From Sphingobacterium chungjuense (lineage in GTDB: Bacteria > Bacteroidota > Bacteroidia > Sphingobacteriales > Sphingobacteriaceae), in assembly GCF_011316935.1 (NCBI RefSeq), contig NZ_WLYS01000006.1, forward strand, positions 1 to 64,000: a stretch of DNA of 64,000 bases, written 5' to 3'. Shown here in pieces: positions 1 to 64,000 of this stretch. A program made the translations under genes and the position numbers. Below the pieces are notes generated by a model that saw only the letters and a list, made by a program, of their open reading frames with translations, did no database searches and was not told the DNA's origin. Each line of letters begins with the position of its first letter. The stretch's first letter is position 1.

Positions 1-153
1 TTCTAAAATTCAAAAGCTAAACTACTCACCACGCATCATGATCATTTCTTTAAAGAACTTTCTCGCCGCCGCATCGCGCTTTGGCCTTGTATATCTTATC
101 CTTTCGGACTTGACTTTCTTTTTTTTGCTTCCCTTCCTCTGTGGTTGGGATTG
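1..153 (-). other. Probable rRNA-operon leader, running off the left edge
   Basis: No protein-coding frame is evident. Read on the minus strand it starts after two consensus promoters and contains AAAGTTCTTTAAAG (about 49-62), close to the GTTCTTTGA-type antitermination/processing element that precedes 16S rRNA genes in many Bacteroidota. The 16S gene would lie just beyond base 1. The leader could instead serve another stable RNA or a long mRNA leader. Confidence 0.45.
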
Positions 154-184
154 CAAAGGTAGGAATCTTTTCTGATCTTCCAAA
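154..184 (-). promoter_or_regulatory. Consensus Bacteroidota promoter, proximal (P2), firing leftwards
   Basis: Minus-strand -33 box TTTG (181-184), 19-base spacer, -7 box TACCTTTG (154-161): again a perfect match. The -7 box and the purine-rich start of the transcript (GAGGAAGG-like) resemble those of P1 about 150 bases upstream. Tandem near-identical promoters point to a highly expressed stable-RNA unit to the left. Confidence 0.7.
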
Positions 185-305
185 TTTATTTTGAAAATAA
201 TTTTGGTGATCTCCGCTTCCCGAATCCGCTCGTTTTATCAGCTAACGCCTCCGTAAACTCGCTTTTTCTATCCTCTCAACATCCTTCCTCCCTTGCGGAG
301 TGGTG

Positions 306-336
306 CAAAGGTAGAATAAACTTTTACACTCCCAAA
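306..336 (-). promoter_or_regulatory. Consensus Bacteroidota promoter, distal (P1), firing leftwards
   Basis: On the minus strand the -33 box TTTG (333-336) and the -7 box TACCTTTG (306-313) are exactly 19 bases apart, a full match to the Bacteroidota sigma factor consensus. The start of the transcript can fold CTCC-GCAAG-GGAG. With the second promoter at 154-184 it forms a tandem pair, as is common before rRNA operons. The target gene lies left of the window, so the rRNA assignment is inference. Confidence 0.72.
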
Positions 337-410
337 ACCTTTTTTCCCTTTTTATGTTTTAGCAAAGCTAACTGCCTTAAAAAGAGAGAGATTTTTTTGA
401 ATAAAATCTG

Positions 411-566
411 CTAATGATTCTCCCCCACCTCGTCATCGAAGAGTATACGATATGCTGGTGTATCGGTATCTTGATGCTGACCTGTTTTATTTGCCCAGAA
501 AAAAGCGACTAAAAACAATATCGCTACCAAAGCACTACAACCAATTAATAAGAAAATAATACCCAT
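411..566 (-). CDS. ccoS: CcoS, cbb3-type cytochrome oxidase assembly protein
   Basis: A 51-residue membrane protein (start MGIIFLLIGCSALVAILFLV). One transmembrane helix fills residues 2-24 and ends FFWANKTGQ; the tail has the family pattern PAYRILFDDE near residues 37-46, normal for CcoS (about 50-60 residues). CcoS is needed to put cofactors into the cbb3 oxidase. It starts 12 bases after the ccoI stop and is surely co-transcribed with it. The structural genes ccoNOP, which often follow, are not on its downstream side within the window; a probable rRNA promoter region sits there instead. Confidence 0.85.
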   Translation of the reverse strand: MGIIFLLIGCSALVAILFLVAFFWANKTGQHQDTDTPAYRILFDDEVGENH

Positions 567-578
567 AGCCTCTAAAAA

Positions 579-2966
579 TTAAAGCAGTTTGCGTCGCTTT
601 CCAAACCAACGCATGGACAAACTGGTAAAAGAAATAATCGTTGCTGTACTCAGCGGCATCAAAATCGCCGCGAACAAAGGTGACATCGCTCCTTGCACCG
701 CCAGGCTTAAACCAACTACATTATATAAGATAGATATTCCAAAACTCAAACGGATCACCCATACCGCATCCTTGGCAAAGCGAAAGAAGTTGGGCAGGCG
801 GTCAAAGTGCGCCCCATCGAGTATCGCGTCACAGCCCGGCGAAAAGTTGTTGATATCGTCACTGACGGCGATACCCATATCGGCCTTTCGCAAAGCGCCC
901 GCATCGTTCAACCCATCGCCTATCATCGCCACCACACGATCATCTTGCTGCCAATCGGCAATTCTTCGCAGCTTGTCTGCCGGATGCTGATTGAATATTA
1001 AGCTAGCCCGATCTGGAAAAAGCACCCTCATTTCTGCACGATGTCGATCATTATCCCCTGAAATCAAATGCAGGCTATACTCCTTCGATAAATCATGCAA
1101 GACAGCACCAAGATTAGGTCGCCAAGATTGTTCGACCTGAAATACACCTTTCACCTCCCCGTTAATCTGTACATATACGACCGTGCCTTCGGCATTGACT
1201 TTCATCCCGACATGACGTGCGCTCCCCACTTTCAATAGCAACCCATCACAGGTTGCAGTGATTCCTTGGCCGGCCATCTCCTCAAAAGCACCTACGTCTT
1301 CATAACTTTTCCGACCTAGGTATTGCACGATCTGTCGACTAAGCGGATGCGAAGAATGCCGACATACAGAGGCAAGGGCTATGGATTCCTGATCATTTAG
1401 CTTCCCCTTCCAACGCATCTGAGAAGAAGAGGGTGACGAAATGGTCCCTGTTTTATCAAACACCAAACAATCAATGGCAGCCATTTGCTCTATCGCCCCT
1501 ACATTCTTCACATAAAATCGATTTTTATCTAAGATGCTCAGTGCTGCCGACAAGGTAAATGGTGAGCTTAATGCTAAGGCACAAGGACAAGCGATGATCA
1601 GTACGGCAGTCAAGGCCGCCCATGCGTGGTGCATATTCCCGACGAACCACCAATAGCCCCAAGCCGACAAAGCAATAGACACCAAACCTATCGTAAAATA
1701 TTTGCTAATAAAGCCCACGAAAGTTCGGTATTCTTTGGGTTTGGCTTCGTCCGGATCATTGTTCCACAATTTGGTCAAGTAGCTTTGAGACACAGGCTTC
1801 ATCACTTCGAGTTCCATCGCCTCTCCCATTTGCCGGCCACCGGCATAAATCATTTCCCCTAGACCCTTGCGAACCACCTTGGATTCACCGGTAACAAAAC
1901 TAAAGTCGACTGCCCCCTCTCCTTTCAACAGGATAGCATCGGCCGGAATAATTTCCTGATGTCTAATCCAGATTCGATCGCCCACCTGTAATTCCCCTAA
2001 TGGTATCGACCGTTCGGCGCCGTTATTCAACACGGTGACCGCAACCGGAAAGTAAGACCGATAATCACGCTCGAAAGACAGGTGGTGATACGTATGCTGC
2101 TGCACCCAACGACCAATGAGAATAAAGAAGACTAAACTACACAACGTATCGGCAAAGCCGGGTCCCGTGTGCATAAGCACTTCAAATGCCGTGCGCAGAA
2201 AAAGTACTAGAATCCCTAATGCTAATGGCACCTCTAAATTCAAGCGACCGCGTCTCAGACTGTGCCAAGCAGAGCTGAAATAGCCGGATGCACTGTACAG
2301 AAATACGGGGAATGCTAGTAGTAAATTGAGATAACCAAAGTAATTGGAAAACTCCTTTTCAAAGGCAGACATGCCAAAATAATCTGGAAAGCTCAGCATC
2401 ATCGAGTTGCCAAAGCAAAAGCCTGCTACCGCTATTTTTGCAATTAGCCCACGTTGATCCACCTTTTTATTTTGCTGCACCACATCTTGCAAGGTGATCT
2501 TTGGTTCATATCCTATTGAAATCAATAACATCACCAGTTCGCGCAAGCTAATGTTATGCTGGTCAAAAACGACGCTCACCTGCTTTTTCATGAAATCGAC
2601 TTGTCCGCGCGATATTCCTTTATTGATGCGATAGAGATGTTCCAAAAGCCAGATACAAGAACTGCAGTGAATGGCCGGAATATAAAAGGTAATGATCGAT
2701 CGTTCCTCATCCATATAATCCAACAGCTGCGCAATGATCTTGGGCTCGTCTAAGTAGCTTAGATCTACGTTATGATTATCACGCTGCGATTTGCCTGGAT
2801 GCGTATTATACTTATAATAACTATCCATCCCATTGTTGTACATAATTTGATAGACGGTCTGACAACCCAAACAGCAGAATTGTCGCCCGTCGAGCAGGTA
2901 TGGTGATGGACCTAGACTATCTCCACAATGATAGCATGCTTGATCAACGAGTAATTCGGAAGACAT
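579..2966 (-). CDS. ccoI: CcoI/FixI copper-transporting P1B-type ATPase
   Basis: 795 residues. The protein exports Cu(I) across the inner membrane to supply cbb3 oxidase. Order seen: a Cys-rich N-terminus (C11, C14 and CCLGC at 31-35), a degenerate heavy-metal-associated domain with CSSC at 101-104, membrane helices from about 175, TGES at 359-362, the metal-channel CPC at 460-462, the phosphorylated Asp in DKTGT at 504-508, an HP motif in SSHPLS and GDGLND in the hinge. The extra N-terminal Cys cluster is characteristic of CcoI rather than CopA. It sits between hemN and ccoS, 25 bases after hemN, in a microaerobic-respiration operon. Confidence 0.93.
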   Translation of the reverse strand: MSSELLVDQACYHCGDSLGPSPYLLDGRQFCCLGCQTVYQIMYNNGMDSYYKYNTHPGKSQRDNHNVDLSYLDEPKIIAQLLDYMDEERSIITFYIPAIHCSSCIWLLEHLYRINKGISRGQVDFMKKQVSVVFDQHNISLRELVMLLISIGYEPKITLQDVVQQNKKVDQRGLIAKIAVAGFCFGNSMMLSFPDYFGMSAFEKEFSNYFGYLNLLLAFPVFLYSASGYFSSAWHSLRRGRLNLEVPLALGILVLFLRTAFEVLMHTGPGFADTLCSLVFFILIGRWVQQHTYHHLSFERDYRSYFPVAVTVLNNGAERSIPLGELQVGDRIWIRHQEIIPADAILLKGEGAVDFSFVTGESKVVRKGLGEMIYAGGRQMGEAMELEVMKPVSQSYLTKLWNNDPDEAKPKEYRTFVGFISKYFTIGLVSIALSAWGYWWFVGNMHHAWAALTAVLIIACPCALALSSPFTLSAALSILDKNRFYVKNVGAIEQMAAIDCLVFDKTGTISSPSSSQMRWKGKLNDQESIALASVCRHSSHPLSRQIVQYLGRKSYEDVGAFEEMAGQGITATCDGLLLKVGSARHVGMKVNAEGTVVYVQINGEVKGVFQVEQSWRPNLGAVLHDLSKEYSLHLISGDNDRHRAEMRVLFPDRASLIFNQHPADKLRRIADWQQDDRVVAMIGDGLNDAGALRKADMGIAVSDDINNFSPGCDAILDGAHFDRLPNFFRFAKDAVWVIRLSFGISILYNVVGLSLAVQGAMSPLFAAILMPLSTATIISFTSLSMRWFGKRRKLL

Positions 2967-2991
2967 AGGGAATGTGTTTTAGGGTAATGAT

Positions 2992-4359
2992 CTACACGGC
3001 CTGACTAAATCGAACCGGTAAAGTATCCGTTTCTTGGTGTAAATATTCATCAAATGCCGTACACACATTTCGTATGAGTGCTTTTCCCAATGGTGTAGCA
3101 CGCACTACATTATCCTTTACACGTACTAATCCATCAGTTCGCAGGGATTGAAGACGTTTTATGATCTGCGCATTCTTGCTCCTATCTTTGGGATCTAACA
3201 CCACTTTGTAGCGACACATCATCTCCAAAATATACCGCCGTGATTGCTCATCATCTTTCGATAATACATGCCCGCGCAAAACAGGCAATTCGTTTTGATC
3301 CAGTAGTCGATAATACTCCTCTACCGTTTTCACATTTTGTGCATAGGCCGACCATGCATCACTGATAGATGATACCCCCAAACCGATCAAGATCGGTGTA
3401 TAGCTATCCGTATAACCCATAAAATTGCGATGCAACGCGCCATTCTCTGATGCCAATAACAAGCTGTCACCAGGCAAAGCAAAATGATCCATACCGACTT
3501 CTTTATAGCCTGCTTCGACGATCATGCCTTTCCCGAGTTTATATAAATCCATTTTTTCTTTGCCTACCGGCAAATCCTTCTCACTAAAATGCCGCTGACC
3601 GGGCTTGATCCAAGGCACATGTGCATAGCTATAAAAGGAGATGCGCTCTGGCTTCATCGATAGTGCAACCGTAATCGTATCAAATACCGAATGTAGCGTT
3701 TGCAAAGGCAAACCATAAATCAAGTCGAAATTGATGGATGTGTAGCCAATGGCGCGCGCTTGCTCCATCACTACTTTCACATCCTCGACGCTTTGCTTAC
3801 GATTAATTACGCGCTGCACTTCGGGATCAAAATCCTGAATACCTAAACTAAGTCGTCTAAATCCAACATCATATAGCACCTGAAGGTGCTCTGCCGATGT
3901 ATTGGCTGGATGTGCTTCGAAAGAGAAAGCAGGATTGGCATCGAGCGTATTGCCTTCTAAGACCGCAGCGATGAGTTGACGTAAATTTTCTGGAGCAAAA
4001 AATGTAGGCGTACCACCGCCCAAGTGAATTTCTTTGATACGTAACGGCTGATTACCTAAAATGGTACGATACATTTGCCATTCTTTTATGACGGCATTAA
4101 TATAAGGCGCTTCCACCTGATGATTTTTGGTAATACGGGTATTGCAACCGCAATACGTGCATAAGCTTTCACAAAATGGCAGATGTATATAGACGCTAAT
4201 GCCTTGCGCTGGATCTTGGCCAAAGTTTTTCTGCAATTGAGTGATCCAGCCCGCCGCACTAAAACTAGCCTCATTCCAGCAAGGCACCGTTGGATAAGAG
4301 GTATAACGCGGAGTCGCGACGTTATATTTATCGATGAGCTCATTTAGATTATCGGACAT
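2992..4359 (-). CDS. hemN: Oxygen-independent coproporphyrinogen III oxidase
   Basis: 455 residues; makes protoporphyrinogen IX without O2 in heme synthesis, as a radical-SAM enzyme. The cluster motif C63-x3-C67-x2-C70 (CESLCTYC) is intact, preceded by VYIHLPF and followed by HLGGGTPTF. I place the start at MSDNLNEL: a clear Shine-Dalgarno GGAAGGAGG lies 8 bases before it, rare in this phylum. The frame is open to a Met nine codons earlier, but that Met lacks such a site. The start overlaps the end of the preceding gene by 11 bases, so the two are probably translationally coupled. Its place beside ccoI and an O2-sensing kinase fits low-oxygen induction. Confidence 0.94.
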   Translation of the reverse strand: MSDNLNELIDKYNVATPRYTSYPTVPCWNEASFSAAGWITQLQKNFGQDPAQGISVYIHLPFCESLCTYCGCNTRITKNHQVEAPYINAVIKEWQMYRTILGNQPLRIKEIHLGGGTPTFFAPENLRQLIAAVLEGNTLDANPAFSFEAHPANTSAEHLQVLYDVGFRRLSLGIQDFDPEVQRVINRKQSVEDVKVVMEQARAIGYTSINFDLIYGLPLQTLHSVFDTITVALSMKPERISFYSYAHVPWIKPGQRHFSEKDLPVGKEKMDLYKLGKGMIVEAGYKEVGMDHFALPGDSLLLASENGALHRNFMGYTDSYTPILIGLGVSSISDAWSAYAQNVKTVEEYYRLLDQNELPVLRGHVLSKDDEQSRRYILEMMCRYKVVLDPKDRSKNAQIIKRLQSLRTDGLVRVKDNVVRATPLGKALIRNVCTAFDEYLHQETDTLPVRFSQAV

Positions 4360-4801
4360 GTGGTTGTCCTCCTTCCCGTGCTGCATCAGTACCTTTTTTC
4401 GCGCAATCCATGCGGCATTGACAGGCTTTTCCGGCGCAGCCGCCCACCATCCAATTGGTTAGATTTTGCACGACTTGCGTAGCGATACCGTAAGGCGTCT
4501 GGTCGTCAAATGGTGTATTGGCTACATGCATTCGGAGTATGCCCGCAGCCGAAAGATCGATATGCGCGGTGGATGTGGTGCGCGTAATGACACTTCTCAC
4601 ACCAAGATGGTACAGATTCACCAACGCTTGCTGATCCAACACATCACGCTCCGATATGACGATCACCTCTTTGCCTTCCACAAAGTGCATAGTATCCATA
4701 GTCAATGGATTGGATATAAACGTAAAATCGTGAACTTTTGAATTGGCTTTGATAAGCAGTTCCTTTTCCTGCTCTAATATACTGTATGCTATAACTCTCA
4801 T
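4349..4801 (-). CDS. Short D-lactate-dehydrogenase-like protein (catalytic-domain fragment with Cys tail)
   Basis: 150 residues from MRVIAYSILE (the open frame reaches 35 codons further up, but that part has no family likeness). Residues 1-110 resemble the N-terminal half of the D-2-hydroxyacid dehydrogenase catalytic domain: TRTTSTAHIDLSAA matches the usual TRSxGxxHVD region. The protein stops before the NAD-binding Rossmann domain and ends in a Cys cluster C122, C127, C129, C133. It therefore cannot be a complete dehydrogenase; a metal- or redox-binding role is possible but unproven. First gene of a probable operon with hemN, ccoI and ccoS. Confidence 0.72.
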   Translation of the reverse strand: MRVIAYSILEQEKELLIKANSKVHDFTFISNPLTMDTMHFVEGKEVIVISERDVLDQQALVNLYHLGVRSVITRTTSTAHIDLSAAGILRMHVANTPFDDQTPYGIATQVVQNLTNWMVGGCAGKACQCRMDCAKKGTDAAREGGQPHVR

Positions 4802-4840
4802 ATCTTTCTTCGGTGTTTGCAGTTGATAAAAAACTACGAA

Positions 4841-4887
4841 CAAAGATACCGGACACGAGTAGGCAGCCTCATGTATTGCATCAGCAA
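4841..4887 (-). promoter_or_regulatory. Promoter and possible CRP/FNR-type operator of the hemN-cco operon
   Basis: Minus-strand -7 box TATCTTTG (4841-4848) precedes the operon, but no good -33 box lies 19 bases upstream, which suggests an activator is needed. A perfect dyad TTGC-N4-GCAA lies at 4876-4887 (centre near -46 from the presumed start) and a partial one, TGAC-N4-ATCA, at 4894-4905. Their N4 spacing is like FNR-family sites. The neighbouring response regulator with a CRP/FNR output domain is the obvious candidate to bind. Inference from position and symmetry only. Confidence 0.42.
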
Positions 4888-4930
4888 AAAATATGATCTT
4901 CGTCACCTATTGGCAACGGATTCGGAAAGT

Positions 4931-5983
4931 TTAGTGTTTGATACGATGAAGCTTTTCTACCGAGTTGACGACGATCGAATTGCCTTCTTTATGAATCAAT
5001 TTCTCGTCTTTGAAATCGGCCAGCATGCGACTAATCGTCTCATTGGCTGTGCCGGCCAGTGCCGCAAGATCCTCACGAGAGATCCGGATGGTACATTGAT
5101 CTTGTTGCGGAGCAGATTTTTCGGCCACCTCAATCAGCGCATTCGCGACGCGCTTACGCACCGTATCGTAAGCGAAGCCCAACATTTGCTTCTCCTTTGC
5201 TTGCACATTTCCAGAAAGCATTCGGATCACTTGCGCTGCCAATGCAGGTTTCCTATACATTAGCTCGAAGAAATCCTCTTTGGGTAGCAGCGCTACTTCG
5301 GCATCCTCAAGAGCAACAGCATTGTCACTATAACTCGTGTTGAGCAAAGGGGATTCGTAGCCAAAAAGTTGGTGTTCGGTAATAATCGCAGTCGACAATT
5401 CTCGGCCATCCACATAACTCAAAAAGGTGCGCACTTTACCTTTTATTACATAGTATATGAAGTAAGGTATATCACCCGCTTCGTACAACAGTTGTTTTTT
5501 CTTGACACGCTTAATGCGTGCTTCCCCGACCATCTGATCTAATAGAATTTCTTGCGCAATATCTTCCTTCGGCTCATTGGTTGCATGCGCAGAAAGTTGA
5601 TTTCTCTTTTTCAGGCGCACTTCGATGGCATTAAGCAATTCGATATCGTCGAACGGTTTAGTCAAATAATCATCCGCCCCCATTTCCATCGCCTTGCGGA
5701 TATCGGATCGCTCGGTCTTTGCCGTCAGGAAGATAAAAGGAATGTTTTTCGTGGTAGGATATTTCCCCAACATATAAAGCACACCATAGCCATCCAACTC
5801 AGGCATCATAATATCACAAAGAATAATATCAGGCACCTGCTCTAAGGCCAAATCCACTCCTTCGCGACCATGAGAAGCAGTAAACACTTGGTAATTGTCG
5901 GTGAGCTCCAAGATTTCTGCTGTACCTTCTCGGATTTCTAAATGATCTTCAATGATCAGTACCTTTTGCTTATGTGATGCCAT
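4931..5983 (-). CDS. Response regulator fused to a CRP/FNR-type DNA-binding domain
   Basis: 350 residues. Residues 5-125 are a receiver domain: acidic pair IIEDH near 10-14, phospho-acceptor D57 in LCDIMMPELDGY, then FLTAKTE and the switch Lys in TKPFDD. Residues about 160-260 are a cyclic-nucleotide-binding-like beta roll, and 265-345 a CRP/FNR winged helix (LAALAGTANETISRML is the recognition helix region). No Cys cluster for an FeS centre is visible, so the protein is controlled by phosphorylation rather than by direct O2 sensing. It starts one base after the stop of the FixL-like kinase; the two form a two-component pair. Confidence 0.88.
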   Translation of the reverse strand: MASHKQKVLIIEDHLEIREGTAEILELTDNYQVFTASHGREGVDLALEQVPDIILCDIMMPELDGYGVLYMLGKYPTTKNIPFIFLTAKTERSDIRKAMEMGADDYLTKPFDDIELLNAIEVRLKKRNQLSAHATNEPKEDIAQEILLDQMVGEARIKRVKKKQLLYEAGDIPYFIYYVIKGKVRTFLSYVDGRELSTAIITEHQLFGYESPLLNTSYSDNAVALEDAEVALLPKEDFFELMYRKPALAAQVIRMLSGNVQAKEKQMLGFAYDTVRKRVANALIEVAEKSAPQQDQCTIRISREDLAALAGTANETISRMLADFKDEKLIHKEGNSIVVNSVEKLHRIKH

Positions 5984-5984
5984 G

Positions 5985-7178
5985 TTATGCTTTACTTGCA
6001 GAAAAAGTCATGCTAAAGGATGCGCCACGGTGCAACTCAGACCAGTAGCTCAGCTTACCCCCCATGAGTTCTACATAGCGCTTTACGATGTTCAGACCCA
6101 AGCCCGTACCGGGAATACTTCCCGTATTATGCGCTCGGAAAAAGGGTTCAAACAAACTCTGCTGCTCTTCCTGCGGAATTCCAATTCCATTATCTTTTAC
6201 GGTGATGGCACAAGATTGTCCATTTATTTCGGTAGAAAACTCAATGTACGTATCTTCTCCAGAATACTTGATCGCATTGGATATCAGGTTAATAATACTA
6301 CTTTTTATCAGATGTGGATCTAAGTCAAAGCTACCTTCAGAGCCCGTGTGTTGGTACACGATCAACTGATTTTTTTTGCAGATCAACTGCATCTCCTCAG
6401 TGATTTCCTCGGCCAACTGCACCAGATTGATCAATTGCTTCTCTACACGCACGACACCTGCTTCCAGCTTCTCTAAAGAGAGAAAGTCATTGAGGATGGT
6501 GTTCAGCAATTGAACCGAACCTTTGATCCGTGCCGTGTGCTTCGCTACCGCTTCGTGATCTGGCTTTTGCATGTATTTTTCGATCAGCGAAGCAGAAAGT
6601 TGCACCGAACTAAGCGGCGTCCGAAATTCATGCGATGCCATAGACACAAAACGAGATTTAAGCTGACTCAGTTCCTTCTCTTTCTCTAAAGAGATACTCA
6701 CTTCTTGCTTTGCTTCTTCCAATTGCGAGACCAGATTGATCAAGTCTTTGGTACGGTCGCTTACTTTTTCTTCGAGTTCCACGGCATACTGCCGGAGTTT
6801 ATCTTCGGCCGCCTTTTCCTTGGATAGATCGTGGATAAACCCGGTAAATATCTTTCGATTCTGATAAAACACCTCACTGACCGCTAAGCGAAAAGGAAAC
6901 GTGGTACCATCTTTCTTGCGGCCGAGCACTTCGCGTCCTAAACCGATAATCTTGGCATGCCCCGTACGTTCATAGTTCTGTATGTATGAATCGTGGTTAC
7001 CGCGATCAGGCTCTGGCATCAGCATACGGATGTTTTGTCCTACGACTTCTTCCGCACGATAACCAAACAAAGCCAATGCGGAAGGATTGATTGATTCTAC
7101 CACGCCACGATTATCGATGGTTATAATACCATCGATAGCGTGGACGATAATGGCCTCTAATAGTTTTGCGTTATCCAA
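5985..7178 (-). CDS. FixL-like heme-PAS oxygen-sensor histidine kinase
   Basis: 397 residues, soluble (no membrane helix). The PAS domain (about 4-118) is very like that of rhizobial FixL: GQNIRMLMPEPDRGNHDSY and IIGLGREVLG match the FixL heme pocket, with H62 at the proximal heme ligand and R82 at the O2-responsive arginine. A coiled coil (about 120-175) leads to a HisKA domain with H183 in ASHEFRTPL and an HATPase domain ending in GTGLGLNIVKRYVELMGG. Heme binding is inferred from these residues. Eight bases separate it from ettA upstream and one from its response regulator downstream. Confidence 0.87.
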   Translation of the reverse strand: MDNAKLLEAIIVHAIDGIITIDNRGVVESINPSALALFGYRAEEVVGQNIRMLMPEPDRGNHDSYIQNYERTGHAKIIGLGREVLGRKKDGTTFPFRLAVSEVFYQNRKIFTGFIHDLSKEKAAEDKLRQYAVELEEKVSDRTKDLINLVSQLEEAKQEVSISLEKEKELSQLKSRFVSMASHEFRTPLSSVQLSASLIEKYMQKPDHEAVAKHTARIKGSVQLLNTILNDFLSLEKLEAGVVRVEKQLINLVQLAEEITEEMQLICKKNQLIVYQHTGSEGSFDLDPHLIKSSIINLISNAIKYSGEDTYIEFSTEINGQSCAITVKDNGIGIPQEEQQSLFEPFFRAHNTGSIPGTGLGLNIVKRYVELMGGKLSYWSELHRGASFSMTFSASKA

Positions 7179-7186
7179 AGCAAAGA

Positions 7187-8869
7187 TTACTTCACTAGTT
7201 TTTTGTATTTAATGCGTTGTGGCGCTATATCTCCTAGGCGTTTTTTGCGGTTTTCTTCGTACTCCGTGTAGTTACCTTCGAAGAAATACACTTGAGAATC
7301 GCCCTCGAACGCTAAAATATGCGTACAGATACGATCCAAAAACCAACGGTCGTGCGAGATGACGACCGCACAGCCGCCAAAGTTCTCTAAACCTTCCTCT
7401 AGCGCGCGTAGCGTATTCACATCAATATCGTTCGTCGGCTCATCCAGCAATAGTACATTAGATCCCTTTTTCAAGGTAATGGCTAAATGTACGCGGTTGC
7501 GCTCTCCACCAGATAACACGCCTACTTTTTTCTGCTGATCCGCGCCATTGAAATTAAATTTAGAAACGTAGGCGCGAGAATTGACCGATTTCGTACCGAG
7601 ATTGATGTTTTCATTGCCATCGGTGATGTTTTCCCAAACAGATTTTTCGGCATCCAGATCGTGATGCATCTGATCTACATAACCCAGGGCAACCGTTTCA
7701 CCGACTTTGAACGTACCCGTATCCGGTTGTTCCTGACCGGTAATTAATCGGAATAACGTGGTTTTACCAGCACCATTGGGGCCAATAATACCGACGATTC
7801 CTGCCGGAGGAAGTGAAAAACTAAGGTTTTCGAATAAAATACGATCTCCATACGATTTAGAAATCTGATCGGCTTCGATCACCACATTTCCCAAACGTGG
7901 TCCTGGCGGAATGAATAATTCCAATTTCGCTTCGCGATCCTGCGTTTCTTCCGAAGCCAGCTTTTCATAGTTATGCAGACGTGCTTTTGATTTAGCATGT
8001 CTCGCTTTAGGCGCCATACGTACCCATTCCAGCTCGCGCTCCAAGGTTTTCTGGCGTTTGGTTTCTTGCTTTTCTTCTTGTGCTAAGCGTTTGGCTTTCT
8101 GATCCAACCAAGACGAATAGTTGCCTTTCCACGGAATTCCTTCTCCACGATCTAACTCCAAAATCCAACCCGCTACATTATCTAAGAAATAGCGATCGTG
8201 CGTTACGGCGATCACTGTTCCTTGATATTGCTTTAAATGCTGTTCTAACCAGTCAATCGATTCGGCATCCAAGTGGTTGGTCGGCTCATCGAGTAACAAA
8301 ACATCGGGTTCTTGCAGCAATAAACGACAAAGTGCCACGCGACGGCGCTCACCTCCTGACAAATTGGCAATTACCGCTTCTGGATCAGGACAGCGAAGTG
8401 CATCCATCGCACGTTCTAACTTGCTGTCTAATTCCCACGCGTTGCTCGCATCAATCTTATCCTGCAGCACCCCTTGGCGTTCTAGCAATTTATCCATCTC
8501 ATCGGCATTCTCATATACTTCTGGAAGGCCAAATTTTTGGTTGATTTCTTCGTATTCTGCCAACACCGCTACGGTTTCCGCTACCCCCTCTTCTACTATC
8601 TGGCGAACCGTTTTTTCTAAATCCAACTGCGGTTCTTGTTCCAAATATCCGACCGAATATCCGGGTGAAAAGACCACTTCACCCTGTATGGATTTGTCCA
8701 ATCCGGCGATGATTTTTAATAGCGAAGATTTACCCGAACCATTCAATCCGATTACTCCGATTTTGGCACCATAAAAGAAGGATAAATAGATATTTTTGAG
8801 TACTTTCTTAGATGGTGGGAAGACCTTAGAGACCCCTGCCATCGAGAAGATTATTTTTTCGTCTGACAT
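7187..8869 (-). CDS. ettA: EttA-type ABC-F translational throttle ATPase
   Basis: 560 residues from MSDEKIIFSM; the open frame has an earlier Met 19 codons up, but EttA proteins begin at this point. Two ABC cassettes: Walker A GLNGSGKSS and signature LSGGERRRVAL in the first, GPNGAGKTT and LSGGERNRVHL in the second, each with LLLDEPTNH/LLLDEPTND. The linker between them and the arm insertion are of EttA length. No membrane part. The family binds the ribosomal E site and gates early elongation by ATP/ADP ratio. A -7 box TATATTTG lies just upstream. Confidence 0.93.
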   Translation of the reverse strand: MSDEKIIFSMAGVSKVFPPSKKVLKNIYLSFFYGAKIGVIGLNGSGKSSLLKIIAGLDKSIQGEVVFSPGYSVGYLEQEPQLDLEKTVRQIVEEGVAETVAVLAEYEEINQKFGLPEVYENADEMDKLLERQGVLQDKIDASNAWELDSKLERAMDALRCPDPEAVIANLSGGERRRVALCRLLLQEPDVLLLDEPTNHLDAESIDWLEQHLKQYQGTVIAVTHDRYFLDNVAGWILELDRGEGIPWKGNYSSWLDQKAKRLAQEEKQETKRQKTLERELEWVRMAPKARHAKSKARLHNYEKLASEETQDREAKLELFIPPGPRLGNVVIEADQISKSYGDRILFENLSFSLPPAGIVGIIGPNGAGKTTLFRLITGQEQPDTGTFKVGETVALGYVDQMHHDLDAEKSVWENITDGNENINLGTKSVNSRAYVSKFNFNGADQQKKVGVLSGGERNRVHLAITLKKGSNVLLLDEPTNDIDVNTLRALEEGLENFGGCAVVISHDRWFLDRICTHILAFEGDSQVYFFEGNYTEYEENRKKRLGDIAPQRIKYKKLVK

Positions 8870-8893
8870 AGCAAAATTGTAACTTATTTCAGA

Positions 8894-8901
8894 CAAATAT
8901 A
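8894..8901 (-). promoter_or_regulatory. Probable -7 element for ettA and the kinase/regulator pair
   Basis: Minus-strand TATATTTG fits TAnnTTTG and lies about 25 bases before the EttA start. No convincing -33 TTTG is found at the right distance. The remaining sequence up to clpC (divergent, 8902-9044) has no other clear signal. Confidence 0.4.
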
Positions 8902-9044
8902 GCGATTTGAAGTCAATTACTGCCATTTTGATCGTCCTTGGTCGGTGGCGCGATTGTTGATAAATTTATTGAAACATTAACGTAAAGGTTATTTGTAATT
9001 TTACTTACATTTACGATAGCACAAATAATTAGAAAGGTTTATAG

Positions 9045-11597
9045 ATGGAAGCTAAATTTTCACCACGAGTAAAGGATGTGATCTCGTATAGTCGGGAGGA
9101 AGCCTTGCGTCTTCGTCATGATTATATCGGCACGGAGCATCTTTTATTGGGATTGATACGTGAGGGGGATGGTGTAGCAATTCATGTTTTGAAAAACATT
9201 GGATTGGACATGGCCGCCGTGCGTGAGTCCATAGAAGATGCCGTGAAAGGTTCTTCGATGTCCCGCACACCTATTAGCAGTGTACCGCTAACTAAGCAAG
9301 CAGAAAAAGTTCTTAAAGTCACGTATTTAGAAGCTAAAATCTTCAAAAGCGATATTATTGGAACAGAACACTTATTGCTAGCGATATTGCGCGACGAAGA
9401 TAATATCGCCTCACAAATATTGAATAAACATCAGGTTACGTACGAGCAGTTCAAAAATGAATTGGCTCAAAACAAACCTGACATTACCAGCGAAGCAGCG
9501 GGCACGCCTCCGGGCGACGATGATTTTGCGGAGGATGATGCACAATTTGCACAACCAAAAAAGGTTTCGGACATTAAGTCCAAAACTCCGGTGTTGGACA
9601 ATTTCGGGCGCGACCTCACCAAAGCTGCAGAAGAAGGAAGATTGGATCCGATTGTCGGACGCGAGAAAGAGATCGAACGCGTATCTCAAATATTATCCCG
9701 CCGCAAAAAGAACAATCCTATTCTGATCGGTGAGCCAGGTGTTGGTAAGTCGGCTATCGCCGAAGGATTGGCACTACGCATCGTACAACGCAAGGTATCT
9801 CGCGTTTTGTTTAACAAACGCGTCGTCACGCTGGATTTGGCATCTTTGGTAGCGGGCACAAAATACCGTGGCCAATTCGAAGAGCGCATGAAAGCGGTGA
9901 TGAATGAGTTGGAAAAATCACCGGACGTGATCTTGTTTATCGATGAGATTCACACGATTGTAGGTGCAGGCGGTGCCTCGGGTTCTTTGGACGCATCCAA
10001 TATGTTCAAGCCAGCATTGGCGCGTGGAGAGATCCAATGTATTGGTGCCACCACGCTTGATGAGTACCGTCAGTACATTGAGAAAGATGGTGCATTAGAC
10101 CGTCGTTTCCAAAAGGTAACAGTAGAACCTGCTAGTCACGACGAAACGATTGAGATCTTAAATCGTATTAAAGATAAATACGAGGAGCATCACAATGTCG
10201 TGTATACGGAAGAAGCGATTAATGCCTGTGTCACTTTGACCACGCGTTATATTACAGATCGCTTTCTACCAGATAAAGCTATTGATGCATTGGACGAAGC
10301 CGGATCACGCGTGCACTTGACCAATATTCACGTACCACAAACGATTATTGACATCGAAGAGAAGATCGAAGAGGTAAAAGTCGAGAAAAACAAAGTGGTG
10401 CGTAGTCAGAAATACGAAGAAGCAGCAAAACTGCGGGATACCGAGAAAAAACTGATCGAAGAGCTAGAACGCGAAAAAGCCGCTTGGGAAGAAGAAACCA
10501 AAACAACGCGCCATACCGTTACGGAAGATAATGTAGCTGAGGTGGTCGCGATGATGACGGGTATCCCGGTGCAACGTGTGAGCCAAACCGACAGTCAGAA
10601 ATTGCTCAACATGGGCGAATCGATGAAAGGTCGAATCATTGGCCAAGATGAAGCGGTGCAGAAATTGGTGAAAGCGATTCAACGTACTCGTGCCGGATTG
10701 AAAGATCCTAAGAAACCAATTGGTTCATTCGTATTCTTAGGCCCTACCGGTGTTGGTAAAACAGAATTGGCTAAAGAGCTAGCTCGTTTTATGTTTGACA
10801 CGGAAGATGCGCTGATCCAAGTAGACATGAGTGAGTACATGGAGAAATTCGCCGTATCCAGATTAGTGGGTGCGCCTCCGGGATATGTGGGCTACGAAGA
10901 AGGTGGTCAATTGACCGAGAAAGTGCGTCGCAAACCGTACGCCGTGGTACTCTTGGATGAGATTGAGAAAGCACACCCCGATGTCTTCAATTTACTCTTG
11001 CAAGTATTAGACGAAGGTCAATTGACGGATAGCTTAGGTCGGAAGGTTGATTTCCGCAATACGATTATCATCATGACTTCTAATATTGGTGCACGCCAAC
11101 TGAAAGAATTTGGTCAAGGAGTCGGTTTTACTACCTCGGCAAAAGAAAATCAGGCTGACTCACACTCTCGCGGTGTGATCGAAACGGCGCTCAAGAGAGC
11201 CTTTGCACCAGAGTTCTTGAATCGTATTGATGATGTAATCGTGTTTAATTCATTGGTCAAAGAGCATATCTTCAAAATTATTGATATCGAACTAAGAGCC
11301 TTATTTGGAAGAATTTCTGATCTAGGTCATACGATTGAACTTTCTGATGATGCAAAGAATTACATTGCAGAGAAAGGTTATGACACGAACTTTGGTGCAC
11401 GACCGTTAAAACGTGCTATCCAGAAACACTTAGAAGATCCTATCGCAGAAGAGATTCTAAAAGACAATCTGAAAAGTGGCGACACTATTTTGGTGGAGTT
11501 CGACAAGGAGAAATCGGAAATCATTGTATCGGCAAAAGCTAATGCCACACCGGAAGGTGACGATGTCAAATCAGACAAGCCGGATAAGAAAAAATAG
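9045..11597 (+). CDS. clpC: ClpC AAA+ chaperone/protease ATPase
   Basis: 850 residues, cytosolic hexameric unfoldase that feeds ClpP and refolds or degrades damaged proteins. Two N-terminal Clp repeats (about 1-145), first AAA module with Walker [10 protein letters not shown] and Walker B VILFIDE, a short middle domain with a UVR-like stretch ([15 protein letters not shown]), the second AAA module with GPTGVGKTE and LLDEIEKA, and a C-terminal small domain with [10 protein letters not shown]. The middle domain is short, which marks ClpC rather than ClpB. Monocistronic: a strong terminator follows at once. Confidence 0.95.
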
Positions 11598-11613
11598 AAC
11601 TTTAAATAGATTT

Positions 11614-11643
11614 AAGGAGCGCTATTGGTAGCGCTCCTTTTTT
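11614..11643 (+). terminator. Intrinsic terminator of clpC
   Basis: Perfect 11-base stem AAGGAGCGCTA / TAGCGCTCCTT (11614-11624 and 11629-11639), loop TTGG, followed by a T run to 11643. Confidence 0.93.
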
Positions 11644-11757
11644 ATGGCAATATTTTTGTTATAAGTGCTTAAACCCTCAAGGCACTTTGACAGTCGAAAA
11701 CACATACACCTATATAGAGATAAACATTAGCAATACATTTAAAACAAATAACTCATT

Positions 11758-12177
11758 ATGAAAAGAATTCTATTAGCCTTAGTGATAGCATCTGCTACTA
11801 TGCTATCCTTCAACTCCTGTACAAAAGAGTATATTACCAATGAGAGCTTCCTACCTGGCATAGGTTTTTACGAAGATTTGGCTGGCGGAAGCGCTTGGGT
11901 AGCTATCAGTGGTCGTCCAAATGAATATGAACAAAGTATACCTATTCCTGAATTGGATCAGGCAGCATTTGAAGACGGGCATGTTAGTGTATCAATAGGC
12001 ACAAGAACTGGATCTGGAATACAAGAGTTTCATAATATACCGGGAACTGTAGACGGTCGTACATATGATGTGCGTTATGCTAGAGAACGCGTTACAATTA
12101 CAGTATTTACAACAGGAACTCTACCAGGTCCTTTAGTGGCTAAGGTCATTTTGACCGACGCTGGTATAGGGAACTAA
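11758..12177 (+). CDS. Small exported lipoprotein of unknown function
   Basis: 139 residues. A lipoprotein signal (MKRILLALVIASATMLSFNSC, lipobox LSFNSC with the modified Cys at 21) is followed by a globular part rich in Gly, Ile and Thr, likely all-beta. I do not recognise a family. No transmembrane helix and no Cys apart from the lipobox one. It stands alone between the clpC terminator and its own pair of terminators. In Bacteroidota, acidic residues after the Cys steer lipoproteins to the surface; here the start is CTKEY, so location is uncertain. Confidence 0.8.
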   Translation: MKRILLALVIASATMLSFNSCTKEYITNESFLPGIGFYEDLAGGSAWVAISGRPNEYEQSIPIPELDQAAFEDGHVSVSIGTRTGSGIQEFHNIPGTVDGRTYDVRYARERVTITVFTTGTLPGPLVAKVILTDAGIGN

Positions 12178-12220
12178 GTTTCTTCCCAAATCCAAAAATT
12201 AAGAACCATTACGGTCTTAT

Positions 12221-12255
12221 AAGCCTTACCCATATATCCATGGAGTAAGGCTTTA
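12221..12255 (+). terminator. Terminator-like hairpin after the lipoprotein gene
   Basis: AAGCCTTAC (12221-12229) pairs with GTAAGGCTT (12245-12253) around a 15-base loop, with TTTAT after it. Weak T run, so probably incomplete termination. Confidence 0.65.
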
Positions 12256-12294
12256 TACCTTAGAGTCCAAAGTTCATTATTTATTAATTTTGAT

Positions 12295-12334
12295 AGCCTT
12301 CAGATGATCCAACGGTATTCTGAAGGCTTTTTTT
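12295..12334 (+). terminator. Second, strong intrinsic terminator
   Basis: AGCCTTCAGA / TCTGAAGGCT (12295-12304 and 12319-12328) followed by seven T. Tandem with the hairpin at 12221. The gap 12178-12510 holds these two hairpins and then an AT-rich stretch that should contain the promoter of the next gene; I see no full TTTG-N19-TAnnTTTG match there and no gene. Confidence 0.88.
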
Positions 12335-12510
12335 GTACAAAATAATGCAATTTACCCTATAACATTAATTTATTAATAAATAATTAATTTTCCCACTTAA
12401 GCACAAATATATATAGCAAAAAAATGCTAAAAAATTCACACTAAACACATTAAAGCGAAATAAATTTTGACTACTTTGCGGTAAATACGATCATTCCAAG
12501 ACCAATTTTT

Positions 12511-13776
12511 ATGAGCATTATTAACTTTGAAACTGCCACATTCAAGGAATTCGAAAACATTCCTGACCACGATCTGGCCGCTACCACAAAAGTTTTTAAA
12601 GAGTTTACAGATTACATGGAAAGCAATGAGCAAATGAACTTTCGCTTCATTACACGTGGATCTGGTCCGGAAGTGATTGTAAGTTCACCATTCCTAAAAG
12701 AACCCACCTCCTGCGTAAGCCTAGTATCAAATGACTATCTAAACTTCACCCAGCACCCTAAAGTCAAGCAAGCCGCTATCGACGGGATCACGAAGTACGG
12801 AACTGGCGCAGGCGCATCACCGCTGATTGGCGGACATCATGAGTACCATGTCATGCTGGAAAACAAATTATCTGCTTTTTTTAACAAACCAAAAGGCAGT
12901 AGTATAGTCTTTACAACAGGATACACCGCCAACAGTGCTACTTTATTAGCGCTATTAAAACTGGAGGATTGTGCCATTGTGGATATGGAGGTTCATGCCA
13001 GTGTATACGAAGGATTATTAAACACCAATACCAAACGCTTCCCGCATAACAGTATGGTGCATTTAGAACGCGCATTAGCAGACACGAAAAATACCCATCG
13101 TACGCGCTTGGTCATCATTGACGGCGTTTATTCACAAAATGGAGACTTAGCAAAATTAGATGAGATCAAAGAACTGGTTAAATCTTATGGCGCGTATTTA
13201 ATGATGGATGATGCTCATGGTATCGGCGTACTTGGTGAAACCGGACGTGGTGCGATCGAGGTATATGATGCTTTGGAAGATGTTGATATTATTGCCGGCA
13301 CCCTGAGCAAAGCATTCGGACATATCGGTGGATTTATCATCGCTTCACCTGATATTATTAATTATTTGCGTTATCAATCAAGGCAACAAGTTTTTTCCTC
13401 TACATCGACTCCCGCTACTTATGGCCTGCTAAAAGCCATAGATCTGATAGATGAAGAACCGCATTGGCGTAAACAGCTCGCTGAAAATGTTACCTATTTC
13501 CGAAATGGGTTATTAAGCCTTGGACTTGACATAGGTACGAGTGCATCCCCAATCATCCCGATCAAGATCGGAGATCCACATCGCACAGCTACGGTTGCCC
13601 GTATGATGTTACAAGCAGGAATTTATGCCAACTGCATAGTTTATCCCGGAGTAGCGAAAAAAGATGCGAGAATACGCACCAGCTTGATGGCAACGCATAC
13701 TAAAGCGCATTTAGATCAGACATTAAATGTGCTAGAAGACATCGGAAAGAAAATTAGCTTGCAAAAATTACGCTAA
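12511..13776 (+). CDS. PLP-dependent alpha-oxoamine synthase family protein
   Basis: 421 residues. Fold-type I PLP enzyme that should condense an amino acid with an acyl-CoA and release CO2 (family of serine palmitoyltransferase, KBL, BioF, CqsA). Seen: LVSNDYLNF near 71-79, GTGAGASPLIGGHH (97-110), DDAHGIG at 233-239 and the PLP lysine K267 in GTLSKAFGHIGG. Compared with BioF and KBL it has an extra N-terminal 45 residues and the SPLIGGHH variant of the usual SRxxxG loop, so the substrate cannot be read off. A TetR regulator follows 64 bases downstream. Could be a sphingolipid, ketone-signal or other acyl-CoA enzyme. Confidence 0.83.
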   Translation: MSIINFETATFKEFENIPDHDLAATTKVFKEFTDYMESNEQMNFRFITRGSGPEVIVSSPFLKEPTSCVSLVSNDYLNFTQHPKVKQAAIDGITKYGTGAGASPLIGGHHEYHVMLENKLSAFFNKPKGSSIVFTTGYTANSATLLALLKLEDCAIVDMEVHASVYEGLLNTNTKRFPHNSMVHLERALADTKNTHRTRLVIIDGVYSQNGDLAKLDEIKELVKSYGAYLMMDDAHGIGVLGETGRGAIEVYDALEDVDIIAGTLSKAFGHIGGFIIASPDIINYLRYQSRQQVFSSTSTPATYGLLKAIDLIDEEPHWRKQLAENVTYFRNGLLSLGLDIGTSASPIIPIKIGDPHRTATVARMMLQAGIYANCIVYPGVAKKDARIRTSLMATHTKAHLDQTLNVLEDIGKKISLQKLR

Positions 13777-13840
13777 ATGAGTTTATTTCTTTTCGAATAT
13801 GGATATAAATGACTAGTTTTGAATAGGTAGACAAGTAATA

Positions 13841-14509
13841 ATGGCTAAACAACAAAGAAAAACTTACCGCGGCGTTAAAAACGACAAAGAGCGGACAATG
13901 GGCAAACTCGTCCAAGCTGTAGGAATAGTTCTCGAAGAAAAGGGCTACACAGGACTTACTATTGCAAATATTTCTAGAAAAGCAGGTGTAGATCGCAAAT
14001 TGGTAACCTTGTACTTTGGTTCTGTAGAGAACCTGGTGGAGACCTATATCAAAGATAAGGATTACTGGGTGGCTGCGACCGTGGGCGCTATGGAATACTT
14101 TGGTCAGTCCCCTAAAGAGGGTTCTAAAGGCTTTTTGGAGTCTCTATTGACAAACCAAATGAAAGAGTTTGCCAAAAATCAGGAGATGCAAAAAGTAGTA
14201 TTATGGCAGATAAGCGAAAATAGCGAGATCATGTCTAAAGTTACGCAAGAGCGCGAAAAAATGAGCGCCTTGTTTTTTGCATTTGCGGATAGAGAGATTG
14301 GACCAGATAAATTAGACTTGCGTGCTGTTACAAGCATATTAGTCGCAGGTATCTACTATTTGGTATTACATTCTAAAAATACCGATAGCTTATTCTGCGA
14401 AATTGACCTTACGACAGAGGAAGGCATGAAACGAATTGAAGATGCTGTTAAATTAATCCTTAAGTGGACGTATGACAGCGTGGAAATTCCACCAGTATCT
14501 GCCAACTAG
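13841..14509 (+). CDS. TetR/AcrR family transcriptional regulator
   Basis: 222 residues. The N-terminal helix-turn-helix is clear (residues about 28-62: LEEKGYTGLTIANISRKAGV then LVTLYFGSVENL), with a basic lead KQQRKTYRGVKNDKERT. The C-terminal part (about 75-215) is all-helical and would bind a ligand. It follows the oxoamine synthase on the same strand, so that gene is the likeliest target, but no inverted-repeat operator is obvious upstream. Confidence 0.87.
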   Translation: MAKQQRKTYRGVKNDKERTMGKLVQAVGIVLEEKGYTGLTIANISRKAGVDRKLVTLYFGSVENLVETYIKDKDYWVAATVGAMEYFGQSPKEGSKGFLESLLTNQMKEFAKNQEMQKVVLWQISENSEIMSKVTQEREKMSALFFAFADREIGPDKLDLRAVTSILVAGIYYLVLHSKNTDSLFCEIDLTTEEGMKRIEDAVKLILKWTYDSVEIPPVSAN

Positions 14510-14561
14510 GTAGAGCTTTGATTTTATAAATCAACCTCACAAACTAATTAGCAGCGATCCC

Positions 14562-14605
14562 ATTAAAAAGGCTCAATATCCACTTGGATATTGAGCCTTT
14601 TTAAT
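14562..14605. terminator. Bidirectional terminator between tetR-like and gpx genes
   Basis: A 21-base perfect stem (14562-14582 with 14585-14605) whose ends are A-rich on the left and T-rich on the right, so it works for the converging genes on both strands. Confidence 0.92.
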
Positions 14606-14627
14606 ACAGCTAAACGGACCTGCGTAT

Positions 14628-15149
14628 TTATTTACTAGCGAGTACCGCTTTCGTAAATTCCGAGTCCGACGGAGTTATGGCAGATCTAAAGCGATGTACC
14701 AATTTTCCGTCTGCATTAATAACAAACTTCTCAAAATTCCATTTAATATCTCCCGTAAAATCTGGATTAGGAGCGGAGGTCAAATACTTGAATAGTGGTG
14801 TGGCCTTATCCCCTTTTACATCTACCTTCTCAGATAGGATAAATGTAACTCCGTAGTTCTCTTCGCAGAAAGCTTGGATAGCATCATTTTCATCCAGCTC
14901 CTGACCGCCAAAGTTATCCGATGGAAAGCCAATGATCACCAATTGGTCACCATGCTGCTCATGCAATGCCTGCAAATCCTTGTACTGCTTCGTAAATCCA
15001 CACTTGGAAGCCGTATTCACCAACACCAATGTTTTACCTTTGAAAGAGGAAAGCTGGATTTCCTTTCCGTCAATTGTCTTGATGCTATAATCATACACAC
15101 CATTATTCAATGGCATAAGCATCGTAAAAACCAATAACATCTGTAACAT
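14628..15149 (-). CDS. Glutathione-peroxidase-family thiol peroxidase, exported
   Basis: 173 residues. Short hydrophobic N-terminus (MLQMLLVFTMLMPL) suggests export. Peroxidatic C50 in NTASKCGFT, Q83 in FGGQE and W137 in KWNFEKF complete the catalytic set; no selenocysteine. C95 in AFCEENYG may be the resolving Cys, so thioredoxin is the likely reductant, as in most bacterial members. Last gene of a minus-strand run after the kinase-like gene, 29 bases apart. Confidence 0.9.
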   Translation of the reverse strand: MLQMLLVFTMLMPLNNGVYDYSIKTIDGKEIQLSSFKGKTLVLVNTASKCGFTKQYKDLQALHEQHGDQLVIIGFPSDNFGGQELDENDAIQAFCEENYGVTFILSEKVDVKGDKATPLFKYLTSAPNPDFTGDIKWNFEKFVINADGKLVHRFRSAITPSDSEFTKAVLASK

Positions 15150-15178
15150 ATCTTTAATATATAAATGTAAAAATTACT

Positions 15179-16069
15179 TTATTCAAATTCCGCTCCATAA
15201 TTGCCAACAGCTAAAGAGTTATCCATTTCCCTACGAATAACAAACTCATAAAGCGGCTTGATCGGGCTTTTCAAAATCCGCCCTACCCTCACACCATGCA
15301 ACTCACAGACGTCTCGTAGTTGCATATCGAAGTGGAAAGCCACTCGACCGACGAAATTACATTCATGCTCTGCGTAATTAGGATAGGTCATGATATGAGT
15401 CCGGACGAACTCATCGAAACCATTACGCAACAAAGTATCTATGTAAGAATTTAATCTATTTTGATCCATAAATGGCACAAAAGAAGCTAAGTATGCATTC
15501 GGTCGGTCTTTTTGGTAAACGTTCTTAACGACCACCTCTTTGGTTAAGCGATATTGTTCCTCAAATAACTTAGCAACATCCCGAGGCATATTGCCATAGA
15601 GAAAATCCATAATTAATTGCTTTCCAAACCAAGCACCGGAGCCTTCATCGCCCAATACATAGCCGTTGCCATGTAAACTGGGTGATAAATATTCGCCATC
15701 AAAAAAGCTCATGTCTGATCCTGTACCGATATTGCAAACAATGCCTTCTTGCGTACCTAATGTAGCATATGCCGTACCCATCAATTCGGTTTCAACCGAT
15801 ATAAAGGCATCTGGAAAAATGGCAGAAAGTGCATTGGATACGATTTCACGTCTATCTGGTGTAGAACATCCTGCACCAAAAAAATAAACTTCGTGTACTT
15901 CTGAAATATACGGAATGATTTCCGGCACCTCACCCAGTACACGAGCAATCTCTTTCTCACTTACGAAATATGGATTCAACCCTTTTGTCCGAAAAGACAA
16001 AGGATCACTATCTGGTAAATGTAACATCCATTCCGAACTCGACGACCCACTATCTGCTACTAAAATCAT
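15179..16069 (-). CDS. BadF/BadG-family ATPase, N-acetylglucosamine-kinase-like
   Basis: 296 residues of the ASKHA (actin/hexokinase) fold. Phosphate loop ADSGSSSSEWML at the N-terminus, VCNIGTGSDMSF (about 113-124) and GDEGSGAWFGKQ (about 139-150) are the usual nucleotide and sugar motifs of N-acetylglucosamine kinases; no Cys cluster of the BadFG reductase activators. It would phosphorylate GlcNAc or an anhydro/other amino sugar, which fits recycling of cell-wall sugars beside ddl (36 bases away). The substrate is inferred. Confidence 0.82.
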   Translation of the reverse strand: MILVADSGSSSSEWMLHLPDSDPLSFRTKGLNPYFVSEKEIARVLGEVPEIIPYISEVHEVYFFGAGCSTPDRREIVSNALSAIFPDAFISVETELMGTAYATLGTQEGIVCNIGTGSDMSFFDGEYLSPSLHGNGYVLGDEGSGAWFGKQLIMDFLYGNMPRDVAKLFEEQYRLTKEVVVKNVYQKDRPNAYLASFVPFMDQNRLNSYIDTLLRNGFDEFVRTHIMTYPNYAEHECNFVGRVAFHFDMQLRDVCELHGVRVGRILKSPIKPLYEFVIRREMDNSLAVGNYGAEFE

Positions 16070-16105
16070 AATTTATTACTAGTAATCACTACTTCAAATA
16101 TACTA

Positions 16106-17131
16106 TTATTCTCCCGAATTTGTTTTAGCCGCTTGCAAAGCGCTGTCGATGATCTGGGTATAAAAAGCTGTTTCTGTCATACCAAAAGCCCGTACCTGCT
16201 GTGGAATAAAACTCTGTGCCGTCTGCCCAGGCGTCGTATTAATCTCAATAAAGTAAAAACGACCCGTCTCCTTTTGTAGAAAGAAATCCACCCGTACCAT
16301 ACCACGGCAATTCAACTTACGATACACATCCTTTATAATGCGGGCACTAAGCGCGTTTTGTTCTTCGGTAATAGCAGCCGGCGTGATTTCTTCTGTCAGC
16401 CCCGGAATGTACTTCGCTTCGTAATCAAAGAATTCTCTAGTCGTGATCACTTCCGTAGCGGGCAATACCACTAAGTCGCCATCGGTATTTCGAAAGATAC
16501 CGCGCGAAAACTCGCGACCTTCAATAAACTCTTCGACTAGTACTTGCTGTCCGGTATGCGCCGCATCATACGCTTTCGCTATGGCGCTATCCAATTCATC
16601 TATCGTTTTTACTTTCGTCATCCCGATACTGCTACCTCCCGCATTGGGTTTTACAAAAAATGGTAAGGATAACTTTTCTTTTACTTGCTCTGTCGCAGTT
16701 TTTCGATCTCCAGCAAACAGCAGCACCGAGTCGGCCAAATGTATATCCGCAATGCCGGCTAATACTGCCTTTGTATAGCCTTTGTTCATTGTCAAGGCAG
16801 ACGTGAGGGCATCACAACTGGTGTACGGCAGTCCGATCATATCAAAATATCCTTGCAGCCTCCCATCTTCGCCTGGGCTACCATGCAAAACGATAAAAGC
16901 AAGATCAAAAGTGATCTGATGATCGTCGATCACCAGCGAGAAATCATGTCTATTAATATCGAATTTCACACCAGCATCGTTCACATAAAACCACTGATCG
17001 CGCATGATCGATATCGGATATACCTCGTAACGTTCGGCATCCAGTTTGGAATGTACAAACGCGGAGCTTTTAAAAGAGACAGCTGCTTCCTCTGTATATC
17101 CACCCGTAATTAGGGCTATTTTTGTTCTCAT
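16106..17131 (-). CDS. ddl: D-alanine--D-alanine ligase
   Basis: 341 residues, ATP-grasp enzyme that makes the D-Ala-D-Ala end of peptidoglycan stem peptides. Seen: VLHGSPGEDGRLQGYFD (about 82-98), LPFFVKPNAGGSSIGMTKV, LVEEFIEGREFSRG and the C-terminal FIEINTTPGQTAQSF. The residue that in E. coli DdlB is Tyr216 (FYDYEAKY) is Phe here (EFFDYEAKY); this Phe is linked to depsipeptide activity in lactic acid bacteria, though it may simply be usual in this phylum. The gene precedes the GlcNAc-kinase-like gene on the minus strand and follows a DUF3995 gene. Confidence 0.93.
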   Translation of the reverse strand: MRTKIALITGGYTEEAAVSFKSSAFVHSKLDAERYEVYPISIMRDQWFYVNDAGVKFDINRHDFSLVIDDHQITFDLAFIVLHGSPGEDGRLQGYFDMIGLPYTSCDALTSALTMNKGYTKAVLAGIADIHLADSVLLFAGDRKTATEQVKEKLSLPFFVKPNAGGSSIGMTKVKTIDELDSAIAKAYDAAHTGQQVLVEEFIEGREFSRGIFRNTDGDLVVLPATEVITTREFFDYEAKYIPGLTEEITPAAITEEQNALSARIIKDVYRKLNCRGMVRVDFFLQKETGRFYFIEINTTPGQTAQSFIPQQVRAFGMTETAFYTQIIDSALQAAKTNSGE

Positions 17132-17189
17132 ATAATATTGTCTGATCTAGTATTTTTTGGTCAACAAATATAAATAATTACTCTTCACA

Positions 17190-17627
17190 TTATCGCACCG
17201 CGATCTTCACCACAATTAAGGAAAACACCAACAGACACAAAGGCGTGTAATAAAGTGTATCATGGTACGCAAAGACCGTTTGCTTTACATGCTTGAAAAG
17301 ACCGACATACTTAAAATCACCCATTGCTCTCACCAAAAAAATCAATGCAATGATGACCCATAAAATCCTCTCATACAACAAGGGCACAACACGTGATAAC
17401 TCGACATGAGTAAGTAGCAGCAAGGCACCAAAAAATAAACCGATCACTACGCATGCCCCGAATCCCGGATCCAATAGAGGAACACCGTCGGACGTGGTAG
17501 GAATCGCCAGTTCCTTGCTCCAAACACCTCCAAAAGCCCAATAAAAATGCATAGCACCGATACCGGAAAAGATAATTGTTAATAGCGTTTTACACAGTAT
17601 TCGCATCTCCAGCCAGTTCTTAACCAT
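17190..17627 (-). CDS. DUF3995 family membrane protein
   Basis: 145 residues with four predicted helices (about 9-29, 54-74, 83-101, 122-142). The stretch GIGAMHFYWAFGG after helix 1 is the family mark. Function unknown. A -7 box lies only a few bases before the annotated Met (17639-17646), so the true start may be the Met at codon 8 (MRILCKTLL, base 17606), which would also suit the first helix. Divergent from the PASTA gene. Confidence 0.8.
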   Translation of the reverse strand: MVKNWLEMRILCKTLLTIIFSGIGAMHFYWAFGGVWSKELAIPTTSDGVPLLDPGFGACVVIGLFFGALLLLTHVELSRVVPLLYERILWVIIALIFLVRAMGDFKYVGLFKHVKQTVFAYHDTLYYTPLCLLVFSLIVVKIAVR

Positions 17628-17638
17628 GTTACAAAATA

Positions 17639-17666
17639 CAAAAATATCTAGTAAAATATGCTACAA
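17639..17666 (-). promoter_or_regulatory. Promoter for the DUF3995-ddl run
   Basis: Minus strand -7 TATTTTTG (17639-17646) with a TTG at 17664-17666, 17 bases upstream. The transcript would start almost at the first Met of the DUF3995 gene, giving a very short leader. Confidence 0.45.
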
Positions 17667-17791
17667 CGAGCCACCGGCGCTTTTGGTTTAACCAGCATAG
17701 ATTGCTACGCGTTGTAAGCTAATTGCGTTATATAGTTGTTTACAAATGGATGAGTCTATAATTCGAACATACGAAAAGACAGGTTTATGTA

Positions 17792-17799
17792 TATATTTG
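17792..17799 (+). promoter_or_regulatory. Possible -7 element for the PASTA-mltG operon
   Basis: TATATTTG fits TAnnTTTG; a second near-match TATTTG follows at 17805. No -33 box at 19 bases. Leader of roughly 90 bases to the PASTA start. Confidence 0.35.
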
Positions 17800-17898
17800 T
17801 ACGGTATTTGTAAAAGAGTATTTCGGTGAATGGGAAATAGTAACAACTTTACGAATACTACATAACAGCAAATTACGCATTACAGCAAGATACATTAT

Positions 17899-18678
17899 AT
17901 GTCAAAATTCTTTCTCTACCTAAGAACTAATACCTTTCGAAAAAATCTGATCTACGCCATCGTAGGTATCATTGTATTGTTCATCCTGACGTATATTGGC
18001 CTGCGCATTTACACAAAACATGGTGATCGTCAAGAAGTTCCCGTGTTAAAAGGGTTACACATTAGCGAAGCGATTGCACTGTTAGACAAAGTTGGATTAG
18101 AATATCAGGTAGATTCCATCTATCAATTGGATGCGCGTCCGGGTATGGTTATTGAGCAAGACCCAGAACCAGCATCAGCGGTGAAAGGTGGGAGAACCAT
18201 TTACTTGACTATTATCACGCAAACCGCTCCAGAGATTGCTTTTCCAGAGGTGATCGATAAAACCCTGATTGAGGCGACTTCCATTATCAAAAATCATTCG
18301 TTGAAATTAGGTGACACGACGTATGTCAACGATATTGCACGTGATATGGTGCTTGATGCCACATTTGGCGGTCAGCCAATTACCGCAGGGCGAATGATTC
18401 CAAAAGGATCTCGCATTAATTTGGTGTTAGGAAATGGTCGGGGCAACGACCAGGTGAACATTCCGGAATTGGTCGGATTGCCGTACAGCGAAGCTGAATT
18501 TGCTTTACGTGGTTTGGGTTTAGTGGTTGGAAGCATCAGCTTTGCTGATGGATCACGCGATACGATAAACGGAACCGTTGTAGAACAAACGCCAGATATA
18601 TCTGCGCAATTTATTCCATTGGGCTCTGCCATCCATCTCAAATTATCCAACTCTGTTGTACCTACTACAACCGAATAG
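17899..18678 (+). CDS. Membrane-anchored PASTA domain protein
   Basis: 259 residues. A basic N-terminus and one helix (about 17-37, LIYAIVGIIVLFILTYIGL), then three PASTA repeats (about 45-110, 113-180, 185-255), each opening with VPxLxGL/FPEVID/IPELVGL type sequence. There is no kinase domain, unlike Firmicutes PknB. PASTA repeats bind uncrosslinked muropeptides. The gene lies 11 bases before mltG, so a role in sensing or placing wall synthesis is plausible. Confidence 0.88.
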   Translation: MSKFFLYLRTNTFRKNLIYAIVGIIVLFILTYIGLRIYTKHGDRQEVPVLKGLHISEAIALLDKVGLEYQVDSIYQLDARPGMVIEQDPEPASAVKGGRTIYLTIITQTAPEIAFPEVIDKTLIEATSIIKNHSLKLGDTTYVNDIARDMVLDATFGGQPITAGRMIPKGSRINLVLGNGRGNDQVNIPELVGLPYSEAEFALRGLGLVVGSISFADGSRDTINGTVVEQTPDISAQFIPLGSAIHLKLSNSVVPTTTE

Positions 18679-18689
18679 CTCCACCTGTC

Positions 18690-19739
18690 ATGCAAGAAGT
18701 TCAACCAGAGAAAAAAAGAAGAAACGTATGGATTCCGGTCGGAATCGTATTCGTTATTATCGCATTGATCGTATCGTGGATAGCCTACTTAGCGGTATTG
18801 GCGCCTACCGTGCAGACCGATGCCGAATACTTTTATGTACACAGTGACGATACTTACGATGATGTGATGCAACGCATCAAAGAAGAAAACATCGTACGCA
18901 ATTACACACTTTTTGAATACATGGCCAAAGCCATGGATCTTCCAGAAAACATCAATCCTGGCCGTTATCGCTTAGATTCGGAAATGAACAACCGTCGCTT
19001 GATCGGCAATTTGCGGGGTGGTTATCAGGAGGCGGTGAAATTCAGATTCCAGAATGTACGATTAAAGGAAAACTTTGCCGGCTTGTTAGGACAGCATTTC
19101 GAGGCCGATTCATTAGAATTCCTGCAAGTACTACAGGATGAAAAGACCGCGGAGAAATTCGGCTTTACCTCCGACAATTTTTTCTCGATGTTTATTCCAA
19201 ACACGTACGAAATCTATTGGAATACGAATCCACAGAAAATCATGGCTCGTTTCCATACAGAGTATATGAATTTTTGGAACGCAGATAGAAAAGCAAAAGC
19301 CGATGCCTTAGGCATGACCACGCAAGAAGTGAGCACCTTGGCAGCTATTGTGAAAGGCGAAGCAATGCATACCGATGAAATGCCCGCCATTGCCGGTCTG
19401 TACATCAACCGCTTAAAGCGCGGCATGCTATTGCAAGCCGATCCCACCGTGATATTTGCCAATAATGACTTTACCATCCGTCGTGTCTTGAACCGCCACC
19501 TCACCATCGATAACCCGTACAACACCTATCGTTTCAAAGGATTGCCACCGGGACCGATCATGATGCCAAGCATTGTGGCGATAGATGCCGTGTTGGATTA
19601 TAAAAAACACGATTATATCTATATGTGCGCCAAGGACGACTTTAGCGGATATCATTTATTTGCCACAACTATGGCCGAGCATTTGGTCAATGCGCGCAAG
19701 TTTCAACGTGCTTTGGACGAAAGAAACATCAAGCGTTAG
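18690..19739 (+). CDS. mltG: Endolytic murein transglycosylase MltG
   Basis: 349 residues, inner-membrane protein (helix about 13-36) with a periplasmic LysM-like part (about 45-110) and the YceG catalytic domain. E224 in AAIVKGEA aligns with the catalytic Glu218 of E. coli, followed by YINRLKRGMLLQADPTVIF and RFKGLPPGPI, all hallmark sequence. It cleaves nascent glycan strands and sets their length. Directly after the PASTA gene. Confidence 0.93.
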   Translation: MQEVQPEKKRRNVWIPVGIVFVIIALIVSWIAYLAVLAPTVQTDAEYFYVHSDDTYDDVMQRIKEENIVRNYTLFEYMAKAMDLPENINPGRYRLDSEMNNRRLIGNLRGGYQEAVKFRFQNVRLKENFAGLLGQHFEADSLEFLQVLQDEKTAEKFGFTSDNFFSMFIPNTYEIYWNTNPQKIMARFHTEYMNFWNADRKAKADALGMTTQEVSTLAAIVKGEAMHTDEMPAIAGLYINRLKRGMLLQADPTVIFANNDFTIRRVLNRHLTIDNPYNTYRFKGLPPGPIMMPSIVAIDAVLDYKKHDYIYMCAKDDFSGYHLFATTMAEHLVNARKFQRALDERNIKR

Positions 19740-19795
19740 CACAATAGCAAAGGGGCTTTTTGTCATTTTGCTATATTAATTTTAACTTCGCCCAT

Positions 19796-20203
19796 ATGTT
19801 TGTATTCGAAAACAAGATACGTGTACGATACGCAGAGACCGATCAGATGGGCTACATGTATTATGGTAATTACGCCACATATTACGAAGTTGCACGGACT
19901 GATATGCTACGCAGCACAGGCATTTCTTACAAAGAACTCGAAGCCATGGGCGTAATGATGCCTGTGATCGAAATGCAAACCAAATACTTACAACCGGCCA
20001 AATACGATGATCTGATCACGATCAAGACGACCATTCGGGAGCTTCCTAATGTGCGAATTTGCTTTGAATATGAGCTATTCAACGAAGCAGGCGTATTGTT
20101 GAATACCGGCAAAACGTTACTCGTTTTTGTAGACATGGCCAAGAACAGACCCTGCCGTGCACCAGAAGTATTTATGGACAAAATAAAATCATATTTTTCT
20201 TAA
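19796..20203 (+). CDS. Acyl-CoA thioesterase, YbgC/4-hydroxybenzoyl-CoA type
   Basis: 135 residues from MFVFENKIRV (an in-frame Met 12 codons up lies in the gap and is unlikely). Single hotdog domain; VRYAETDQMGYMYYGNY carries the catalytic Asp (D17) of the 4HBT-I class. Natural substrate unknown; YbgC relatives act on short acyl-CoA or phospholipid-synthesis intermediates. Part of the mltG operon, two bases before the BrkB gene. Confidence 0.85.
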   Translation: MFVFENKIRVRYAETDQMGYMYYGNYATYYEVARTDMLRSTGISYKELEAMGVMMPVIEMQTKYLQPAKYDDLITIKTTIRELPNVRICFEYELFNEAGVLLNTGKTLLVFVDMAKNRPCRAPEVFMDKIKSYFS

Positions 20204-20204
20204 G

Positions 20205-21182
20205 ATGCAAAAGGTCCATAATAGACTCTTGAACGTAAGAATCTACGATAACTTTATCGAATGGACGAAAAGTGCTGTGCTACCGGGCTTTGGATCATTG
20301 CCCTTATATACGGTTTTTGCTTTTTTCTTTCAGGAAATTGCGCGTGAATCCATCCTCAACAAAGCTTCTTCCTTAGCCTACAACTTTATGTTGGCTATTT
20401 TTCCGGGAATCATTTTTCTATTTACACTTATTCCATACATCCCGGTAGACAATTTTCAGGATCAATTGATGGAACTCATGCAGGTAGCCATGCCAGAGAG
20501 TGCCTACGAATTTCTGGAAACAACCCTGAATGACATTATTAAAACCCAAAATACCGGACTATTATCCACCGGTTTTGTCTTGTGTACGTTTTTTGCGACG
20601 AATGGCATGACCACTTTGATGATGACCTTCAATAAATCTTCCTTGTCCAAAGAAGACCGTAGTTGGGGGCAGAAACGTATTGTTGCATTAGCATTATCAG
20701 TTGCCATCGTCTTGGCATTAGCCATTGGGATCTTCTTATATGCTGGCGCCAACTTTTTGATCAATTACTTGAAAAACACCATTGACTACGATCTGAACTA
20801 TTTTTGGCATATCCTGATCAAGTTTGTACAATGGTTGTTTATGTTCGGCATCTATTTTTTCACGGTAAGCCTAGTCTACAAATTTGGCCCTAGTCGCAGT
20901 AAGAGATGGAAATTTTTCACTCCCGGTGCTACGCTCGCTACCGTGCTGGCTATTCTATCTTTTTCTGGGTTCGCTTATTATATAAACCAATTTGGCACGT
21001 ACAATAAGCTATATGGATCTATCGGTACATTGATCGTGATGATGATCTGGATGTATTTAAATGCATTAATCTTGATCGTTGGGTTTGAACTCAATGCCAG
21101 CATTGCGCTTTCCAAACAAAGCATTAAGATTGTACGTCCGCGCACCTACAATTCCTTTAAGGCAGATAGCGCAGAAAAGTAG
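20205..21182 (+). CDS. YihY/BrkB family inner-membrane protein
   Basis: 325 residues, six membrane helices in the YihY pattern: ASSLAYNFMLAIFPGIIFLF (about 54-73), FVLCTFFATNGMTTLM, ALALSVAIVLALAIGIFLYAG, LFMFGIYFFTVSLVYKFGP, FFTPGATLATVLAILSFSGF and LIVMMIWMYLNALILIVGFELNA. The GxxWMY...GxELN end is typical. Once called ribonuclease BN in error; real function is uncertain. Confidence 0.9.
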   Translation: MQKVHNRLLNVRIYDNFIEWTKSAVLPGFGSLPLYTVFAFFFQEIARESILNKASSLAYNFMLAIFPGIIFLFTLIPYIPVDNFQDQLMELMQVAMPESAYEFLETTLNDIIKTQNTGLLSTGFVLCTFFATNGMTTLMMTFNKSSLSKEDRSWGQKRIVALALSVAIVLALAIGIFLYAGANFLINYLKNTIDYDLNYFWHILIKFVQWLFMFGIYFFTVSLVYKFGPSRSKRWKFFTPGATLATVLAILSFSGFAYYINQFGTYNKLYGSIGTLIVMMIWMYLNALILIVGFELNASIALSKQSIKIVRPRTYNSFKADSAEK

Positions 21183-21240
21183 CCACAGCAGAGTAGCTAC
21201 TGCCTTTCACTTTTCCTTAATCTTTTTTCTACATAAATAG

Positions 21241-21268
21241 TTGTATATAAAAGTTTTTTGTACTTTTG
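21241..21268 (+). promoter_or_regulatory. Promoter of rpsA
   Basis: TTG (21241-21243), 17 bases, then TACTTTTG (21261-21268), a TAnnTTTG match. Leader of about 30 bases with a purine-rich AAAAGGAGAAAA before the ATG. Confidence 0.7.
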
Positions 21269-21306
21269 CAGTCTCTGCAACGCAGGGAAAAGGAGAAAAT
21301 TAATTA

Positions 21307-23241
21307 ATGGCAAAAAAACAAGAAGCAGAAAAAGAGTTAGCGGCGAAAAACGCAGAGCTACAAGGTGCTGACACTAAAGTAGTGAAAGACACTGAAACCA
21401 TCGAATCTGAAGCAGATTCAAACCTAATCAACGAGATCAAATCTAGTTCACTAAGCACCCCAGAAGGTGACTTTGACTGGGATTTCGATGAAAAAGCCTT
21501 CGGTAACTACAGCGAGGCTGAGCGTACTAAACTAGAAGAGCAGTACGCTGGTACATTCAATCAAATTAACCAAGGTGAAATTATTGAAGGTACTGTAGTA
21601 TCTATCAATAACAAAGACGTGGTATTGAATGTTGGATTTAAATCTGATGGTTTAGTAGCACTTTCTGAGTTCCGCGACCTTCCTGAATTGAAAGTTGGCG
21701 ACAATGTTGACGTATTTGTTGAATCTCAAGAGGATGCAAATGGTCAATTAGTATTGTCACGCAAACGTGCTAAGACACAAAGATCTTGGGAAGCAATCAA
21801 CGAAGCTTTGGAAAATGATGCAATCATTGATGGTTTCGTGAAATCACGTACCAAAGGTGGTTTGATCGTGGACATTAAAGGTGTAGAAGCTTTCTTACCA
21901 GGTTCACAGATCGACATCAAGCCTATTCGCGATTACGATATCTATGTAGGTAAAACAATGGAATTCAAAGTGGTTAAAATCAACCACGAATTCAAAAACG
22001 TTGTCGTATCTCACAAAGTATTGATCGAAGATGATTTGGAAAACCAAAAATCAGAGATCGTTGCGAAATTGGAAAAAGGTCAAGTATTGGAAGGTACTGT
22101 TAAAAATATCACTGACTTCGGTGTGTTCATCGATTTGGGTGGTGTTGATGGTCTACTTCACATTACAGATATTTCTTGGGGTCGTATCGAGCATCCAAGA
22201 GAAGTTCTTGCATTGGATCAAACAATCAACGTGGTTGTTCTTGATTTTGATGATGAGAAAAAACGTATCGCTCTAGGTCTAAAACAACTTTCTGAGCATC
22301 CTTGGGAATCTTTGAGCACTGATCTTGAGATCGGTTCTAAAGTAAAAGGTAAAATCGTAACTGTTGCAGATTACGGTGCTTTCCTTGAAATCATCCCTGG
22401 TGTAGAAGGATTGATCCACGTATCAGAAATGTCTTGGTCTCAAAACCTACGTTCTCCACAAGAGTTCTTGAAAGTAGGTGACGAAATCGAAGCACAAATC
22501 TTGACTTTGGATCGCGAAGACCGCAAGATGAGCTTAGGTATCAAACAATTGACTCCAGATCCATGGCAAAACATCGCTGAGCGTTACCCAATCGGGTCGA
22601 AAGTGAAAGCGGCTGTTAAAAACATGACTAACTTCGGCGTATTCGTTGAGTTAGAAGATGGTATCGATGGTTTGATCCACATCTCTGACCTTTCTTGGTC
22701 TAAAAAAATCAACCACCCGAACGAATTCACTAAAGTAGGTGAAGAACTAGAGGTTGTTGTATTAGAGCTTGACGAAGAAAACCGTAAATTGTCTCTAGGT
22801 CACAAACAATTGGAAGAAAACCCTTGGGATACTTTCGAAACTATCTTCACGGAAGGTTCACTTCACGAAGGTACTGTGATCAAAGTTGGTGACAAAGGTG
22901 ATATCGTTGCACTTCAATATGGTGTAGAAGGATTCTGTCCATCGAAACATGCTGTTAAAGAAGACGGTACTGTATTGAAAGTTGACGAAACTAACGAGTT
23001 CAAAATCATTGAGTTCAACAAAGAAAACAAGCGTTTGGTAATTTCTCACTCTCGTATCTGGGAAGATAAGAAATCTGAAGCTCGTGTAGAAGAATTCAAC
23101 GCACGTAAGAAAGAGGCAAAAGCTGCCAACACTGCTGTGAAAAAAGTGAAGGATTCTGTTGAGAAATCTACTCTAGGAGATCTAGGTGTATTAGCTCAGT
23201 TGAAACAACAAATGGAAGGCGACGAGAAAAACTCTAAATAG
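21307..23241 (+). CDS. rpsA: 30S ribosomal protein S1
   Basis: 644 residues with an acidic, variable N-terminus (1-80) and six S1 RNA-binding repeats (about 90-580; for example GTVKNITDFGVFIDLGGVDG and KAAVKNMTNFGVFVELEDG), then a Lys-rich tail. S1 brings mRNA to the small subunit, important where Shine-Dalgarno sites are rare. Codon choice is clearly more biased (GGT, GAA, ATC, AAA, CGT) than in the neighbours, as expected for a highly expressed gene. Own promoter and strong terminator. Confidence 0.96.
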   Translation: MAKKQEAEKELAAKNAELQGADTKVVKDTETIESEADSNLINEIKSSSLSTPEGDFDWDFDEKAFGNYSEAERTKLEEQYAGTFNQINQGEIIEGTVVSINNKDVVLNVGFKSDGLVALSEFRDLPELKVGDNVDVFVESQEDANGQLVLSRKRAKTQRSWEAINEALENDAIIDGFVKSRTKGGLIVDIKGVEAFLPGSQIDIKPIRDYDIYVGKTMEFKVVKINHEFKNVVVSHKVLIEDDLENQKSEIVAKLEKGQVLEGTVKNITDFGVFIDLGGVDGLLHITDISWGRIEHPREVLALDQTINVVVLDFDDEKKRIALGLKQLSEHPWESLSTDLEIGSKVKGKIVTVADYGAFLEIIPGVEGLIHVSEMSWSQNLRSPQEFLKVGDEIEAQILTLDREDRKMSLGIKQLTPDPWQNIAERYPIGSKVKAAVKNMTNFGVFVELEDGIDGLIHISDLSWSKKINHPNEFTKVGEELEVVVLELDEENRKLSLGHKQLEENPWDTFETIFTEGSLHEGTVIKVGDKGDIVALQYGVEGFCPSKHAVKEDGTVLKVDETNEFKIIEFNKENKRLVISHSRIWEDKKSEARVEEFNARKKEAKAANTAVKKVKDSVEKSTLGDLGVLAQLKQQMEGDEKNSK

Positions 23242-23278
23242 TTTTTGATCGTAACCGAATCATTTTAAATACTCCAAA

Positions 23279-23303
23279 CCCTCCGCCATGCGGAGGGTTT
23301 TTT
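23279..23303 (+). terminator. Intrinsic terminator of rpsA
   Basis: CCCTCCGC / GCGGAGGG (23279-23286, 23290-23297), loop CAT, then six T. Confidence 0.95.
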
Positions 23304-23336
23304 CGTTATATTCGTTTCGCACAAACCACCTGACGA

Positions 23337-24182
23337 ATGAACACATTCCCATTAATCGACGTAAAAGCGTTACAATCGCTATTGGATGAGCAAAAGCCCG
23401 TCGTATTATTAGACGCTACGATTGACAAAGTCAACCAACGAATAGATCAGGATGGCGTAGCGCCAGAGCTTATCTCCCATTCTATTTTCTTCGATATCGA
23501 AGGAGCATTCTCCGATCATAGCAATCCGTTACCACATACGATGGTAGATGCCCCAACTTTTGAAAGAGAAGCAAGTGCGCTTGGTATCAATGCGGATTCT
23601 ATCGTGGTTATTTACGATCGTTGGGGCATTTATTCTAGCCCGAGAGCTTGGTGGATGTTTCGTGCGATGGGACATACAAATACCTTCGTATTGCAAGGCG
23701 GATTACCTGCTTGGAAAGCAAAACAACTGCCTATTGCATCCAAACACATGGATGCCGCAACCTTGACCAAAGGAGACTTCGTCGCAAAACCGCAGAAAGA
23801 ATACTGGACGAATAAAGAGGAAATCCTCTGCGGGTTACAGGAAACGGAAAATACAATCATTGACGCGCGTAGCGCAGGTCGGTTTGCCGGAAGCAGCCCA
23901 GAACCGCGAGTAGGTTTACGGTCAGGTCATATTCCGGGCTCGTACAATGTCCCTTTCGACGAAGTGCTTGCAGGCACTCATTATAAGAGCGTAGCTGAAT
24001 TGCAAAAAATCTTCGAACCGCTTATCAGTGATAAACCGGTAGTTTTTAGCTGTGGATCTGGGATTTCCGCCGCTATTATCGCATTGGCTGCTCAGCAGCT
24101 AGATTACCAAAACCTTTCCATCTACGACGGATCTTGGTCTGAGTGGGGAGCGGATGAAAATGTGCCGATTGAGAAGGGCTAA
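23337..24182 (+). CDS. sseA: Two-domain sulfurtransferase (3-mercaptopyruvate type)
   Basis: 281 residues, tandem rhodanese domains: an inactive first one (about 5-135) and a catalytic second one (about 150-278). The active-site loop is CGSGISA (about 239-245), close to the CGSGVTA of mercaptopyruvate sulfurtransferases and unlike the CRxGxT of thiosulfate rhodaneses. Sulfur donor is inferred from that loop. Confidence 0.88.
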   Translation: MNTFPLIDVKALQSLLDEQKPVVLLDATIDKVNQRIDQDGVAPELISHSIFFDIEGAFSDHSNPLPHTMVDAPTFEREASALGINADSIVVIYDRWGIYSSPRAWWMFRAMGHTNTFVLQGGLPAWKAKQLPIASKHMDAATLTKGDFVAKPQKEYWTNKEEILCGLQETENTIIDARSAGRFAGSSPEPRVGLRSGHIPGSYNVPFDEVLAGTHYKSVAELQKIFEPLISDKPVVFSCGSGISAAIIALAAQQLDYQNLSIYDGSWSEWGADENVPIEKG

Positions 24183-24204
24183 GCTTTTACCAATAAGAAA
24201 AGTC

Positions 24205-25083
24205 CTACCCTCGCGGCGCGGGCAATGGCACATAACCATCATCTCCGGATACTTTTGGAAATTTGTGATCAACCCAATCCTGTTTAGCTTGATCTAGAAT
24301 CTCTTTGCTCGTCGCGACGAAATTCCATGAAATAAAGCGTTCTTCTGGAAAAGGTTCGCCACCGAAAATGTATACCGTGGTACCTGCGGTAATCTCAAAA
24401 GTACACAAGTGCGCATCTTTCGTAATTAAGATCTGCTTTGGCCCATAGGTGTGTTCTCCACTTTTGATCTCTCCTTCTAGGATATACAAACCACTCTCAC
24501 CATACAATTCACCACGAATATCAATTACTGCATCTTGTCTCGCTTTAATTTCCAGCATATACAATCTGCTGTACACTGGCACTGGCGATTTTCGGCCAAA
24601 TGCTTCTCCCGCGATTAGCTTATAACTCGCATTCTCATCTTCCCAAGCCGGAATATCCTGCGCTTCGGTATGATGAAATTCAGGCTCCATAAATTCCAAT
24701 TCTTTGGGCAAAGCCACCCAAATTTGCAATCCATGCATATACTTATCCCGCGTACGCAAATGCTCAGGCGTACGTTCAGAATGCACGACACCTTTACCAG
24801 CAGTCATCCAGTTCACAGCACCTGGCGTAATCTCCATGGCTGTTCCGATGCTGTCGCGGTGAAAGATGGCACCGTCAAATAAATACGTTAAAGTAGAAAG
24901 TCCGATATGGGGATGTGGACCTACATCTAGGTTTTCGTGATCTGCCAGACAAGCTGGCCCCATGTGGTCTATAAATACAAAAGGACCGATGGATCTTTTC
25001 TGGCGGAATGGTAAAAGTCTTCCCACTAGAAAATTGCCAATATCGGCCGCTTTTTCTTCAAGTATAAAATCAATATTAGACAT
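24205..25083 (-). CDS. Pirin family protein
   Basis: 292 residues from MSNIDFILEE; the frame runs 24 codons further but passes through the intergenic hairpin. Two cupin domains; metal-binding set in the first: FVFIDHMGPA, HPHIGLSTLTYLF and HSERTPE. Pirins are Fe-binding cupins; some act as quercetin dioxygenases, others as regulators. The C-terminal GGEPFPEERFISWNFV is the Pirin_C mark. Separated from the TolC gene upstream by a large hairpin. Confidence 0.9.
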   Translation of the reverse strand: MSNIDFILEEKAADIGNFLVGRLLPFRQKRSIGPFVFIDHMGPACLADHENLDVGPHPHIGLSTLTYLFDGAIFHRDSIGTAMEITPGAVNWMTAGKGVVHSERTPEHLRTRDKYMHGLQIWVALPKELEFMEPEFHHTEAQDIPAWEDENASYKLIAGEAFGRKSPVPVYSRLYMLEIKARQDAVIDIRGELYGESGLYILEGEIKSGEHTYGPKQILITKDAHLCTFEITAGTTVYIFGGEPFPEERFISWNFVATSKEILDQAKQDWVDHKFPKVSGDDGYVPLPAPRG

Positions 25084-25131
25084 ATCCTTATCTCTTTCTG
25101 GTTGTATAAAGATAATCCTAATATTTTGAAA

Positions 25132-25167
25132 ATCCATGCTGGCATGCACGTGCATGCCAGCATGGAT
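25132..25167 (-). terminator. 36-base perfect palindrome, probable terminator of the efflux operon
   Basis: Two 18-base arms (25132-25149, 25150-25167) are perfect inverted copies with no spacer; in RNA the tip would open to a small loop. On the minus strand it begins 2 bases after the TolC gene stop and is followed by TTTTC, so it can end the efflux operon and protect its 3' end. Unusually GC-rich for a gap here. Confidence 0.75.
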
Positions 25168-25169
25168 GA

Positions 25170-26588
25170 TTATTCTACGCCACCTCCGAGTGCACGATAC
25201 AAATCAGTAACGGCTTGTAACTTCTCACGTTTGATATTAATGGCTTCCAGTTCATTTTCCAAAGCGCTGTTTTGTGCCGTGATTACTTCCAAGTACGTTG
25301 CCATACTGCTACGGTACAAGAGCAAGGCATCATTCGTGGCTTTCGTCAAATGATCTTTCTTAGCTTCGACCAACTTCAATCGCTCATCAGCATGCGTTGA
25401 CATCGCCAACGCATCGGATACCTCACCTACGGCGGTCAACAAAGATTGACGGAATTGTACAGCTGCCTTTTCTTGCTCAATCTGCGCAATCTCATAGGCT
25501 GTTTTCAACTCCTTCTTCCGAAAAATTGGCTGCGTAATATTTCCAGCGACACTTTTCACCACAGAACCCGGTATATCAAACCAGCTATTGAATTGAAAGG
25601 AATTCACCCCGATTGAAGGTGTTAGACTTAACGTTGGGTACATAGCAGCTTTCGATAAGCCCGTTTGTGCATTCGCACTCACGACCGCATACTCTGCTGC
25701 CTTTACATCTGGTCTTCTGCTCAACAACATGGCTGGTACACCCGTATCAAAAAATTCTTCTGGCATAGCCTCGCTCAAACTACCAGCGCGCTCCAATGCA
25801 GAAGGGAAGCTTCCACACAGGATATTTAGTGCATTTTCCTGTACGGCAATATTCTGCTTCGCCAGAGGAATCAACAATTCCGCGGTTTTCTTTTGTGCTT
25901 CTGCCTGATCCAAAGCCAATGAACTAATCATCGAAGATTCATATTGCAATCGAATCATATCCAACGTACTGTCGCCCAAAGCTACATTACGCTGTGCGAC
26001 TTTCAACTGCTCGTCTAACGTAATGAGCGAATAATAGGCCTGCGCCACTTGCGCGACAATGCGAGTTTTCAACGCATTCATGTTCTCTTTCTCCGCAAAA
26101 TACCGAGCCCAAGCGCCTTCGCGCTGCATCTTAACTTTGCCCCAGATATCGGCTTCCCAAGATAAGCTCAACGTAGCGGTATAATCGTCCATATATGGCG
26201 TGCCCAAGAATTGCTCACTCAAAGAACCATTCAGGGAATTGCGTGATAGCCACATGCGGTTCGCGCCAACGGACAGATCCAGCGTAGGCAACAACCCCAA
26301 TTTGGCTTGTTTGTACGTGAGCTCCAACTGATCCATAGATAGTTTGGCGACCATAATATCGTTATTATGCGCTAATGCTTTGTCAATTAAGGATAATAGA
26401 ATTTCATCCTTAAAAAATGTATGCAAGGGTAATAACACGCTATCTGCAGTTACTCCCGTAATTTCATTTCTGTATGTATCTGGCAAGTCCACTTCTGGTC
26501 TTGCATATTTACGCCCTACCTGACATGAGGTGAGCACTAAGGCTATCCCCATGACAGAAAGAACATGTTTTGTCATCTCTTTCATCAT
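25170..26588 (-). CDS. TolC-like outer-membrane efflux lipoprotein (NodT family)
   Basis: 472 residues. Lipoprotein signal with lipobox LTSC (Cys at about 22, VLTSCQVGRKYARPEVDLP); the ATG overlaps the pump's stop codon, with further Mets at codons 2 and 5. Two OEP repeats (about 65-255 and 275-465) of long helices and beta strands; LSRRPDVKAAEYAVVSANAQ opens the second. Forms the trimeric outer-membrane exit duct for the pump encoded upstream. Confidence 0.92.
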   Translation of the reverse strand: MMKEMTKHVLSVMGIALVLTSCQVGRKYARPEVDLPDTYRNEITGVTADSVLLPLHTFFKDEILLSLIDKALAHNNDIMVAKLSMDQLELTYKQAKLGLLPTLDLSVGANRMWLSRNSLNGSLSEQFLGTPYMDDYTATLSLSWEADIWGKVKMQREGAWARYFAEKENMNALKTRIVAQVAQAYYSLITLDEQLKVAQRNVALGDSTLDMIRLQYESSMISSLALDQAEAQKKTAELLIPLAKQNIAVQENALNILCGSFPSALERAGSLSEAMPEEFFDTGVPAMLLSRRPDVKAAEYAVVSANAQTGLSKAAMYPTLSLTPSIGVNSFQFNSWFDIPGSVVKSVAGNITQPIFRKKELKTAYEIAQIEQEKAAVQFRQSLLTAVGEVSDALAMSTHADERLKLVEAKKDHLTKATNDALLLYRSSMATYLEVITAQNSALENELEAINIKREKLQAVTDLYRALGGGVE

Positions 26589-29500
26589 TAATCTTTTGTA
26601 GGTGTAACTTGTTTAGGTTTGCCAGAAACCAACTCTTGCAAGTATTGGAAGAAGATGTACAATATCGGAATCACGAAAACTCCCAATACCACACCACTCA
26701 ACATACCCATTGCCGCGCCCGTACTAATTGATTTATTTCCGGCTGCTGAACCACCGGTAGCCAACATCAAGGGAATCATACCCGCAATAAAGGCAAGCGA
26801 GGTCATGATAATCGGACGGAGACGTGCTCTGGATCCATCAAGGGCAGCCTCCAAGATAGAAAGCCCGGCTTTACGACGTTGAACCGCAAACTCCACAATC
26901 AAAATCGCATTTTTGGCCAACAAACCGATCAACATAATCAGACCGACCTGCACATAGATATTGTTATCTAAGCCAATCGCTCGTATGCCCAAGAAAGCAC
27001 CTAAAATACCGGTCGGAATGGACAGCAATACCGCCAAAGGCAATAAGTAACTTTCGTACTGAGCGGATAGCAAGAAGTATACGAACAGGATACTCAGCAT
27101 CAAGATCACCAAGGTTTGACTGCCCGCAGATTTTTCTTCCAAACTCAGACCCGTCCACTCAAAGCTATAATCGCCTGGCAATTTGCTCAATACATTTTGC
27201 TCTAAATCATCCATGATCGCACCATTACTCGTGCCCGGATTGGCGACCACGTTGATCGTGACCGAATTGTACAAGTTGTAGCGGTTCACCGATTCTGGTC
27301 CATACACTTTATTCAAGGTAACCAGCGATTTCACAGGCACCATTTCTCCCGCATCATTGCGTACAAAGATTTCATTGAATGCTTCTTCATCCGTTCTGAA
27401 GATCCCGTCTGCTTTGATGTTCACGCGGTAAAACTTACCAAAACGAGTGAAATTCAATGATTGATCTCCGGCAAAATACGTTTGTATCGTACCTAACATG
27501 GCACTTACATCTACGCCAATCTGAGCCGCTTTTTCCTCATCGACTTCCAATTCAAATTGTGGGAAGTCTGCTCTGAACATGGTATACGCATATTGTACAC
27601 CTGGCCGTTGCATGATCTGCCCGATCACTTCATCGGCTCTTGCTTTGAGTGATGTTGGGTTATTTCCCATACGATCTTGCAAAACCAATTCTGCCCCAGA
27701 AGTCATCCCATAACCATCAACTGGCGGCGAACGGAAAGCCATAATAGTTCCCTCCTTCACGCCAGCAAATTTCTGCGAAATGATTCCTAAGATCTGATCG
27801 ATATCATTGATCTCACCACGATCTTTTTTCTGTTTCAGCTTAATGAAACCCATGGCATAAGCTGGTCCGGCACTATTACTCAAGATATTGAAACCGGTGA
27901 TTCCCGAGTTACTTTCAACAGCCTCCATGTCCATCAACAGAGTGTTGATTTTTTCAGCAACTGCCGTTGTACGATCTAGCGCCGTTCCGGGAGGCATACT
28001 CAAGCTATAGACGATAAAATTATCGTCTTCCATTGGCACAAAACTACGTGACGTACTGTTCATGATGAAGATTGCTCCTGCCGTAATGATCGCGATCAAT
28101 CCCGTAGCTAACCATTTTTTCTGGGCCAAGAATTTTACCCCAACGATATAGCGGTTCGTCATGTGGTTGAAGCTGCTATTGAAAGCAGTGAAGAAACGTG
28201 TTCCAAATCCTTTCTTCTCCCCACCTTCACCATCTTCGCCATGGTGTTGGTTTTTCAACAATAAGGCACATAAAGCTGGTGTCAATGTCAAGGCATTGAT
28301 CGCCGAGATAATAATCGCTATCGCTAAGGTATAGGCAAATTGTTTGTAGAAAATACCCGACGATCCAGTCATAAAACCGATCGGGATAAATACCGCAGAC
28401 ATGACCAATGTGATGGATATAACGGCCCCCGTAATCTCGCTCATCGCGCTGTGTGTGGCTTCGCGTGCATCCATCTTCGAGCTTTCGAGCTTACCATGCA
28501 CCGCTTCTACTACCACGATCGCATCATCGACCACAATACCAATCGCTAAAACAAGCGCGAACAAGGTTAGGATATTGATCGTAAAGCCAAAGGCGAGCAA
28601 AAAGAAGAACGTACCCACAATCGCTACCGGAACAGCAATGGCAGGGATAATGGTGGATCTCCAATCTTGCAAGAATAGGAATACCACGACGAATACTAAT
28701 AAGAAAGCTTCAATCAAGGTGGATTTCACTTGTCCTGTCGCTTCATCCAAACGCTCTTTGGTACTCATCAAACTGCTTTGTTTGATTCCCGGAGGGAATC
28801 TCTTCGCCGCATTCGCCAATTCCTCGCGCACTCCAATCTCGATCTCGTTCGCATTTGAGCCTGAAGTTTGCAAGATGGCGATGGTAACGGCATTCTTACC
28901 ATTGAAACGGTTGTCACCACTGTAACTGATGGATCCAAACTCCACCCGAGCTACGTCTTTCAATCGTACCAAATCAGTACCATTGCGTTTCACGACGATA
29001 TTTTCGTATTCCTCGGGTTGGGTTTTCTTTCCCTTGTAACGAATCACGTATTCTAATGCTGCGTCCGATTCTTCTCCTAATTTGCCGGGTGCCGACTCCA
29101 AACTCTGCTTAGAAATAGCGGCTGTTACATCTTCGGGTACCAGATTATAGCTAAACATTTTTTGCGGATTTAGCCAAACGCGCATCGAGTAATCTTTGGC
29201 ACCAAATACTTGTGCCTGCCCTACTCCGGGTACCCGTTTAATCTGTGGAATCAAGTTGATGTTAGCATAATTCTGCAAAAACAACTCATCGTACCGATCA
29301 TTATCTTCGGTGTACACACTGAAGATCATAATCATACTGTTTTGCTGCTTAGAAGTGGTCAGTCCCATGCGGATCACCTCTTGTGGCAAGATCGGTGTAG
29401 CCTGCTGTACGCGGTTTTGTACATTTACGGCCGCTTGATCGGGATCTACACCTTGCTTAAATACCACACGCACGGAAAACGTTCCATCATTACTGGCCGT

Positions 29501-29740
29501 AGAGCTAATATATTCCATGTTCTCTACACCGTTGATTTGCTCTTCGAGTGGTGTTACGACCGAGCGCAATACGGTCTCACTGTTTCCGCCAGGATAACTT
29601 CCTGATACCTGTACGGTAGGCGGCGCGATATCTGGGAATCGGGTTTGCGGCAAACGCAGCAAACCAATTACGCCCAGAATTACGAATATTACTGATATGA
29701 CCGTGGCCAACACGGGCCGGTCTATTATTCCTCGTATCAT
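26588..29740 (-). CDS. RND multidrug efflux pump, HAE1/AcrB type
   Basis: 1050 residues. N-terminal helix MIRGIIDRPVLATVISVIFV, periplasmic porter domains, and the proton-relay Asp pair in GIVVDDAIVVVEAV (helix 4, about 400-413); the repeat half starts near 540. QTSGSNANEIEIGV and GKNAVTIAI are typical of HAE1 drug pumps, and the CusA metal residues are not evident. Driven by the proton gradient, exports hydrophobic drugs, dyes or bile-like compounds. Middle gene of adaptor-pump-TolC. Confidence 0.94.
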   Translation of the reverse strand: MIRGIIDRPVLATVISVIFVILGVIGLLRLPQTRFPDIAPPTVQVSGSYPGGNSETVLRSVVTPLEEQINGVENMEYISSTASNDGTFSVRVVFKQGVDPDQAAVNVQNRVQQATPILPQEVIRMGLTTSKQQNSMIMIFSVYTEDNDRYDELFLQNYANINLIPQIKRVPGVGQAQVFGAKDYSMRVWLNPQKMFSYNLVPEDVTAAISKQSLESAPGKLGEESDAALEYVIRYKGKKTQPEEYENIVVKRNGTDLVRLKDVARVEFGSISYSGDNRFNGKNAVTIAILQTSGSNANEIEIGVREELANAAKRFPPGIKQSSLMSTKERLDEATGQVKSTLIEAFLLVFVVVFLFLQDWRSTIIPAIAVPVAIVGTFFFLLAFGFTINILTLFALVLAIGIVVDDAIVVVEAVHGKLESSKMDAREATHSAMSEITGAVISITLVMSAVFIPIGFMTGSSGIFYKQFAYTLAIAIIISAINALTLTPALCALLLKNQHHGEDGEGGEKKGFGTRFFTAFNSSFNHMTNRYIVGVKFLAQKKWLATGLIAIITAGAIFIMNSTSRSFVPMEDDNFIVYSLSMPPGTALDRTTAVAEKINTLLMDMEAVESNSGITGFNILSNSAGPAYAMGFIKLKQKKDRGEINDIDQILGIISQKFAGVKEGTIMAFRSPPVDGYGMTSGAELVLQDRMGNNPTSLKARADEVIGQIMQRPGVQYAYTMFRADFPQFELEVDEEKAAQIGVDVSAMLGTIQTYFAGDQSLNFTRFGKFYRVNIKADGIFRTDEEAFNEIFVRNDAGEMVPVKSLVTLNKVYGPESVNRYNLYNSVTINVVANPGTSNGAIMDDLEQNVLSKLPGDYSFEWTGLSLEEKSAGSQTLVILMLSILFVYFLLSAQYESYLLPLAVLLSIPTGILGAFLGIRAIGLDNNIYVQVGLIMLIGLLAKNAILIVEFAVQRRKAGLSILEAALDGSRARLRPIIMTSLAFIAGMIPLMLATGGSAAGNKSISTGAAMGMLSGVVLGVFVIPILYIFFQYLQELVSGKPKQVTPTKD

Positions 29741-29774
29741 GGATACTGTTTGTTTTTATACTATGTTTTGAATA

Positions 29775-30914
29775 TTATTTTCCAAGGGTGTCTGCTGCTA
29801 GCACTGGCTGCACCACCATGCCTTCTTGCAGCACATCGATACGATTTAGAGCTATTTTCTCACCATGATCTAAACCGGATTTTACAATATAATTGTTGCC
29901 GGACTTGCCCGTGATCATAATGGGTTTCATCACCACTTTATTACTATCCGCTAAGGAGAATACGAAAAAGCGATCTTGAATATCACGCACGCTGGCCATT
30001 GGAATGGTCAGCGCTTCGGATAGCGTGCGAGTCAACACGACTTTTCCAGCACCGCCAGCACGCAATACTTTGTCCGGATTCGGGAAAGTCGCTTTCATGG
30101 CGATACTTCCAGTAGTACGATCGATGTTTCCGCTGGCGATTTCTACACGGCCAGCATGCGCGTAAGCGGTACCATCTGCCATAATGAATTTTACACTTTC
30201 CACACCTTGATCACCTTTGCTATTATTGACAAATTCAATAAAATCAGCTTCTGTCAACGAAAAGTAGACATTCACATCGTTGATCTCTGAAAGGGTAGTC
30301 ATGGGCGTAGCATCGTTTGGCGTAACCAAATTTCCGATCCGTTTTGGAATACGACCGATATATCCGCTTACCGGTGCTTTAATCAGGCTAAAATCGGCAT
30401 TGATCTCCGAAGAGCCTAATGCAGCGCGCGCTTGAGACACTTGCGCCTTCGCAGCGGCGTAGTTCGCTTCTGCTGTTTCTAGCTGTAGTTCGGTATATAC
30501 TTTTCCAGCGACCAAAGGACGCACCTTTTCTAACTCGATCTTGGCACTTTGCTCTGCCGCGACCGCCGCTTCGTACGAGGCGCGGCTACTATTCACCTGT
30601 TCGTTGAACACATCGGCTTTGATCCGAAATAGGGATTGTCCCTTTTGCACATAACTACCCTCTTGCACAAATATTTGATCTAGATACCCGCTCACTTGGG
30701 CTTTAATATCTACGTTAACGGTACCTTCGATAGATCCAGGGTATTTCTTTTCTACTTTTGCTGCTCCATTGTGTAGTTCCATGAAATCCACATCAGGAGT
30801 GGCTGGCGGTGGAGCTGATTCTTCTTTCGATCCACAGGACACCAACAGCCCTACAGTTCCAATACATATCGTGAAAAGCACGACGATTCTGTTCGCGACA
30901 ATACGCTTTTTCAT
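29775..30914 (-). CDS. RND efflux periplasmic adaptor (membrane-fusion) lipoprotein
   Basis: 379 residues from MKKRIVANRI; nine upstream codons look non-coding. Lipobox LLVSC (Cys about 27). Biotinyl-lipoyl half motifs near 60-90 and 165-195 (VNVDIKAQVSGYLDQIFVQEG; APVSGYIGRI) flank an alpha-helical hairpin of about 75 residues; beta-barrel and membrane-proximal domains follow. Joins pump and TolC. 35 bases to the pump gene. Confidence 0.93.
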   Translation of the reverse strand: MKKRIVANRIVVLFTICIGTVGLLVSCGSKEESAPPPATPDVDFMELHNGAAKVEKKYPGSIEGTVNVDIKAQVSGYLDQIFVQEGSYVQKGQSLFRIKADVFNEQVNSSRASYEAAVAAEQSAKIELEKVRPLVAGKVYTELQLETAEANYAAAKAQVSQARAALGSSEINADFSLIKAPVSGYIGRIPKRIGNLVTPNDATPMTTLSEINDVNVYFSLTEADFIEFVNNSKGDQGVESVKFIMADGTAYAHAGRVEIASGNIDRTTGSIAMKATFPNPDKVLRAGGAGKVVLTRTLSEALTIPMASVRDIQDRFFVFSLADSNKVVMKPIMITGKSGNNYIVKSGLDHGEKIALNRIDVLQEGMVVQPVLAADTLGK

Positions 30915-30938
30915 AAGGTAAGATTCTATTTTGAAATG

Positions 30939-31020
30939 CAAAACTAAGCAAATAGACCATCGGAAATGTCAGGCAAGTTTACCGAACTGTAATATTTCGG
31001 TACTAAAACGACAACCGTCG
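30939..31020 (-). promoter_or_regulatory. Promoter and candidate operators of the RND efflux operon
   Basis: Minus strand: TTG (30974-30976), 19 bases, TATTTG (30949-30954), with an overlapping TAGTTTTG at 30939-30946. Upstream lie a dyad TACCGAA-N9-TTCGGTA (30980-31002) and a second CGAC-N4-GTCG (31009-31020). On the minus strand ACAGTT and ACGGTT occur, resembling the core of LytTR sites, but 28 bases apart rather than about 21. The adjacent LytTR regulator is a plausible binder; inference. Confidence 0.4.
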
Positions 31021-31047
31021 TATTCCAAACTTTAGAGATAATTCTAC

Positions 31048-31800
31048 TTAGTAATTCAACCAGTTTTTGAACATAGGTGCTTTTTCTCGGCTAATGATGA
31101 CCTCCAATTCAGGGTTATTCTTAACGTCTACTTTTAGCTTTCCATTAAAGTAATTGTGCACTTGGCCGATGGCATCTACGCAAAGGATAAACTGCCGATT
31201 AGCGCGAAAGAAAACAGTAGGATCTAGCTGTTGTTCCAACTCTTCCATCGTGAGCGGGATTACTTCTTCATTGCCATCGGACAGATGCGCCCGCGTAATT
31301 TTCCACTCGGAATAAAAATAGATAACATCTTGCACCAGAATCGATTTGTATCCATCCTTGTATGGCAGTAAAAAACGCTTCCGAAACTTCTTTGGTTGAA
31401 AGAAGTTCATCAATCCTTCCAAAGTAGACTCATCCAACACGTGAGCCTGCTGCGACCCTAATTTGTCTAGAGCGGCAGACAGCTCCTCTTTCTCTACAGG
31501 CTTGAGCAAATAGTCAACACTATTATGTTTGAAAGCACGCACGGCGTACTCATCGTACGCTGTCGTAAAGATGATCGGACAACGAATAGGTTCTCGCTCC
31601 AGGATTTCAAAACTTAGGCCATCGGAAAGGCGCACATCCATCAGCATCAAATCCGGACAAGGATTTGCAGAAAACCACTCCACTGTGTCAGCTATGCATT
31701 CTAACACAGCGACCACTTCGACCTGCGGCCGAAGTTCTCTCAGCAATCTTTTTAAGCGATCGGCATTGGGTTTTTCGTCTTCTACGATGAGTATTTTCAT
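31048..31800 (-). CDS. LytTR-type response regulator
   Basis: 250 residues. Receiver domain (1-120) with ILIVEDE, phospho-acceptor D55 in LMLMDVRLSDG, TTAYDEYAV and LLKPV; LytTR DNA-binding domain (about 145-248) with FLLPYKDGYKSI, RANRQFILC and NYFNGKLKV. The start overlaps the end of the kinase gene by 4 bases. It sits just upstream of the RND efflux operon and likely controls it or itself. Confidence 0.92.
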   Translation of the reverse strand: MKILIVEDEKPNADRLKRLLRELRPQVEVVAVLECIADTVEWFSANPCPDLMLMDVRLSDGLSFEILEREPIRCPIIFTTAYDEYAVRAFKHNSVDYLLKPVEKEELSAALDKLGSQQAHVLDESTLEGLMNFFQPKKFRKRFLLPYKDGYKSILVQDVIYFYSEWKITRAHLSDGNEEVIPLTMEELEQQLDPTVFFRANRQFILCVDAIGQVHNYFNGKLKVDVKNNPELEVIISREKAPMFKNWLNY

Positions 31801-32885
31801 GGCTTAAACAATGGAAGAGTTACCGTATATATGTGTTCATCTTGATAAATATGCGGCGCTGCTGCGGATAGCAACTTGTATCGGCGATTGATATTCTTGA
31901 TACCGATACCCGAAGACGGAATCACCTTACTTAAAGGCATACGTGAATTTTCTACTTGCAACTGTGCAGCATCCGTCGTGAATATCCTAATTTGAAGCGG
32001 TCTTTTCTTATTAGTTTGGTTGTGCTTTAAAGCATTTTCGACTAAGAGTTGTAGGGTAAGTGGTGGCAAGTTATAAGAACGATATTCAGGATCTATCTGG
32101 ATATCAAATTGCACCCCCTCACCAAAGCGTTGCTCTATCAGATAGCGATAGGGCTCTAAAAATTTAAGTTCTTCCTCCAGTGTCAACATATCCTTCTTGG
32201 CATTCACTAAAAGGTATCGATAGATTCTGCTAAAATTTTCTGCATACTCATATCCCACCTGTTGATCCTCTAATATCAACTCCGAGAGCACACTGAGATT
32301 ATTGAACACAAAATGTGGATCGATCTGCAACTTCAATGATTGTAACTCCGCTTCCATAGCGACTTGACTGAGTTCTGCAGAGCGAATAGCTTCATTCTTC
32401 CAATTCTCCACCAGATAATTCCCAATATTGATCCCCATAATCACAAAAGAAATAACAATGCTAACCAAGATCCATTGCATGGTCTCTCTAGTTTCTGCTT
32501 CCATGGTCAGCGGATTGTTATCCAAGGGTTGTGTGTCGAATATCAGGGGACAAATAAAACTAAACACGAGATTAATCAACAGCACTGCGCTGAGATTCAT
32601 GATGGTCTCTGCTGCAAACCGTTTTCCCGGTTGCTGTGTCCAAGATATTTTTGTATTCAGCCACTTACCAATATGAATGCTCGATTCGGAGATCAAAAAA
32701 CAAAACAACAGGGAAGTCAGCAGATCCAATACGATATGGTCACCAGAACGTGCAAAAAAAGTTTTCCAATATACAGAAAACGGGTCTATCAAATAAACGA
32801 CAAGATAAAGCAATAGGTATGCCGACCCTACGAAAAGAATCCGCTTCCAGGTATTATTTAAAAAGCTCTCTCGGGTACGCTTCAT
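31797..32885 (-). CDS. LytS-type membrane sensor histidine kinase
   Basis: 362 residues. Four membrane helices (about 13-32, 43-63, 90-112, 135-155), a short coil, then the His_kinase domain with the phospho-acceptor His in LKLQIDPHFVFNNLSVL (about 190-206) and an ATPase domain with LLVENALKHNQ and GIGIKNINRRY. No extracellular sensor domain: the signal is probably felt within the membrane. Partner of the LytTR regulator. Confidence 0.92.
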   Translation of the reverse strand: MKRTRESFLNNTWKRILFVGSAYLLLYLVVYLIDPFSVYWKTFFARSGDHIVLDLLTSLLFCFLISESSIHIGKWLNTKISWTQQPGKRFAAETIMNLSAVLLINLVFSFICPLIFDTQPLDNNPLTMEAETRETMQWILVSIVISFVIMGINIGNYLVENWKNEAIRSAELSQVAMEAELQSLKLQIDPHFVFNNLSVLSELILEDQQVGYEYAENFSRIYRYLLVNAKKDMLTLEEELKFLEPYRYLIEQRFGEGVQFDIQIDPEYRSYNLPPLTLQLLVENALKHNQTNKKRPLQIRIFTTDAAQLQVENSRMPLSKVIPSSGIGIKNINRRYKLLSAAAPHIYQDEHIYTVTLPLFKP

Positions 32886-33182
32886 TAAGTGACTTGATTA
32901 AATCGACGACTTACATTCATCATGCGGATACAAATTTGCGAATTTAATGTCATGCAGACGTCCTAATTTAACTAAAGCACCTTATTCAGACACCGAATAC
33001 GAGCATTTTTGTTCTGAAACGTCTTGGAATTTGATGGATATTATTCCGAAGAATAGTGGTTTATACGCTATTGCTGAGTGAATAATACGTGTTTGGATCA
33101 AAAAAATTATTGATGGCATCGAGTTTGCGACACTGACTTGAAAAAATAAGCACATTTTTTTACACAGCATATAATAAGCATC

Positions 33183-33217
33183 AGTCATCCACCCCCCGGA
33201 TGACTTTTGTCTTTTTT
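33183..33217 (+). terminator. Terminator-like hairpin with C-rich loop, no gene before it
   Basis: AGTCATCC / GGATGACT (33183-33190, 33198-33205) with loop ACCCCCC, then TTTTG and a six-T run at 33212-33217. No protein gene precedes it on this strand, so it may end a short RNA. The gap 32886-33539 otherwise holds an AT-rich stretch, this hairpin, and the promoter plus RNA candidate described next; a minus-strand frame of 68 codons at 32982-33188 does not look real. Confidence 0.55.
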
Positions 33218-33359
33218 AGACTTTTATGCCGCCGCGTGGCAACAAAATTAATCTATCTCCTTCTCAGTTTCATCCGGCCAAGAAAGTCGGTACAGACCTC
33301 TCTTTCCCAGCCTTATTTGTCAAAATATTGTCCGAAATCAAAAAATATTTCGAAAATAT

Positions 33360-33389
33360 TTTGATAGTGTATTTTTTACACTATCTTTG
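33360..33389 (+). promoter_or_regulatory. Promoter with an internal dyad, before small-RNA candidate A
   Basis: TTTG (33360-33363), 18 bases, TATCTTTG (33382-33389). The spacer is itself a perfect inverted repeat GATAGTGTA-N5-TACACTATC (33363-33385) that overlaps both boxes, the usual geometry of a repressor operator. The presumed start falls near 33394. Confidence 0.65.
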
Positions 33390-33393
33390 TGTT

Positions 33394-33459
33394 ATCATAA
33401 TTTAGGTTTATAATTGGTTAGTAAAGGTTTTCATTCTCCCCGTTTGAAAACCTTTTTTT
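33394..33459 (+). ncRNA. Candidate small RNA A (or terminated leader), conserved 5' element plus C-loop terminator
   Basis: About 66 bases, starting just after a good promoter. 33395-33419 reads TCATAATTTAGGTT, then T, then ATAATTGGTT, and matches 24 of 25 bases at 62378-62402. It ends in stem AAAGGTTTTCA / TGAAAACCTTT (33423-33433, 33445-33455) with loop TTCTCCCCGTT and seven T. The other copy has a different stem but the same CTCCCCG loop core. No start codon and reading frame worth noting. It may be free or a leader that ends before the lipoprotein gene 80 bases downstream. Confidence 0.55.
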
Positions 33460-33539
33460 ATGCCCTCAACATAACATTATGTCACGCTACTTGTTTATGG
33501 ATAGATATCACCTATTGTCTCACCATAGAAGCATCAATT

Positions 33540-33740
33540 ATGAAAAAAACATCCCTTTTCGCAGTACTAGTACTATTTATAAGTTTTGTTACTGCTTGTA
33601 ACAGTTCAGAAGATAAGAACAAACATTCTCAACATGATGAATCGTATGATCAAGCAAATGCTTCAAGTGATACGTTACAACTGGATTCTGTAGTTAGTGA
33701 TTCCGTTGACTATAACCGACCAGAATCACCACGCATGTAA
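33540..33740 (+). CDS. Small lipoprotein, unknown function
   Basis: 66 residues from MKKTSLFAVLVLF; earlier in-frame codons run through the RNA element. Lipobox FVTAC (Cys 21), then a polar, disordered, acidic stretch (NSSEDKNKHSQHDE and more) with no fold. Lies downstream of small-RNA candidate A; read-through of its terminator would be one way to express it, as no other promoter is clear between 33460 and 33540. Confidence 0.72.
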   Translation: MKKTSLFAVLVLFISFVTACNSSEDKNKHSQHDESYDQANASSDTLQLDSVVSDSVDYNRPESPRM

Positions 33741-33888
33741 TTTCTAGCTGATTTTGCTTTTCTTAAAAACGTTGGGATCAGTTGTTTTCACCTAACCTTG
33801 CTTAGAAGATTATCTATTCATCTTCTGTGAATACCATTTGCCGTCTATATCGTGACAAAGTGCCTTAAATCGATCGCAAAAGATTTGT

Positions 33889-33896
33889 TAAATTTG
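33889..33896 (+). promoter_or_regulatory. -7 element for the PafA gene
   Basis: TAAATTTG fits TAnnTTTG and lies 29 bases before the start codon; -33 box weak (TTAAA). Confidence 0.42.
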
Positions 33897-33925
33897 CTGG
33901 CTCATTGATTCTGGTATTCACAATT

Positions 33926-35572
33926 ATGAAGAAAAATTCATTCCTTATTTTCTGCTATGCACTGGCCTGTAGCATCACATCACTTGCACATGCACAAGTG
34001 GAGCGCCCCAAACTCGTAGTCGGTCTTATGGTCGATCAGATGCGATGGGATTACTTGTATCGTTTTGCGGATCGCTATGGAGAAGATGGATTCAAACGAT
34101 TATTAAAACAAGGTTTTTCCTGTGAAAACACGTTGATCAATTACGTACCAACGTTTACCGCGATTGGACATAGTTCGGTGTATACGGGCTCTGTTCCCTC
34201 TATTCACGGTATTGCAGGAAATGACTGGATTGAGCAAGCTACTGGCCAACCGATGTATTGCACGCAAGATGATTTGGTGAAAGGATTGGGTGCCGATGGT
34301 AGCGTTGGCAAACAATCTCCAAGAAATCTATTGGCTTCAACAGTGACCGACGAATTACGCTTGGCGAGTAATTTCCGATCAAAAGTCGTCGGAATCTCGA
34401 TCAAAGATCGTGGCGGCATATTACCTGCTGGTCATCTGGCGAATGCCGCTTATTGGTTTGATAGCAAATCGGGCAATTGGATTTCCAGCACCTTTTATAT
34501 GGAAGCGTTGCCCAATTGGGTAAATAAATTCAACGGACAGGATCTAGCAACAAAATACATAAAGCAAGATTGGAATACGCTATACCCGATCGATACGTAT
34601 GTCAATAGTATTGCCGACGACAATATCTATGAAGGCACTTGGCCGGGCGAAGAAAAACCTGTATTCCCAAGAAAGACCTCCGAATTAGTCAAAGACGCGG
34701 GTCTAGAGTTAATCAAGACTATGCCACAAGGCAATACTTTCACCTTGGATTTTGCGAAGGATGCGATTAAAAATGAAAAATTAGGCAATAATCCCGATGC
34801 GCAAACGGATTTCCTTTGCGTGAGCTTGTCAGCAACCGATTATATTGGCCACCGCTATTCTCTTTCATCTGTTGAGATTGAAGATACATACCTACGATTA
34901 GATCAAGATATTGCCGAATTTTTAAAGTATCTGGATGACACCGTGGGCGAAGGGAATTACACCTTCTTCTTAACTGCAGATCACGCGGTATCGTACAATC
35001 CATTGTACTACACCGATCAAAAGGGAAGCGGCGGATATTTATTCGCTCGTCAGATCCAACGCAAGCTGAATAGCGAACTGAAAGAAGAATTAGGCTTAGA
35101 TAATTTGGTCATTAGCCTGACCAATTATCAAGTTCACTTGAACAACACCTTGATCGATTCGCTACGTATTGATCCGCAAGCAATCAGAAACCGCATCATC
35201 AAAACATTGAATAAGGAAGAAGGAATCGCGTACGTCATCGATCTAGAAGGCAATCAAAACATGTTGCTGCCAGCGCCGCTGCGTGAGAAAGTTATCAACG
35301 GTTACAACCGCAAAAGAAGTGGATCTATACAAATTGTAGTCGAGCCCCAATGGTATGCCGGAACTCCACGTTCACCAGGCACAACGCACGGCGTGTGGTC
35401 ACCGTATGATTCGCATATTCCACTGATATTTATGGGCTGGGGAATTCAGCAAGGGAAAAGCAACCGACCGGTAGAAATCATCGACATTGCTCCGACCATT
35501 TCCTCTTTACTGCATATTATGGAGCCAAATGGTAGTATCGGCAAGCCGATCACCGAAGTGCTAAACCATTAA
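33926..35572 (+). CDS. pafA: PafA-type alkaline phosphatase, exported
   Basis: 548 residues from MKKNSFLIFCYAL, with a cleavable signal ending AHAQ (about 24). Alkaline phosphatase superfamily: first metal Asp in LMVDQMRWDYL, nucleophile T78 in NYVPTFTAIGH, N99 in HGIAGNDW, and the Lys/Arg pair in ISIKDRGG that defines PafA; TADHAVSY and the C-terminal THGVWSPYDSHIPLIFMG supply further zinc ligands. Family members (Elizabethkingia, Flavobacterium) are phosphate-insensitive monoesterases in the periplasm. Confidence 0.93.
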   Translation: MKKNSFLIFCYALACSITSLAHAQVERPKLVVGLMVDQMRWDYLYRFADRYGEDGFKRLLKQGFSCENTLINYVPTFTAIGHSSVYTGSVPSIHGIAGNDWIEQATGQPMYCTQDDLVKGLGADGSVGKQSPRNLLASTVTDELRLASNFRSKVVGISIKDRGGILPAGHLANAAYWFDSKSGNWISSTFYMEALPNWVNKFNGQDLATKYIKQDWNTLYPIDTYVNSIADDNIYEGTWPGEEKPVFPRKTSELVKDAGLELIKTMPQGNTFTLDFAKDAIKNEKLGNNPDAQTDFLCVSLSATDYIGHRYSLSSVEIEDTYLRLDQDIAEFLKYLDDTVGEGNYTFFLTADHAVSYNPLYYTDQKGSGGYLFARQIQRKLNSELKEELGLDNLVISLTNYQVHLNNTLIDSLRIDPQAIRNRIIKTLNKEEGIAYVIDLEGNQNMLLPAPLREKVINGYNRKRSGSIQIVVEPQWYAGTPRSPGTTHGVWSPYDSHIPLIFMGWGIQQGKSNRPVEIIDIAPTISSLLHIMEPNGSIGKPITEVLNH

Positions 35573-35580
35573 AAAAGAAA

Positions 35581-35604
35581 GCCTCCATCGAAAATGATGG
35601 AGGC
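35581..35604. terminator. Bidirectional terminator between pafA and the fasciclin gene
   Basis: GCCTCCATC / GATGGAGGC (35581-35589, 35596-35604). A-rich flank on the left (a T run for the minus strand) and TTCTC on the right, so it serves best for the minus-strand fasciclin gene. Confidence 0.85.
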
Positions 35605-35651
35605 TTCTCACATGTAATATTCAAACACTATCGACCAATTATATTTAACCG

Positions 35652-36215
35652 TTAGGGCATCAATACGTGATCAATCACATGAATCACGCCATTAGATTGA
35701 TGTACATCAGAGATCGTAATTTTAGCGTCTCCACCTTTGCTATCTTTGATATACAAATCTTTACCCTTTTTCCACACAGTCAATTTCTCGCCTTGTACCG
35801 TGGTCAATTCAGCTTTACCATCTTTATCTAACATTTTCCAAATGGCTTTGCCGTCTAATTTTCCGGCCACGACATGGTAGGTCAAGATATTGGTAAGCGT
35901 TGCTTTGTTTTCTGGCTTCACTAAGTTTTCTACTGTACCTGCTGGTAGCATGTCAAACGCAGCATTCGTAGGTGCAAAAACGGTGAAAGGACCTTTACCT
36001 GATAATGTTTCTACTAATCCAGCCGCCTTTACTGCTGCCACCAAAGTGGTATGATCTTTAGAATTAACGGCATTTTCAACGATGTTCTTAGAAGGATACA
36101 TCGGCGCGCCACCCACAGTAACTGTTTTCTCTTTTTGTTGTGCCTGCACATCTGTTGCTTGGTGCGTAAGTGCTAATGCTAATAATGCGGCACTAAATAA
36201 TGTTGCTCTTTTCAT
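35652..36215 (-). CDS. Exported fasciclin (FAS1) domain protein
   Basis: 187 residues from MKRATLFSAALLALAL with a signal cleaved near VQAQ (about 26). One FAS1 domain: FTVFAPTNAAFDML (H1 box) and NGVIHVIDHVLMP (H2 box). FAS1 proteins act in adhesion or at the cell surface, and in Bacteroidota often sit beside RskA-type anti-sigma genes, as here. The gene follows msrB on the minus strand, 88 bases apart. Confidence 0.9.
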   Translation of the reverse strand: MKRATLFSAALLALALTHQATDVQAQQKEKTVTVGGAPMYPSKNIVENAVNSKDHTTLVAAVKAAGLVETLSGKGPFTVFAPTNAAFDMLPAGTVENLVKPENKATLTNILTYHVVAGKLDGKAIWKMLDKDGKAELTTVQGEKLTVWKKGKDLYIKDSKGGDAKITISDVHQSNGVIHVIDHVLMP

Positions 36216-36303
36216 GGTAGTATGATTAAAGTGTAAATTTTTAAACTTCTTTCTCTTATCTACGACAACTTCCCAATCTTGGATGTAAAAAGATTCACTT
36301 TTT

Positions 36304-36837
36304 TTACTTTTTCTGAGCAACTGCCTTAGCATCAGGCTCAAAATCTAAACTAATGGAATTCATACAATAGCGTTTCCCCGTTGGCTCGGGCCCATCATCG
36401 AAAATATGTCCTAGGTGCGATTCACATCGACCACACTGTACCTCGGTACGCTCCATGCCGTGGGAATGATCCTGCAAATAAATAACGGATTTTTTGCGTA
36501 CAGGTTCATAAAATGAAGGCCAACCACAGGTGGAGGCAAATTTGGCATCTGCCCTAAAAAGTTGATTACCACATACGGCGCAATAATAAGTTCCCGGAGC
36601 ATCCAGATCTGTATACTTTCCGGTAAAAGCGCGTTCGGTAGCGCCCTCACGCGCTACGGCATAAAGATCGGCTGGAAGGATTTTTTTCCACTCCGTGTTG
36701 GACACCTTTATTTTCTTGGTATCTGTACGACTATAGTATGGATTGTTTTTCGATTGTGCTTGCACCGTTCCTATGGTAACAACCACAGCAAGCAGCAACA
36801 GTACTGTCGCTACCGAATTTGAATTACTTACTTTCAT
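36304..36837 (-). CDS. msrB: Peptide-methionine (R)-S-oxide reductase, exported
   Basis: 177 residues from MKVSNSNSVATVL, signal peptide ending VQAQ (about 27). MsrB fold with four zinc Cys (YCAVCGNQL and VQCGRCESH), the substrate site CGWPSFYEP, and catalytic Cys in KRYCMNS. Repairs oxidised Met in secreted proteins. Divergent from an ECF sigma gene, suggesting it is in that sigma factor's regulon. Confidence 0.94.
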   Translation of the reverse strand: MKVSNSNSVATVLLLLAVVVTIGTVQAQSKNNPYYSRTDTKKIKVSNTEWKKILPADLYAVAREGATERAFTGKYTDLDAPGTYYCAVCGNQLFRADAKFASTCGWPSFYEPVRKKSVIYLQDHSHGMERTEVQCGRCESHLGHIFDDGPEPTGKRYCMNSISLDFEPDAKAVAQKK

Positions 36838-36927
36838 ATCTTTTCCCTTTTTATGTATCATATACGTACACCTATTGGATAAGGTTTTCGGCTATTGGTT
36901 TATTCCGAAAGAAATTTCCGCTAATAC

Positions 36928-36957
36928 TTGATTTGTAATAAGTAATGCATACATTTG
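36928..36957 (+). promoter_or_regulatory. Promoter of the ECF sigma operon
   Basis: CTTG (TTG 36928-36930), 19 bases, TACATTTG (36950-36957): a good housekeeping-type promoter. The transcript would start about 10-14 bases before the TTG start codon. Confidence 0.7.
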
Positions 36958-36974
36958 AGTAAAATACAATTTGA

Positions 36975-37541
36975 TTGAGCCCCATTACACATCTTTCCGA
37001 AGAAACACTAATCAGTTTGCTCCAAAAAAGAGATCGCCGAGCATTCAACTATCTATATGATAGTTACTCTGGTGCACTCTATGGTGTAGTGATTCGTATC
37101 GTCTTGCACAAGAATTATGCGGATGAGGTGATTCAAAATGTATTTGTAAAAATTTGGAATAACATCGAGCAATTCGATGAACAAAAAGGTCGTGTATACA
37201 CCTGGATGCTGAATATTGCCCGCAATGCGGCCATTGATTACATCAAATCTAAGGGAGTAAAGAACGAACAAAAAAACCAATCGCTTCCCGATGTCGTAAA
37301 TAGGTCTGAGAGTTCGAATTATGCTGTGACAGAACCTCAAGAAAAAACGGATCTGATTGGACTTCAAGATGTGATCAACGAATTGAAGCCAGAATGGAAA
37401 AAGCTGATTGATTTGGCTTACTACCAAGGCTATACCCAAAAGGAAATCGCTGAAGAGTTAGATTTGCCTATCGGAACCGTGAAGACCCGGGTGCGAGCAG
37501 CACTGTTACAGCTAAAAGTAGTATTGAATGAATATCAATAA
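36975..37541 (+). CDS. ECF-type RNA polymerase sigma factor
   Basis: 188 residues. Region 2 (about 10-85: FNYLYDSYSGALYGVV, then ADEVIQNVFVKIWNNI and VYTWMLNIARNAAIDYIKSK) and region 4 (about 128-185: YYQGYTQKEIAEELDLPIGTVKTRV) are clear, with no region 3. The only usable start is TTG at 36975: an in-frame stop lies directly before it and the first ATG is deep inside region 2. The gene precedes the anti-sigma gene by 5 bases. Confidence 0.91.
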   Translation: MSPITHLSEETLISLLQKRDRRAFNYLYDSYSGALYGVVIRIVLHKNYADEVIQNVFVKIWNNIEQFDEQKGRVYTWMLNIARNAAIDYIKSKGVKNEQKNQSLPDVVNRSESSNYAVTEPQEKTDLIGLQDVINELKPEWKKLIDLAYYQGYTQKEIAEELDLPIGTVKTRVRAALLQLKVVLNEYQ

Positions 37542-37546
37542 TAGCA

Positions 37547-38365
37547 GTGGACATTAAAGAATACATATCGTCAGGAATTATAGAATCGTACGTTCTAGGC
37601 ATCGCTACCGAAGAGGAAGTGAGCATACTAGACTGTGTGCGCAACAAACATCCTGAAGTAGAAGCAGCAATCCGAGAGGCAGAGATCTTATTGGAGGATA
37701 CGGCGTTTCTGCAAGCGGCTATACCGCCTGCCGAGTTACGGGAGACGATATGGGCCAGTATTGAGCAGCAAGAAAACAATAAGCCAAACCAATCTTCTGT
37801 AAGTACAGAAGAAAATACAGAAGCTCCTGCCGTGACGAGTGCAGTATCAAATCGCCGTGTGATCCAATTTAGTCCATTGGCGATTGCCGCTACTGCTTTA
37901 TTAGTTTGCAGTGTAGGTTACAATGCGTATCTATATCAGCAACGTACCGCCACAGATGCCGCGATGGCACAAATCGAAACCAAAAACAAATCTTCGGAAC
38001 TACTCTTGGCCGATGCATACAAAAGCTTAGATATGTTGCAAAATCCTGCAGTAAGCATGATTTCCTTGGCTGGCGTAGAAACCAACCCGCAGTTGAGCGC
38101 TGTGGTACTTTGGAATAAGGAAGAAAGCCAAGTATATCTTATGGCCGACAAGTTACCCCATGCACCGGAAGGTAAACAATACCAGTTGTGGGCATTACTT
38201 GATGGGCAACCAATTGATGCAGGCATGGTTCCTTTGGAAAAAGGGGATGTAATGCATGCCATGAAATCCATCTCGAATGCCCAAGCATTTGCGATCACAT
38301 TAGAAGATAAAGGTGGTAGCCCAACACCTAATCTTGCGGAGTTACGTGTGATCGGACAAATCTAA
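37547..38365 (+). CDS. RskA-like membrane anti-sigma factor
   Basis: 272 residues with GTG start, after the sigma gene. N-terminal cytoplasmic sigma-binding part (SYVLGIATEEEVSIL is the usual anti-sigma helix), one membrane helix (about 108-127, LAIAATALLVCSVGYNAYLY), then a periplasmic RskA domain (YQLWALLDGQPIDAGMV, FAITLEDKGGSPTP). No zinc HxxxCxxC motif, so not a ZAS redox sensor. Would release the sigma factor on a periplasmic signal, likely by proteolysis. Confidence 0.9.
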   Translation: MDIKEYISSGIIESYVLGIATEEEVSILDCVRNKHPEVEAAIREAEILLEDTAFLQAAIPPAELRETIWASIEQQENNKPNQSSVSTEENTEAPAVTSAVSNRRVIQFSPLAIAATALLVCSVGYNAYLYQQRTATDAAMAQIETKNKSSELLLADAYKSLDMLQNPAVSMISLAGVETNPQLSAVVLWNKEESQVYLMADKLPHAPEGKQYQLWALLDGQPIDAGMVPLEKGDVMHAMKSISNAQAFAITLEDKGGSPTPNLAELRVIGQI

Positions 38366-38390
38366 TTTCATTTCTTTGTTGGATATACAC

Positions 38391-38421
38391 AACTCCATTC
38401 TATGATAGAATAGGAGTTTAT
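38391..38421 (+). terminator. Hairpin after the anti-sigma gene
   Basis: AACTCC-x-TTCTAT / ATAGAA-xx-GGAGTT (38391-38418) followed by only a few T. Plausible weak terminator. Confidence 0.45.
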
Positions 38422-38527
38422 CACGATGTTTTACATCTTGATGCCTAATACCGCTATAAGCGATCGTATTAGCTTTTGCACTTCACTTTATTTATTGGGA
38501 TCTGCCGCTGCCGTAATAAACAGCAAA

Positions 38528-38556
38528 AAGGTCTGTTTCTTTTCGAAACAGACCTT
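38528..38556 (-). terminator. Terminator of the ferritin-like gene pair
   Basis: 12-base perfect stem AAGGTCTGTTTC / GAAACAGACCTT (38528-38539, 38545-38556); on the minus strand it ends in TTTTTG. It lies about 95 bases after the last stop codon. Confidence 0.85.
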
Positions 38557-38594
38557 ACACTTACATCCCCCTCCCAATAATCGAAATAGATACA

Positions 38595-38646
38595 ATCTAT
38601 ATACTATAATCTTATAGTCTATATACTAAAATCTAGATACTATAAG
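38595..38646. repeat. Three imperfect AT-rich repeats
   Basis: TCTATATACTATAATCT (38595-38611), TCTATATACTAAAATCT (38617-38633, one mismatch) and TCTAGATACTATAAGT (38631-38646). They lie in the 3' leader-less space between the ferritin-like gene and its terminator, so they would be transcribed as 3' UTR. Function unknown; possibly just slipped-strand growth. Confidence 0.6.
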
Positions 38647-38651
38647 TACCC

Positions 38652-39485
38652 TTATGCTTGAATGAAAAGCGAAGCGATATCCAATACAGCTGGTGCTGTT
38701 AATGGTTCGTCGAAAGACTGTGTAGCAATAGCTGGTGTAAATCGACCACTCACACCTGTTAGCGTGGTAATATCTACTCCACCTTGTGCTACATTATCTT
38801 CGCCAGCATATACTGGATCTACTGCCGCGCCGATTCCAGAATCATTCGCTCCTGTAATCCAAGGTTTTTGGTTTGCTGCTGCGCCACCGCGTGCTCTACG
38901 CATAGATCTCACATGTGCCGCATGGCGTGCTTCCACAGAGTGGATTTGCAAAGCTGCCGTCAAAACGACGCGATTGCCCTTCAAAATACCAGCTTGACCT
39001 TTGTAAGCGCGTACTCCTGTATCTTCAAAAGCTTGCGCCAGCGCCAAAAAGGTATCGTAATCACTGAATACATTGGCAAAAGCACCGCCAGCGGTGAAGT
39101 CAAAATTAGGCTTAGCAACGGCATTTGACCCGAGCACACCTTTTAGAAACTCTACGTGCGCCACTTCGTGATCGCGAATAGTAACAATCGCCTGGCTCGG
39201 CGCGCCCGATGGAATCAAACCACCGGTGCTTGATCCGATCGTATAATATTCTGCTTCCAGATACTCTAGCGTCAGTGCATAGTTCAATACACCATTTACA
39301 TCGGTCGGTGCAGATTGTCCGTATGCTTTATTGAATAAAGCGGTAACGGCTAATGGCAATGCAGCCAAGGATACTTTTTGTCCTAGATTGAACATATTGC
39401 GAATCGCCTGACGACGGGGGCTGATTCGTTCGTTGAACTCAGGATCCACCTGAGAAATTGACTCAAAAATATTTTGTAAATTCAT
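38652..39485 (-). CDS. Ferritin-like domain protein, second of a tandem pair
   Basis: 277 residues. A four-helix bundle of the desiccation-associated Ferritin_2 family (about 65-205): LTLEYLEAEYY, RDHEVAHVEFL and IHSVEARHAAHVRSM supply the Glu/His residues of a possible di-iron site. An early SPRRQAIRNMFNLG followed by a hydrophobic stretch (to AYGQ, about 56) looks like a twin-arginine signal, although it starts late (residue 22). Homologous to the gene 23 bases upstream; the two are a tandem duplication. Confidence 0.83.
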   Translation of the reverse strand: MNLQNIFESISQVDPEFNERISPRRQAIRNMFNLGQKVSLAALPLAVTALFNKAYGQSAPTDVNGVLNYALTLEYLEAEYYTIGSSTGGLIPSGAPSQAIVTIRDHEVAHVEFLKGVLGSNAVAKPNFDFTAGGAFANVFSDYDTFLALAQAFEDTGVRAYKGQAGILKGNRVVLTAALQIHSVEARHAAHVRSMRRARGGAAANQKPWITGANDSGIGAAVDPVYAGEDNVAQGGVDITTLTGVSGRFTPAIATQSFDEPLTAPAVLDIASLFIQA

Positions 39486-39508
39486 GACGTTCTGTGTGTA
39501 GTTAGAAA

Positions 39509-40228
39509 TTAATAAGTTGGTAAATCGCGTACATCCACTTTCGACTTGATGAACGGTGCTGCAGTTTGCAACACTTTGGTCGGACTGTTAGAAACATCTA
39601 AGCCATTGCTATCAATCACCTCGCTATTCGCAAATGATCCATTGCTAATTAAGTCGCGGATTACCGCAGCATGGCGTGCTTCTACAGATACGATCTTACC
39701 AGCCAATAAAAGGTATTGCTCATCTTTGATTAACCAGCCTGCACCATTGTATGCAGATACACCTAAATCTTCAAAAGCCTTAGCCGTTCCTAAAACGCTA
39801 TCTCTGCTGGAGAAGTTGACAGCAGAGAAATCAAATTCTAAGGAATTGATTGCTCCTCTGCCCAATGCCGCCTTAAAGAACTCGCGGTGTGCTACCTCAT
39901 GATCGCGCACATCGGTAAGCAATTGCTTTTCTAGATCAGACATTCCGGAGAAAGGCTTGTTGGCCACTTCAATATAAAAAGCAGCTTCCAACTGCTCTAG
40001 AGCATAAGCGTAATTTAATATCGCAATATCGCCGCTCCCAAAATAGAAGCCGCTACCGTTCATATCATCTGGGCCATCATCTTTGGCGCAGCTAGCAAAA
40101 TTAAGTAAGGCAACACCAGCGAGACCGCCACCAGCTAATTTCAAAAAATTTCTTCTTTGAAGTCCTTTGCTTGTATGATCGGAGTCCTCCGCATACAATT
40201 GGTCTTTCAATGCGTTTGTTTCTTTCAT
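39509..40228 (-). CDS. Ferritin-like domain lipoprotein with Tat signal, first of a tandem pair
   Basis: 239 residues from MKETNALKDQL; the open frame reaches higher, but into the promoter region. RRNFLKLAGGGLAGVALL then FASC (Cys about 46): a twin-arginine signal with a lipobox, so a folded, probably metal-loaded lipoprotein. Ferritin_2 motifs ALEQLEAAFYIE, RDHEVAHREFF and SVEARHAAVIRDL match those of the paralog. The substrate or function is unknown; iron or peroxide handling is likely. Confidence 0.85.
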   Translation of the reverse strand: MKETNALKDQLYAEDSDHTSKGLQRRNFLKLAGGGLAGVALLNFASCAKDDGPDDMNGSGFYFGSGDIAILNYAYALEQLEAAFYIEVANKPFSGMSDLEKQLLTDVRDHEVAHREFFKAALGRGAINSLEFDFSAVNFSSRDSVLGTAKAFEDLGVSAYNGAGWLIKDEQYLLLAGKIVSVEARHAAVIRDLISNGSFANSEVIDSNGLDVSNSPTKVLQTAAPFIKSKVDVRDLPTY

Positions 40229-40342
40229 GACAATATATTTTAGTTTTAATATGATAGTTTTATGACATGTACGACTAAACCACTGAATCCGGTTTTTCAC
40301 CTATGTAATTATTTTCACATTTGTGGGTTTGCGCTAGTGTGA

Positions 40343-40387
40343 GGGCTATATTTATTTTCTAATTTATGTGGTTAGCCCGGTTTTTTT
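40343..40387 (+). terminator. Hairpin plus T run in the ferritin/ADH gap
   Basis: GGGCTA (40343-40348) pairs with TAGCCC (40373-40378) around a 24-base loop, then GG and seven T. No gene on this strand precedes it. It could end a short RNA or a divergent transcript. Otherwise the gap 40229-40485 shows no certain promoter. Confidence 0.4.
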
Positions 40388-40485
40388 CGTACCGGTGAAT
40401 ATAAAAGAGCAGCAAAATTGACAAACCAAAAATTGGTATTAATGGTTAAACATGTATTAATTTGTATAGACAAAAAGAGATAAAC

Positions 40486-41532
40486 ATGATAGCAACAAAA
40501 GGTTATGCCGCTCAGAAAGCGGGAGAGAAATTAGCAGCTTGGGATTTTGAGCGCAGAGATCTGGGTCCAAATGATGTGCAGTTCGATATTTTATACTGTG
40601 GTGTATGCCACTCCGATTTACATCAGATCCGTGATGATTGGTTTAAGGGGTTGTATCCAATGGTACCCGGGCATGAAATTGTAGGACGCGTTGCTCAGGT
40701 TGGCGATCAGGTTAGTAAATTTAAAGTAGGTGATCTAGTTGGCACTGGATGTATGGTGGATTCCTGCGGTCACTGCGAAAGTTGCCAAGACGGCGAGGAA
40801 CAATACTGTGCAGAGGGCAACATACAAACCTACAATAGTGTCAACAAATACACCGATGGAATGCCTACATATGGTGGTTATTCTAAAACAATCGTGGTCA
40901 AAGAAGAATTCGTATTACGCGTTCCTGAAAATTTACCATTAGAAGCTACAGCGCCATTATTGTGTGCAGGTATTACCACGTATTCTCCGCTTCGTCACTG
41001 GAAAGTAGGTAAAGGAACTAAGTTAGCTGTGCTTGGTCTTGGCGGCTTAGGCCACATGGCTGTCAAGTTTGGCGTTGCGTTTGGCGCTGAGGTAACGGTA
41101 TTGAGTACTTCCGAAGGAAAACGCGAAGATGCGAAACGTTTGGGTGCACATCACTTCATCGTAACCACGGATAAAGAGCAGTTCAAAGCCGCAAGAAGAT
41201 CTTTTGATTTTATACTAGATACCGTAAGTGCCGAGCATGATATTGCGGCCTACATGTCACTACTTAAGACAAATGGAACTCATATCTGTGTAGGTGTTCC
41301 ATCGAAACCAGCACAGATTCCACCATTCTCTTTGATTGGAGGAAGAAATAGTCTTAGCGGATCGTCTATTGGTGGCATTGCCGAAACACAGGAGATGCTT
41401 GATTTCTGCGGTGAACACAACATTGTTTCTGATGTAGAGGTTATAAACATAGATTACATCGATCAAGCCTACGAGCGAATGGAAAAAAATGATGTTAAAT
41501 ACCGCTTTGTAATCGACTTAGCATCATTATAA
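40486..41532 (+). CDS. Zinc-dependent NAD(P) alcohol dehydrogenase (YahK/cinnamyl type)
   Basis: 348 residues from MIATKGYAAQ. MDR family: catalytic zinc site CGVCHSDLH and GHEIVG, structural zinc Cys in CGHCESCQDGEEQYC, cofactor fold GLGGLGHMAVKF (about 182-193), and STSEGKREDAKRLGA, where Ser/Lys favour NADPH. Reduces aldehydes such as those from lipid or lignin breakdown. Followed by an old-yellow-enzyme gene 42 bases on; both are typical of electrophile detoxification. Confidence 0.92.
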   Translation: MIATKGYAAQKAGEKLAAWDFERRDLGPNDVQFDILYCGVCHSDLHQIRDDWFKGLYPMVPGHEIVGRVAQVGDQVSKFKVGDLVGTGCMVDSCGHCESCQDGEEQYCAEGNIQTYNSVNKYTDGMPTYGGYSKTIVVKEEFVLRVPENLPLEATAPLLCAGITTYSPLRHWKVGKGTKLAVLGLGGLGHMAVKFGVAFGAEVTVLSTSEGKREDAKRLGAHHFIVTTDKEQFKAARRSFDFILDTVSAEHDIAAYMSLLKTNGTHICVGVPSKPAQIPPFSLIGGRNSLSGSSIGGIAETQEMLDFCGEHNIVSDVEVINIDYIDQAYERMEKNDVKYRFVIDLASL

Positions 41533-41574
41533 AAGCACATATAAGTGCCTAATTTTAAAAAATAACGTATAATC

Positions 41575-42648
41575 ATGTCCATATTATTTAGCCCAATAAC
41601 TATAAAATCCATAACGCTAAAAAACCGTATTGTGACTTCACCGATGTGTATGTATTCATCAGAAGATGGCTTTGCTACAGATTGGCATTTGGTGCATTAC
41701 GGTACACGCGCGATGGGCGGCGCTGGCGCCGTGATGCTAGAAGCTTCTGCAGTACGAGCAGACGGACGGATATCCGTCGGCGATCTCGGCATTTATAAAG
41801 ATGGCCACATAGAAGGACTTTCTCGTATTGCCAAGTTTATAAAGGATAATGGCGCAGTTCCTGCGATCCAACTGGCGCATGCTGGTCGAAAAGGTAGTAC
41901 TTGGGTAGCTGGTGATCAAAGTAAAACATTGCATACCGAAGCAGAAGGCGGCTGGACTTTGCTGGCGCCTTCCCCGATTGCCTTTTCTTCGCACACGCCT
42001 ACTCCTCGAGAGATGACCGTCGAAGATATTCATCAGCTACAGCAAGACTTCAAAGCAGCGGCCAAAAGAGCGTTGCAAGCGGGTTTTGAATGGATAGAAA
42101 TACACAGTGCGCACGGTTATTTGATCAACGAATTTCTCTCTCCGTTATCTAACAAACGTAACGATTCTTATGGGGGAAGCATCGAGAACCGTGCTAAATT
42201 TCTTTTGGAAATCCTGAGCGCTGTGCAAGAAGAATGGCCAGCCGATCTTCCCATATCCGTACGTATTTCGGCGACAGATTGGTCGGATGAAGGATGGACT
42301 ATAGAAGATTCCAAATGGCTGACAGCAAAACTGATTACGGCAGGCGTGGATATTATTGATGTATCCAGTGGTGGCGTGATTGGCGGCGTACACATACCCG
42401 TTGGTGCGAGCTATCAAGTGCCATTGGCAAGCGCTTTAAAGCAATCTATTGGTAACAAGGCGGTGGTCAGCGCAGTTGGTATGATAACCAATGCTCAACA
42501 AGCGGAAACAATCTTGGTAAATGGTGATGCAGACTTAATATTCTTTGCTAGAGAATTATTGAGAAACCCATACTTCCCATTAGCTGCGGCCGCTGAGCTG
42601 GGCGAAGAAGTAAATCCGCCCGTACAATACAAGCGCGCTTTTGTCTAG
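41575..42648 (+). CDS. Old yellow enzyme, YqjM/NamA-type NADPH oxidoreductase
   Basis: 357 residues, FMN-dependent TIM barrel. Thermophilic-like/YqjM class marks: the redox-tuning Cys in TSPMCMYSSEDG (C24 region), WHLVHYGTRAMGGAG, IQLAHAGRKGS, the His pair IHSAHGYLINEFLSP and FFARELLRNPYFP. Reduces C=C bonds of enones and maleimides. Likely one operon with the alcohol dehydrogenase. Confidence 0.93.
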   Translation: MSILFSPITIKSITLKNRIVTSPMCMYSSEDGFATDWHLVHYGTRAMGGAGAVMLEASAVRADGRISVGDLGIYKDGHIEGLSRIAKFIKDNGAVPAIQLAHAGRKGSTWVAGDQSKTLHTEAEGGWTLLAPSPIAFSSHTPTPREMTVEDIHQLQQDFKAAAKRALQAGFEWIEIHSAHGYLINEFLSPLSNKRNDSYGGSIENRAKFLLEILSAVQEEWPADLPISVRISATDWSDEGWTIEDSKWLTAKLITAGVDIIDVSSGGVIGGVHIPVGASYQVPLASALKQSIGNKAVVSAVGMITNAQQAETILVNGDADLIFFARELLRNPYFPLAAAAELGEEVNPPVQYKRAFV

Positions 42649-42777
42649 CCGTGTATTCGCGGAAGAGGCGATGGCTCGCTTATGTGACACGGGATTATAC
42701 GCAATCATGACGAAAAGTAAAACTAATTAAGGTTATGATTGTCGTTATACGGAGATACGTTAAAGGATAAAAAGTAT

Positions 42778-43251
42778 ATGCAACAATCAACTAGAGAGCC
42801 GTTAGACATTTTACACGATTTGGTCGAAATCAATAATGATCGCATCGAAGGATATAGCAAGGCGATCGAATTGCTACCTGGCGGTCAACATACCGATCTA
42901 CGCAGCATATTTGAAAAGTACCGCGATCAATCTGCTGATTTTAAAACCGAGATTGCACCATTGGTCTTGCAGATTGGACAAGACCTGACAGAGCATACTC
43001 GCCTCAGTGGAAAGATTTTTCGTGCATGGATGAGTTTGAAAACGACCTTCTCTTCCGCAGATCGGCTTAATGTGCTTGAATTAGCGGAACAGGGAGAAGA
43101 AGAATTTGATAAAGTATATCAAAACTTCTTGGACCATGAAATTGGAGATGATAATCCTATTCGTGAGATGCTATTGCGACAAAGTCAAGATCAAAAGGCA
43201 GCTTACGATCATATCAAAATGTTGCACGACAATGCCAAAGTTAATGTGTAA
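42778..43251 (+). CDS. PA2169 family four-helix-bundle protein (DUF2383)
   Basis: 157 residues from MQQSTREPLD; a TTG 13 codons up is possible but less likely. LHDLVEINNDRIEGYSKAIE starts a ferritin-like helical bundle without obvious di-iron ligands throughout; FRAWMSLKTTFSSADR and LAEQGEEEFDKVYQNFLDHE are family marks. Found widely as a stress-induced soluble protein; function unknown. Confidence 0.86.
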   Translation: MQQSTREPLDILHDLVEINNDRIEGYSKAIELLPGGQHTDLRSIFEKYRDQSADFKTEIAPLVLQIGQDLTEHTRLSGKIFRAWMSLKTTFSSADRLNVLELAEQGEEEFDKVYQNFLDHEIGDDNPIREMLLRQSQDQKAAYDHIKMLHDNAKVNV

Positions 43252-43323
43252 AGTCTTCATTGGTTTTTAGGCAAAAGAAAAACAGAATACAACCTAGTTT
43301 TTCATAAAATATCTAGCTCGGTG

Positions 43324-43358
43324 ATCGGCCTAGTAAAAAATTATTAGGCCGATTTCTT
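43324..43358 (+). terminator. Terminator after the PA2169-type gene
   Basis: ATCGGCCTA / TAGGCCGAT (43324-43332, 43345-43353) with a 12-base A/T loop, then TTCTTTC. Confidence 0.82.
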
Positions 43359-43438
43359 TCGTTAGATGCCATAAAAGCCTCTCTTATTCCGCCGTATCCG
43401 ATTAAGCTTGCGAGTTAGGAATTTTCCCAGAAAATCCT

Positions 43439-43446
43439 TACCTTTG
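43439..43446 (+). promoter_or_regulatory. -7 element and start of a long 5' leader for the cold-shock-domain gene
   Basis: TACCTTTG fits TAnnTTTG; the -33 position has only TTAGG. The leader is then about 95 bases, with a stem GTCC-A-GCTA / TAGCT-A-GGAC-like hairpin at 43465-43486. Long structured leaders are usual for cold-shock genes. Confidence 0.55.
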
Positions 43447-43549
43447 TATCAACACCTCAAGATAGTCCAGCTAGACTAGCTAGGACACGGGATTAGTCAA
43501 CAAACATCAAGAGTTGACGATTTCATTATTGTTTCACTTAAATCCATAT

Positions 43550-43981
43550 ATGTCAAGAAATCAGCTCACATTCAAAAAGAAAGAACGCGCTAAAAAGCAA
43601 CAACTAAAGAAAAAAGAAAAGTTGGAGAAGCGAGAATACAATAAAGCGAACAACAACAAAGGAAAAGATTTAGAAGAAATGTTTGCCTATGTTGACGAGT
43701 TCGGTAATATCTCGAACACTCCACCAGAGACAACCTACAAATTCAAGGAAGAGGATTTGCAGCGTCCTGCTGACCCTACAGAAGTAGAACACTTCGGTAA
43801 AGTTTCTTATTTCAATGATGCCGGAAGATACGGTTTTATTCGTGACAACGAAACGAGTGAAACAGTGTATTTCAACGATCGCCTAGCGGGCATCGATCTT
43901 AAGATTGGTGACAAGGTGAAGTATAAATATGCGCGCAGCAAACAAGGTAATCAAATCACCGAAGTCGAGCTACAGAGTTAA
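43550..43981 (+). CDS. Cold-shock-domain protein with Lys-rich N-terminal arm
   Basis: 143 residues from MSRNQLTFKKKER. Residues 1-40 are strongly basic (KKKERAKKQQLKKKEKLEKR) and probably a charged helix; residues about 83-142 form a cold-shock beta barrel (GKVSYFNDAGRYGFIRDNE with RNP1-like aromatic residues, then VYFNDRL and VKYKYARSKQGNQITEVE). Binds RNA. Convergent with a DEAD-box helicase gene, a common functional partner. Confidence 0.88.
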   Translation: MSRNQLTFKKKERAKKQQLKKKEKLEKREYNKANNNKGKDLEEMFAYVDEFGNISNTPPETTYKFKEEDLQRPADPTEVEHFGKVSYFNDAGRYGFIRDNETSETVYFNDRLAGIDLKIGDKVKYKYARSKQGNQITEVELQS

Positions 43982-44035
43982 CCCTTCGTTGGTTGCTCAT
44001 CAGATGCATTACAATGCCTCTGCTATATAAAACAT

Positions 44036-44073
44036 AAAGCCCTGATAAGTATGATACTAATCAGGGCTTTTCT
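44036..44073. terminator. Bidirectional terminator between CSD and helicase genes
   Basis: AAAGCCCTGAT / ATCAGGGCTTT (44036-44046, 44060-44070) with a 13-base loop and T runs on both strands' exits. Confidence 0.9.
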
Positions 44074-44089
44074 TATGGAAGATACTTAG

Positions 44090-45202
44090 TTATTTGCCTT
44101 CTTCGATCTGAAATCCGATCAATTTCTGAATGCTTTTGAGCACGCTTCGCTCCTCTTGACTGCAAAACGATAGCGCGATCCCTCCCTTGCCGGCACGGCC
44201 TGTACGACCTATTCGGTGTACATACGTCTCTGCATCGGCAGGCAAATCGTAGTTGATCACATATGGCAGCTCATGGATATCAATCCCGCGGGCGGCAATA
44301 TCCGTTGCAATTAACAAACTTATTTTGCCAGCTTTAAAATCTCCTAACGCCTTCTGACGGGCATTCTGCGATTTGTTACCGTGGATCGCAGCGACAGTAA
44401 TGCCATGCTTAGACAGTTTCTTGACCAAACGATCAGCGCCATGTTTTGTACGAGTAAACACTAAACATTGCGTGATTCCATTGCTCTTTACCAACTTTAG
44501 CAGAAAATCAACTTTATCCGTCTTTTCTACAAAGTAGATAGCTTGCTTCACAGTCTCTGCTGTAGAAGAAACGGGCGATACAGAAATCTCTTTGGGCTGC
44601 TGTAAAATAGTTCCGGCAAACTTGCGAATAGCGGAAGGCATGGTTGCAGATAAGAACAAGGTCTGCCGCTGAGCAGGTACTTGCTTTAGAACACGTTTGA
44701 TATCGTGGATAAACCCCATATCTAACATATTATCTGCCTCGTCCAATACCAAATATTGTACTTGGTTCAATTTTACCAAACCTTGGGTCATCAAATCGAG
44801 CAGACGACCTGGCGTAGCTACCATAATATCTACACCACGTTTGATAGCATCTACTTGTTTGGACTGAGATACACCTCCAAAAATCACGGTATGTTTCAAA
44901 TTGGTAAACTTACTAAACAACGCAAAGCTTTCCCCAATTTGGATACTCAGCTCGCGAGTGGGCGCCAATACCAACGCCTTTATACCACCGTGATTAGAGC
45001 GAGCAGCTTGGCTAAGCAGTTGTACGATTGGAATCGCAAATGCGGCAGTTTTGCCCGTTCCGGTCTGTGCACAGCCAATCAAATCATTTCCTGCAAGGAT
45101 TACCGGAATCGCCTGCTCTTGTATGGCAGTAGCCTGCGCATAATTCACCTCTTTCAAGGCTTTTTTTATAGGATCAATTAATCCTAATTCATCAAATGTC
45201 AT
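44090..45202 (-). CDS. DEAD-box RNA helicase, RhlE-like
   Basis: 370 residues, the bare helicase core without a long basic C-terminal tail. Q motif (YAQATAIQEQAIPVIL), Walker A AQTGTGKT, PTRELSIQIG, DEADNMLDMGF, SAT, and HRIGRTGRAGKGG. Remodels structured RNA, often in ribosome assembly or mRNA decay, chiefly in the cold. Leader of about 145 bases from its promoter. Confidence 0.93.
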   Translation of the reverse strand: MTFDELGLIDPIKKALKEVNYAQATAIQEQAIPVILAGNDLIGCAQTGTGKTAAFAIPIVQLLSQAARSNHGGIKALVLAPTRELSIQIGESFALFSKFTNLKHTVIFGGVSQSKQVDAIKRGVDIMVATPGRLLDLMTQGLVKLNQVQYLVLDEADNMLDMGFIHDIKRVLKQVPAQRQTLFLSATMPSAIRKFAGTILQQPKEISVSPVSSTAETVKQAIYFVEKTDKVDFLLKLVKSNGITQCLVFTRTKHGADRLVKKLSKHGITVAAIHGNKSQNARQKALGDFKAGKISLLIATDIAARGIDIHELPYVINYDLPADAETYVHRIGRTGRAGKGGIALSFCSQEERSVLKSIQKLIGFQIEEGK

Positions 45203-45352
45203 CTATTTCTGTGGTTGAACATTGAACCCAATCTCCGCCAGATACAGCAAAAGATTAGGACATCAAATCATGTAAATTCGAATGTCGGGCTAGATATGAT
45301 GTATCCCCTTTTTGGAGAAGATACAAAGCATTGGTAGAGCCTACATCGGCCA

Positions 45353-45384
45353 CAAAAGTAGGGATATAAATATGGATATTACAA
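45353..45384 (-). promoter_or_regulatory. Promoter of the DEAD-box helicase gene
   Basis: Minus strand: TTG (45382-45384), 21 bases, TACTTTTG (45353-45360). Start near 45346, giving an unusually long leader to 45202, a trait shared with the cold-shock-domain gene. The rest of the gap 45203-45386 has no gene. Confidence 0.55.
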
Positions 45385-45386
45385 TA

Positions 45387-45632
45387 TTAATCCACACTAC
45401 TAATCGTCGCAATCATTTCATGCGTTTTTTGTCTGATTTTGTCTGGAAAATCCTTCAAGGCATCGTCTTTCAGTGCATACAATCCTTGTTCTTCGTACAT
45501 ATCAGGTTTGTAGAAGCAGTCTCGCAAAGAGCTTACTTCCGAATCCTGATTTTGAAAATAAGATTCAAATTGAGAATCAATCGCCTCCACTAATTTATCT
45601 AGTTGTTCTTTGGTGATGCTATGTGTGTTCAT
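45387..45632 (-). CDS. Small conserved-looking hypothetical protein
   Basis: 81 residues from MNTHSITKEQLD. Soluble, acidic and helical (LDKLVEAIDSQFESYF; PDKIRQKTHEMIATI); no motif I recognise. The frame is open 25 codons further up, but those codons are hydrophobic and overlap the phytochrome promoter. Divergent from the bacteriophytochrome gene. Confidence 0.6.
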   Translation of the reverse strand: MNTHSITKEQLDKLVEAIDSQFESYFQNQDSEVSSLRDCFYKPDMYEEQGLYALKDDALKDFPDKIRQKTHEMIATISSVD

Positions 45633-45708
45633 AATTAGTAAACAAATAAATGCAGCAAGTGGTTTTTTTATCGGGCAACTTAGCGTAATAATTACGTCTG
45701 TAAGCAAA

Positions 45709-45738
45709 TTGAAAATTCAGTTTATTGTTCTACCTTTA
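45709..45738 (+). promoter_or_regulatory. Promoter of the bacteriophytochrome gene
   Basis: TTG (45709-45711), exactly 19 bases, TACCTTTA (45731-45738), one mismatch from consensus. Leader about 10 bases. Confidence 0.65.
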
Positions 45739-45754
45739 TAACCTATCTATAGGT

Positions 45755-47989
45755 ATGGCATTAAACGAAGTTCTCTGTGAGAACGAACCAATCCACTTAG
45801 TTGGGCAGATTCAACAATTTGGGAAACTAATTATTCAGAATGAGCATCGAGAAATCGTCGCTCTAAGTGAAAACTGGAATAGTTATATCCCAAACCAAGA
45901 CTTGACCTACTTCCTAGGCAAACCCATGGAGCAGTTTGTTGCGCGCCTCGAAGAAATTGATCAAGAACCTCTGCTATCATTTATTGATGCTATAGCACCT
46001 ACTTCCAGTGATCGCCACGTCATGCAGATGGAGCTTGGAAAGCAAAATCATATCGTAAAGGCTTATCGTGTTCATCAAAATCTTCATATTGAGTTTGAAG
46101 AGGTTGGTGATGTCAATGAGCATACTTTACAGTTGTCCTCTTATTCGAAGAGGATCAATCAAGCTGGCGAGCATGTTTGGAATGCGCTCTGCGAAAATAT
46201 TCGATCTATTATTGGTTACGATCGCGTCATGATTTACCAATTTTTAGAAGATAACAGTGGCCAGGTGATTGCAGAAAGCAAGCGTAGTGATATTTCTTCG
46301 TATTTTGGCTTTCGATTTCCCGAGTTTGACATTCCAAAACAGGCACGAGCATTATACTTACAACATCACGTGCGACAAACGTCGGACATTGATGCACCAA
46401 CTTATGCTCTCTTGTCCAATCAACGGGCGGCATTCGATCTAAGCACGTGTAATCTACGCGCACTTTCTCCTATACATCTACAATATCTTAAAAATGCCGG
46501 AGCACAGGCAAGCATGAGCTTCTCGATCATTGTACAGGATAAGTTGTGGGGTCTGGTAGCTTGCCAGCACAGCAAGCCCATTCATGTCGATTACCCAAAG
46601 CGTAGTCTCGGACTATTTTTAACCGAGTTTGCCGTAAACAAACATCTTACCCTTTCGCGCGAACGTGATCTGGAGTCCGATCGTAAGATTGCATCTTTAG
46701 AGCTCAAACTCAAAGAGAGCACGCTGATTAAAAGTGATGTATTGACCGGTCTACGCGCTTCGTTGCCAGAATTGGCCAATCTTATCGATGCGGATGCCAT
46801 TGTGGTGGTCAATAAAGATGAATTATTGTTGTACAATACCACCCTAGATAATAATCAGATTCTGGAGTTGCATCATCTAGTCTCCAGCACGACAGATAAA
46901 TTGGTTTTCGAAGATCATTGTTTTGCGATCAATTATCGCGAACAACTACCCTTTGAATTGCCATTTGCAGGTCTTTTACGAGTAGATATTGATCTTAGTC
47001 GTTCATTTAGCATCTACGCCTTGCGCAACGAGGTCGTTACCGAAGAAGAATGGGCAGGTAATCCAGAGAAGATCATGGAATACGATGCAGAAGAGAATCT
47101 GTTTAGGCCGTCGCCACGACAATCCTTTGCCGCTTGGCGAAAACAGATTCATCATACAGCGCCGCAATGGAGTAGCGAGCAAGTATCTGCATTAAAACGG
47201 ATTCGACAAATCGTACGAGAGAGTATACTTCGCAAATCGGAAGAGATTAATGGTCTCAACCAAGAACTTATACAACTTAATAACGCCTTGGACACGTATT
47301 CCTACACGGTTACACATGATCTTCGCAATCCACTATCCTCTATCAAGCTGACAGGCCAATTCCTTCAAAAGAAATTGGGCAAGGAAAGTGATTTGGTAGA
47401 GAGAGGGGCAACCAATATATTGGACTCGGTCGCCGTTATGGAAAACCTGATGGAGAAAATTTTCGAATTCTCGCGAGCAAAGGTGTACCAATACGAACCA
47501 GAATGGGTGGATGTGTCTGTTTCCATTCGCAAAATTATTCAAGAAAATATAGAGCGATATGGAAATAACAATGTACAGATAGAAATAAAAAGCTTACTAC
47601 CACTATACGGTGAGAAAACGTTGTTTCACCAGATCTTTGCCAATATCATTGGCAATGCGATCAAATACAGCAGCAAATCAGACAAAGCGATTGTCTGCAT
47701 TGAAAGTTACAGGCGAAATGATTCTATATATTATTGTATCTCCGATAATGGCATTGGAATCGGTGCGGATGAATTGGCAAATATTTACGATGTCTTCAAA
47801 CGCATGTCCAATTCTTCCGGTTTCGAAGGTACCGGTGTGGGTATGGCCATTGTAAAACGTATTGTCGAACGACTACAGGCTAGCATTGAGGTAGAGAGTG
47901 AACTGAAAAAAGGCACAACGGTGCATTTGACTTTTCCAAATGCAAATATTCCCATCGAAATGTTCCCGCCAAGTATACAGGCCGGCTAG
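45755..47989 (+). CDS. bphP: Bacteriophytochrome sensor histidine kinase
   Basis: 744 residues. Red/far-red light sensor. C8 in CENEPIHLVGQIQ is the biliverdin-attachment Cys of the PAS-2 domain; the GAF domain has DRVMIYQFLEDNSGQVIAES, FPEFDIPKQAR (Asp of the PASDIP motif kept) and SPIHLQYLKNAG (chromophore His). In the following motif ACHH is ACQH here. The PHY tongue shows WAGNP and PRQSFAAW. HisKA His in VTHDLRNPLSS (about residue 522) and HATPase NAIKYSSKS, GTGVGMAIVKRIVE. No response regulator or heme oxygenase gene is adjacent. Confidence 0.94.
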   Translation: MALNEVLCENEPIHLVGQIQQFGKLIIQNEHREIVALSENWNSYIPNQDLTYFLGKPMEQFVARLEEIDQEPLLSFIDAIAPTSSDRHVMQMELGKQNHIVKAYRVHQNLHIEFEEVGDVNEHTLQLSSYSKRINQAGEHVWNALCENIRSIIGYDRVMIYQFLEDNSGQVIAESKRSDISSYFGFRFPEFDIPKQARALYLQHHVRQTSDIDAPTYALLSNQRAAFDLSTCNLRALSPIHLQYLKNAGAQASMSFSIIVQDKLWGLVACQHSKPIHVDYPKRSLGLFLTEFAVNKHLTLSRERDLESDRKIASLELKLKESTLIKSDVLTGLRASLPELANLIDADAIVVVNKDELLLYNTTLDNNQILELHHLVSSTTDKLVFEDHCFAINYREQLPFELPFAGLLRVDIDLSRSFSIYALRNEVVTEEEWAGNPEKIMEYDAEENLFRPSPRQSFAAWRKQIHHTAPQWSSEQVSALKRIRQIVRESILRKSEEINGLNQELIQLNNALDTYSYTVTHDLRNPLSSIKLTGQFLQKKLGKESDLVERGATNILDSVAVMENLMEKIFEFSRAKVYQYEPEWVDVSVSIRKIIQENIERYGNNNVQIEIKSLLPLYGEKTLFHQIFANIIGNAIKYSSKSDKAIVCIESYRRNDSIYYCISDNGIGIGADELANIYDVFKRMSNSSGFEGTGVGMAIVKRIVERLQASIEVESELKKGTTVHLTFPNANIPIEMFPPSIQAG

Positions 47990-48007
47990 TGAGCCGGTCT
48001 GATTTTT
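47980..48007 (+). terminator. Terminator overlapping the bphP stop codon
   Basis: GGCCGGCT / AGCCGGTC (47980-47987, 47992-47999), loop AGTG, then TGATTTTT; the stop codon TAG lies at the loop edge. Confidence 0.78.
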
Positions 48008-48017
48008 CAACCAGATC

Positions 48018-48224
48018 TTAAAAATCTTCGTCGGGCAGTATTTCTGCGACTCGGCCAATACTCCCATCTTCCAAGCGTACTTTGATGCCGCGGCTATGGT
48101 ATGGGGCGGAGGTGAGCAAATCTTTCACAACACCTTCTGTGAGCGTGCCACTGCGTTGATCTTTTTTTAAGATAATATTGACCAATGTTCCTCTCTTGAT
48201 ATCTGCTCTCGTTTTACCGTCCAT
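48018..48224 (-). CDS. YwbE family protein
   Basis: 68 residues. KRGTLVNIILKKDQRSGTLTEGVV and SRGIKVRLEDGSIGRV are the full YwbE (DUF2196) pattern: a tiny beta-barrel domain, normal length. Probably binds nucleic acid, but no function is proven. Stands alone, convergent with bphP. Confidence 0.88.
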   Translation of the reverse strand: MDGKTRADIKRGTLVNIILKKDQRSGTLTEGVVKDLLTSAPYHSRGIKVRLEDGSIGRVAEILPDEDF

Positions 48225-48308
48225 CGCTTGTTTTTTTTTTCAAAAATACAAAAACTTAAAGTGAGCGAAGGGAACTAAAATTGAATCAGCAATGATTATC
48301 TTCGCAGG

Positions 48309-48521
48309 ATGGATCTCACACCAGAAGAATTACAAGAATTACTCACAGGCAAAGACTATCCGAATGAAGTTCGGCTTAACCCAGCCGCTGTAGTTACCAA
48401 TGCCCCTCAATTTTTGACCATACAATTTCTCATGGTAGCAAAGCACAAAGGCGATCTACAGCGCTGTGCGGCTTGGCAAAGACTTCGCGAGTTCTATGCC
48501 GCCACTACTGAAAATAACTAA
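48309..48521 (+). CDS. Small conserved hypothetical protein (DUF6965-like)
   Basis: 70 residues, soluble, helical: LTPEELQELLTGKDYPNEVRLNPAAVVTNAPQFL then RCAAWQRLREF. The pattern recalls the DUF6965 family of Sphingobacteriales; that name is from memory and unchecked. Precedes a thioesterase gene by 74 bases. Confidence 0.6.
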   Translation: MDLTPEELQELLTGKDYPNEVRLNPAAVVTNAPQFLTIQFLMVAKHKGDLQRCAAWQRLREFYAATTENN

Positions 48522-48595
48522 CAGCGCCGCCATACTAATCTCAAAAGGATTCTATAACTTTAGATACACACAACGAATTAAACTTTTGCTTCCAT

Positions 48596-49045
48596 ATGGC
48601 AACAACAGAAAATACTTTTTACGAAGGACAAGTCCTTTGGGCGCAGATAGACGCCAATAGACATTTAAGACATTCGGCATATGCAGATTTCTGTGCTCAG
48701 GCACGTTCCAACATGCTGAAAAGTATTGGACTTTCGCTCACAGACTTTGCCAAAAATCAGATTGGTCCCATCCTTTTTCGTGAGGAGCTCATCTATTATA
48801 AAGAGATCCACTTAGACGAATACATCCGAGTCGAAGTCGAGATGAATAAATACAACACTGTCAATTCTCGCTTTTCCTTTCGCCATACCATCTACAAAGA
48901 GAATGGAGTGAAAGCTGCCGAAGTAAATGTAGACGGTGCTTGGCTCGATCTGAAAACTCGGAAATTAGTAGCCGTACCGACTGATTGGCAATCTTACCTG
49001 GATCGCATTCCGACTTCGGAAGATTACGTACAGATCGACGAATAA
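48596..49045 (+). CDS. Hotdog-fold acyl-CoA thioesterase
   Basis: 149 residues, one 4HBT domain. QVLWAQIDANRHLRHSAYADFC: Asp in IDANRH is the likely catalytic residue and the NRH-x-N/H helix start is typical; KAAEVNVDGAWLDLKTRK ends the fold. Different subfamily from the YbgC-like one at 19.8 kb. Substrate unknown. Upstream of rsmI by 22 bases. Confidence 0.85.
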   Translation: MATTENTFYEGQVLWAQIDANRHLRHSAYADFCAQARSNMLKSIGLSLTDFAKNQIGPILFREELIYYKEIHLDEYIRVEVEMNKYNTVNSRFSFRHTIYKENGVKAAEVNVDGAWLDLKTRKLVAVPTDWQSYLDRIPTSEDYVQIDE

Positions 49046-49067
49046 GGTATTATCATTACTTTTATAC

Positions 49068-49736
49068 ATGTTATTTTTAGTTCCCACACCAATCGGCAAT
49101 CTCGAAGACATGACGTTTCGCGCGATCCGCGTGTTGAAAGAATCCGATCTTATTCTGGCAGAGGATACACGCACCAGCGCGCCCATGCTGAAACACTTCG
49201 GCATTGAGAAAAGAGTATTTGCGCATCACCAGCATAATGAGCATAAAGCGGTACAGGAAATCATTCGTTTTCTGAAGGAAGGTCAGCAAGTTTCGCTCAT
49301 TTCGGATGCCGGCACGCCAGCCATATCCGATCCAGGCTTTCTTTTAGTTCGCGAAGCGATCAAAGAAGGCATTGAAATACAGTGTTTGCCTGGCGCTACC
49401 GCATTTGTGCCCGCTTTGGTGAATTCGGGTCTGCCGAATGATCGCTTTTGTTTCGAAGGCTTCCTGCCTGTTAAAAAAGGTAGACAAACGCGTCTGATTG
49501 CGTTGAGCAACGAAAATCGCAGTATGATTTTCTATGAGTCACCGCACCGTATCGGACGTACGATCAATGATTTTATCCAATATTTTGGTGAAGAACGGCA
49601 AGCTTCCATTTCTCGTGAAATATCCAAACTCTACGAAGAGACGGTGCGCGGAACGCTCTTGGAACTCAAGAATCACTTCGAGCAGCATCCACCAAAAGGT
49701 GAATTTGTATTCTGCGTAGCTGGACAAGAAAGTTAG
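49068..49736 (+). CDS. rsmI: 16S rRNA (cytidine1402-2'-O)-methyltransferase
   Basis: 222 residues, SAM-dependent tetrapyrrole-methylase fold. VPTPIGNLEDMTFRAIRVL, ILAEDTRTS, LISDAGTPAISDPGFLLV and PGATAFVPALVNSGLP are diagnostic. Methylates C1402 in the ribosome decoding centre. The protein stops before the C-terminal domain present in longer RsmI, as is usual in Bacteroidota. Confidence 0.95.
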   Translation: MLFLVPTPIGNLEDMTFRAIRVLKESDLILAEDTRTSAPMLKHFGIEKRVFAHHQHNEHKAVQEIIRFLKEGQQVSLISDAGTPAISDPGFLLVREAIKEGIEIQCLPGATAFVPALVNSGLPNDRFCFEGFLPVKKGRQTRLIALSNENRSMIFYESPHRIGRTINDFIQYFGEERQASISREISKLYEETVRGTLLELKNHFEQHPPKGEFVFCVAGQES

Positions 49737-49800
49737 TACCGCTTTTTGCTTATCTTTGAACAATACATTTGCTTCGTTTTAAACATTTTATAGAATAAAA

Positions 49801-50514
49801 ATGAGTATCGAAAAATATACATGGGATGGACAAGATGCTAAAGTAGTCGAGAAAATTCATGGGAAAATCCTGGACATGCTGACCTCTGGCGAATCCATCA
49901 ACTATATCGCCGTCCAGAAAAAACCAGCCGTAACGCTGCTTCCAGATAGTATCACGCTGAGCAACAAACGCATTTTTTTGTGCGAATTTGCGAAATTAGG
50001 TTTGGCCACCAATTTTGAAATATTCTCTTGGCACGATATCAAAGACATTTCTTTCAAAGAGGAGATCTTTGGGTCTAAAGTGACCGTAATTCCATTTACG
50101 GGAGAAAATCTCACCGTGGATTATATCCCAAAAGTACAAGCACGCAAACTGTACCAATTGATCAAAGAAGCGTTGGATACCATGCAGGATGCGAAAAGTA
50201 GCCCAAAAGTTACTGAGAGTGCTCCCGCTTCGCCAGCACCGGCGCAGCAGCCAAGCACGCCACCAGCACCAAAAGCGATCACTTTTGATGATGAAAGCAA
50301 ACTTCCTGGACATTCTGCGCCGACGCTAGATCGTCCTGCGCCGAGCGCAGTCGAACCGCCACGAATCACGACGCCGACACCAACGCCTCCTAAAGAAGAA
50401 GAGGACGATGAAAGCACGAAAAAACTGACTCGTTTGAAAAATTTGTTTGACAGACAGCTGATTTCGCAAGCGGAATATGAAACCAAGAAAGCAGAAATCT
50501 TAAGAGACTTATAA
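49801..50514 (+). CDS. PH-like and SHOCT domain protein
   Basis: 237 residues. Residues 15-120 look like a bacterial PH domain (SINYIAVQKKPAVTLLPDSI, EIFSWHDIKDISF, GENLTVDYIPK), 130-205 are a low-complexity Pro/Ala/Thr linker, and 209-237 a SHOCT motif (LTRLKNLFDRQLISQAEYE). Such proteins are usually cytoplasmic and linked to membrane or oligomer assembly; exact role unknown. Eight bases before lnt. Confidence 0.82.
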   Translation: MSIEKYTWDGQDAKVVEKIHGKILDMLTSGESINYIAVQKKPAVTLLPDSITLSNKRIFLCEFAKLGLATNFEIFSWHDIKDISFKEEIFGSKVTVIPFTGENLTVDYIPKVQARKLYQLIKEALDTMQDAKSSPKVTESAPASPAPAQQPSTPPAPKAITFDDESKLPGHSAPTLDRPAPSAVEPPRITTPTPTPPKEEEDDESTKKLTRLKNLFDRQLISQAEYETKKAEILRDL

Positions 50515-50522
50515 ACCGCATC

Positions 50523-52133
50523 ATGCGCAACAAATATCTTCTGGCACTTTTAAGTGCCTTTTTATTGTGGTTTGCTTGGCCACCAATACCGTATACTAGT
50601 CCACTTCTTTTTCTTGGCTTCGTACCTTTACTGATCGCGATCGAGCAGGTGATACGAGGAGATTTCGCGCAAAAAGGTCGCAAGGTATTTTTGCTATCTT
50701 TTGTTACTGGAGTCGCGTGGAACACCGCATCCATTTACTGGGTGTACAATGCTATGAATGCCTTTTTGCCCGCTGGCGCTTCGCTTTTGGTCGCATTAAT
50801 TCCTTTTTGCTTAGGACCATTATTGATGGCTTTAGCTTTCAGAGGATATTATGCTTTGCGCAAAAAATGGGACATCTGGCTAAGTTTTATCGGGCTCATT
50901 TCCTTTTGGATTGCCTACGAATATCTACATCAAACTTGGGACCTTTCATTTCCTTGGATGACGCTGGGCAATGGCTTCGCATCCTTACATCAATTGGTGC
51001 AATGGTACGAATACACCGGTGTTTACGGTGGCACGGTCTGGATCTGGTTGGTTAATATTTTGGTTTTCCTCATTTTCTGGCAATACAAAATGCGTGTAAA
51101 CGCCTATCCGCCATCGCGATTAGCGATCATACTCGGCGCGATTTTGTTAATTCCTGCCGGCTTATCGCTTTGGCGCTACGCGCAATACGAAGAGCATATC
51201 AACCCATCGGAAATCGTGGTGGTACAACCTAACATTGATCCCTATCACAAATTTGGTTCTATTACGCCAAATCAGCAGTTAGATATATTGCTTGATCTTT
51301 CACGCCAAGTCGCCAAGCCAAACACTGAGTTTTTTGTGTGGCCAGAAACGGCCATCTCCTCTCCTAATGGCATCAACGAAGAAGATTTTAGAGAATACCC
51401 GAGCTACCAGCGGATTTTTGAATTCTTGAATGCATACCGCAATGGCAACGTGCTGTCTGGTATAGAAAGTTATCGTATTTACCCAGATCAACAGAGCATT
51501 ACCGCACGGAAATACGATGAAGGTGTATACATTGACCATTTTAATGCTGCTGTACTGATTGATCAATCCAGTAAATTGGAATTTTATCACAAATCTAAAT
51601 TGGTTCCGGGTGCCGAACAATTGCCCTTTGGCGAGATGCTGGCTTTTATGAAACCGTTGTTTGCGCATTTTGGTGGTACGACGGGTGGTTATGGTAGCCA
51701 ATCAGAACCTTCAGTTTTCTATTCGCAAAGCGGAATAGGCGCTGCACCAGTGATATGTTATGAGTCTATTTGGGGAAATTATGTGGCAAAATACATTGAA
51801 AACGGCGCACAGTTTATTGCGATCGTGACCAACGATGGTTGGTGGAGTGATACTTCGGGTAAGGATCAACACTTTCAATATGCTAGACTTCGTGCTATCG
51901 AAAACCGCCGTTGGGTAGTAAGATCTGCAAATACAGGAATCTCCGGCTTTATCAACCAACGTGGGGATGTGGTGCAAAGAAGTGATTGGTGGGTTCCGGC
52001 ATCGCTTAGTCAAGAAATCAACTTAAATGAAGAATTGACTATCTATACTCGATTCAAGGATCTAATTGCCTACGCCTTTTTGTTCACGGGCATGCTTTCG
52101 GTCATTTTATTATTCGTGCCACGCACGAGATAA
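50523..52133 (+). CDS. lnt: Apolipoprotein N-acyltransferase
   Basis: 536 residues. Six or seven N-terminal membrane helices, then a periplasmic nitrilase domain (about 235-500) and a last helix. Catalytic triad visible: Glu in FFVWPETAISS, Lys in YHKSKLVPGAEQLPFGE, Cys in APVICYESIWG. Adds the third acyl chain to lipoproteins, in line with the many lipoproteins in this window. Confidence 0.93.
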   Translation: MRNKYLLALLSAFLLWFAWPPIPYTSPLLFLGFVPLLIAIEQVIRGDFAQKGRKVFLLSFVTGVAWNTASIYWVYNAMNAFLPAGASLLVALIPFCLGPLLMALAFRGYYALRKKWDIWLSFIGLISFWIAYEYLHQTWDLSFPWMTLGNGFASLHQLVQWYEYTGVYGGTVWIWLVNILVFLIFWQYKMRVNAYPPSRLAIILGAILLIPAGLSLWRYAQYEEHINPSEIVVVQPNIDPYHKFGSITPNQQLDILLDLSRQVAKPNTEFFVWPETAISSPNGINEEDFREYPSYQRIFEFLNAYRNGNVLSGIESYRIYPDQQSITARKYDEGVYIDHFNAAVLIDQSSKLEFYHKSKLVPGAEQLPFGEMLAFMKPLFAHFGGTTGGYGSQSEPSVFYSQSGIGAAPVICYESIWGNYVAKYIENGAQFIAIVTNDGWWSDTSGKDQHFQYARLRAIENRRWVVRSANTGISGFINQRGDVVQRSDWWVPASLSQEINLNEELTIYTRFKDLIAYAFLFTGMLSVILLFVPRTR

Positions 52134-52168
52134 TACGTTTTTGTTTACTCATTTACTATATTTGCGCC

Positions 52169-53302
52169 ATGCAAGTTTATCTGGATAATGCCGCAACTAC
52201 CCCGATTGATCCTTCGGTAATCGAAGTGATGGTAGAAGCTATGACGAAGAGTTATGGAAATCCATCGTCTATTCATGGACATGGCCGTGAGGTGAAGACA
52301 ATGATCGAGCGGGCACGCAAGACGGTCGCAAGCTTAATCAATGCTTCTCCATCGGAGATTTTCTTTACTTCGGGTGGTACCGAAGCCGACAATATGGCAA
52401 TTGTACGTGCTATTGAAGGTTACGGCATTACACATGCCATCACCTCGCCTTTGGAGCATCACGCGGTATTACACACGCTGGAGGAATTAGAAAAAGAAGG
52501 CAAAGTACACTTGGATTTACTTCGTGTTTCTGAAACAGGCGTGATCGATCTAACGCATTTGGAAGAGCTATTAGCAAAAAATCCAAGGACCTTTGTATCC
52601 ATCATGCATGCCAATAATGAGTTGGGTAATATAACCGATCTTGCGCGGGTATCTCAGATTTGCCAGCAGTACGAAGCGATTTTCCATTCGGATACCGTGC
52701 AGACTATGGGACACTATAAGCATGATTTGAAAGAATTGCAAATAGACTTTATCACCGGTGCTGCGCATAAATTCCACGGCCCAAAAGGAGTAGGATTTCT
52801 GTACATCAACGGAAAAAACAAAATAAAACCATTACTTTTTGGAGGCGCGCAGGAGCGCAATATGCGTGGCGGTACCGAAAACGTCTACGGCATTGTAGGC
52901 TTGGCCAAAGCCTTGGAACTGGCGTACGAAGACATGGAAGGGCATCAGCAAACAATTCAAGAGTTGAAATCTTACATGAAACAGCAATTGACGGAACGTA
53001 TTGTTGGCGTTGCGTTCAATGGCGTGACGGACGATCAAGATTCACTTTACACCGTGTTGAACGTTTCTTTACCACCAAGCGATATGGCCGACATGATGTT
53101 ATTCAACCTAGACATTAAGGGCGTATCTGCTTCTGGCGGTAGTGCTTGTAGCTCGGGTTCTGATATTGGATCGCACGTTTTGCGTGGTATTGGTGCAGAT
53201 CCGCAACGACCTTCAGTTCGTTTCTCCTTCTGTAAATACAATACGCGAGAAGAGATTGACTATGTGGTAGAGCAACTCGAAAAACTCTACGTAAAATCAT
53301 AA
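52169..53302 (+). CDS. NifS/IscS-type cysteine desulfurase
   Basis: 377 residues, fold-type I PLP enzyme. YLDNAATTPIDPSV start, NPSSIHGHGRE, FTSGGTEADNM, PLyS lysine in TGAAHKFHGPKGVGFLY, and the sulfur-carrying Cys in SGGSACSSGSDIGS. Supplies sulfur for FeS clusters or tRNA thiolation. No iscU or other Isc/Suf gene is adjacent. Confidence 0.92.
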   Translation: MQVYLDNAATTPIDPSVIEVMVEAMTKSYGNPSSIHGHGREVKTMIERARKTVASLINASPSEIFFTSGGTEADNMAIVRAIEGYGITHAITSPLEHHAVLHTLEELEKEGKVHLDLLRVSETGVIDLTHLEELLAKNPRTFVSIMHANNELGNITDLARVSQICQQYEAIFHSDTVQTMGHYKHDLKELQIDFITGAAHKFHGPKGVGFLYINGKNKIKPLLFGGAQERNMRGGTENVYGIVGLAKALELAYEDMEGHQQTIQELKSYMKQQLTERIVGVAFNGVTDDQDSLYTVLNVSLPPSDMADMMLFNLDIKGVSASGGSACSSGSDIGSHVLRGIGADPQRPSVRFSFCKYNTREEIDYVVEQLEKLYVKS

Positions 53303-53345
53303 AAACAAATCGGGCTCACCAAATGATAGTGAGCCCGATTTGTTT
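53303..53345. terminator. Bidirectional terminator between the nifS-like and NlpE-like genes
   Basis: 17-base perfect stem (53303-53319 with 53329-53345), 9-base loop, A-rich left and T-rich right ends. Confidence 0.94.
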
Positions 53346-53372
53346 AATACTATATCTGCCCGATGGGTCAAT

Positions 53373-53789
53373 CTACTGATCGACCTTGTCTAAGATGTAT
53401 TTTCCAGCAAGATTGCCGGTCATCTCTTTGCCAGACAAATCTAACTGACTCAAACGATCTTCCTCAATTTTGTAGTTATAATCTTCGCTATCCAGATGTA
53501 ACACATCAGCATCTACTCGCCAATTGCCGTCCCTGCGAAATAGCTCATCGCTTTTGCCAACGTATCTATAATGCAAAGAATACGTGCGGTCTCTGTTTAA
53601 AACCAAGGTGGTTGAAATTGCAGAGCAATCTGCACAGGGCAAATTGCCTTCATAGCGACCCGATAAATTATATTTATGACGATTGCGGTCTGCGGTCGAT
53701 TCCACGTCCGCATTAGCTTTATTGTTGATACAAGAGACCAACAGAAAGCATGTAGCTAAGAGGAAAGCGATATGTAAGTAGATCCGCAT
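53373..53789 (-). CDS. NlpE N-terminal-domain lipoprotein
   Basis: 138 residues from MRIYLHIAFL. Lipobox LVSC (Cys 20); NlpE barrel with the signature GRYEGNLPCADCSAISTTLVLNRD (CxxC near 52-55). In E. coli NlpE senses copper and lipoprotein traffic faults and triggers Cpx; here only the N-terminal domain exists. It may bind copper by the CADC pair. Confidence 0.86.
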   Translation of the reverse strand: MRIYLHIAFLLATCFLLVSCINNKANADVESTADRNRHKYNLSGRYEGNLPCADCSAISTTLVLNRDRTYSLHYRYVGKSDELFRRDGNWRVDADVLHLDSEDYNYKIEEDRLSQLDLSGKEMTGNLAGKYILDKVDQ

Positions 53790-53882
53790 GGGTATTAGTT
53801 TTACACTTGCTAGACCCAAACAAAAAATATACCACTTCCCTAAATTGTTTGAATAATTAACATTTAATAGCTTTTCGCTGTT

Positions 53883-54215
53883 TTAATCATCCTCATCCTC
53901 TTCACCTAATGCCATATTATACGCGCCTCTTAATTCGCCAAGGGCATGCATATTGCGTTTGGATTGAGCGATTTGCATACCTTGCCGATAGATTTCCAAT
54001 GCGCGTTCAAGTTGATCTTGTTTTTCTAAAAACTTGCCAAAGTGATAGTAGGTACCTACATAATCCGTAAAGCTGGAAATCATATTTTCAAATCCCTCTA
54101 GTGCCGCGTCTTTGTTCTCCAATTTGACATGCTCCATGGTAATGGCATAGTGCAAGAACGGATCTTGCGGCGATTCCTTTAATAGCTCCTGTAATTGCTC
54201 CAAACGTTCATTCAT
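53883..54215 (-). CDS. Small tetratricopeptide-repeat protein
   Basis: 110 residues, about two and a half TPR units: PFLHYAITMEHVKLENKDAALEGFENMI, then VGTYYHFGKFLEKQDQLERALEIYRQG, and an acidic tail EEDEDD. Cytosolic scaffold; partner unknown. Confidence 0.82.
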   Translation of the reverse strand: MNERLEQLQELLKESPQDPFLHYAITMEHVKLENKDAALEGFENMISSFTDYVGTYYHFGKFLEKQDQLERALEIYRQGMQIAQSKRNMHALGELRGAYNMALGEEDEDD

Positions 54216-54493
54216 AGTTCAAAGTTACTAAATTGAGAAACATGTCCCCGTACAAATATTATTGGCTCTTCAAAAGCATTATTTACTATGCTAGCATAGA
54301 TTTTTACACTAAATTGATATTTGCCAAAAAAGAAGATAAATAGCGACAAAAGTAATAAAATAGCCAAAATAAAGAGCTAAAAATACAAATTTCATAAAAA
54401 ATAACTAATATAATTATTAAAAATATAATAAAATATTGAGAAATATTTCATCATTACACAACAATACGCTACGAGATTTAGTTTATAATAATG

Positions 54494-54501
54494 TAAGTTT
54501 G
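54494..54501 (+). promoter_or_regulatory. -7 element of etfBA
   Basis: TAAGTTTG fits TAnnTTTG and lies about 35 bases before etfB; -33 box not clear. The gap 54216-54536 is very AT-rich (many A runs and TATAAT-like words), consistent with an upstream activating region; I see nothing else in it. Confidence 0.45.
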
Positions 54502-54536
54502 AAATAGAACGCACACACATCGTTTAAATATAAATT

Positions 54537-55268
54537 ATGAGAATCCTAGTTTGCATTAGTCATGTGCCGGACACGACATCCAAGATCACTTTCAATAGTG
54601 ACCACACCGAGTTCAACCAATCCGGCGTACAATTTATCATTAATCCATACGACGAAATCGCCTTATCACGCGCCGTCGAATTAGTAGAGGGAACAGATGG
54701 AACGGTCACTGTCATCAATGTAGGTGACGCAAGCACCGAACCTACCATCCGCAAAGCGCTGGCTGTAGGAGCTACCGATGCTGTTAGAATTGACGCTGCT
54801 CCTCGCGATGCTTGGTTTGTAGCGAAACAAATTGCTCACTACGCATCAGAACAATCATTTGACCTGATCCTTACCGGACGTGAATCCATCGATTATAATG
54901 GTTCGCAAGTTGCTGCATTAGTTGGTGAGTTGCTAAATATTCCTTCGGTATCTATTGTTAAAAAGTTTGATATTCAAGATCGCGAGATTACCATCGAACG
55001 AGAAATTGAAGGTGGTAAGGAAGTGCTCAGCACGCAACTGCCTGTTATTCTGGGCACGGCAGAAGGTGTAACCGAGCCAAAAATCCCGAATATGCGCGGT
55101 ATCATGTCTGCACGCACCAAACCACTTCAGGTGTTGCCAGCAGTAGATGTACCAACATTAAGCACGATCTCTAAATACGAATCTCCTGCCCCTCGCGGTC
55201 AGGTAGCGATGGTGGACGACGTGGAGCAACTTGTAAACCTATTGCACACGAAAGCGAAGGTTTTATAA
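54537..55268 (+). CDS. etfB: Electron transfer flavoprotein, beta subunit
   Basis: 243 residues. MRILVCISHVPDT opening, INPYDEIALSRAVEL, and the AMP/adenine pocket pattern LILTGRESIDYNGSQVA; the ETF-beta signature VEREIEGG-like stretch (ITIEREIEGGKEVL) is present. Carries electrons from acyl-CoA dehydrogenases to the quinone pool via ETF-QO. etfA follows after 23 bases. Confidence 0.94.
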   Translation: MRILVCISHVPDTTSKITFNSDHTEFNQSGVQFIINPYDEIALSRAVELVEGTDGTVTVINVGDASTEPTIRKALAVGATDAVRIDAAPRDAWFVAKQIAHYASEQSFDLILTGRESIDYNGSQVAALVGELLNIPSVSIVKKFDIQDREITIEREIEGGKEVLSTQLPVILGTAEGVTEPKIPNMRGIMSARTKPLQVLPAVDVPTLSTISKYESPAPRGQVAMVDDVEQLVNLLHTKAKVL

Positions 55269-55291
55269 TCATTTAAAAGAAAGAAAATATC

Positions 55292-56266
55292 ATGGCAATA
55301 TTGGTATATGTTGAAAATATAGAAGGCAAATTCAAAAAATCGGCTTTCGAGGTCGTCTCTTACGCTAAAGCTATCGCTAATGAGCAAAGCACTAGCGTGA
55401 CGGCCTTATCGATCGGAAACGTAACCGACGACGAGCTCAATAAACTCGCTGGATTTGGGGCTTCCAAAATATTAAAAGTTGATCAAGAGCAGCTAAAGCA
55501 ATTTATTAATAAAGCGTATGCTTCGGTCATTGCGGCAGCAGCAGACAGCGAGCAGGCGAATATCGTTGTATTATCCAATTCCTTTAGCGGTAAAGGGCTT
55601 GCACCGCGGGTGGCAGCCAAGCTAGAAGCTGGATTGGCTGACGGCGCGATGGAACTACCGACCTTTTCAGGCTCAGATTTGCAAGTAAAAAAGACCGCTT
55701 TCTCCAATAAAGCTTTTGCAACGGAAGTCATTACAGCAGATAAAAAAGTGATCGCGGTAAATCCGAACTCACACGAGCCAGTGCGTAGCGAAGAGAGCCC
55801 AGCTATTGAGACGTTGAGTCCTTCAGTAGATGCTGGTGATCTAAATATCGTGATCAAAGATATCGTTCGTGCGACAGACAAAGTTTCTTTGCCAGAGGCC
55901 GAAATCGTGGTATCCGCTGGCCGCGGAATGAAAGGCCCTGAAAATTGGGCGATCATTGAAGAACTTGCCGCGGCACTTGGCGCTGCCACAGCTTGCTCGA
56001 AGCCTGTTTCCGACGCAGGATGGCGCCCACATTCGGAACACGTAGGCCAAACGGGTATCGTAGTAAGTCCGAATTTATACATCGCAATCGGTATCTCGGG
56101 TGCTATACAGCATTTGGCGGGCGTAAGTTCATCGAAAACCATTGTGGTGATTAACAAAGATCCAGAAGCGCCATTTTTCAAAGTGGCTGATTATGGTATC
56201 GTGGGCGATGCGCTCGAAATCGTACCAAAGCTCACCGCAGCGGTACAAGCGCACAAAGCGAACTAG
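55292..56266 (+). CDS. etfA: Electron transfer flavoprotein, alpha subunit
   Basis: 324 residues. N-terminal domain, then the FAD domain: SAGRGMKGPENW, SKPVSDAGWRPHSEHVGQTG, YIAIGISGAIQHLAGVSSSKTIVVINKDPEAPFF. This is the typical FAD-binding set of ETF-alpha. Works with EtfB in fatty-acid and amino-acid oxidation. Confidence 0.95.
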   Translation: MAILVYVENIEGKFKKSAFEVVSYAKAIANEQSTSVTALSIGNVTDDELNKLAGFGASKILKVDQEQLKQFINKAYASVIAAAADSEQANIVVLSNSFSGKGLAPRVAAKLEAGLADGAMELPTFSGSDLQVKKTAFSNKAFATEVITADKKVIAVNPNSHEPVRSEESPAIETLSPSVDAGDLNIVIKDIVRATDKVSLPEAEIVVSAGRGMKGPENWAIIEELAAALGAATACSKPVSDAGWRPHSEHVGQTGIVVSPNLYIAIGISGAIQHLAGVSSSKTIVVINKDPEAPFFKVADYGIVGDALEIVPKLTAAVQAHKAN

Positions 56267-56300
56267 ATCAAATACAAATCGGTTAATTGCTGATTCAAAG

Positions 56301-56341
56301 GCAACCACGGCTGTAAAAAATGCCATGGTTGCTTTTTTTTT
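56301..56341 (+). terminator. Intrinsic terminator of etfBA
   Basis: GCAACCACGGC / GCCATGGTTGC (56301-56311, 56322-56332, one mismatch), then nine T. Confidence 0.93.
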
Positions 56342-56456
56342 GCTGTTTATATTCCCATCTTTGTATCGGAAACGGACCAACTTGGTCTTGTCCATCGAGC
56401 AGAGATTTTTTCGAACGATAAACAAGACTTCGTAAACGACCAACGGGACATTGTGC

Positions 56457-57119
56457 ATGAAGAAAATACAATTAGATATCGTAGGACTATCCTACAGTCA
56501 AACCCAGTCTGGTGCTTACGCGCTTGTGTTAGGGGAAATAGGTGGCAATCGCAGACTGCCCATCATCATCGGCGGGTTTGAAGCGCAGGCCATTGCGGTA
56601 GAGATTGAAAAAATGACGCCAAGCCGTCCACTTACACACGATCTTTTCAAAACCTTCGCAGAGACATTCGCCTTAACTATTTCTGAAGTACTGATCTACA
56701 ACCTTGTGGATGGTATTTTCTACGCCAAATTGCAATGCCGCGATAAGGATCAGGTGGTCACAGAGATCGATGCACGTACATCAGATGCCGTGGCTTTAGC
56801 AGTTCGCTTCAAGTGCCCGATTTACACCTATGATTTCATTATGAGTTCGGCAGGAATTGTGATCGAGGGCAATGACTTTGCTTTCTTAGAAAATATCGAA
56901 CGCTTTGACAGCAGTCATCAAGATGACGTTCAGAAAGAAGAAGATTCGCACCGCAAAAACACCGAACCGGAAAGTCCTGCAAACAAAACTAAACCCGTAT
57001 CTCCCTACACTTCCCTATCATTGGAACAGCTAGAGATCAATCTGGAAAAGGCAATCCAAAGTGAGCAGTACGAAACCGCAGCAAAGATTCGCGACGAGAT
57101 CGACCAAAGAAAGTCTTAA
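56457..57119 (+). CDS. Bifunctional nuclease (DUF151) domain protein with UVR motif
   Basis: 220 residues from MKKIQLDIVG (in-frame TTG two codons up is less likely). DUF151 domain (about 1-135): LPIIIGGFEAQAIAVEIE and ARTSDAVALAVRFKCPIY are the defining motifs. A polar linker leads to a UvrB/UvrC motif (LEINLEKAIQSEQYETAAKI, about 190-209). Some plant and archaeal relatives have RNase/DNase activity; bacterial role unclear. 41 bases before the transporter. Confidence 0.9.
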   Translation: MKKIQLDIVGLSYSQTQSGAYALVLGEIGGNRRLPIIIGGFEAQAIAVEIEKMTPSRPLTHDLFKTFAETFALTISEVLIYNLVDGIFYAKLQCRDKDQVVTEIDARTSDAVALAVRFKCPIYTYDFIMSSAGIVIEGNDFAFLENIERFDSSHQDDVQKEEDSHRKNTEPESPANKTKPVSPYTSLSLEQLEINLEKAIQSEQYETAAKIRDEIDQRKS

Positions 57120-57160
57120 CTATCTATACATAGCATTTTTTCTTACTCTACCTTTTTTAT

Positions 57161-58405
57161 ATGTCTATAAAATTGCGATTGACCATCATGAGTTTCCTCC
57201 AGTTTTTTGTTTGGGGAGCATGGTTGATTACTATTGGTGTTTACTGGTTTCAGAACAAGGGCTGGTCTGGTAATGATTTTGGCGCCGTTTTTTCGACCTT
57301 GGGGATCTCCTCACTGATCATGCCTGCATTGACCGGTATCATTGCCGATAAATGGTTAAATGTGGAGAAGCTTTATGGCGTGCTCCATATTCTTTTTGGT
57401 GCTATTTTTCTGTATTTACCACAGGTAAACGATCCGAACCAATTCTTTTGGATTATACTCGCGGCGATGTTTTGCTACATGCCGACCATCGCTTTATCCA
57501 ACTCCATTGCGTACACCATATTGGAGAAATCTAAGTTGGATGTAGTCAAAGTATTTCCACCGATTCGGGTATGGGGTACGATCGGTTTTATCGCGGCGAT
57601 GTGGGTGACTAATTTATCGGGTAACAAAGCTTCTGAAGGTCAGTTTTACCTTTCCGCGGTCGCGGCCTTTGTTTTAGGGATTTATGCATTTACCTTGCCG
57701 GCTTGTCCGCCCTTGCGTTCGAAATCTGAAAAGTCTACCCTTGCTGGACAACTCGGCCTGAAAGCATTTAAGCTATTTGCGAACTACAAGATGGCGCTAT
57801 TCTTCGTGTTCTCGATGTTTTTAGGAGCGGCATTGCAGCTTACTAATATGTATGGCGATACGTTCTTATCTCATTTTGAATCGTATCCCGAATATGCGGA
57901 TTCATTAATAGTACGCAATTCGACCATCATTATGTCTATTTCGCAAATCTCCGAGACCGTCTTCATCCTGGCAATTCCGTTCTTCCTCAAGAGATTTGGC
58001 ATTAAACAAGTGATGTTGATTAGTATGCTGGCCTGGGTATTGCGCTTTGCACTTTTAGCCTACAGTGATCCGGCTGATGGCTTGTGGATGATTGTACTTT
58101 CTTGTATTGTATATGGTATGGCCTTTGATTTTTTCAATATCTCAGGTTCACTTTTTGTAGAAACTTCTACCACGCCAGATATCCGCTCTTCCGCACAAGG
58201 TATGTTTATGATGATGACCAACGGTTTTGGTGCTATCTTAGGTAGCCGCCTGAGTGGTTATGCGATAGATACTTTCTTGCTAGATGCACAGGGAAACATG
58301 ATGTGGACGGAGATTTGGCTTTGCTTTGCTGGTTATTCGCTCGTGATCGCCTTCCTATTCTCCTTTATGTTTAAGCATAAGCACGATCCGGCGATCGCCG
58401 CGTAA
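57161..58405 (+). CDS. NupG-family nucleoside:H+ symporter
   Basis: 414 residues, twelve-helix MFS protein of the NHS family: LQFFVWGAWLITIGVYWF, GISSLIMPALTGIIADKW, IRVWGTIGFIAAMW and the long C-terminal half. The WGTIG region and the lack of the GxxxDRxGRR loop of sugar MFS point to NupG/XapB. Imports purine and pyrimidine nucleosides. Confidence 0.9.
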   Translation: MSIKLRLTIMSFLQFFVWGAWLITIGVYWFQNKGWSGNDFGAVFSTLGISSLIMPALTGIIADKWLNVEKLYGVLHILFGAIFLYLPQVNDPNQFFWIILAAMFCYMPTIALSNSIAYTILEKSKLDVVKVFPPIRVWGTIGFIAAMWVTNLSGNKASEGQFYLSAVAAFVLGIYAFTLPACPPLRSKSEKSTLAGQLGLKAFKLFANYKMALFFVFSMFLGAALQLTNMYGDTFLSHFESYPEYADSLIVRNSTIIMSISQISETVFILAIPFFLKRFGIKQVMLISMLAWVLRFALLAYSDPADGLWMIVLSCIVYGMAFDFFNISGSLFVETSTTPDIRSSAQGMFMMMTNGFGAILGSRLSGYAIDTFLLDAQGNMMWTEIWLCFAGYSLVIAFLFSFMFKHKHDPAIAA

Positions 58406-58452
58406 CATTTCCTTTCGAAAGATTTATTCCAGTCACAAATACATTAAAACGG

Positions 58453-58482
58453 CAAATGCCTTAGGTTTCCCTAAGGCATTTG
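58453..58482. terminator. Hairpin between the transporter and GH92 genes
   Basis: 13-base perfect stem CAAATGCCTTAGG / CCTAAGGCATTTG, loop TTTC. It overlaps the GH92 stop codon; on the minus strand it is followed by CCGTTTTAA. Confidence 0.75.
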
Positions 58483-60741
58483 AAATGATGGCGGTGGCGC
58501 ATCCGCGCCCCAATCTCTATTGGGGCGATCGCCCATCTGAAATTCTAACACGCCGCCTTGCGCCAATTCTTGGTGGGTAAACCAAGGTTTGTTCCAAGTT
58601 TTGCCATTGAGCTTGGCCGACTGTATATATTTGTTTTTGGCAGAACGTCCGTTCGCACGAATAGTGAATTCTTTGCCATTTGATAGCTTCATCGTGATAT
58701 TTTCGAAGAATGGTGTACCAATAGTATACACAGGAATACCTGGCGTTACAGGATAGAATCCAGCCATTGAAAATACCAAGAAGGCTGACATACCACCTCC
58801 GTCTTCATCACCCGGCATACCCATCAAATCATTTCTAAACCACTGATGGATCAAATCATCAATTCGCTTTTGCGACATCCACGGCTTGCCCGAATAGTTA
58901 TATAAGTACGGAATATGTAAGCTAGGTTCGTTGGCCATCGAAAATTGTCCGACGTTACCGGTATGATCGGGTAATTGGCTATAAAATTCAAATTTGCTCT
59001 TGCCTAATGGTTCGCGGAAAGTGCGATCCAGCTCGTAATTGAATTGCTCTTTGCCACCCATTAACGAGATCAGATCACTTACATTGTGCGGTACATCCCA
59101 ACGGTATACCCAACCGTTGTTTTCTCCATAATACTCACGCGCTCCTTGTCCACCATCATAGCGGTAATCGAATGGCATAATAAATTTGCCCTCTTTATCT
59201 TTCGGGTGGAAGAATTTCGTTTCGGCATTAAACAGGTTACGGTAATTCAAGGCATTTTTCAAGAACAAATCAGCATCGGTGGTATGTCCGAGCGCTTGTG
59301 CCAATCTGCCCAAGGCCCATTCATCGTACGAAGTACCTAAGGTAACGGCAATCGGCTGACGTCTTTCAAAACGATGTACTTCGGGCACTGTTTCTTCTTC
59401 TCCTGGATACAATGCCGGAATGTAGCCATGCTCTTTATAAAAATCATCTAACCAACCTGCAGGTGCAGCAGACCAAGGTGCCAATGTTTTTTCTTGCACG
59501 GCACGCTTGCCACTTTCATAAGCTTTCTCAATATCAAAGCTGCGCAATCCTTTGGCGTATGCATCGGCAATCGTCACCACACCGTGGTTAGAATTCATCC
59601 TTCTAGAATCGCCCGTAATCTCTGGGAATGTTGGCATCCAGAATTGATCCATTTGCTCGGCCATCCGCACATACGATTGCAAAACATCGGATTCTACTTT
59701 TTCATCGATCAACAAACGTAATGGATGCGTGGCGCGATATGTATCCCAAATCCAATCATCGGTATAAAACGGACGGGTATCAGTATGTACTTTTCCGTCG
59801 AATGCACTAAAATAGCGGTTGTCTTCACTGATATTTACGGGGCGCTCAAAACAACGGTATAACGAAGTGTAAAACACCGCACGATCATCGGCTTTACCAC
59901 CAGCCACCTGTACGGTAGATAGACTTTCATTCCAGATATCGCGACCGGTATCGGCTACACGCTGCACATCAAAGTGCGAAATCTCTCGTTGCAAATTGCG
60001 CTTGGCTTGCTCGGCATCGATAAAAGAGATACCATATCTAAAATGCAAGGGTTGATCGCCTTTAGCAAACATCAACACAACAGCGGCTTGCTTGCCCGAA
60101 ACTTCTGTTTTCTTGGTCACTAATTTTCCATTCTCCAAGACACCAGAAGCAGTGGCTTTTTGGTCAAATTCACCATATAAATATACGGTCGTATTATTTT
60201 GAAGCTGCTGGGAAGCGGTAATGCTATTGCCTTTCACTCGAACGCTGCCCGATCCAGAATTAAATACGACGGACTTATCTTTTCCTAGTAGAAAGTTCAA
60301 CGCATAGATCCCTGACTGATGCGATGGCGCATACTGCACATCAATTTGCTCGTCCAACAATGAAACACCATAATAATAGGGCTTGATCTCTTCGTTGTCA
60401 TACGCATAAGGATAGACATTTTTCCAAGATTCTTGTTGTTGGCTATTCACCGGACTCAGGTTGAATGCCGAACGTCCGCGATGACTCGTGACGACCAAAG
60501 GCAATCCACGTAGCTGATCGGTGGTAAAGTCATTGCGCTCGGGATACACACGCAGCATGCTATTGGGCAAATGAACGGTCGGAAAAGTAGGTACCAATAG
60601 GTGACTGATATTTCCCATGTATGGATTGACATAATCCACCGGTGTTTTGGATTTTTGACTGGCCGGATCGGATTGAGCAAAGGCAACCTGAGAGAGCGCT
60701 ATAGCACTCGACAACAAGAAGACGGATTTCAACTTAAACAT
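58471..60741 (-). CDS. Exported GH92 family alpha-mannosidase
   Basis: 756 residues from MFKLKSVFLLSSA with signal ending VAFAQ (about 22). GH92: N-terminal beta sandwich (about 35-270), then the (alpha/alpha)6 barrel. Marks: YDEWALGRLAQALG, ENNGWVYRWDVPHN with the likely acid Glu, and GMPGDEDGGGMSAFLVFSMAGFYPVTPG, the variant of the usual GNEDCGQMSAW acid/metal segment. Removes alpha-mannose from host or yeast N-glycans or mannan with Ca2+. It stands alone without SusC/SusD genes. Confidence 0.9.
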   Translation of the reverse strand: MFKLKSVFLLSSAIALSQVAFAQSDPASQKSKTPVDYVNPYMGNISHLLVPTFPTVHLPNSMLRVYPERNDFTTDQLRGLPLVVTSHRGRSAFNLSPVNSQQQESWKNVYPYAYDNEEIKPYYYGVSLLDEQIDVQYAPSHQSGIYALNFLLGKDKSVVFNSGSGSVRVKGNSITASQQLQNNTTVYLYGEFDQKATASGVLENGKLVTKKTEVSGKQAAVVLMFAKGDQPLHFRYGISFIDAEQAKRNLQREISHFDVQRVADTGRDIWNESLSTVQVAGGKADDRAVFYTSLYRCFERPVNISEDNRYFSAFDGKVHTDTRPFYTDDWIWDTYRATHPLRLLIDEKVESDVLQSYVRMAEQMDQFWMPTFPEITGDSRRMNSNHGVVTIADAYAKGLRSFDIEKAYESGKRAVQEKTLAPWSAAPAGWLDDFYKEHGYIPALYPGEEETVPEVHRFERRQPIAVTLGTSYDEWALGRLAQALGHTTDADLFLKNALNYRNLFNAETKFFHPKDKEGKFIMPFDYRYDGGQGAREYYGENNGWVYRWDVPHNVSDLISLMGGKEQFNYELDRTFREPLGKSKFEFYSQLPDHTGNVGQFSMANEPSLHIPYLYNYSGKPWMSQKRIDDLIHQWFRNDLMGMPGDEDGGGMSAFLVFSMAGFYPVTPGIPVYTIGTPFFENITMKLSNGKEFTIRANGRSAKNKYIQSAKLNGKTWNKPWFTHQELAQGGVLEFQMGDRPNRDWGADAPPPSFQMP

Positions 60742-60964
60742 AATTAGTTTATTTTTTTGATGTTTCAATATAGGGATAATATATAAGTCTGGCGATACAA
60801 AAACGTTTTAGTGAATGTAAAATATTGATTGATGAATTGCTTTGAGAGATTTGTATTGGCGCTATATCACGCTTTGGCTAAAGTCTTAACGAGCACCTGC
60901 ACCGTAGGAATAACACTAAAATTAAGTACCTTAAGGGTATAGAAAGCGGCAATAACATACTATT

Positions 60965-62305
60965 TTGGAAAAAGTATTTAAAATTGATAAACAAACCTAT
61001 CAAGATCTGCAGATCTTTGGTGAGCACCAGCGTAGCGTTTTTTCCTGTTTTGATAGTACGGTTACGGCTGGCGGCAAAGAAGCACTTCAATACCTATTTT
61101 ACACACCTTCTTCGGATCTGAAAGTCATTCAATCCAGACAAGATGCGATTCGAGCTTGCCTGCAAAGTAACGCATCCTTTCCTTTTGAACACACCCTGAT
61201 TCAGGATTTGTCCCAATACTGGAGATCTGCTTTCTTCGATGCCGATCGGAAAAGCAAATTTTGGTCAATTTTATCATTTTGGCAGATTTACTCCGCAGAG
61301 TTCTATTACAAGAAGCGCTATATTCTAGACACGTTGGCGCTGCTTAGGCAACTGGAAGATTTTTTGGTGATCTTGAATAGCCAGAAAATTTCTATTCCAG
61401 AGTTTCATACCATGCAGGAAATATTTGCGCACTGTTTAGGTGTGATGACGGGAAGTGAATACAAGAGCAACAAAGCAAAAGTCACGCTAGCAAATATCCA
61501 TCTATATGATGAGCATATTCGGTTGCATCTCGCGGAAGAATTCAAAACAATTTTAGAATTCATCTATCAACTGGATGCATATATAGCAATTGCCGCCACC
61601 GCAAAAAGTAGGCAATTGACTTTCCCTGAAATATACCTACCTACATCTCAAGATCAAATGCGAATAGATAATCTACACCATATTTTTCAGCAAGGAGCGG
61701 TTACGAATGATATCGTATTCGAGCGAAAATCCAATCTATGGTTTCTAACAGGTGCGAATATGGCCGGAAAATCGACTTTAATCAAAGCACTATCTATTGC
61801 GATCTACCTCACTCATATTGGATTGCCTGTACCAGCGACTGCGATGCATATGCCTGTGTTAGACGGATTGTTCACCACCATCAACCTACCCGATAATCTA
61901 GAAGCTGGCTATAGCCACTTTTATCACGAAGCGATTCGATTACGTGATATTATCGGCCAACTTGAGACGAACTCTAATTCATTTATTGTATTGGATGAGC
62001 TTTTCACAGGAACAAATTATCAAGACGCCTATGCTTCGACCAAAGAAGTTGTGGATGGGCTAACAAAGTTGGACAGGGCATTCATCATTATTTCATCGCA
62101 TTTGACAGAATTGAGTGCCGAGATAAAGAGTTATCCAAATCTGAGGCTGTGTTGTATGAAAACCGATCTGGATAAAAATAATATTCCAAAATTCACCTAC
62201 CGACTAGCTGATGGCGTAGCCAATGAAAAACTGGGTCTATGGCTGCTTGGACGCAGTGGTTTATTGGAATCTGTTGCAGATTTGACAGCCAAATACAACA
62301 AGTGA
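60965..62305 (+). CDS. MutS-like ATPase without mismatch-recognition domain
   Basis: 446 residues with TTG start (no upstream ATG in frame). Residues 1-230 look like MutS core/lever helices; the ABC-type ATPase follows: Walker A TGANMAGKSTLIKALSI (about 258-274), NLEAGYSHFYHEAIRL signature loop, Walker B FIVLDELFTGTNYQDA. No N-terminal mismatch domain and no Smr or KOW domain, so neither MutS1 nor MutS2. Many Bacteroidota carry such short MutS-family proteins; role unknown, maybe DNA or RNA structure handling. Confidence 0.86.
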   Translation: MEKVFKIDKQTYQDLQIFGEHQRSVFSCFDSTVTAGGKEALQYLFYTPSSDLKVIQSRQDAIRACLQSNASFPFEHTLIQDLSQYWRSAFFDADRKSKFWSILSFWQIYSAEFYYKKRYILDTLALLRQLEDFLVILNSQKISIPEFHTMQEIFAHCLGVMTGSEYKSNKAKVTLANIHLYDEHIRLHLAEEFKTILEFIYQLDAYIAIAATAKSRQLTFPEIYLPTSQDQMRIDNLHHIFQQGAVTNDIVFERKSNLWFLTGANMAGKSTLIKALSIAIYLTHIGLPVPATAMHMPVLDGLFTTINLPDNLEAGYSHFYHEAIRLRDIIGQLETNSNSFIVLDELFTGTNYQDAYASTKEVVDGLTKLDRAFIIISSHLTELSAEIKSYPNLRLCCMKTDLDKNNIPKFTYRLADGVANEKLGLWLLGRSGLLESVADLTAKYNK

Positions 62306-62377
62306 TAAAAAATATTTAAAAATAATTCGCACATCAGATAATATTGATATTCAAGTCGGCGTTATATATGTAAATTT

Positions 62378-62445
62378 TCATAATTTAGGTTAATAATTGG
62401 TTTGGTTTAAATCCCGTAGCTCCCCGCTACGGGATTTATTTTTTT
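62378..62445 (+). ncRNA. Candidate small RNA B, homologous to candidate A
   Basis: 62378-62402 reads TCATAATTTAGGTT, A, ATAATTGGTT and matches candidate A (33395-33419) at 24 of 25 positions. Then comes stem AAATCCCGTAGC / GCTACGGGATTT (62409-62420, 62426-62437), loop TCCCC, and ATTTTTTT. Stem sequences differ between copies while the loop core CTCCCCG is kept. The promoter is weaker than in A: TAAATTTT or TATATATG just upstream. The gap 62306-62630 holds only this element and AT-rich sequence; the next gene starts 186 bases on. Confidence 0.55.
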
Positions 62446-62630
62446 AGCCCTACCCGACCAATATTTCGCATTCTACCGACTTTTGATTTTCTATGTTTTT
62501 TTCCGCCGAGCAATTTCATTCATTCACCGAAAAAATCGGGCTCCTGATCTATTAGGCATTCTCTAGGCAGCATTTGCGTGCTACTTTTGAACCATAGAAA
62601 CAAACAAAAAAACTTTAAAACATAGAAATC

Positions 62631-63074
62631 ATGAAAAAATCAATCACCTCCATCGCAGCAGCATTATTAATGATCGCTAGCTTTTCATCCTTCGCCGCAG
62701 AGCCTATTCTTGTAAACGCTCCTACAGCATCGAGTAACACGTTGTCGGCATACGTTTCTTCTCTTACGGAAGGGCTAAATGACTTCAATAATATGATCTT
62801 CGCTAAAGACTTCGAGTACAGTAACTCCGCGGATCGCACCGAGAAAAAATATAACCGCAGGCAATACATGCAATTTTTGAAACAAAATAAAGGACTCAAA
62901 TTCGAATGTACCACGACCTATCAGGTATTGGACGAGACGGGAAACACCAGCTTAGCAAAGGTTACTATGGTGTTCCGCGACTTCACACGCGTAGACTACT
63001 TAACATTACATGCAGCCAATGGCGGTTGGAAAGTAAGCAAAGTGGTTACGACCTACCCTACCGATAAAAAATAG
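62631..63074 (+). CDS. Exported small protein, possibly NTF2/lumazine-binding-like
   Basis: 147 residues. Signal peptide MKKSITSIAAALLMIASFSS, cleavage near SSFAA-EP (about 23). The mature part has an alpha-beta pattern ending in a VTMVFRDFTRVDYLTLHAANGGWKVSKVV strand pair, like cone-shaped NTF2 domains (DUF3887/lumazine-binding-2). That family call is from pattern only. Downstream of small-RNA candidate B; terminated by a strong hairpin. Confidence 0.72.
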   Translation: MKKSITSIAAALLMIASFSSFAAEPILVNAPTASSNTLSAYVSSLTEGLNDFNNMIFAKDFEYSNSADRTEKKYNRRQYMQFLKQNKGLKFECTTTYQVLDETGNTSLAKVTMVFRDFTRVDYLTLHAANGGWKVSKVVTTYPTDKK

Positions 63075-63111
63075 ATCCGCAGAGATACCTTTAACCTACT
63101 ACCATATACAG

Positions 63112-63152
63112 CAAAAGCGCTTGATGAAACTGAATTTCATCAAGCGCTTTTG
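63112..63152. terminator. Bidirectional terminator
   Basis: 18-base perfect stem (63112-63129 with 63135-63152), loop CTGAA, A/T tracts at both ends, between the converging exported-protein and TlpA genes. Confidence 0.94.
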
Positions 63153-63176
63153 TTAATCTAAAGAAGATATACGATA

Positions 63177-64000
63177 CTACTTATCCAACAATTCAGCCAG
63201 CAACGTATGCAATGCTTCGCCGGTCACATTACGCGCAACGATGATGCCGTCAGAATCAATTAGCAAGTTGGAAGGAATAAATCGAACACCATACAATGCA
63301 GGTGCTTCGGTATCCCAAAATGCTAAATCTGAAACGTGAGTCCAATCCAATTGATCATCTTCGATGGCTTTCAACCAGGATGATTTGGTACGATCTAAAG
63401 AAACTCCAAACACATCAAAGCCTTTGTCCTTATATTGTTGATAGGCTTTTACGATATTGGGATTCTCCGCACGACATGGTGGACACCAGCCTGCCCAAAA
63501 GTCTAATAGGACATAATTACCTTTTCCCAAGTGATCAAAGAAGCGCACCTGATTACCATCCGGATCGGTGGACACAAAATCAATTGCTTTATTACCAGGC
63601 AATACCGCTTCTTGCTTATCAGCCAGATCGTTTAAGATCTGTACATACTGCGTATGAGCCAAAGAGGGATCGAGCAAAGCCACATGCTCTCTAATCTCTT
63701 GCGGAGATAAATCATACGAATAGTTGCGAAACAAAGCGAAAGCCGCTACGATAGATTTCGGATCTTCTTGGATAAATTCGGCCGCCGTCAATTCACTCGC
63801 TCTCTTTTTATAACCATCGAATTGCGTTTGCCATTTCGAACCCGAAACGGTTGCTTTTCTAAAATCTTGATCCTTCCCTACCGTGATTTTAGTAGGTTGA
63901 TCATCTAAGAATACTTGCAGATCTGTACCAGAAGGTTGCAAACTCACCGCATACAATTCTGGTAGAGGGACAGCGGTAGTAAAGGCAAATTTTCCATTCA
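63177..64000 (-). CDS. TlpA-like thioredoxin-family protein, 5' end outside the window
   Basis: At least 274 residues; the frame stays open to the last base, so the start lies to the right. The N-terminal part (NGKFAFTTAVPLPELY onwards) resembles the DUF4369 domain common before TlpA modules in Bacteroidota; the C-terminal part is an AhpC/TSA-type thioredoxin (about the last 140 residues) with active site WAGWCPPCRAENP and the cis-Pro loop GVRFIPSNLLID. Likely exported thiol reductase for disulfide or cytochrome c maturation work. Confidence 0.9.
   Translation of the reverse strand, partial: NGKFAFTTAVPLPELYAVSLQPSGTDLQVFLDDQPTKITVGKDQDFRKATVSGSKWQTQFDGYKKRASELTAAEFIQEDPKSIVAAFALFRNYSYDLSPQEIREHVALLDPSLAHTQYVQILNDLADKQEAVLPGNKAIDFVSTDPDGNQVRFFDHLGKGNYVLLDFWAGWCPPCRAENPNIVKAYQQYKDKGFDVFGVSLDRTKSSWLKAIEDDQLDWTHVSDLAFWDTEAPALYGVRFIPSNLLIDSDGIIVARNVTGEALHTLLAELLDK

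Follow-up and report, generated by a model that had tools for sequence, protein, structure and literature searches.

Which kind of gene is the short element designated copy A (Table 1), found in a 64,000 nt stretch of the Sphingobacterium chungjuense genome (hereafter the window), and on what might it act? A preliminary description, made from the sequence of the window, had read it as one of two copies of a short RNA gene under selection. The evidence set out below makes it likely that the element is the gene of a 60–70 nt trans-acting sRNA, one of a paralogous family of the Sphingobacteriaceae, and that it acts in the manner of FopS.

Two copies of the element in the window

Copies A and B have a 5′ segment in common (TCATAATTTAGGTTWATAATTGGTT), which is unpaired in both folds. 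The 25-base TCATAATTTAGGTTTATAATTGGTT of copy A recurs at 62378-62402 with 24 of 25 bases identical, as had been noted earlier, and a 28-base pattern (up to three mismatches) gave exactly two matches in the window, where 0.00 were expected from shuffles. The promoter previously proposed for copy A (TTTG-N18-TATCTTTG) is present, and both the sequence and the folds bear out the two terminator hairpins, with stems of unrelated sequence and CTCCCCG at the tip of each. By itself CTCCCCG is unremarkable, occurring three times in the window (3.13 expected). Each copy folds into a single terminator hairpin with its 5′ part unpaired (z −2.10 and −3.98). The 5′ end of the copy A RNA, near 33394, is a hand estimate from the position of the promoter. 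Copy B lacks the TTTG/TATCTTTG promoter.

The sequences flanking copies A and B differ, and the two are therefore not parts of a longer repeat, so that a repeated DNA element, raised at the outset as an alternative cause of their conservation, fails as an explanation. Genes for a LytTR response regulator and a histidine kinase (window 31048-32885) adjoin copy A on the opposite strand.

Table 1. Features of the two copies and their upstream regions (window positions)
Feature	Position	Strand	Basis
Copy A element, proposed short RNA gene	33394-33459	+	
Copy B element, second window copy	about 62377-62445	+	
Copy A promoter: TTTG (33360-33363), 18 bases, TATCTTTG (33382-33389)	33360..33389	+	sequence
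Palindrome GTGTA-TTTTT-TACAC between the copy A promoter boxes, possible operator	33367..33381	.	sequence
Copy A shared unpaired 5′ segment, proposed seed	33394..33421	+	pattern count, alignment, fold
Copy A terminator hairpin and T run	33423..33459	+	sequence, loop survey, covariation, fold
Copy A stem AAAGGTTTTCA/TGAAAACCTTT	33423-33433/33445-33455	+	
Copy A loop TTCTCCCCGTT	33434-33444	+	
Copy B shared 5′ segment, variant with GGTTAATAAT	62377..62404	+	pattern count
Copy B terminator hairpin and T run	62408..62445	+	loop survey, fold
Copy B stem TAAATCCCGTAGC/GCTACGGGATTTA	62408-62420/62426-62438	+	
Copy B loop TCCCC	62421-62425	+	
Copy B upstream motif GGCGTTATATATG	62358..62370	+	read by eye

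Size and distribution of the family

A 19-base core (TTTAGGTTNATAATTGGTT, at most one mismatch) is present in 13 copies in the S. chungjuense genome, 11 of them outside the window, and the reversed pattern is absent. All 35 other genomes of the genus carry the core at 5–37 copies each (reversed-pattern control, 0–1 per genome), which supplies the further copies expected of such an RNA by the preliminary description. Outside the genus, a single core match was found in 2 of 23 genomes. A covariance model recovered a diverged 14th copy in S. chungjuense (C11:649021-649104, E 1.2e-9) and matched 12 of 395 genomes sampled across the phylum, S. chungjuense counted. Nine of the 12 belong to the Sphingobacteriaceae, at least two other genomes of which gave no match in the same sample; the three outside it have E-values of 1e-4 to 4e-4 per genome and, since such values are weak over 395 genomes, some of the three may be chance matches.

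An exact-match scan of a sample of named bacterial contigs returned at least 120 stretches; among the matches listed are Sphingobacterium, Parapedobacter, Mucilaginibacter, Olivibacter, Arcticibacter, one Pedobacter, one Rhinopithecimicrobium and some records with less precise names. The matches in L042, L150 and L160, which come from other groups and show no terminator hairpin, look like chance. One further genus (g27, genome G176) keeps the C-loop terminator behind a 5′ segment that has drifted, and retains the GTGTA palindrome in two of its three copies; two of them (L366 and L378) also retain CCATTCTCCCCGTCTGG. In L366, L378 and L383 of this genome the CCATTCTCYCCGTCTGG terminator is unchanged, but the 5′ segment before it is of another, ATTGGTTAG-like kind and in part duplicated. 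Locus L367 in genome G056, from another family, has TTTTCATAAAATAGGTTAATAT and a hairpin with TTCCC (E 1e-4), and is a possible diverged relative. BLAST searches with copy A gave no match to plasmids and one match of 39 bases among phage records, in an unannotated faecal record. No account of this family was found among the open-access papers searched and listed.

Stem, loop and neighbouring genes

In all, 176 distinct copies were gathered by their seed, so the constancy of the seed among them partly reflects how the sample was selected. The same holds for an alignment of 35 sequences, with rows hand-chosen across classes and genera, where 18 of 19 invariant columns are the searched motif itself. 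In the eight-pair stem of this alignment 88.4% of cells are paired (62.7% when shuffled). The stem has a covariation score of 0.776, compared with 0.310 for shuffled sequences and at most 0.258 with the partner slid; changes on both sides are seen in all eight pairs, which is not distinctive, as shuffles give 7.3. Together with the number of copies, the covariation upholds the initial view of a short RNA under selection. A covarying stem is expected for any conserved terminator, and the unusual part of the element is the loop rather than the stem.

A hairpin with a C-rich loop, followed by T's, is found in most collected copies, the commonest loops in 174 copies scored by a simple script being TCCCC (52), TTCTCCCCGTT (43) and CCCAT (41). 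In 352 kb of S. chungjuense DNA, surveyed for loops of 3–8 bases only, ten of 367 terminator-like hairpins have CCC within the loop, one of them copy B. Compensatory stem changes around a fixed CTCCCCG loop had been anticipated; the stem does covary, whereas the loop varies by class and is mostly C-rich.

The prevalence of these loops would suit an RNA that acts mainly through a C-rich loop on G-rich mRNA, with the 5′ part accessory, as would the retention of CCATTCTCCCCGTCTGG in a second genus (L366 and L378 of G176) while the 5′ segment drifts. Variation of the loop between classes, and the presence of CCC at the loop in only 25 of 53 viral-contig copies, argue against such a mode of action, and we consider it quite improbable. 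Nor, in an unsystematic look at loop targets, was any evidence found for the earlier proposal of the C-rich loop as a pairing site; the complementarity to a class of genes described below lies in the 5′ segment.

One of the 176 copies is inside an ORF of at least 70 codons. Clustering of the nearest downstream ORF of each of 157 copies gave 119 clusters, none with more than 10 members, and 102 of these 157 ORFs are on the opposite strand; the upstream ORFs of 163 copies gave 99 clusters (largest 13). The larger clusters look like one locus in related species. Given that no neighbouring gene is conserved, the element is probably a free-standing sRNA gene. At both window copies the terminator hairpin precedes an ORF on the same strand, as a cis-acting leader or attenuator of a downstream gene (e.g., the small ORF 33540-33740) would, but the scatter of downstream ORFs over so many clusters and their frequent opposite orientation leave this very little likelihood.

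Promoters and an upstream palindrome

The copies were sorted by loop into class A (tyCTCCCCGtt, 48 copies), class B (TCCCC, 62), class C (CCCAT, 40), class D (7) and other (19), and the expected numbers of promoter motifs were taken from shuffled upstream regions. TAnnTTTG occurs in 40 of the 48 class A copies, 36 having it exactly at −19 from TTTAGG (3.5 expected anywhere), in 13 of 62 class B copies (3.9 expected) and in 15 of 40 class C copies, mostly about 60 bases upstream. A sigma54-like motif, searched with the loose pattern GGYAY-N4-6-TTG, is present in 28 of 62 class B copies, 18 of them with it at −34/−35 from TTTAGG (0.3 expected); elsewhere it is found in class A 0/48, class C 3/40, class D 2/7 and other 5/19. 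Sigma54 promoters have a consensus of GG at about −24 and GC at about −12, with fixed spacing, and RpoN is encoded in the S. chungjuense genome (E 7.6e-127). By hand count, the TAnnTTTG and sigma54-like boxes place the start of the RNA within about 5 bases of each other. Copy B has neither promoter type at the usual place, and its upstream motif resembles, by eye, that of several class B copies. The occurrence of the same seed behind at least two promoter-like motif types at fixed distances is new here, and the retention of one RNA output under a change of promoters would bear on why sRNAs are duplicated.

Many dispersed copies, some of them on contigs classed as viral, might also be left by a mobile DNA repeat or terminator cassette that spread by insertion and has no RNA function. 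The window copies differ in their flanks, however, the stems change by paired substitutions, the promoter motifs stand at fixed distance, and CCC loops are found in only the ten of 367 terminator-like hairpins mentioned above, so that this explanation is hardly credible.

Between the promoter boxes, 18 of 48 class A copies have the palindrome GTGTA-N5-TACAC at −34/−35, and three others have it in the same place. Loci with a seed, 936 kb in total, hold 15 such palindromes, 14 of them 34–35 bases ahead of a seed. The S. chungjuense genome has eight, a number comparable to that of the reversed control (7). Two are in class A promoters, one being that of window copy A, and another precedes the TTTAGG of a sigma54-type copy by about 60 bases. 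One lies between the phosphofructokinase gene (pfkA) and a divergent NUDIX + NrtR_WHD regulator (L398 1501-1515), one precedes a class II fructose-bisphosphate aldolase gene (L399 1501-1515), and one of the remaining three is near a lipocalin-like gene. The palindromes at pfkA and aldolase are a candidate glycolysis operator in Sphingobacterium, and we infer that the NrtR-type regulator beside pfkA binds the sequence. In Bacteroides, AraR of the NrtR family is arabinose-responsive, according to passages of PMC4666351. The sharing of the copy A promoter palindrome, as a putative operator, with two glycolysis genes, one of them beside an NrtR-type regulator, is new here, and may lead to a regulator that senses sugar and controls the sRNA.

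Complementarity to SusC leaders

SusC mRNAs were considered as targets because of the likeness to FopS revealed by Rfam (see below). The S. chungjuense genome has at least 56 SusC genes (TIGR04056, all above cut-off), of which 56 were scored; a second Sphingobacterium genome (G013) also has at least 56, and 50 of the 56 listed were taken. Start codons were picked by a simple signal-peptide rule. In the 56 S. chungjuense leaders (−80 to +20), AAACCTAA, TATAAACC, ATAAACCT and TAAACCTA, all of them seed complements, are among the most enriched 8-mers, with six occurrences each (0.3–0.4 expected) in a count blind to the seed. Another seed complement, ATTATGAA, is enriched as well, but anchoring on the start codon inflates its value. 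The genome has 27 occurrences of ATAAACCTAA; six of these are the sRNA read backwards, and three of the 21 others fall in these SusC leaders, which make up about 0.06% of both strands.

Duplex energies with the seed are −12.46 for S. chungjuense SusC leaders (56), −13.07 for those of G013 (30) and −10.31 for the leaders of 248 non-SusC ORFs of S. chungjuense (p 9e-7 and 4e-8 against these ORFs for the two SusC sets, respectively), energy alone being a weak discriminator in AT-rich leaders. The reversed seed gave no separation of S. chungjuense SusC leaders by duplex energy (p 0.33), and none of 200 shuffled seeds separated SusC from 143 intergenic controls as well as the real seed. Counting upstream sequence only, perfect matches of at least 8 bases are present in 33 of 105 SusC leaders (S. 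chungjuense 22/56, G013 11/49) and in 15 of 248 controls (p 1.7e-9). Among S. chungjuense duplexes at −12.5 or lower, which as predicted permit long loops, pairing reaches within +1 to +5 of the start codon in 12 of 25. Start codons show no enrichment of near-full seed complements (13 matches other than the sRNA itself, 12 in the control), and a simple full-length antisense reading was dropped for this reason.

SusC leaders were also taken from four genomes of other families of Bacteroidia that are without the exact seed (G036, G044, G049 and G056). A match of at least 8 bases was found in 12 of 33 (p 0.85 for the positives against these). The energy comparison with 16 other-family SusC leaders gave p 0.24 for S. 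chungjuense and 0.054 for G013, and p 0.14 when 13 weaker TonB-receptor leaders, left out of the match test, were added to the 16. The rows left out were two of 35 other-family SusC leaders (one of them, L332, too short), one of 50 from G013 and, in the energy test, L304. Complementarity is equal where the exact seed is absent, and the target signal thus does not track the exact seed. A seed-complementary stretch may be a general feature of SusC leaders. Alternatively, the other-family genomes may hold diverged sRNAs of their own, with L367 in G056 as one possible example, and because of this locus the four genomes may be unclean negatives.

The same equality would be expected if the sRNA family is real and its 5′ segment is mainly a site for an RNA-binding protein, or is directed at another class of target, with the SusC signal reflecting the A/C-rich style of the leaders. 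The 5′ segment also looks stricter than short pairing needs, though nearly all of its invariant columns (18/19) are the searched motif. On the other side, the SusC signal disappears when the seed is shuffled or reversed with its composition kept, and the 5′ portion of FopS is reported, in passages of PMC11697453, to serve in both target pairing and RbpB binding. We regard a mainly protein-binding or otherwise directed 5′ segment as unlikely.

We prefer a trans-acting sRNA, and the family probably turns down sugar-importing outer-membrane proteins. Its 5′ segment would pair with the translation-start regions of mRNAs for SusC-type (TonB-linked) transporters: UUCAU in the seed could mask the start codon (AUGAA), AGGUUWAU could anneal to a stretch like AUAAACC/UUAACC farther upstream, and ribosomes would be blocked by the pairing at both places. 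The different promoters would feed different signals into one repression of glycan import, candidate inputs being the sugar or glycolysis state via GTGTA-N5-TACAC, sigma54 and others.

Copies on viral contigs and behind tRNA-like genes

The seed was found in 58 IMG/VR contigs (L404–L461), and the covariance model, itself weighted towards the seed, gave a full-length match in 56 of them (not L406 and L421). Removal of repeats left 53 distinct sequences, L406 and L421 included. A simple script found a hairpin followed by T's in 37 of these and CCC at the loop in the 25 given above, and on these counts the family look is weaker on viral contigs than in bacteria. Genes for terminase and portal proteins were identified with PHROGs on contigs L411 and L420, which marks at least these two as tailed phages or prophages. 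A second, diverged match is present in L407 (2738), L433 (7460), L448 (3245) and L460 (6055). The copy at L055 (Sphingobacterium mizutaii), whose loop is GTGA, matches that of viral contig L414 at every base compared and is therefore probably a prophage copy.

In 17 of the 53 viral copies the 50 bases upstream contain a tRNA T-arm motif (0.95% of random windows), and ARAGORN predicts a tRNA ending 9–15 bases before TTTAGG in L407, L425, L442, L444 and L446. The T-arm motif also accompanies 13 of the 176 bacterial-locus copies, ten of them in Mucilaginibacter. At L041, L114, L144 and L159 (Mucilaginibacter), and at L142, one or two type II tRNA-like genes (GGTGGTGAAATTTT..GGCAGACACACCTCCTTGTC..) precede the sRNA; ARAGORN calls no tRNA at these genes, and by eye their anticodon loop looks enlarged. 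They are possibly tRNA-like non-coding RNAs. The presence of predicted sRNA copies on 56 IMG/VR contigs, many of them behind a tRNA-like 3′ end, is new here.

In Bacteroides, surface factors associated with sensitivity to phages include TonB-dependent or Sus-type receptors, as described in parts of PMC8375218 and PMC12118408. We tentatively raise the possibility that tailed phages, whose hosts are probably Sphingobacteriaceae, encode mimics of the host's multicopy sRNA, some from tRNA 3′ trailers, to shut down SusC transporters. Processing of the tRNA would help to make the 5′ seed of trailer-derived copies, and the phage would tap a host network that wires one seed to glycolysis, sigma54 and other inputs. 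Shutdown of SusC during infection or lysogeny might close the receptor to competing phages or throttle nutrient import, and a role of the phage copies in superinfection exclusion is speculation. The phage-contig copies behind tRNA genes raise the question of phage control over outer-membrane transporters.

Comparison with known RNAs

Judged by sequence, the analysis demonstrates a family with many copies, a shared 5′ segment, a covarying stem and a loop rich in C in most members; neighbouring genes are in general not conserved, and some copies are on contigs classed as viral. At the gathering score no Rfam family was found in the window, and a search of nine S. chungjuense loci at E up to 1 gave one miRNA-type match, which is not the element. 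The original statement that no named family fits holds in that none reaches the Rfam gathering score, but FopS of Bacteroides thetaiotaomicron (RF04319, BTncRNA_FopS) aligns with copy A over the full length of its model at 21.8 bits (gathering 56). The best S. chungjuense copy scores 23.1 bits, and no match above the cut-off was found in any of seven genomes.

Two other RNAs were rejected. Flavo-1 RNA (RF01705) matches positions 4176-4258 (+) and 799-879 (−) of L142, a Sphingobacteriales MAG, near the sRNA; these do not overlap the element, and Flavo-1 was set aside as its identity. Rfp18 of Flavobacterium psychrophilum is likewise a Bacteroidota sRNA conserved in its genus, and its deletion lowers two metalloprotease mRNAs. 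By its description its pairing region is in a third stem-loop, whereas the present RNA forms a single hairpin and its proposed seed is linear, and on that description (parts of PMC9723704) Rfp18 was rejected as the closest relative.

The closest known system is FopS, which represses susC translation in B. thetaiotaomicron, belongs to a family of paralogous sRNAs and has a phage-borne copy mentioned for it (parts of PMC11697453). The two are alike in size (about 65–70 nt there; 60–70 nt here, from predicted ends) and in having many paralogs (12–15 there; 13 here and 5–37 across the genus). Both have a conserved 5′ part holding CAU and AGGUUAAUA, followed by one Rho-independent terminator, the 5′ part being single-stranded (here from folds of two copies and the consensus of 35), and the predicted targets of both include SusC-like transporters. 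A promoter of the TAnnTTTG (sigma-ABfr) type is a likeness in part of the copies only (class A 40/48, class B 13/62, class C 15/40). By alignment, the AGGTTAATA core and CAT appear to be common to the FopS R1′ seed, with different spacing (TTTAGGTTWATAATTGGTT here, AUUUAAGGUUAAuAAAaGAuUGG in the FopS model consensus). The family described here differs from FopS in its sigma54-like and other promoters and its copies behind tRNA-like 3′ ends, and may differ in its mostly C-rich loop. GibS of Bacteroides has the R1 seed in common with FopS and carries a second seed, R2, and another promoter (passages of PMC11697453).

A search of the S. chungjuense genome for RRM_1 (PF00076), the domain of an RbpB-type partner, gave no match at E 0.001, with positive controls in Bacteroides ihuae and Synechococcus elongatus. 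Because the scores are below the Rfam cut-off and no RRM_1 protein was found, we refer to a FopS-like family and not to members of FopS; the RNA appears to be FopS-like in its working while standing outside the FopS family. FopS-type control of glycan importers was shown in gut Bacteroides, and a second, larger family in the Sphingobacteriaceae would suggest that repressing SusC through multicopy sRNAs is a strategy used more widely in the Bacteroidota.
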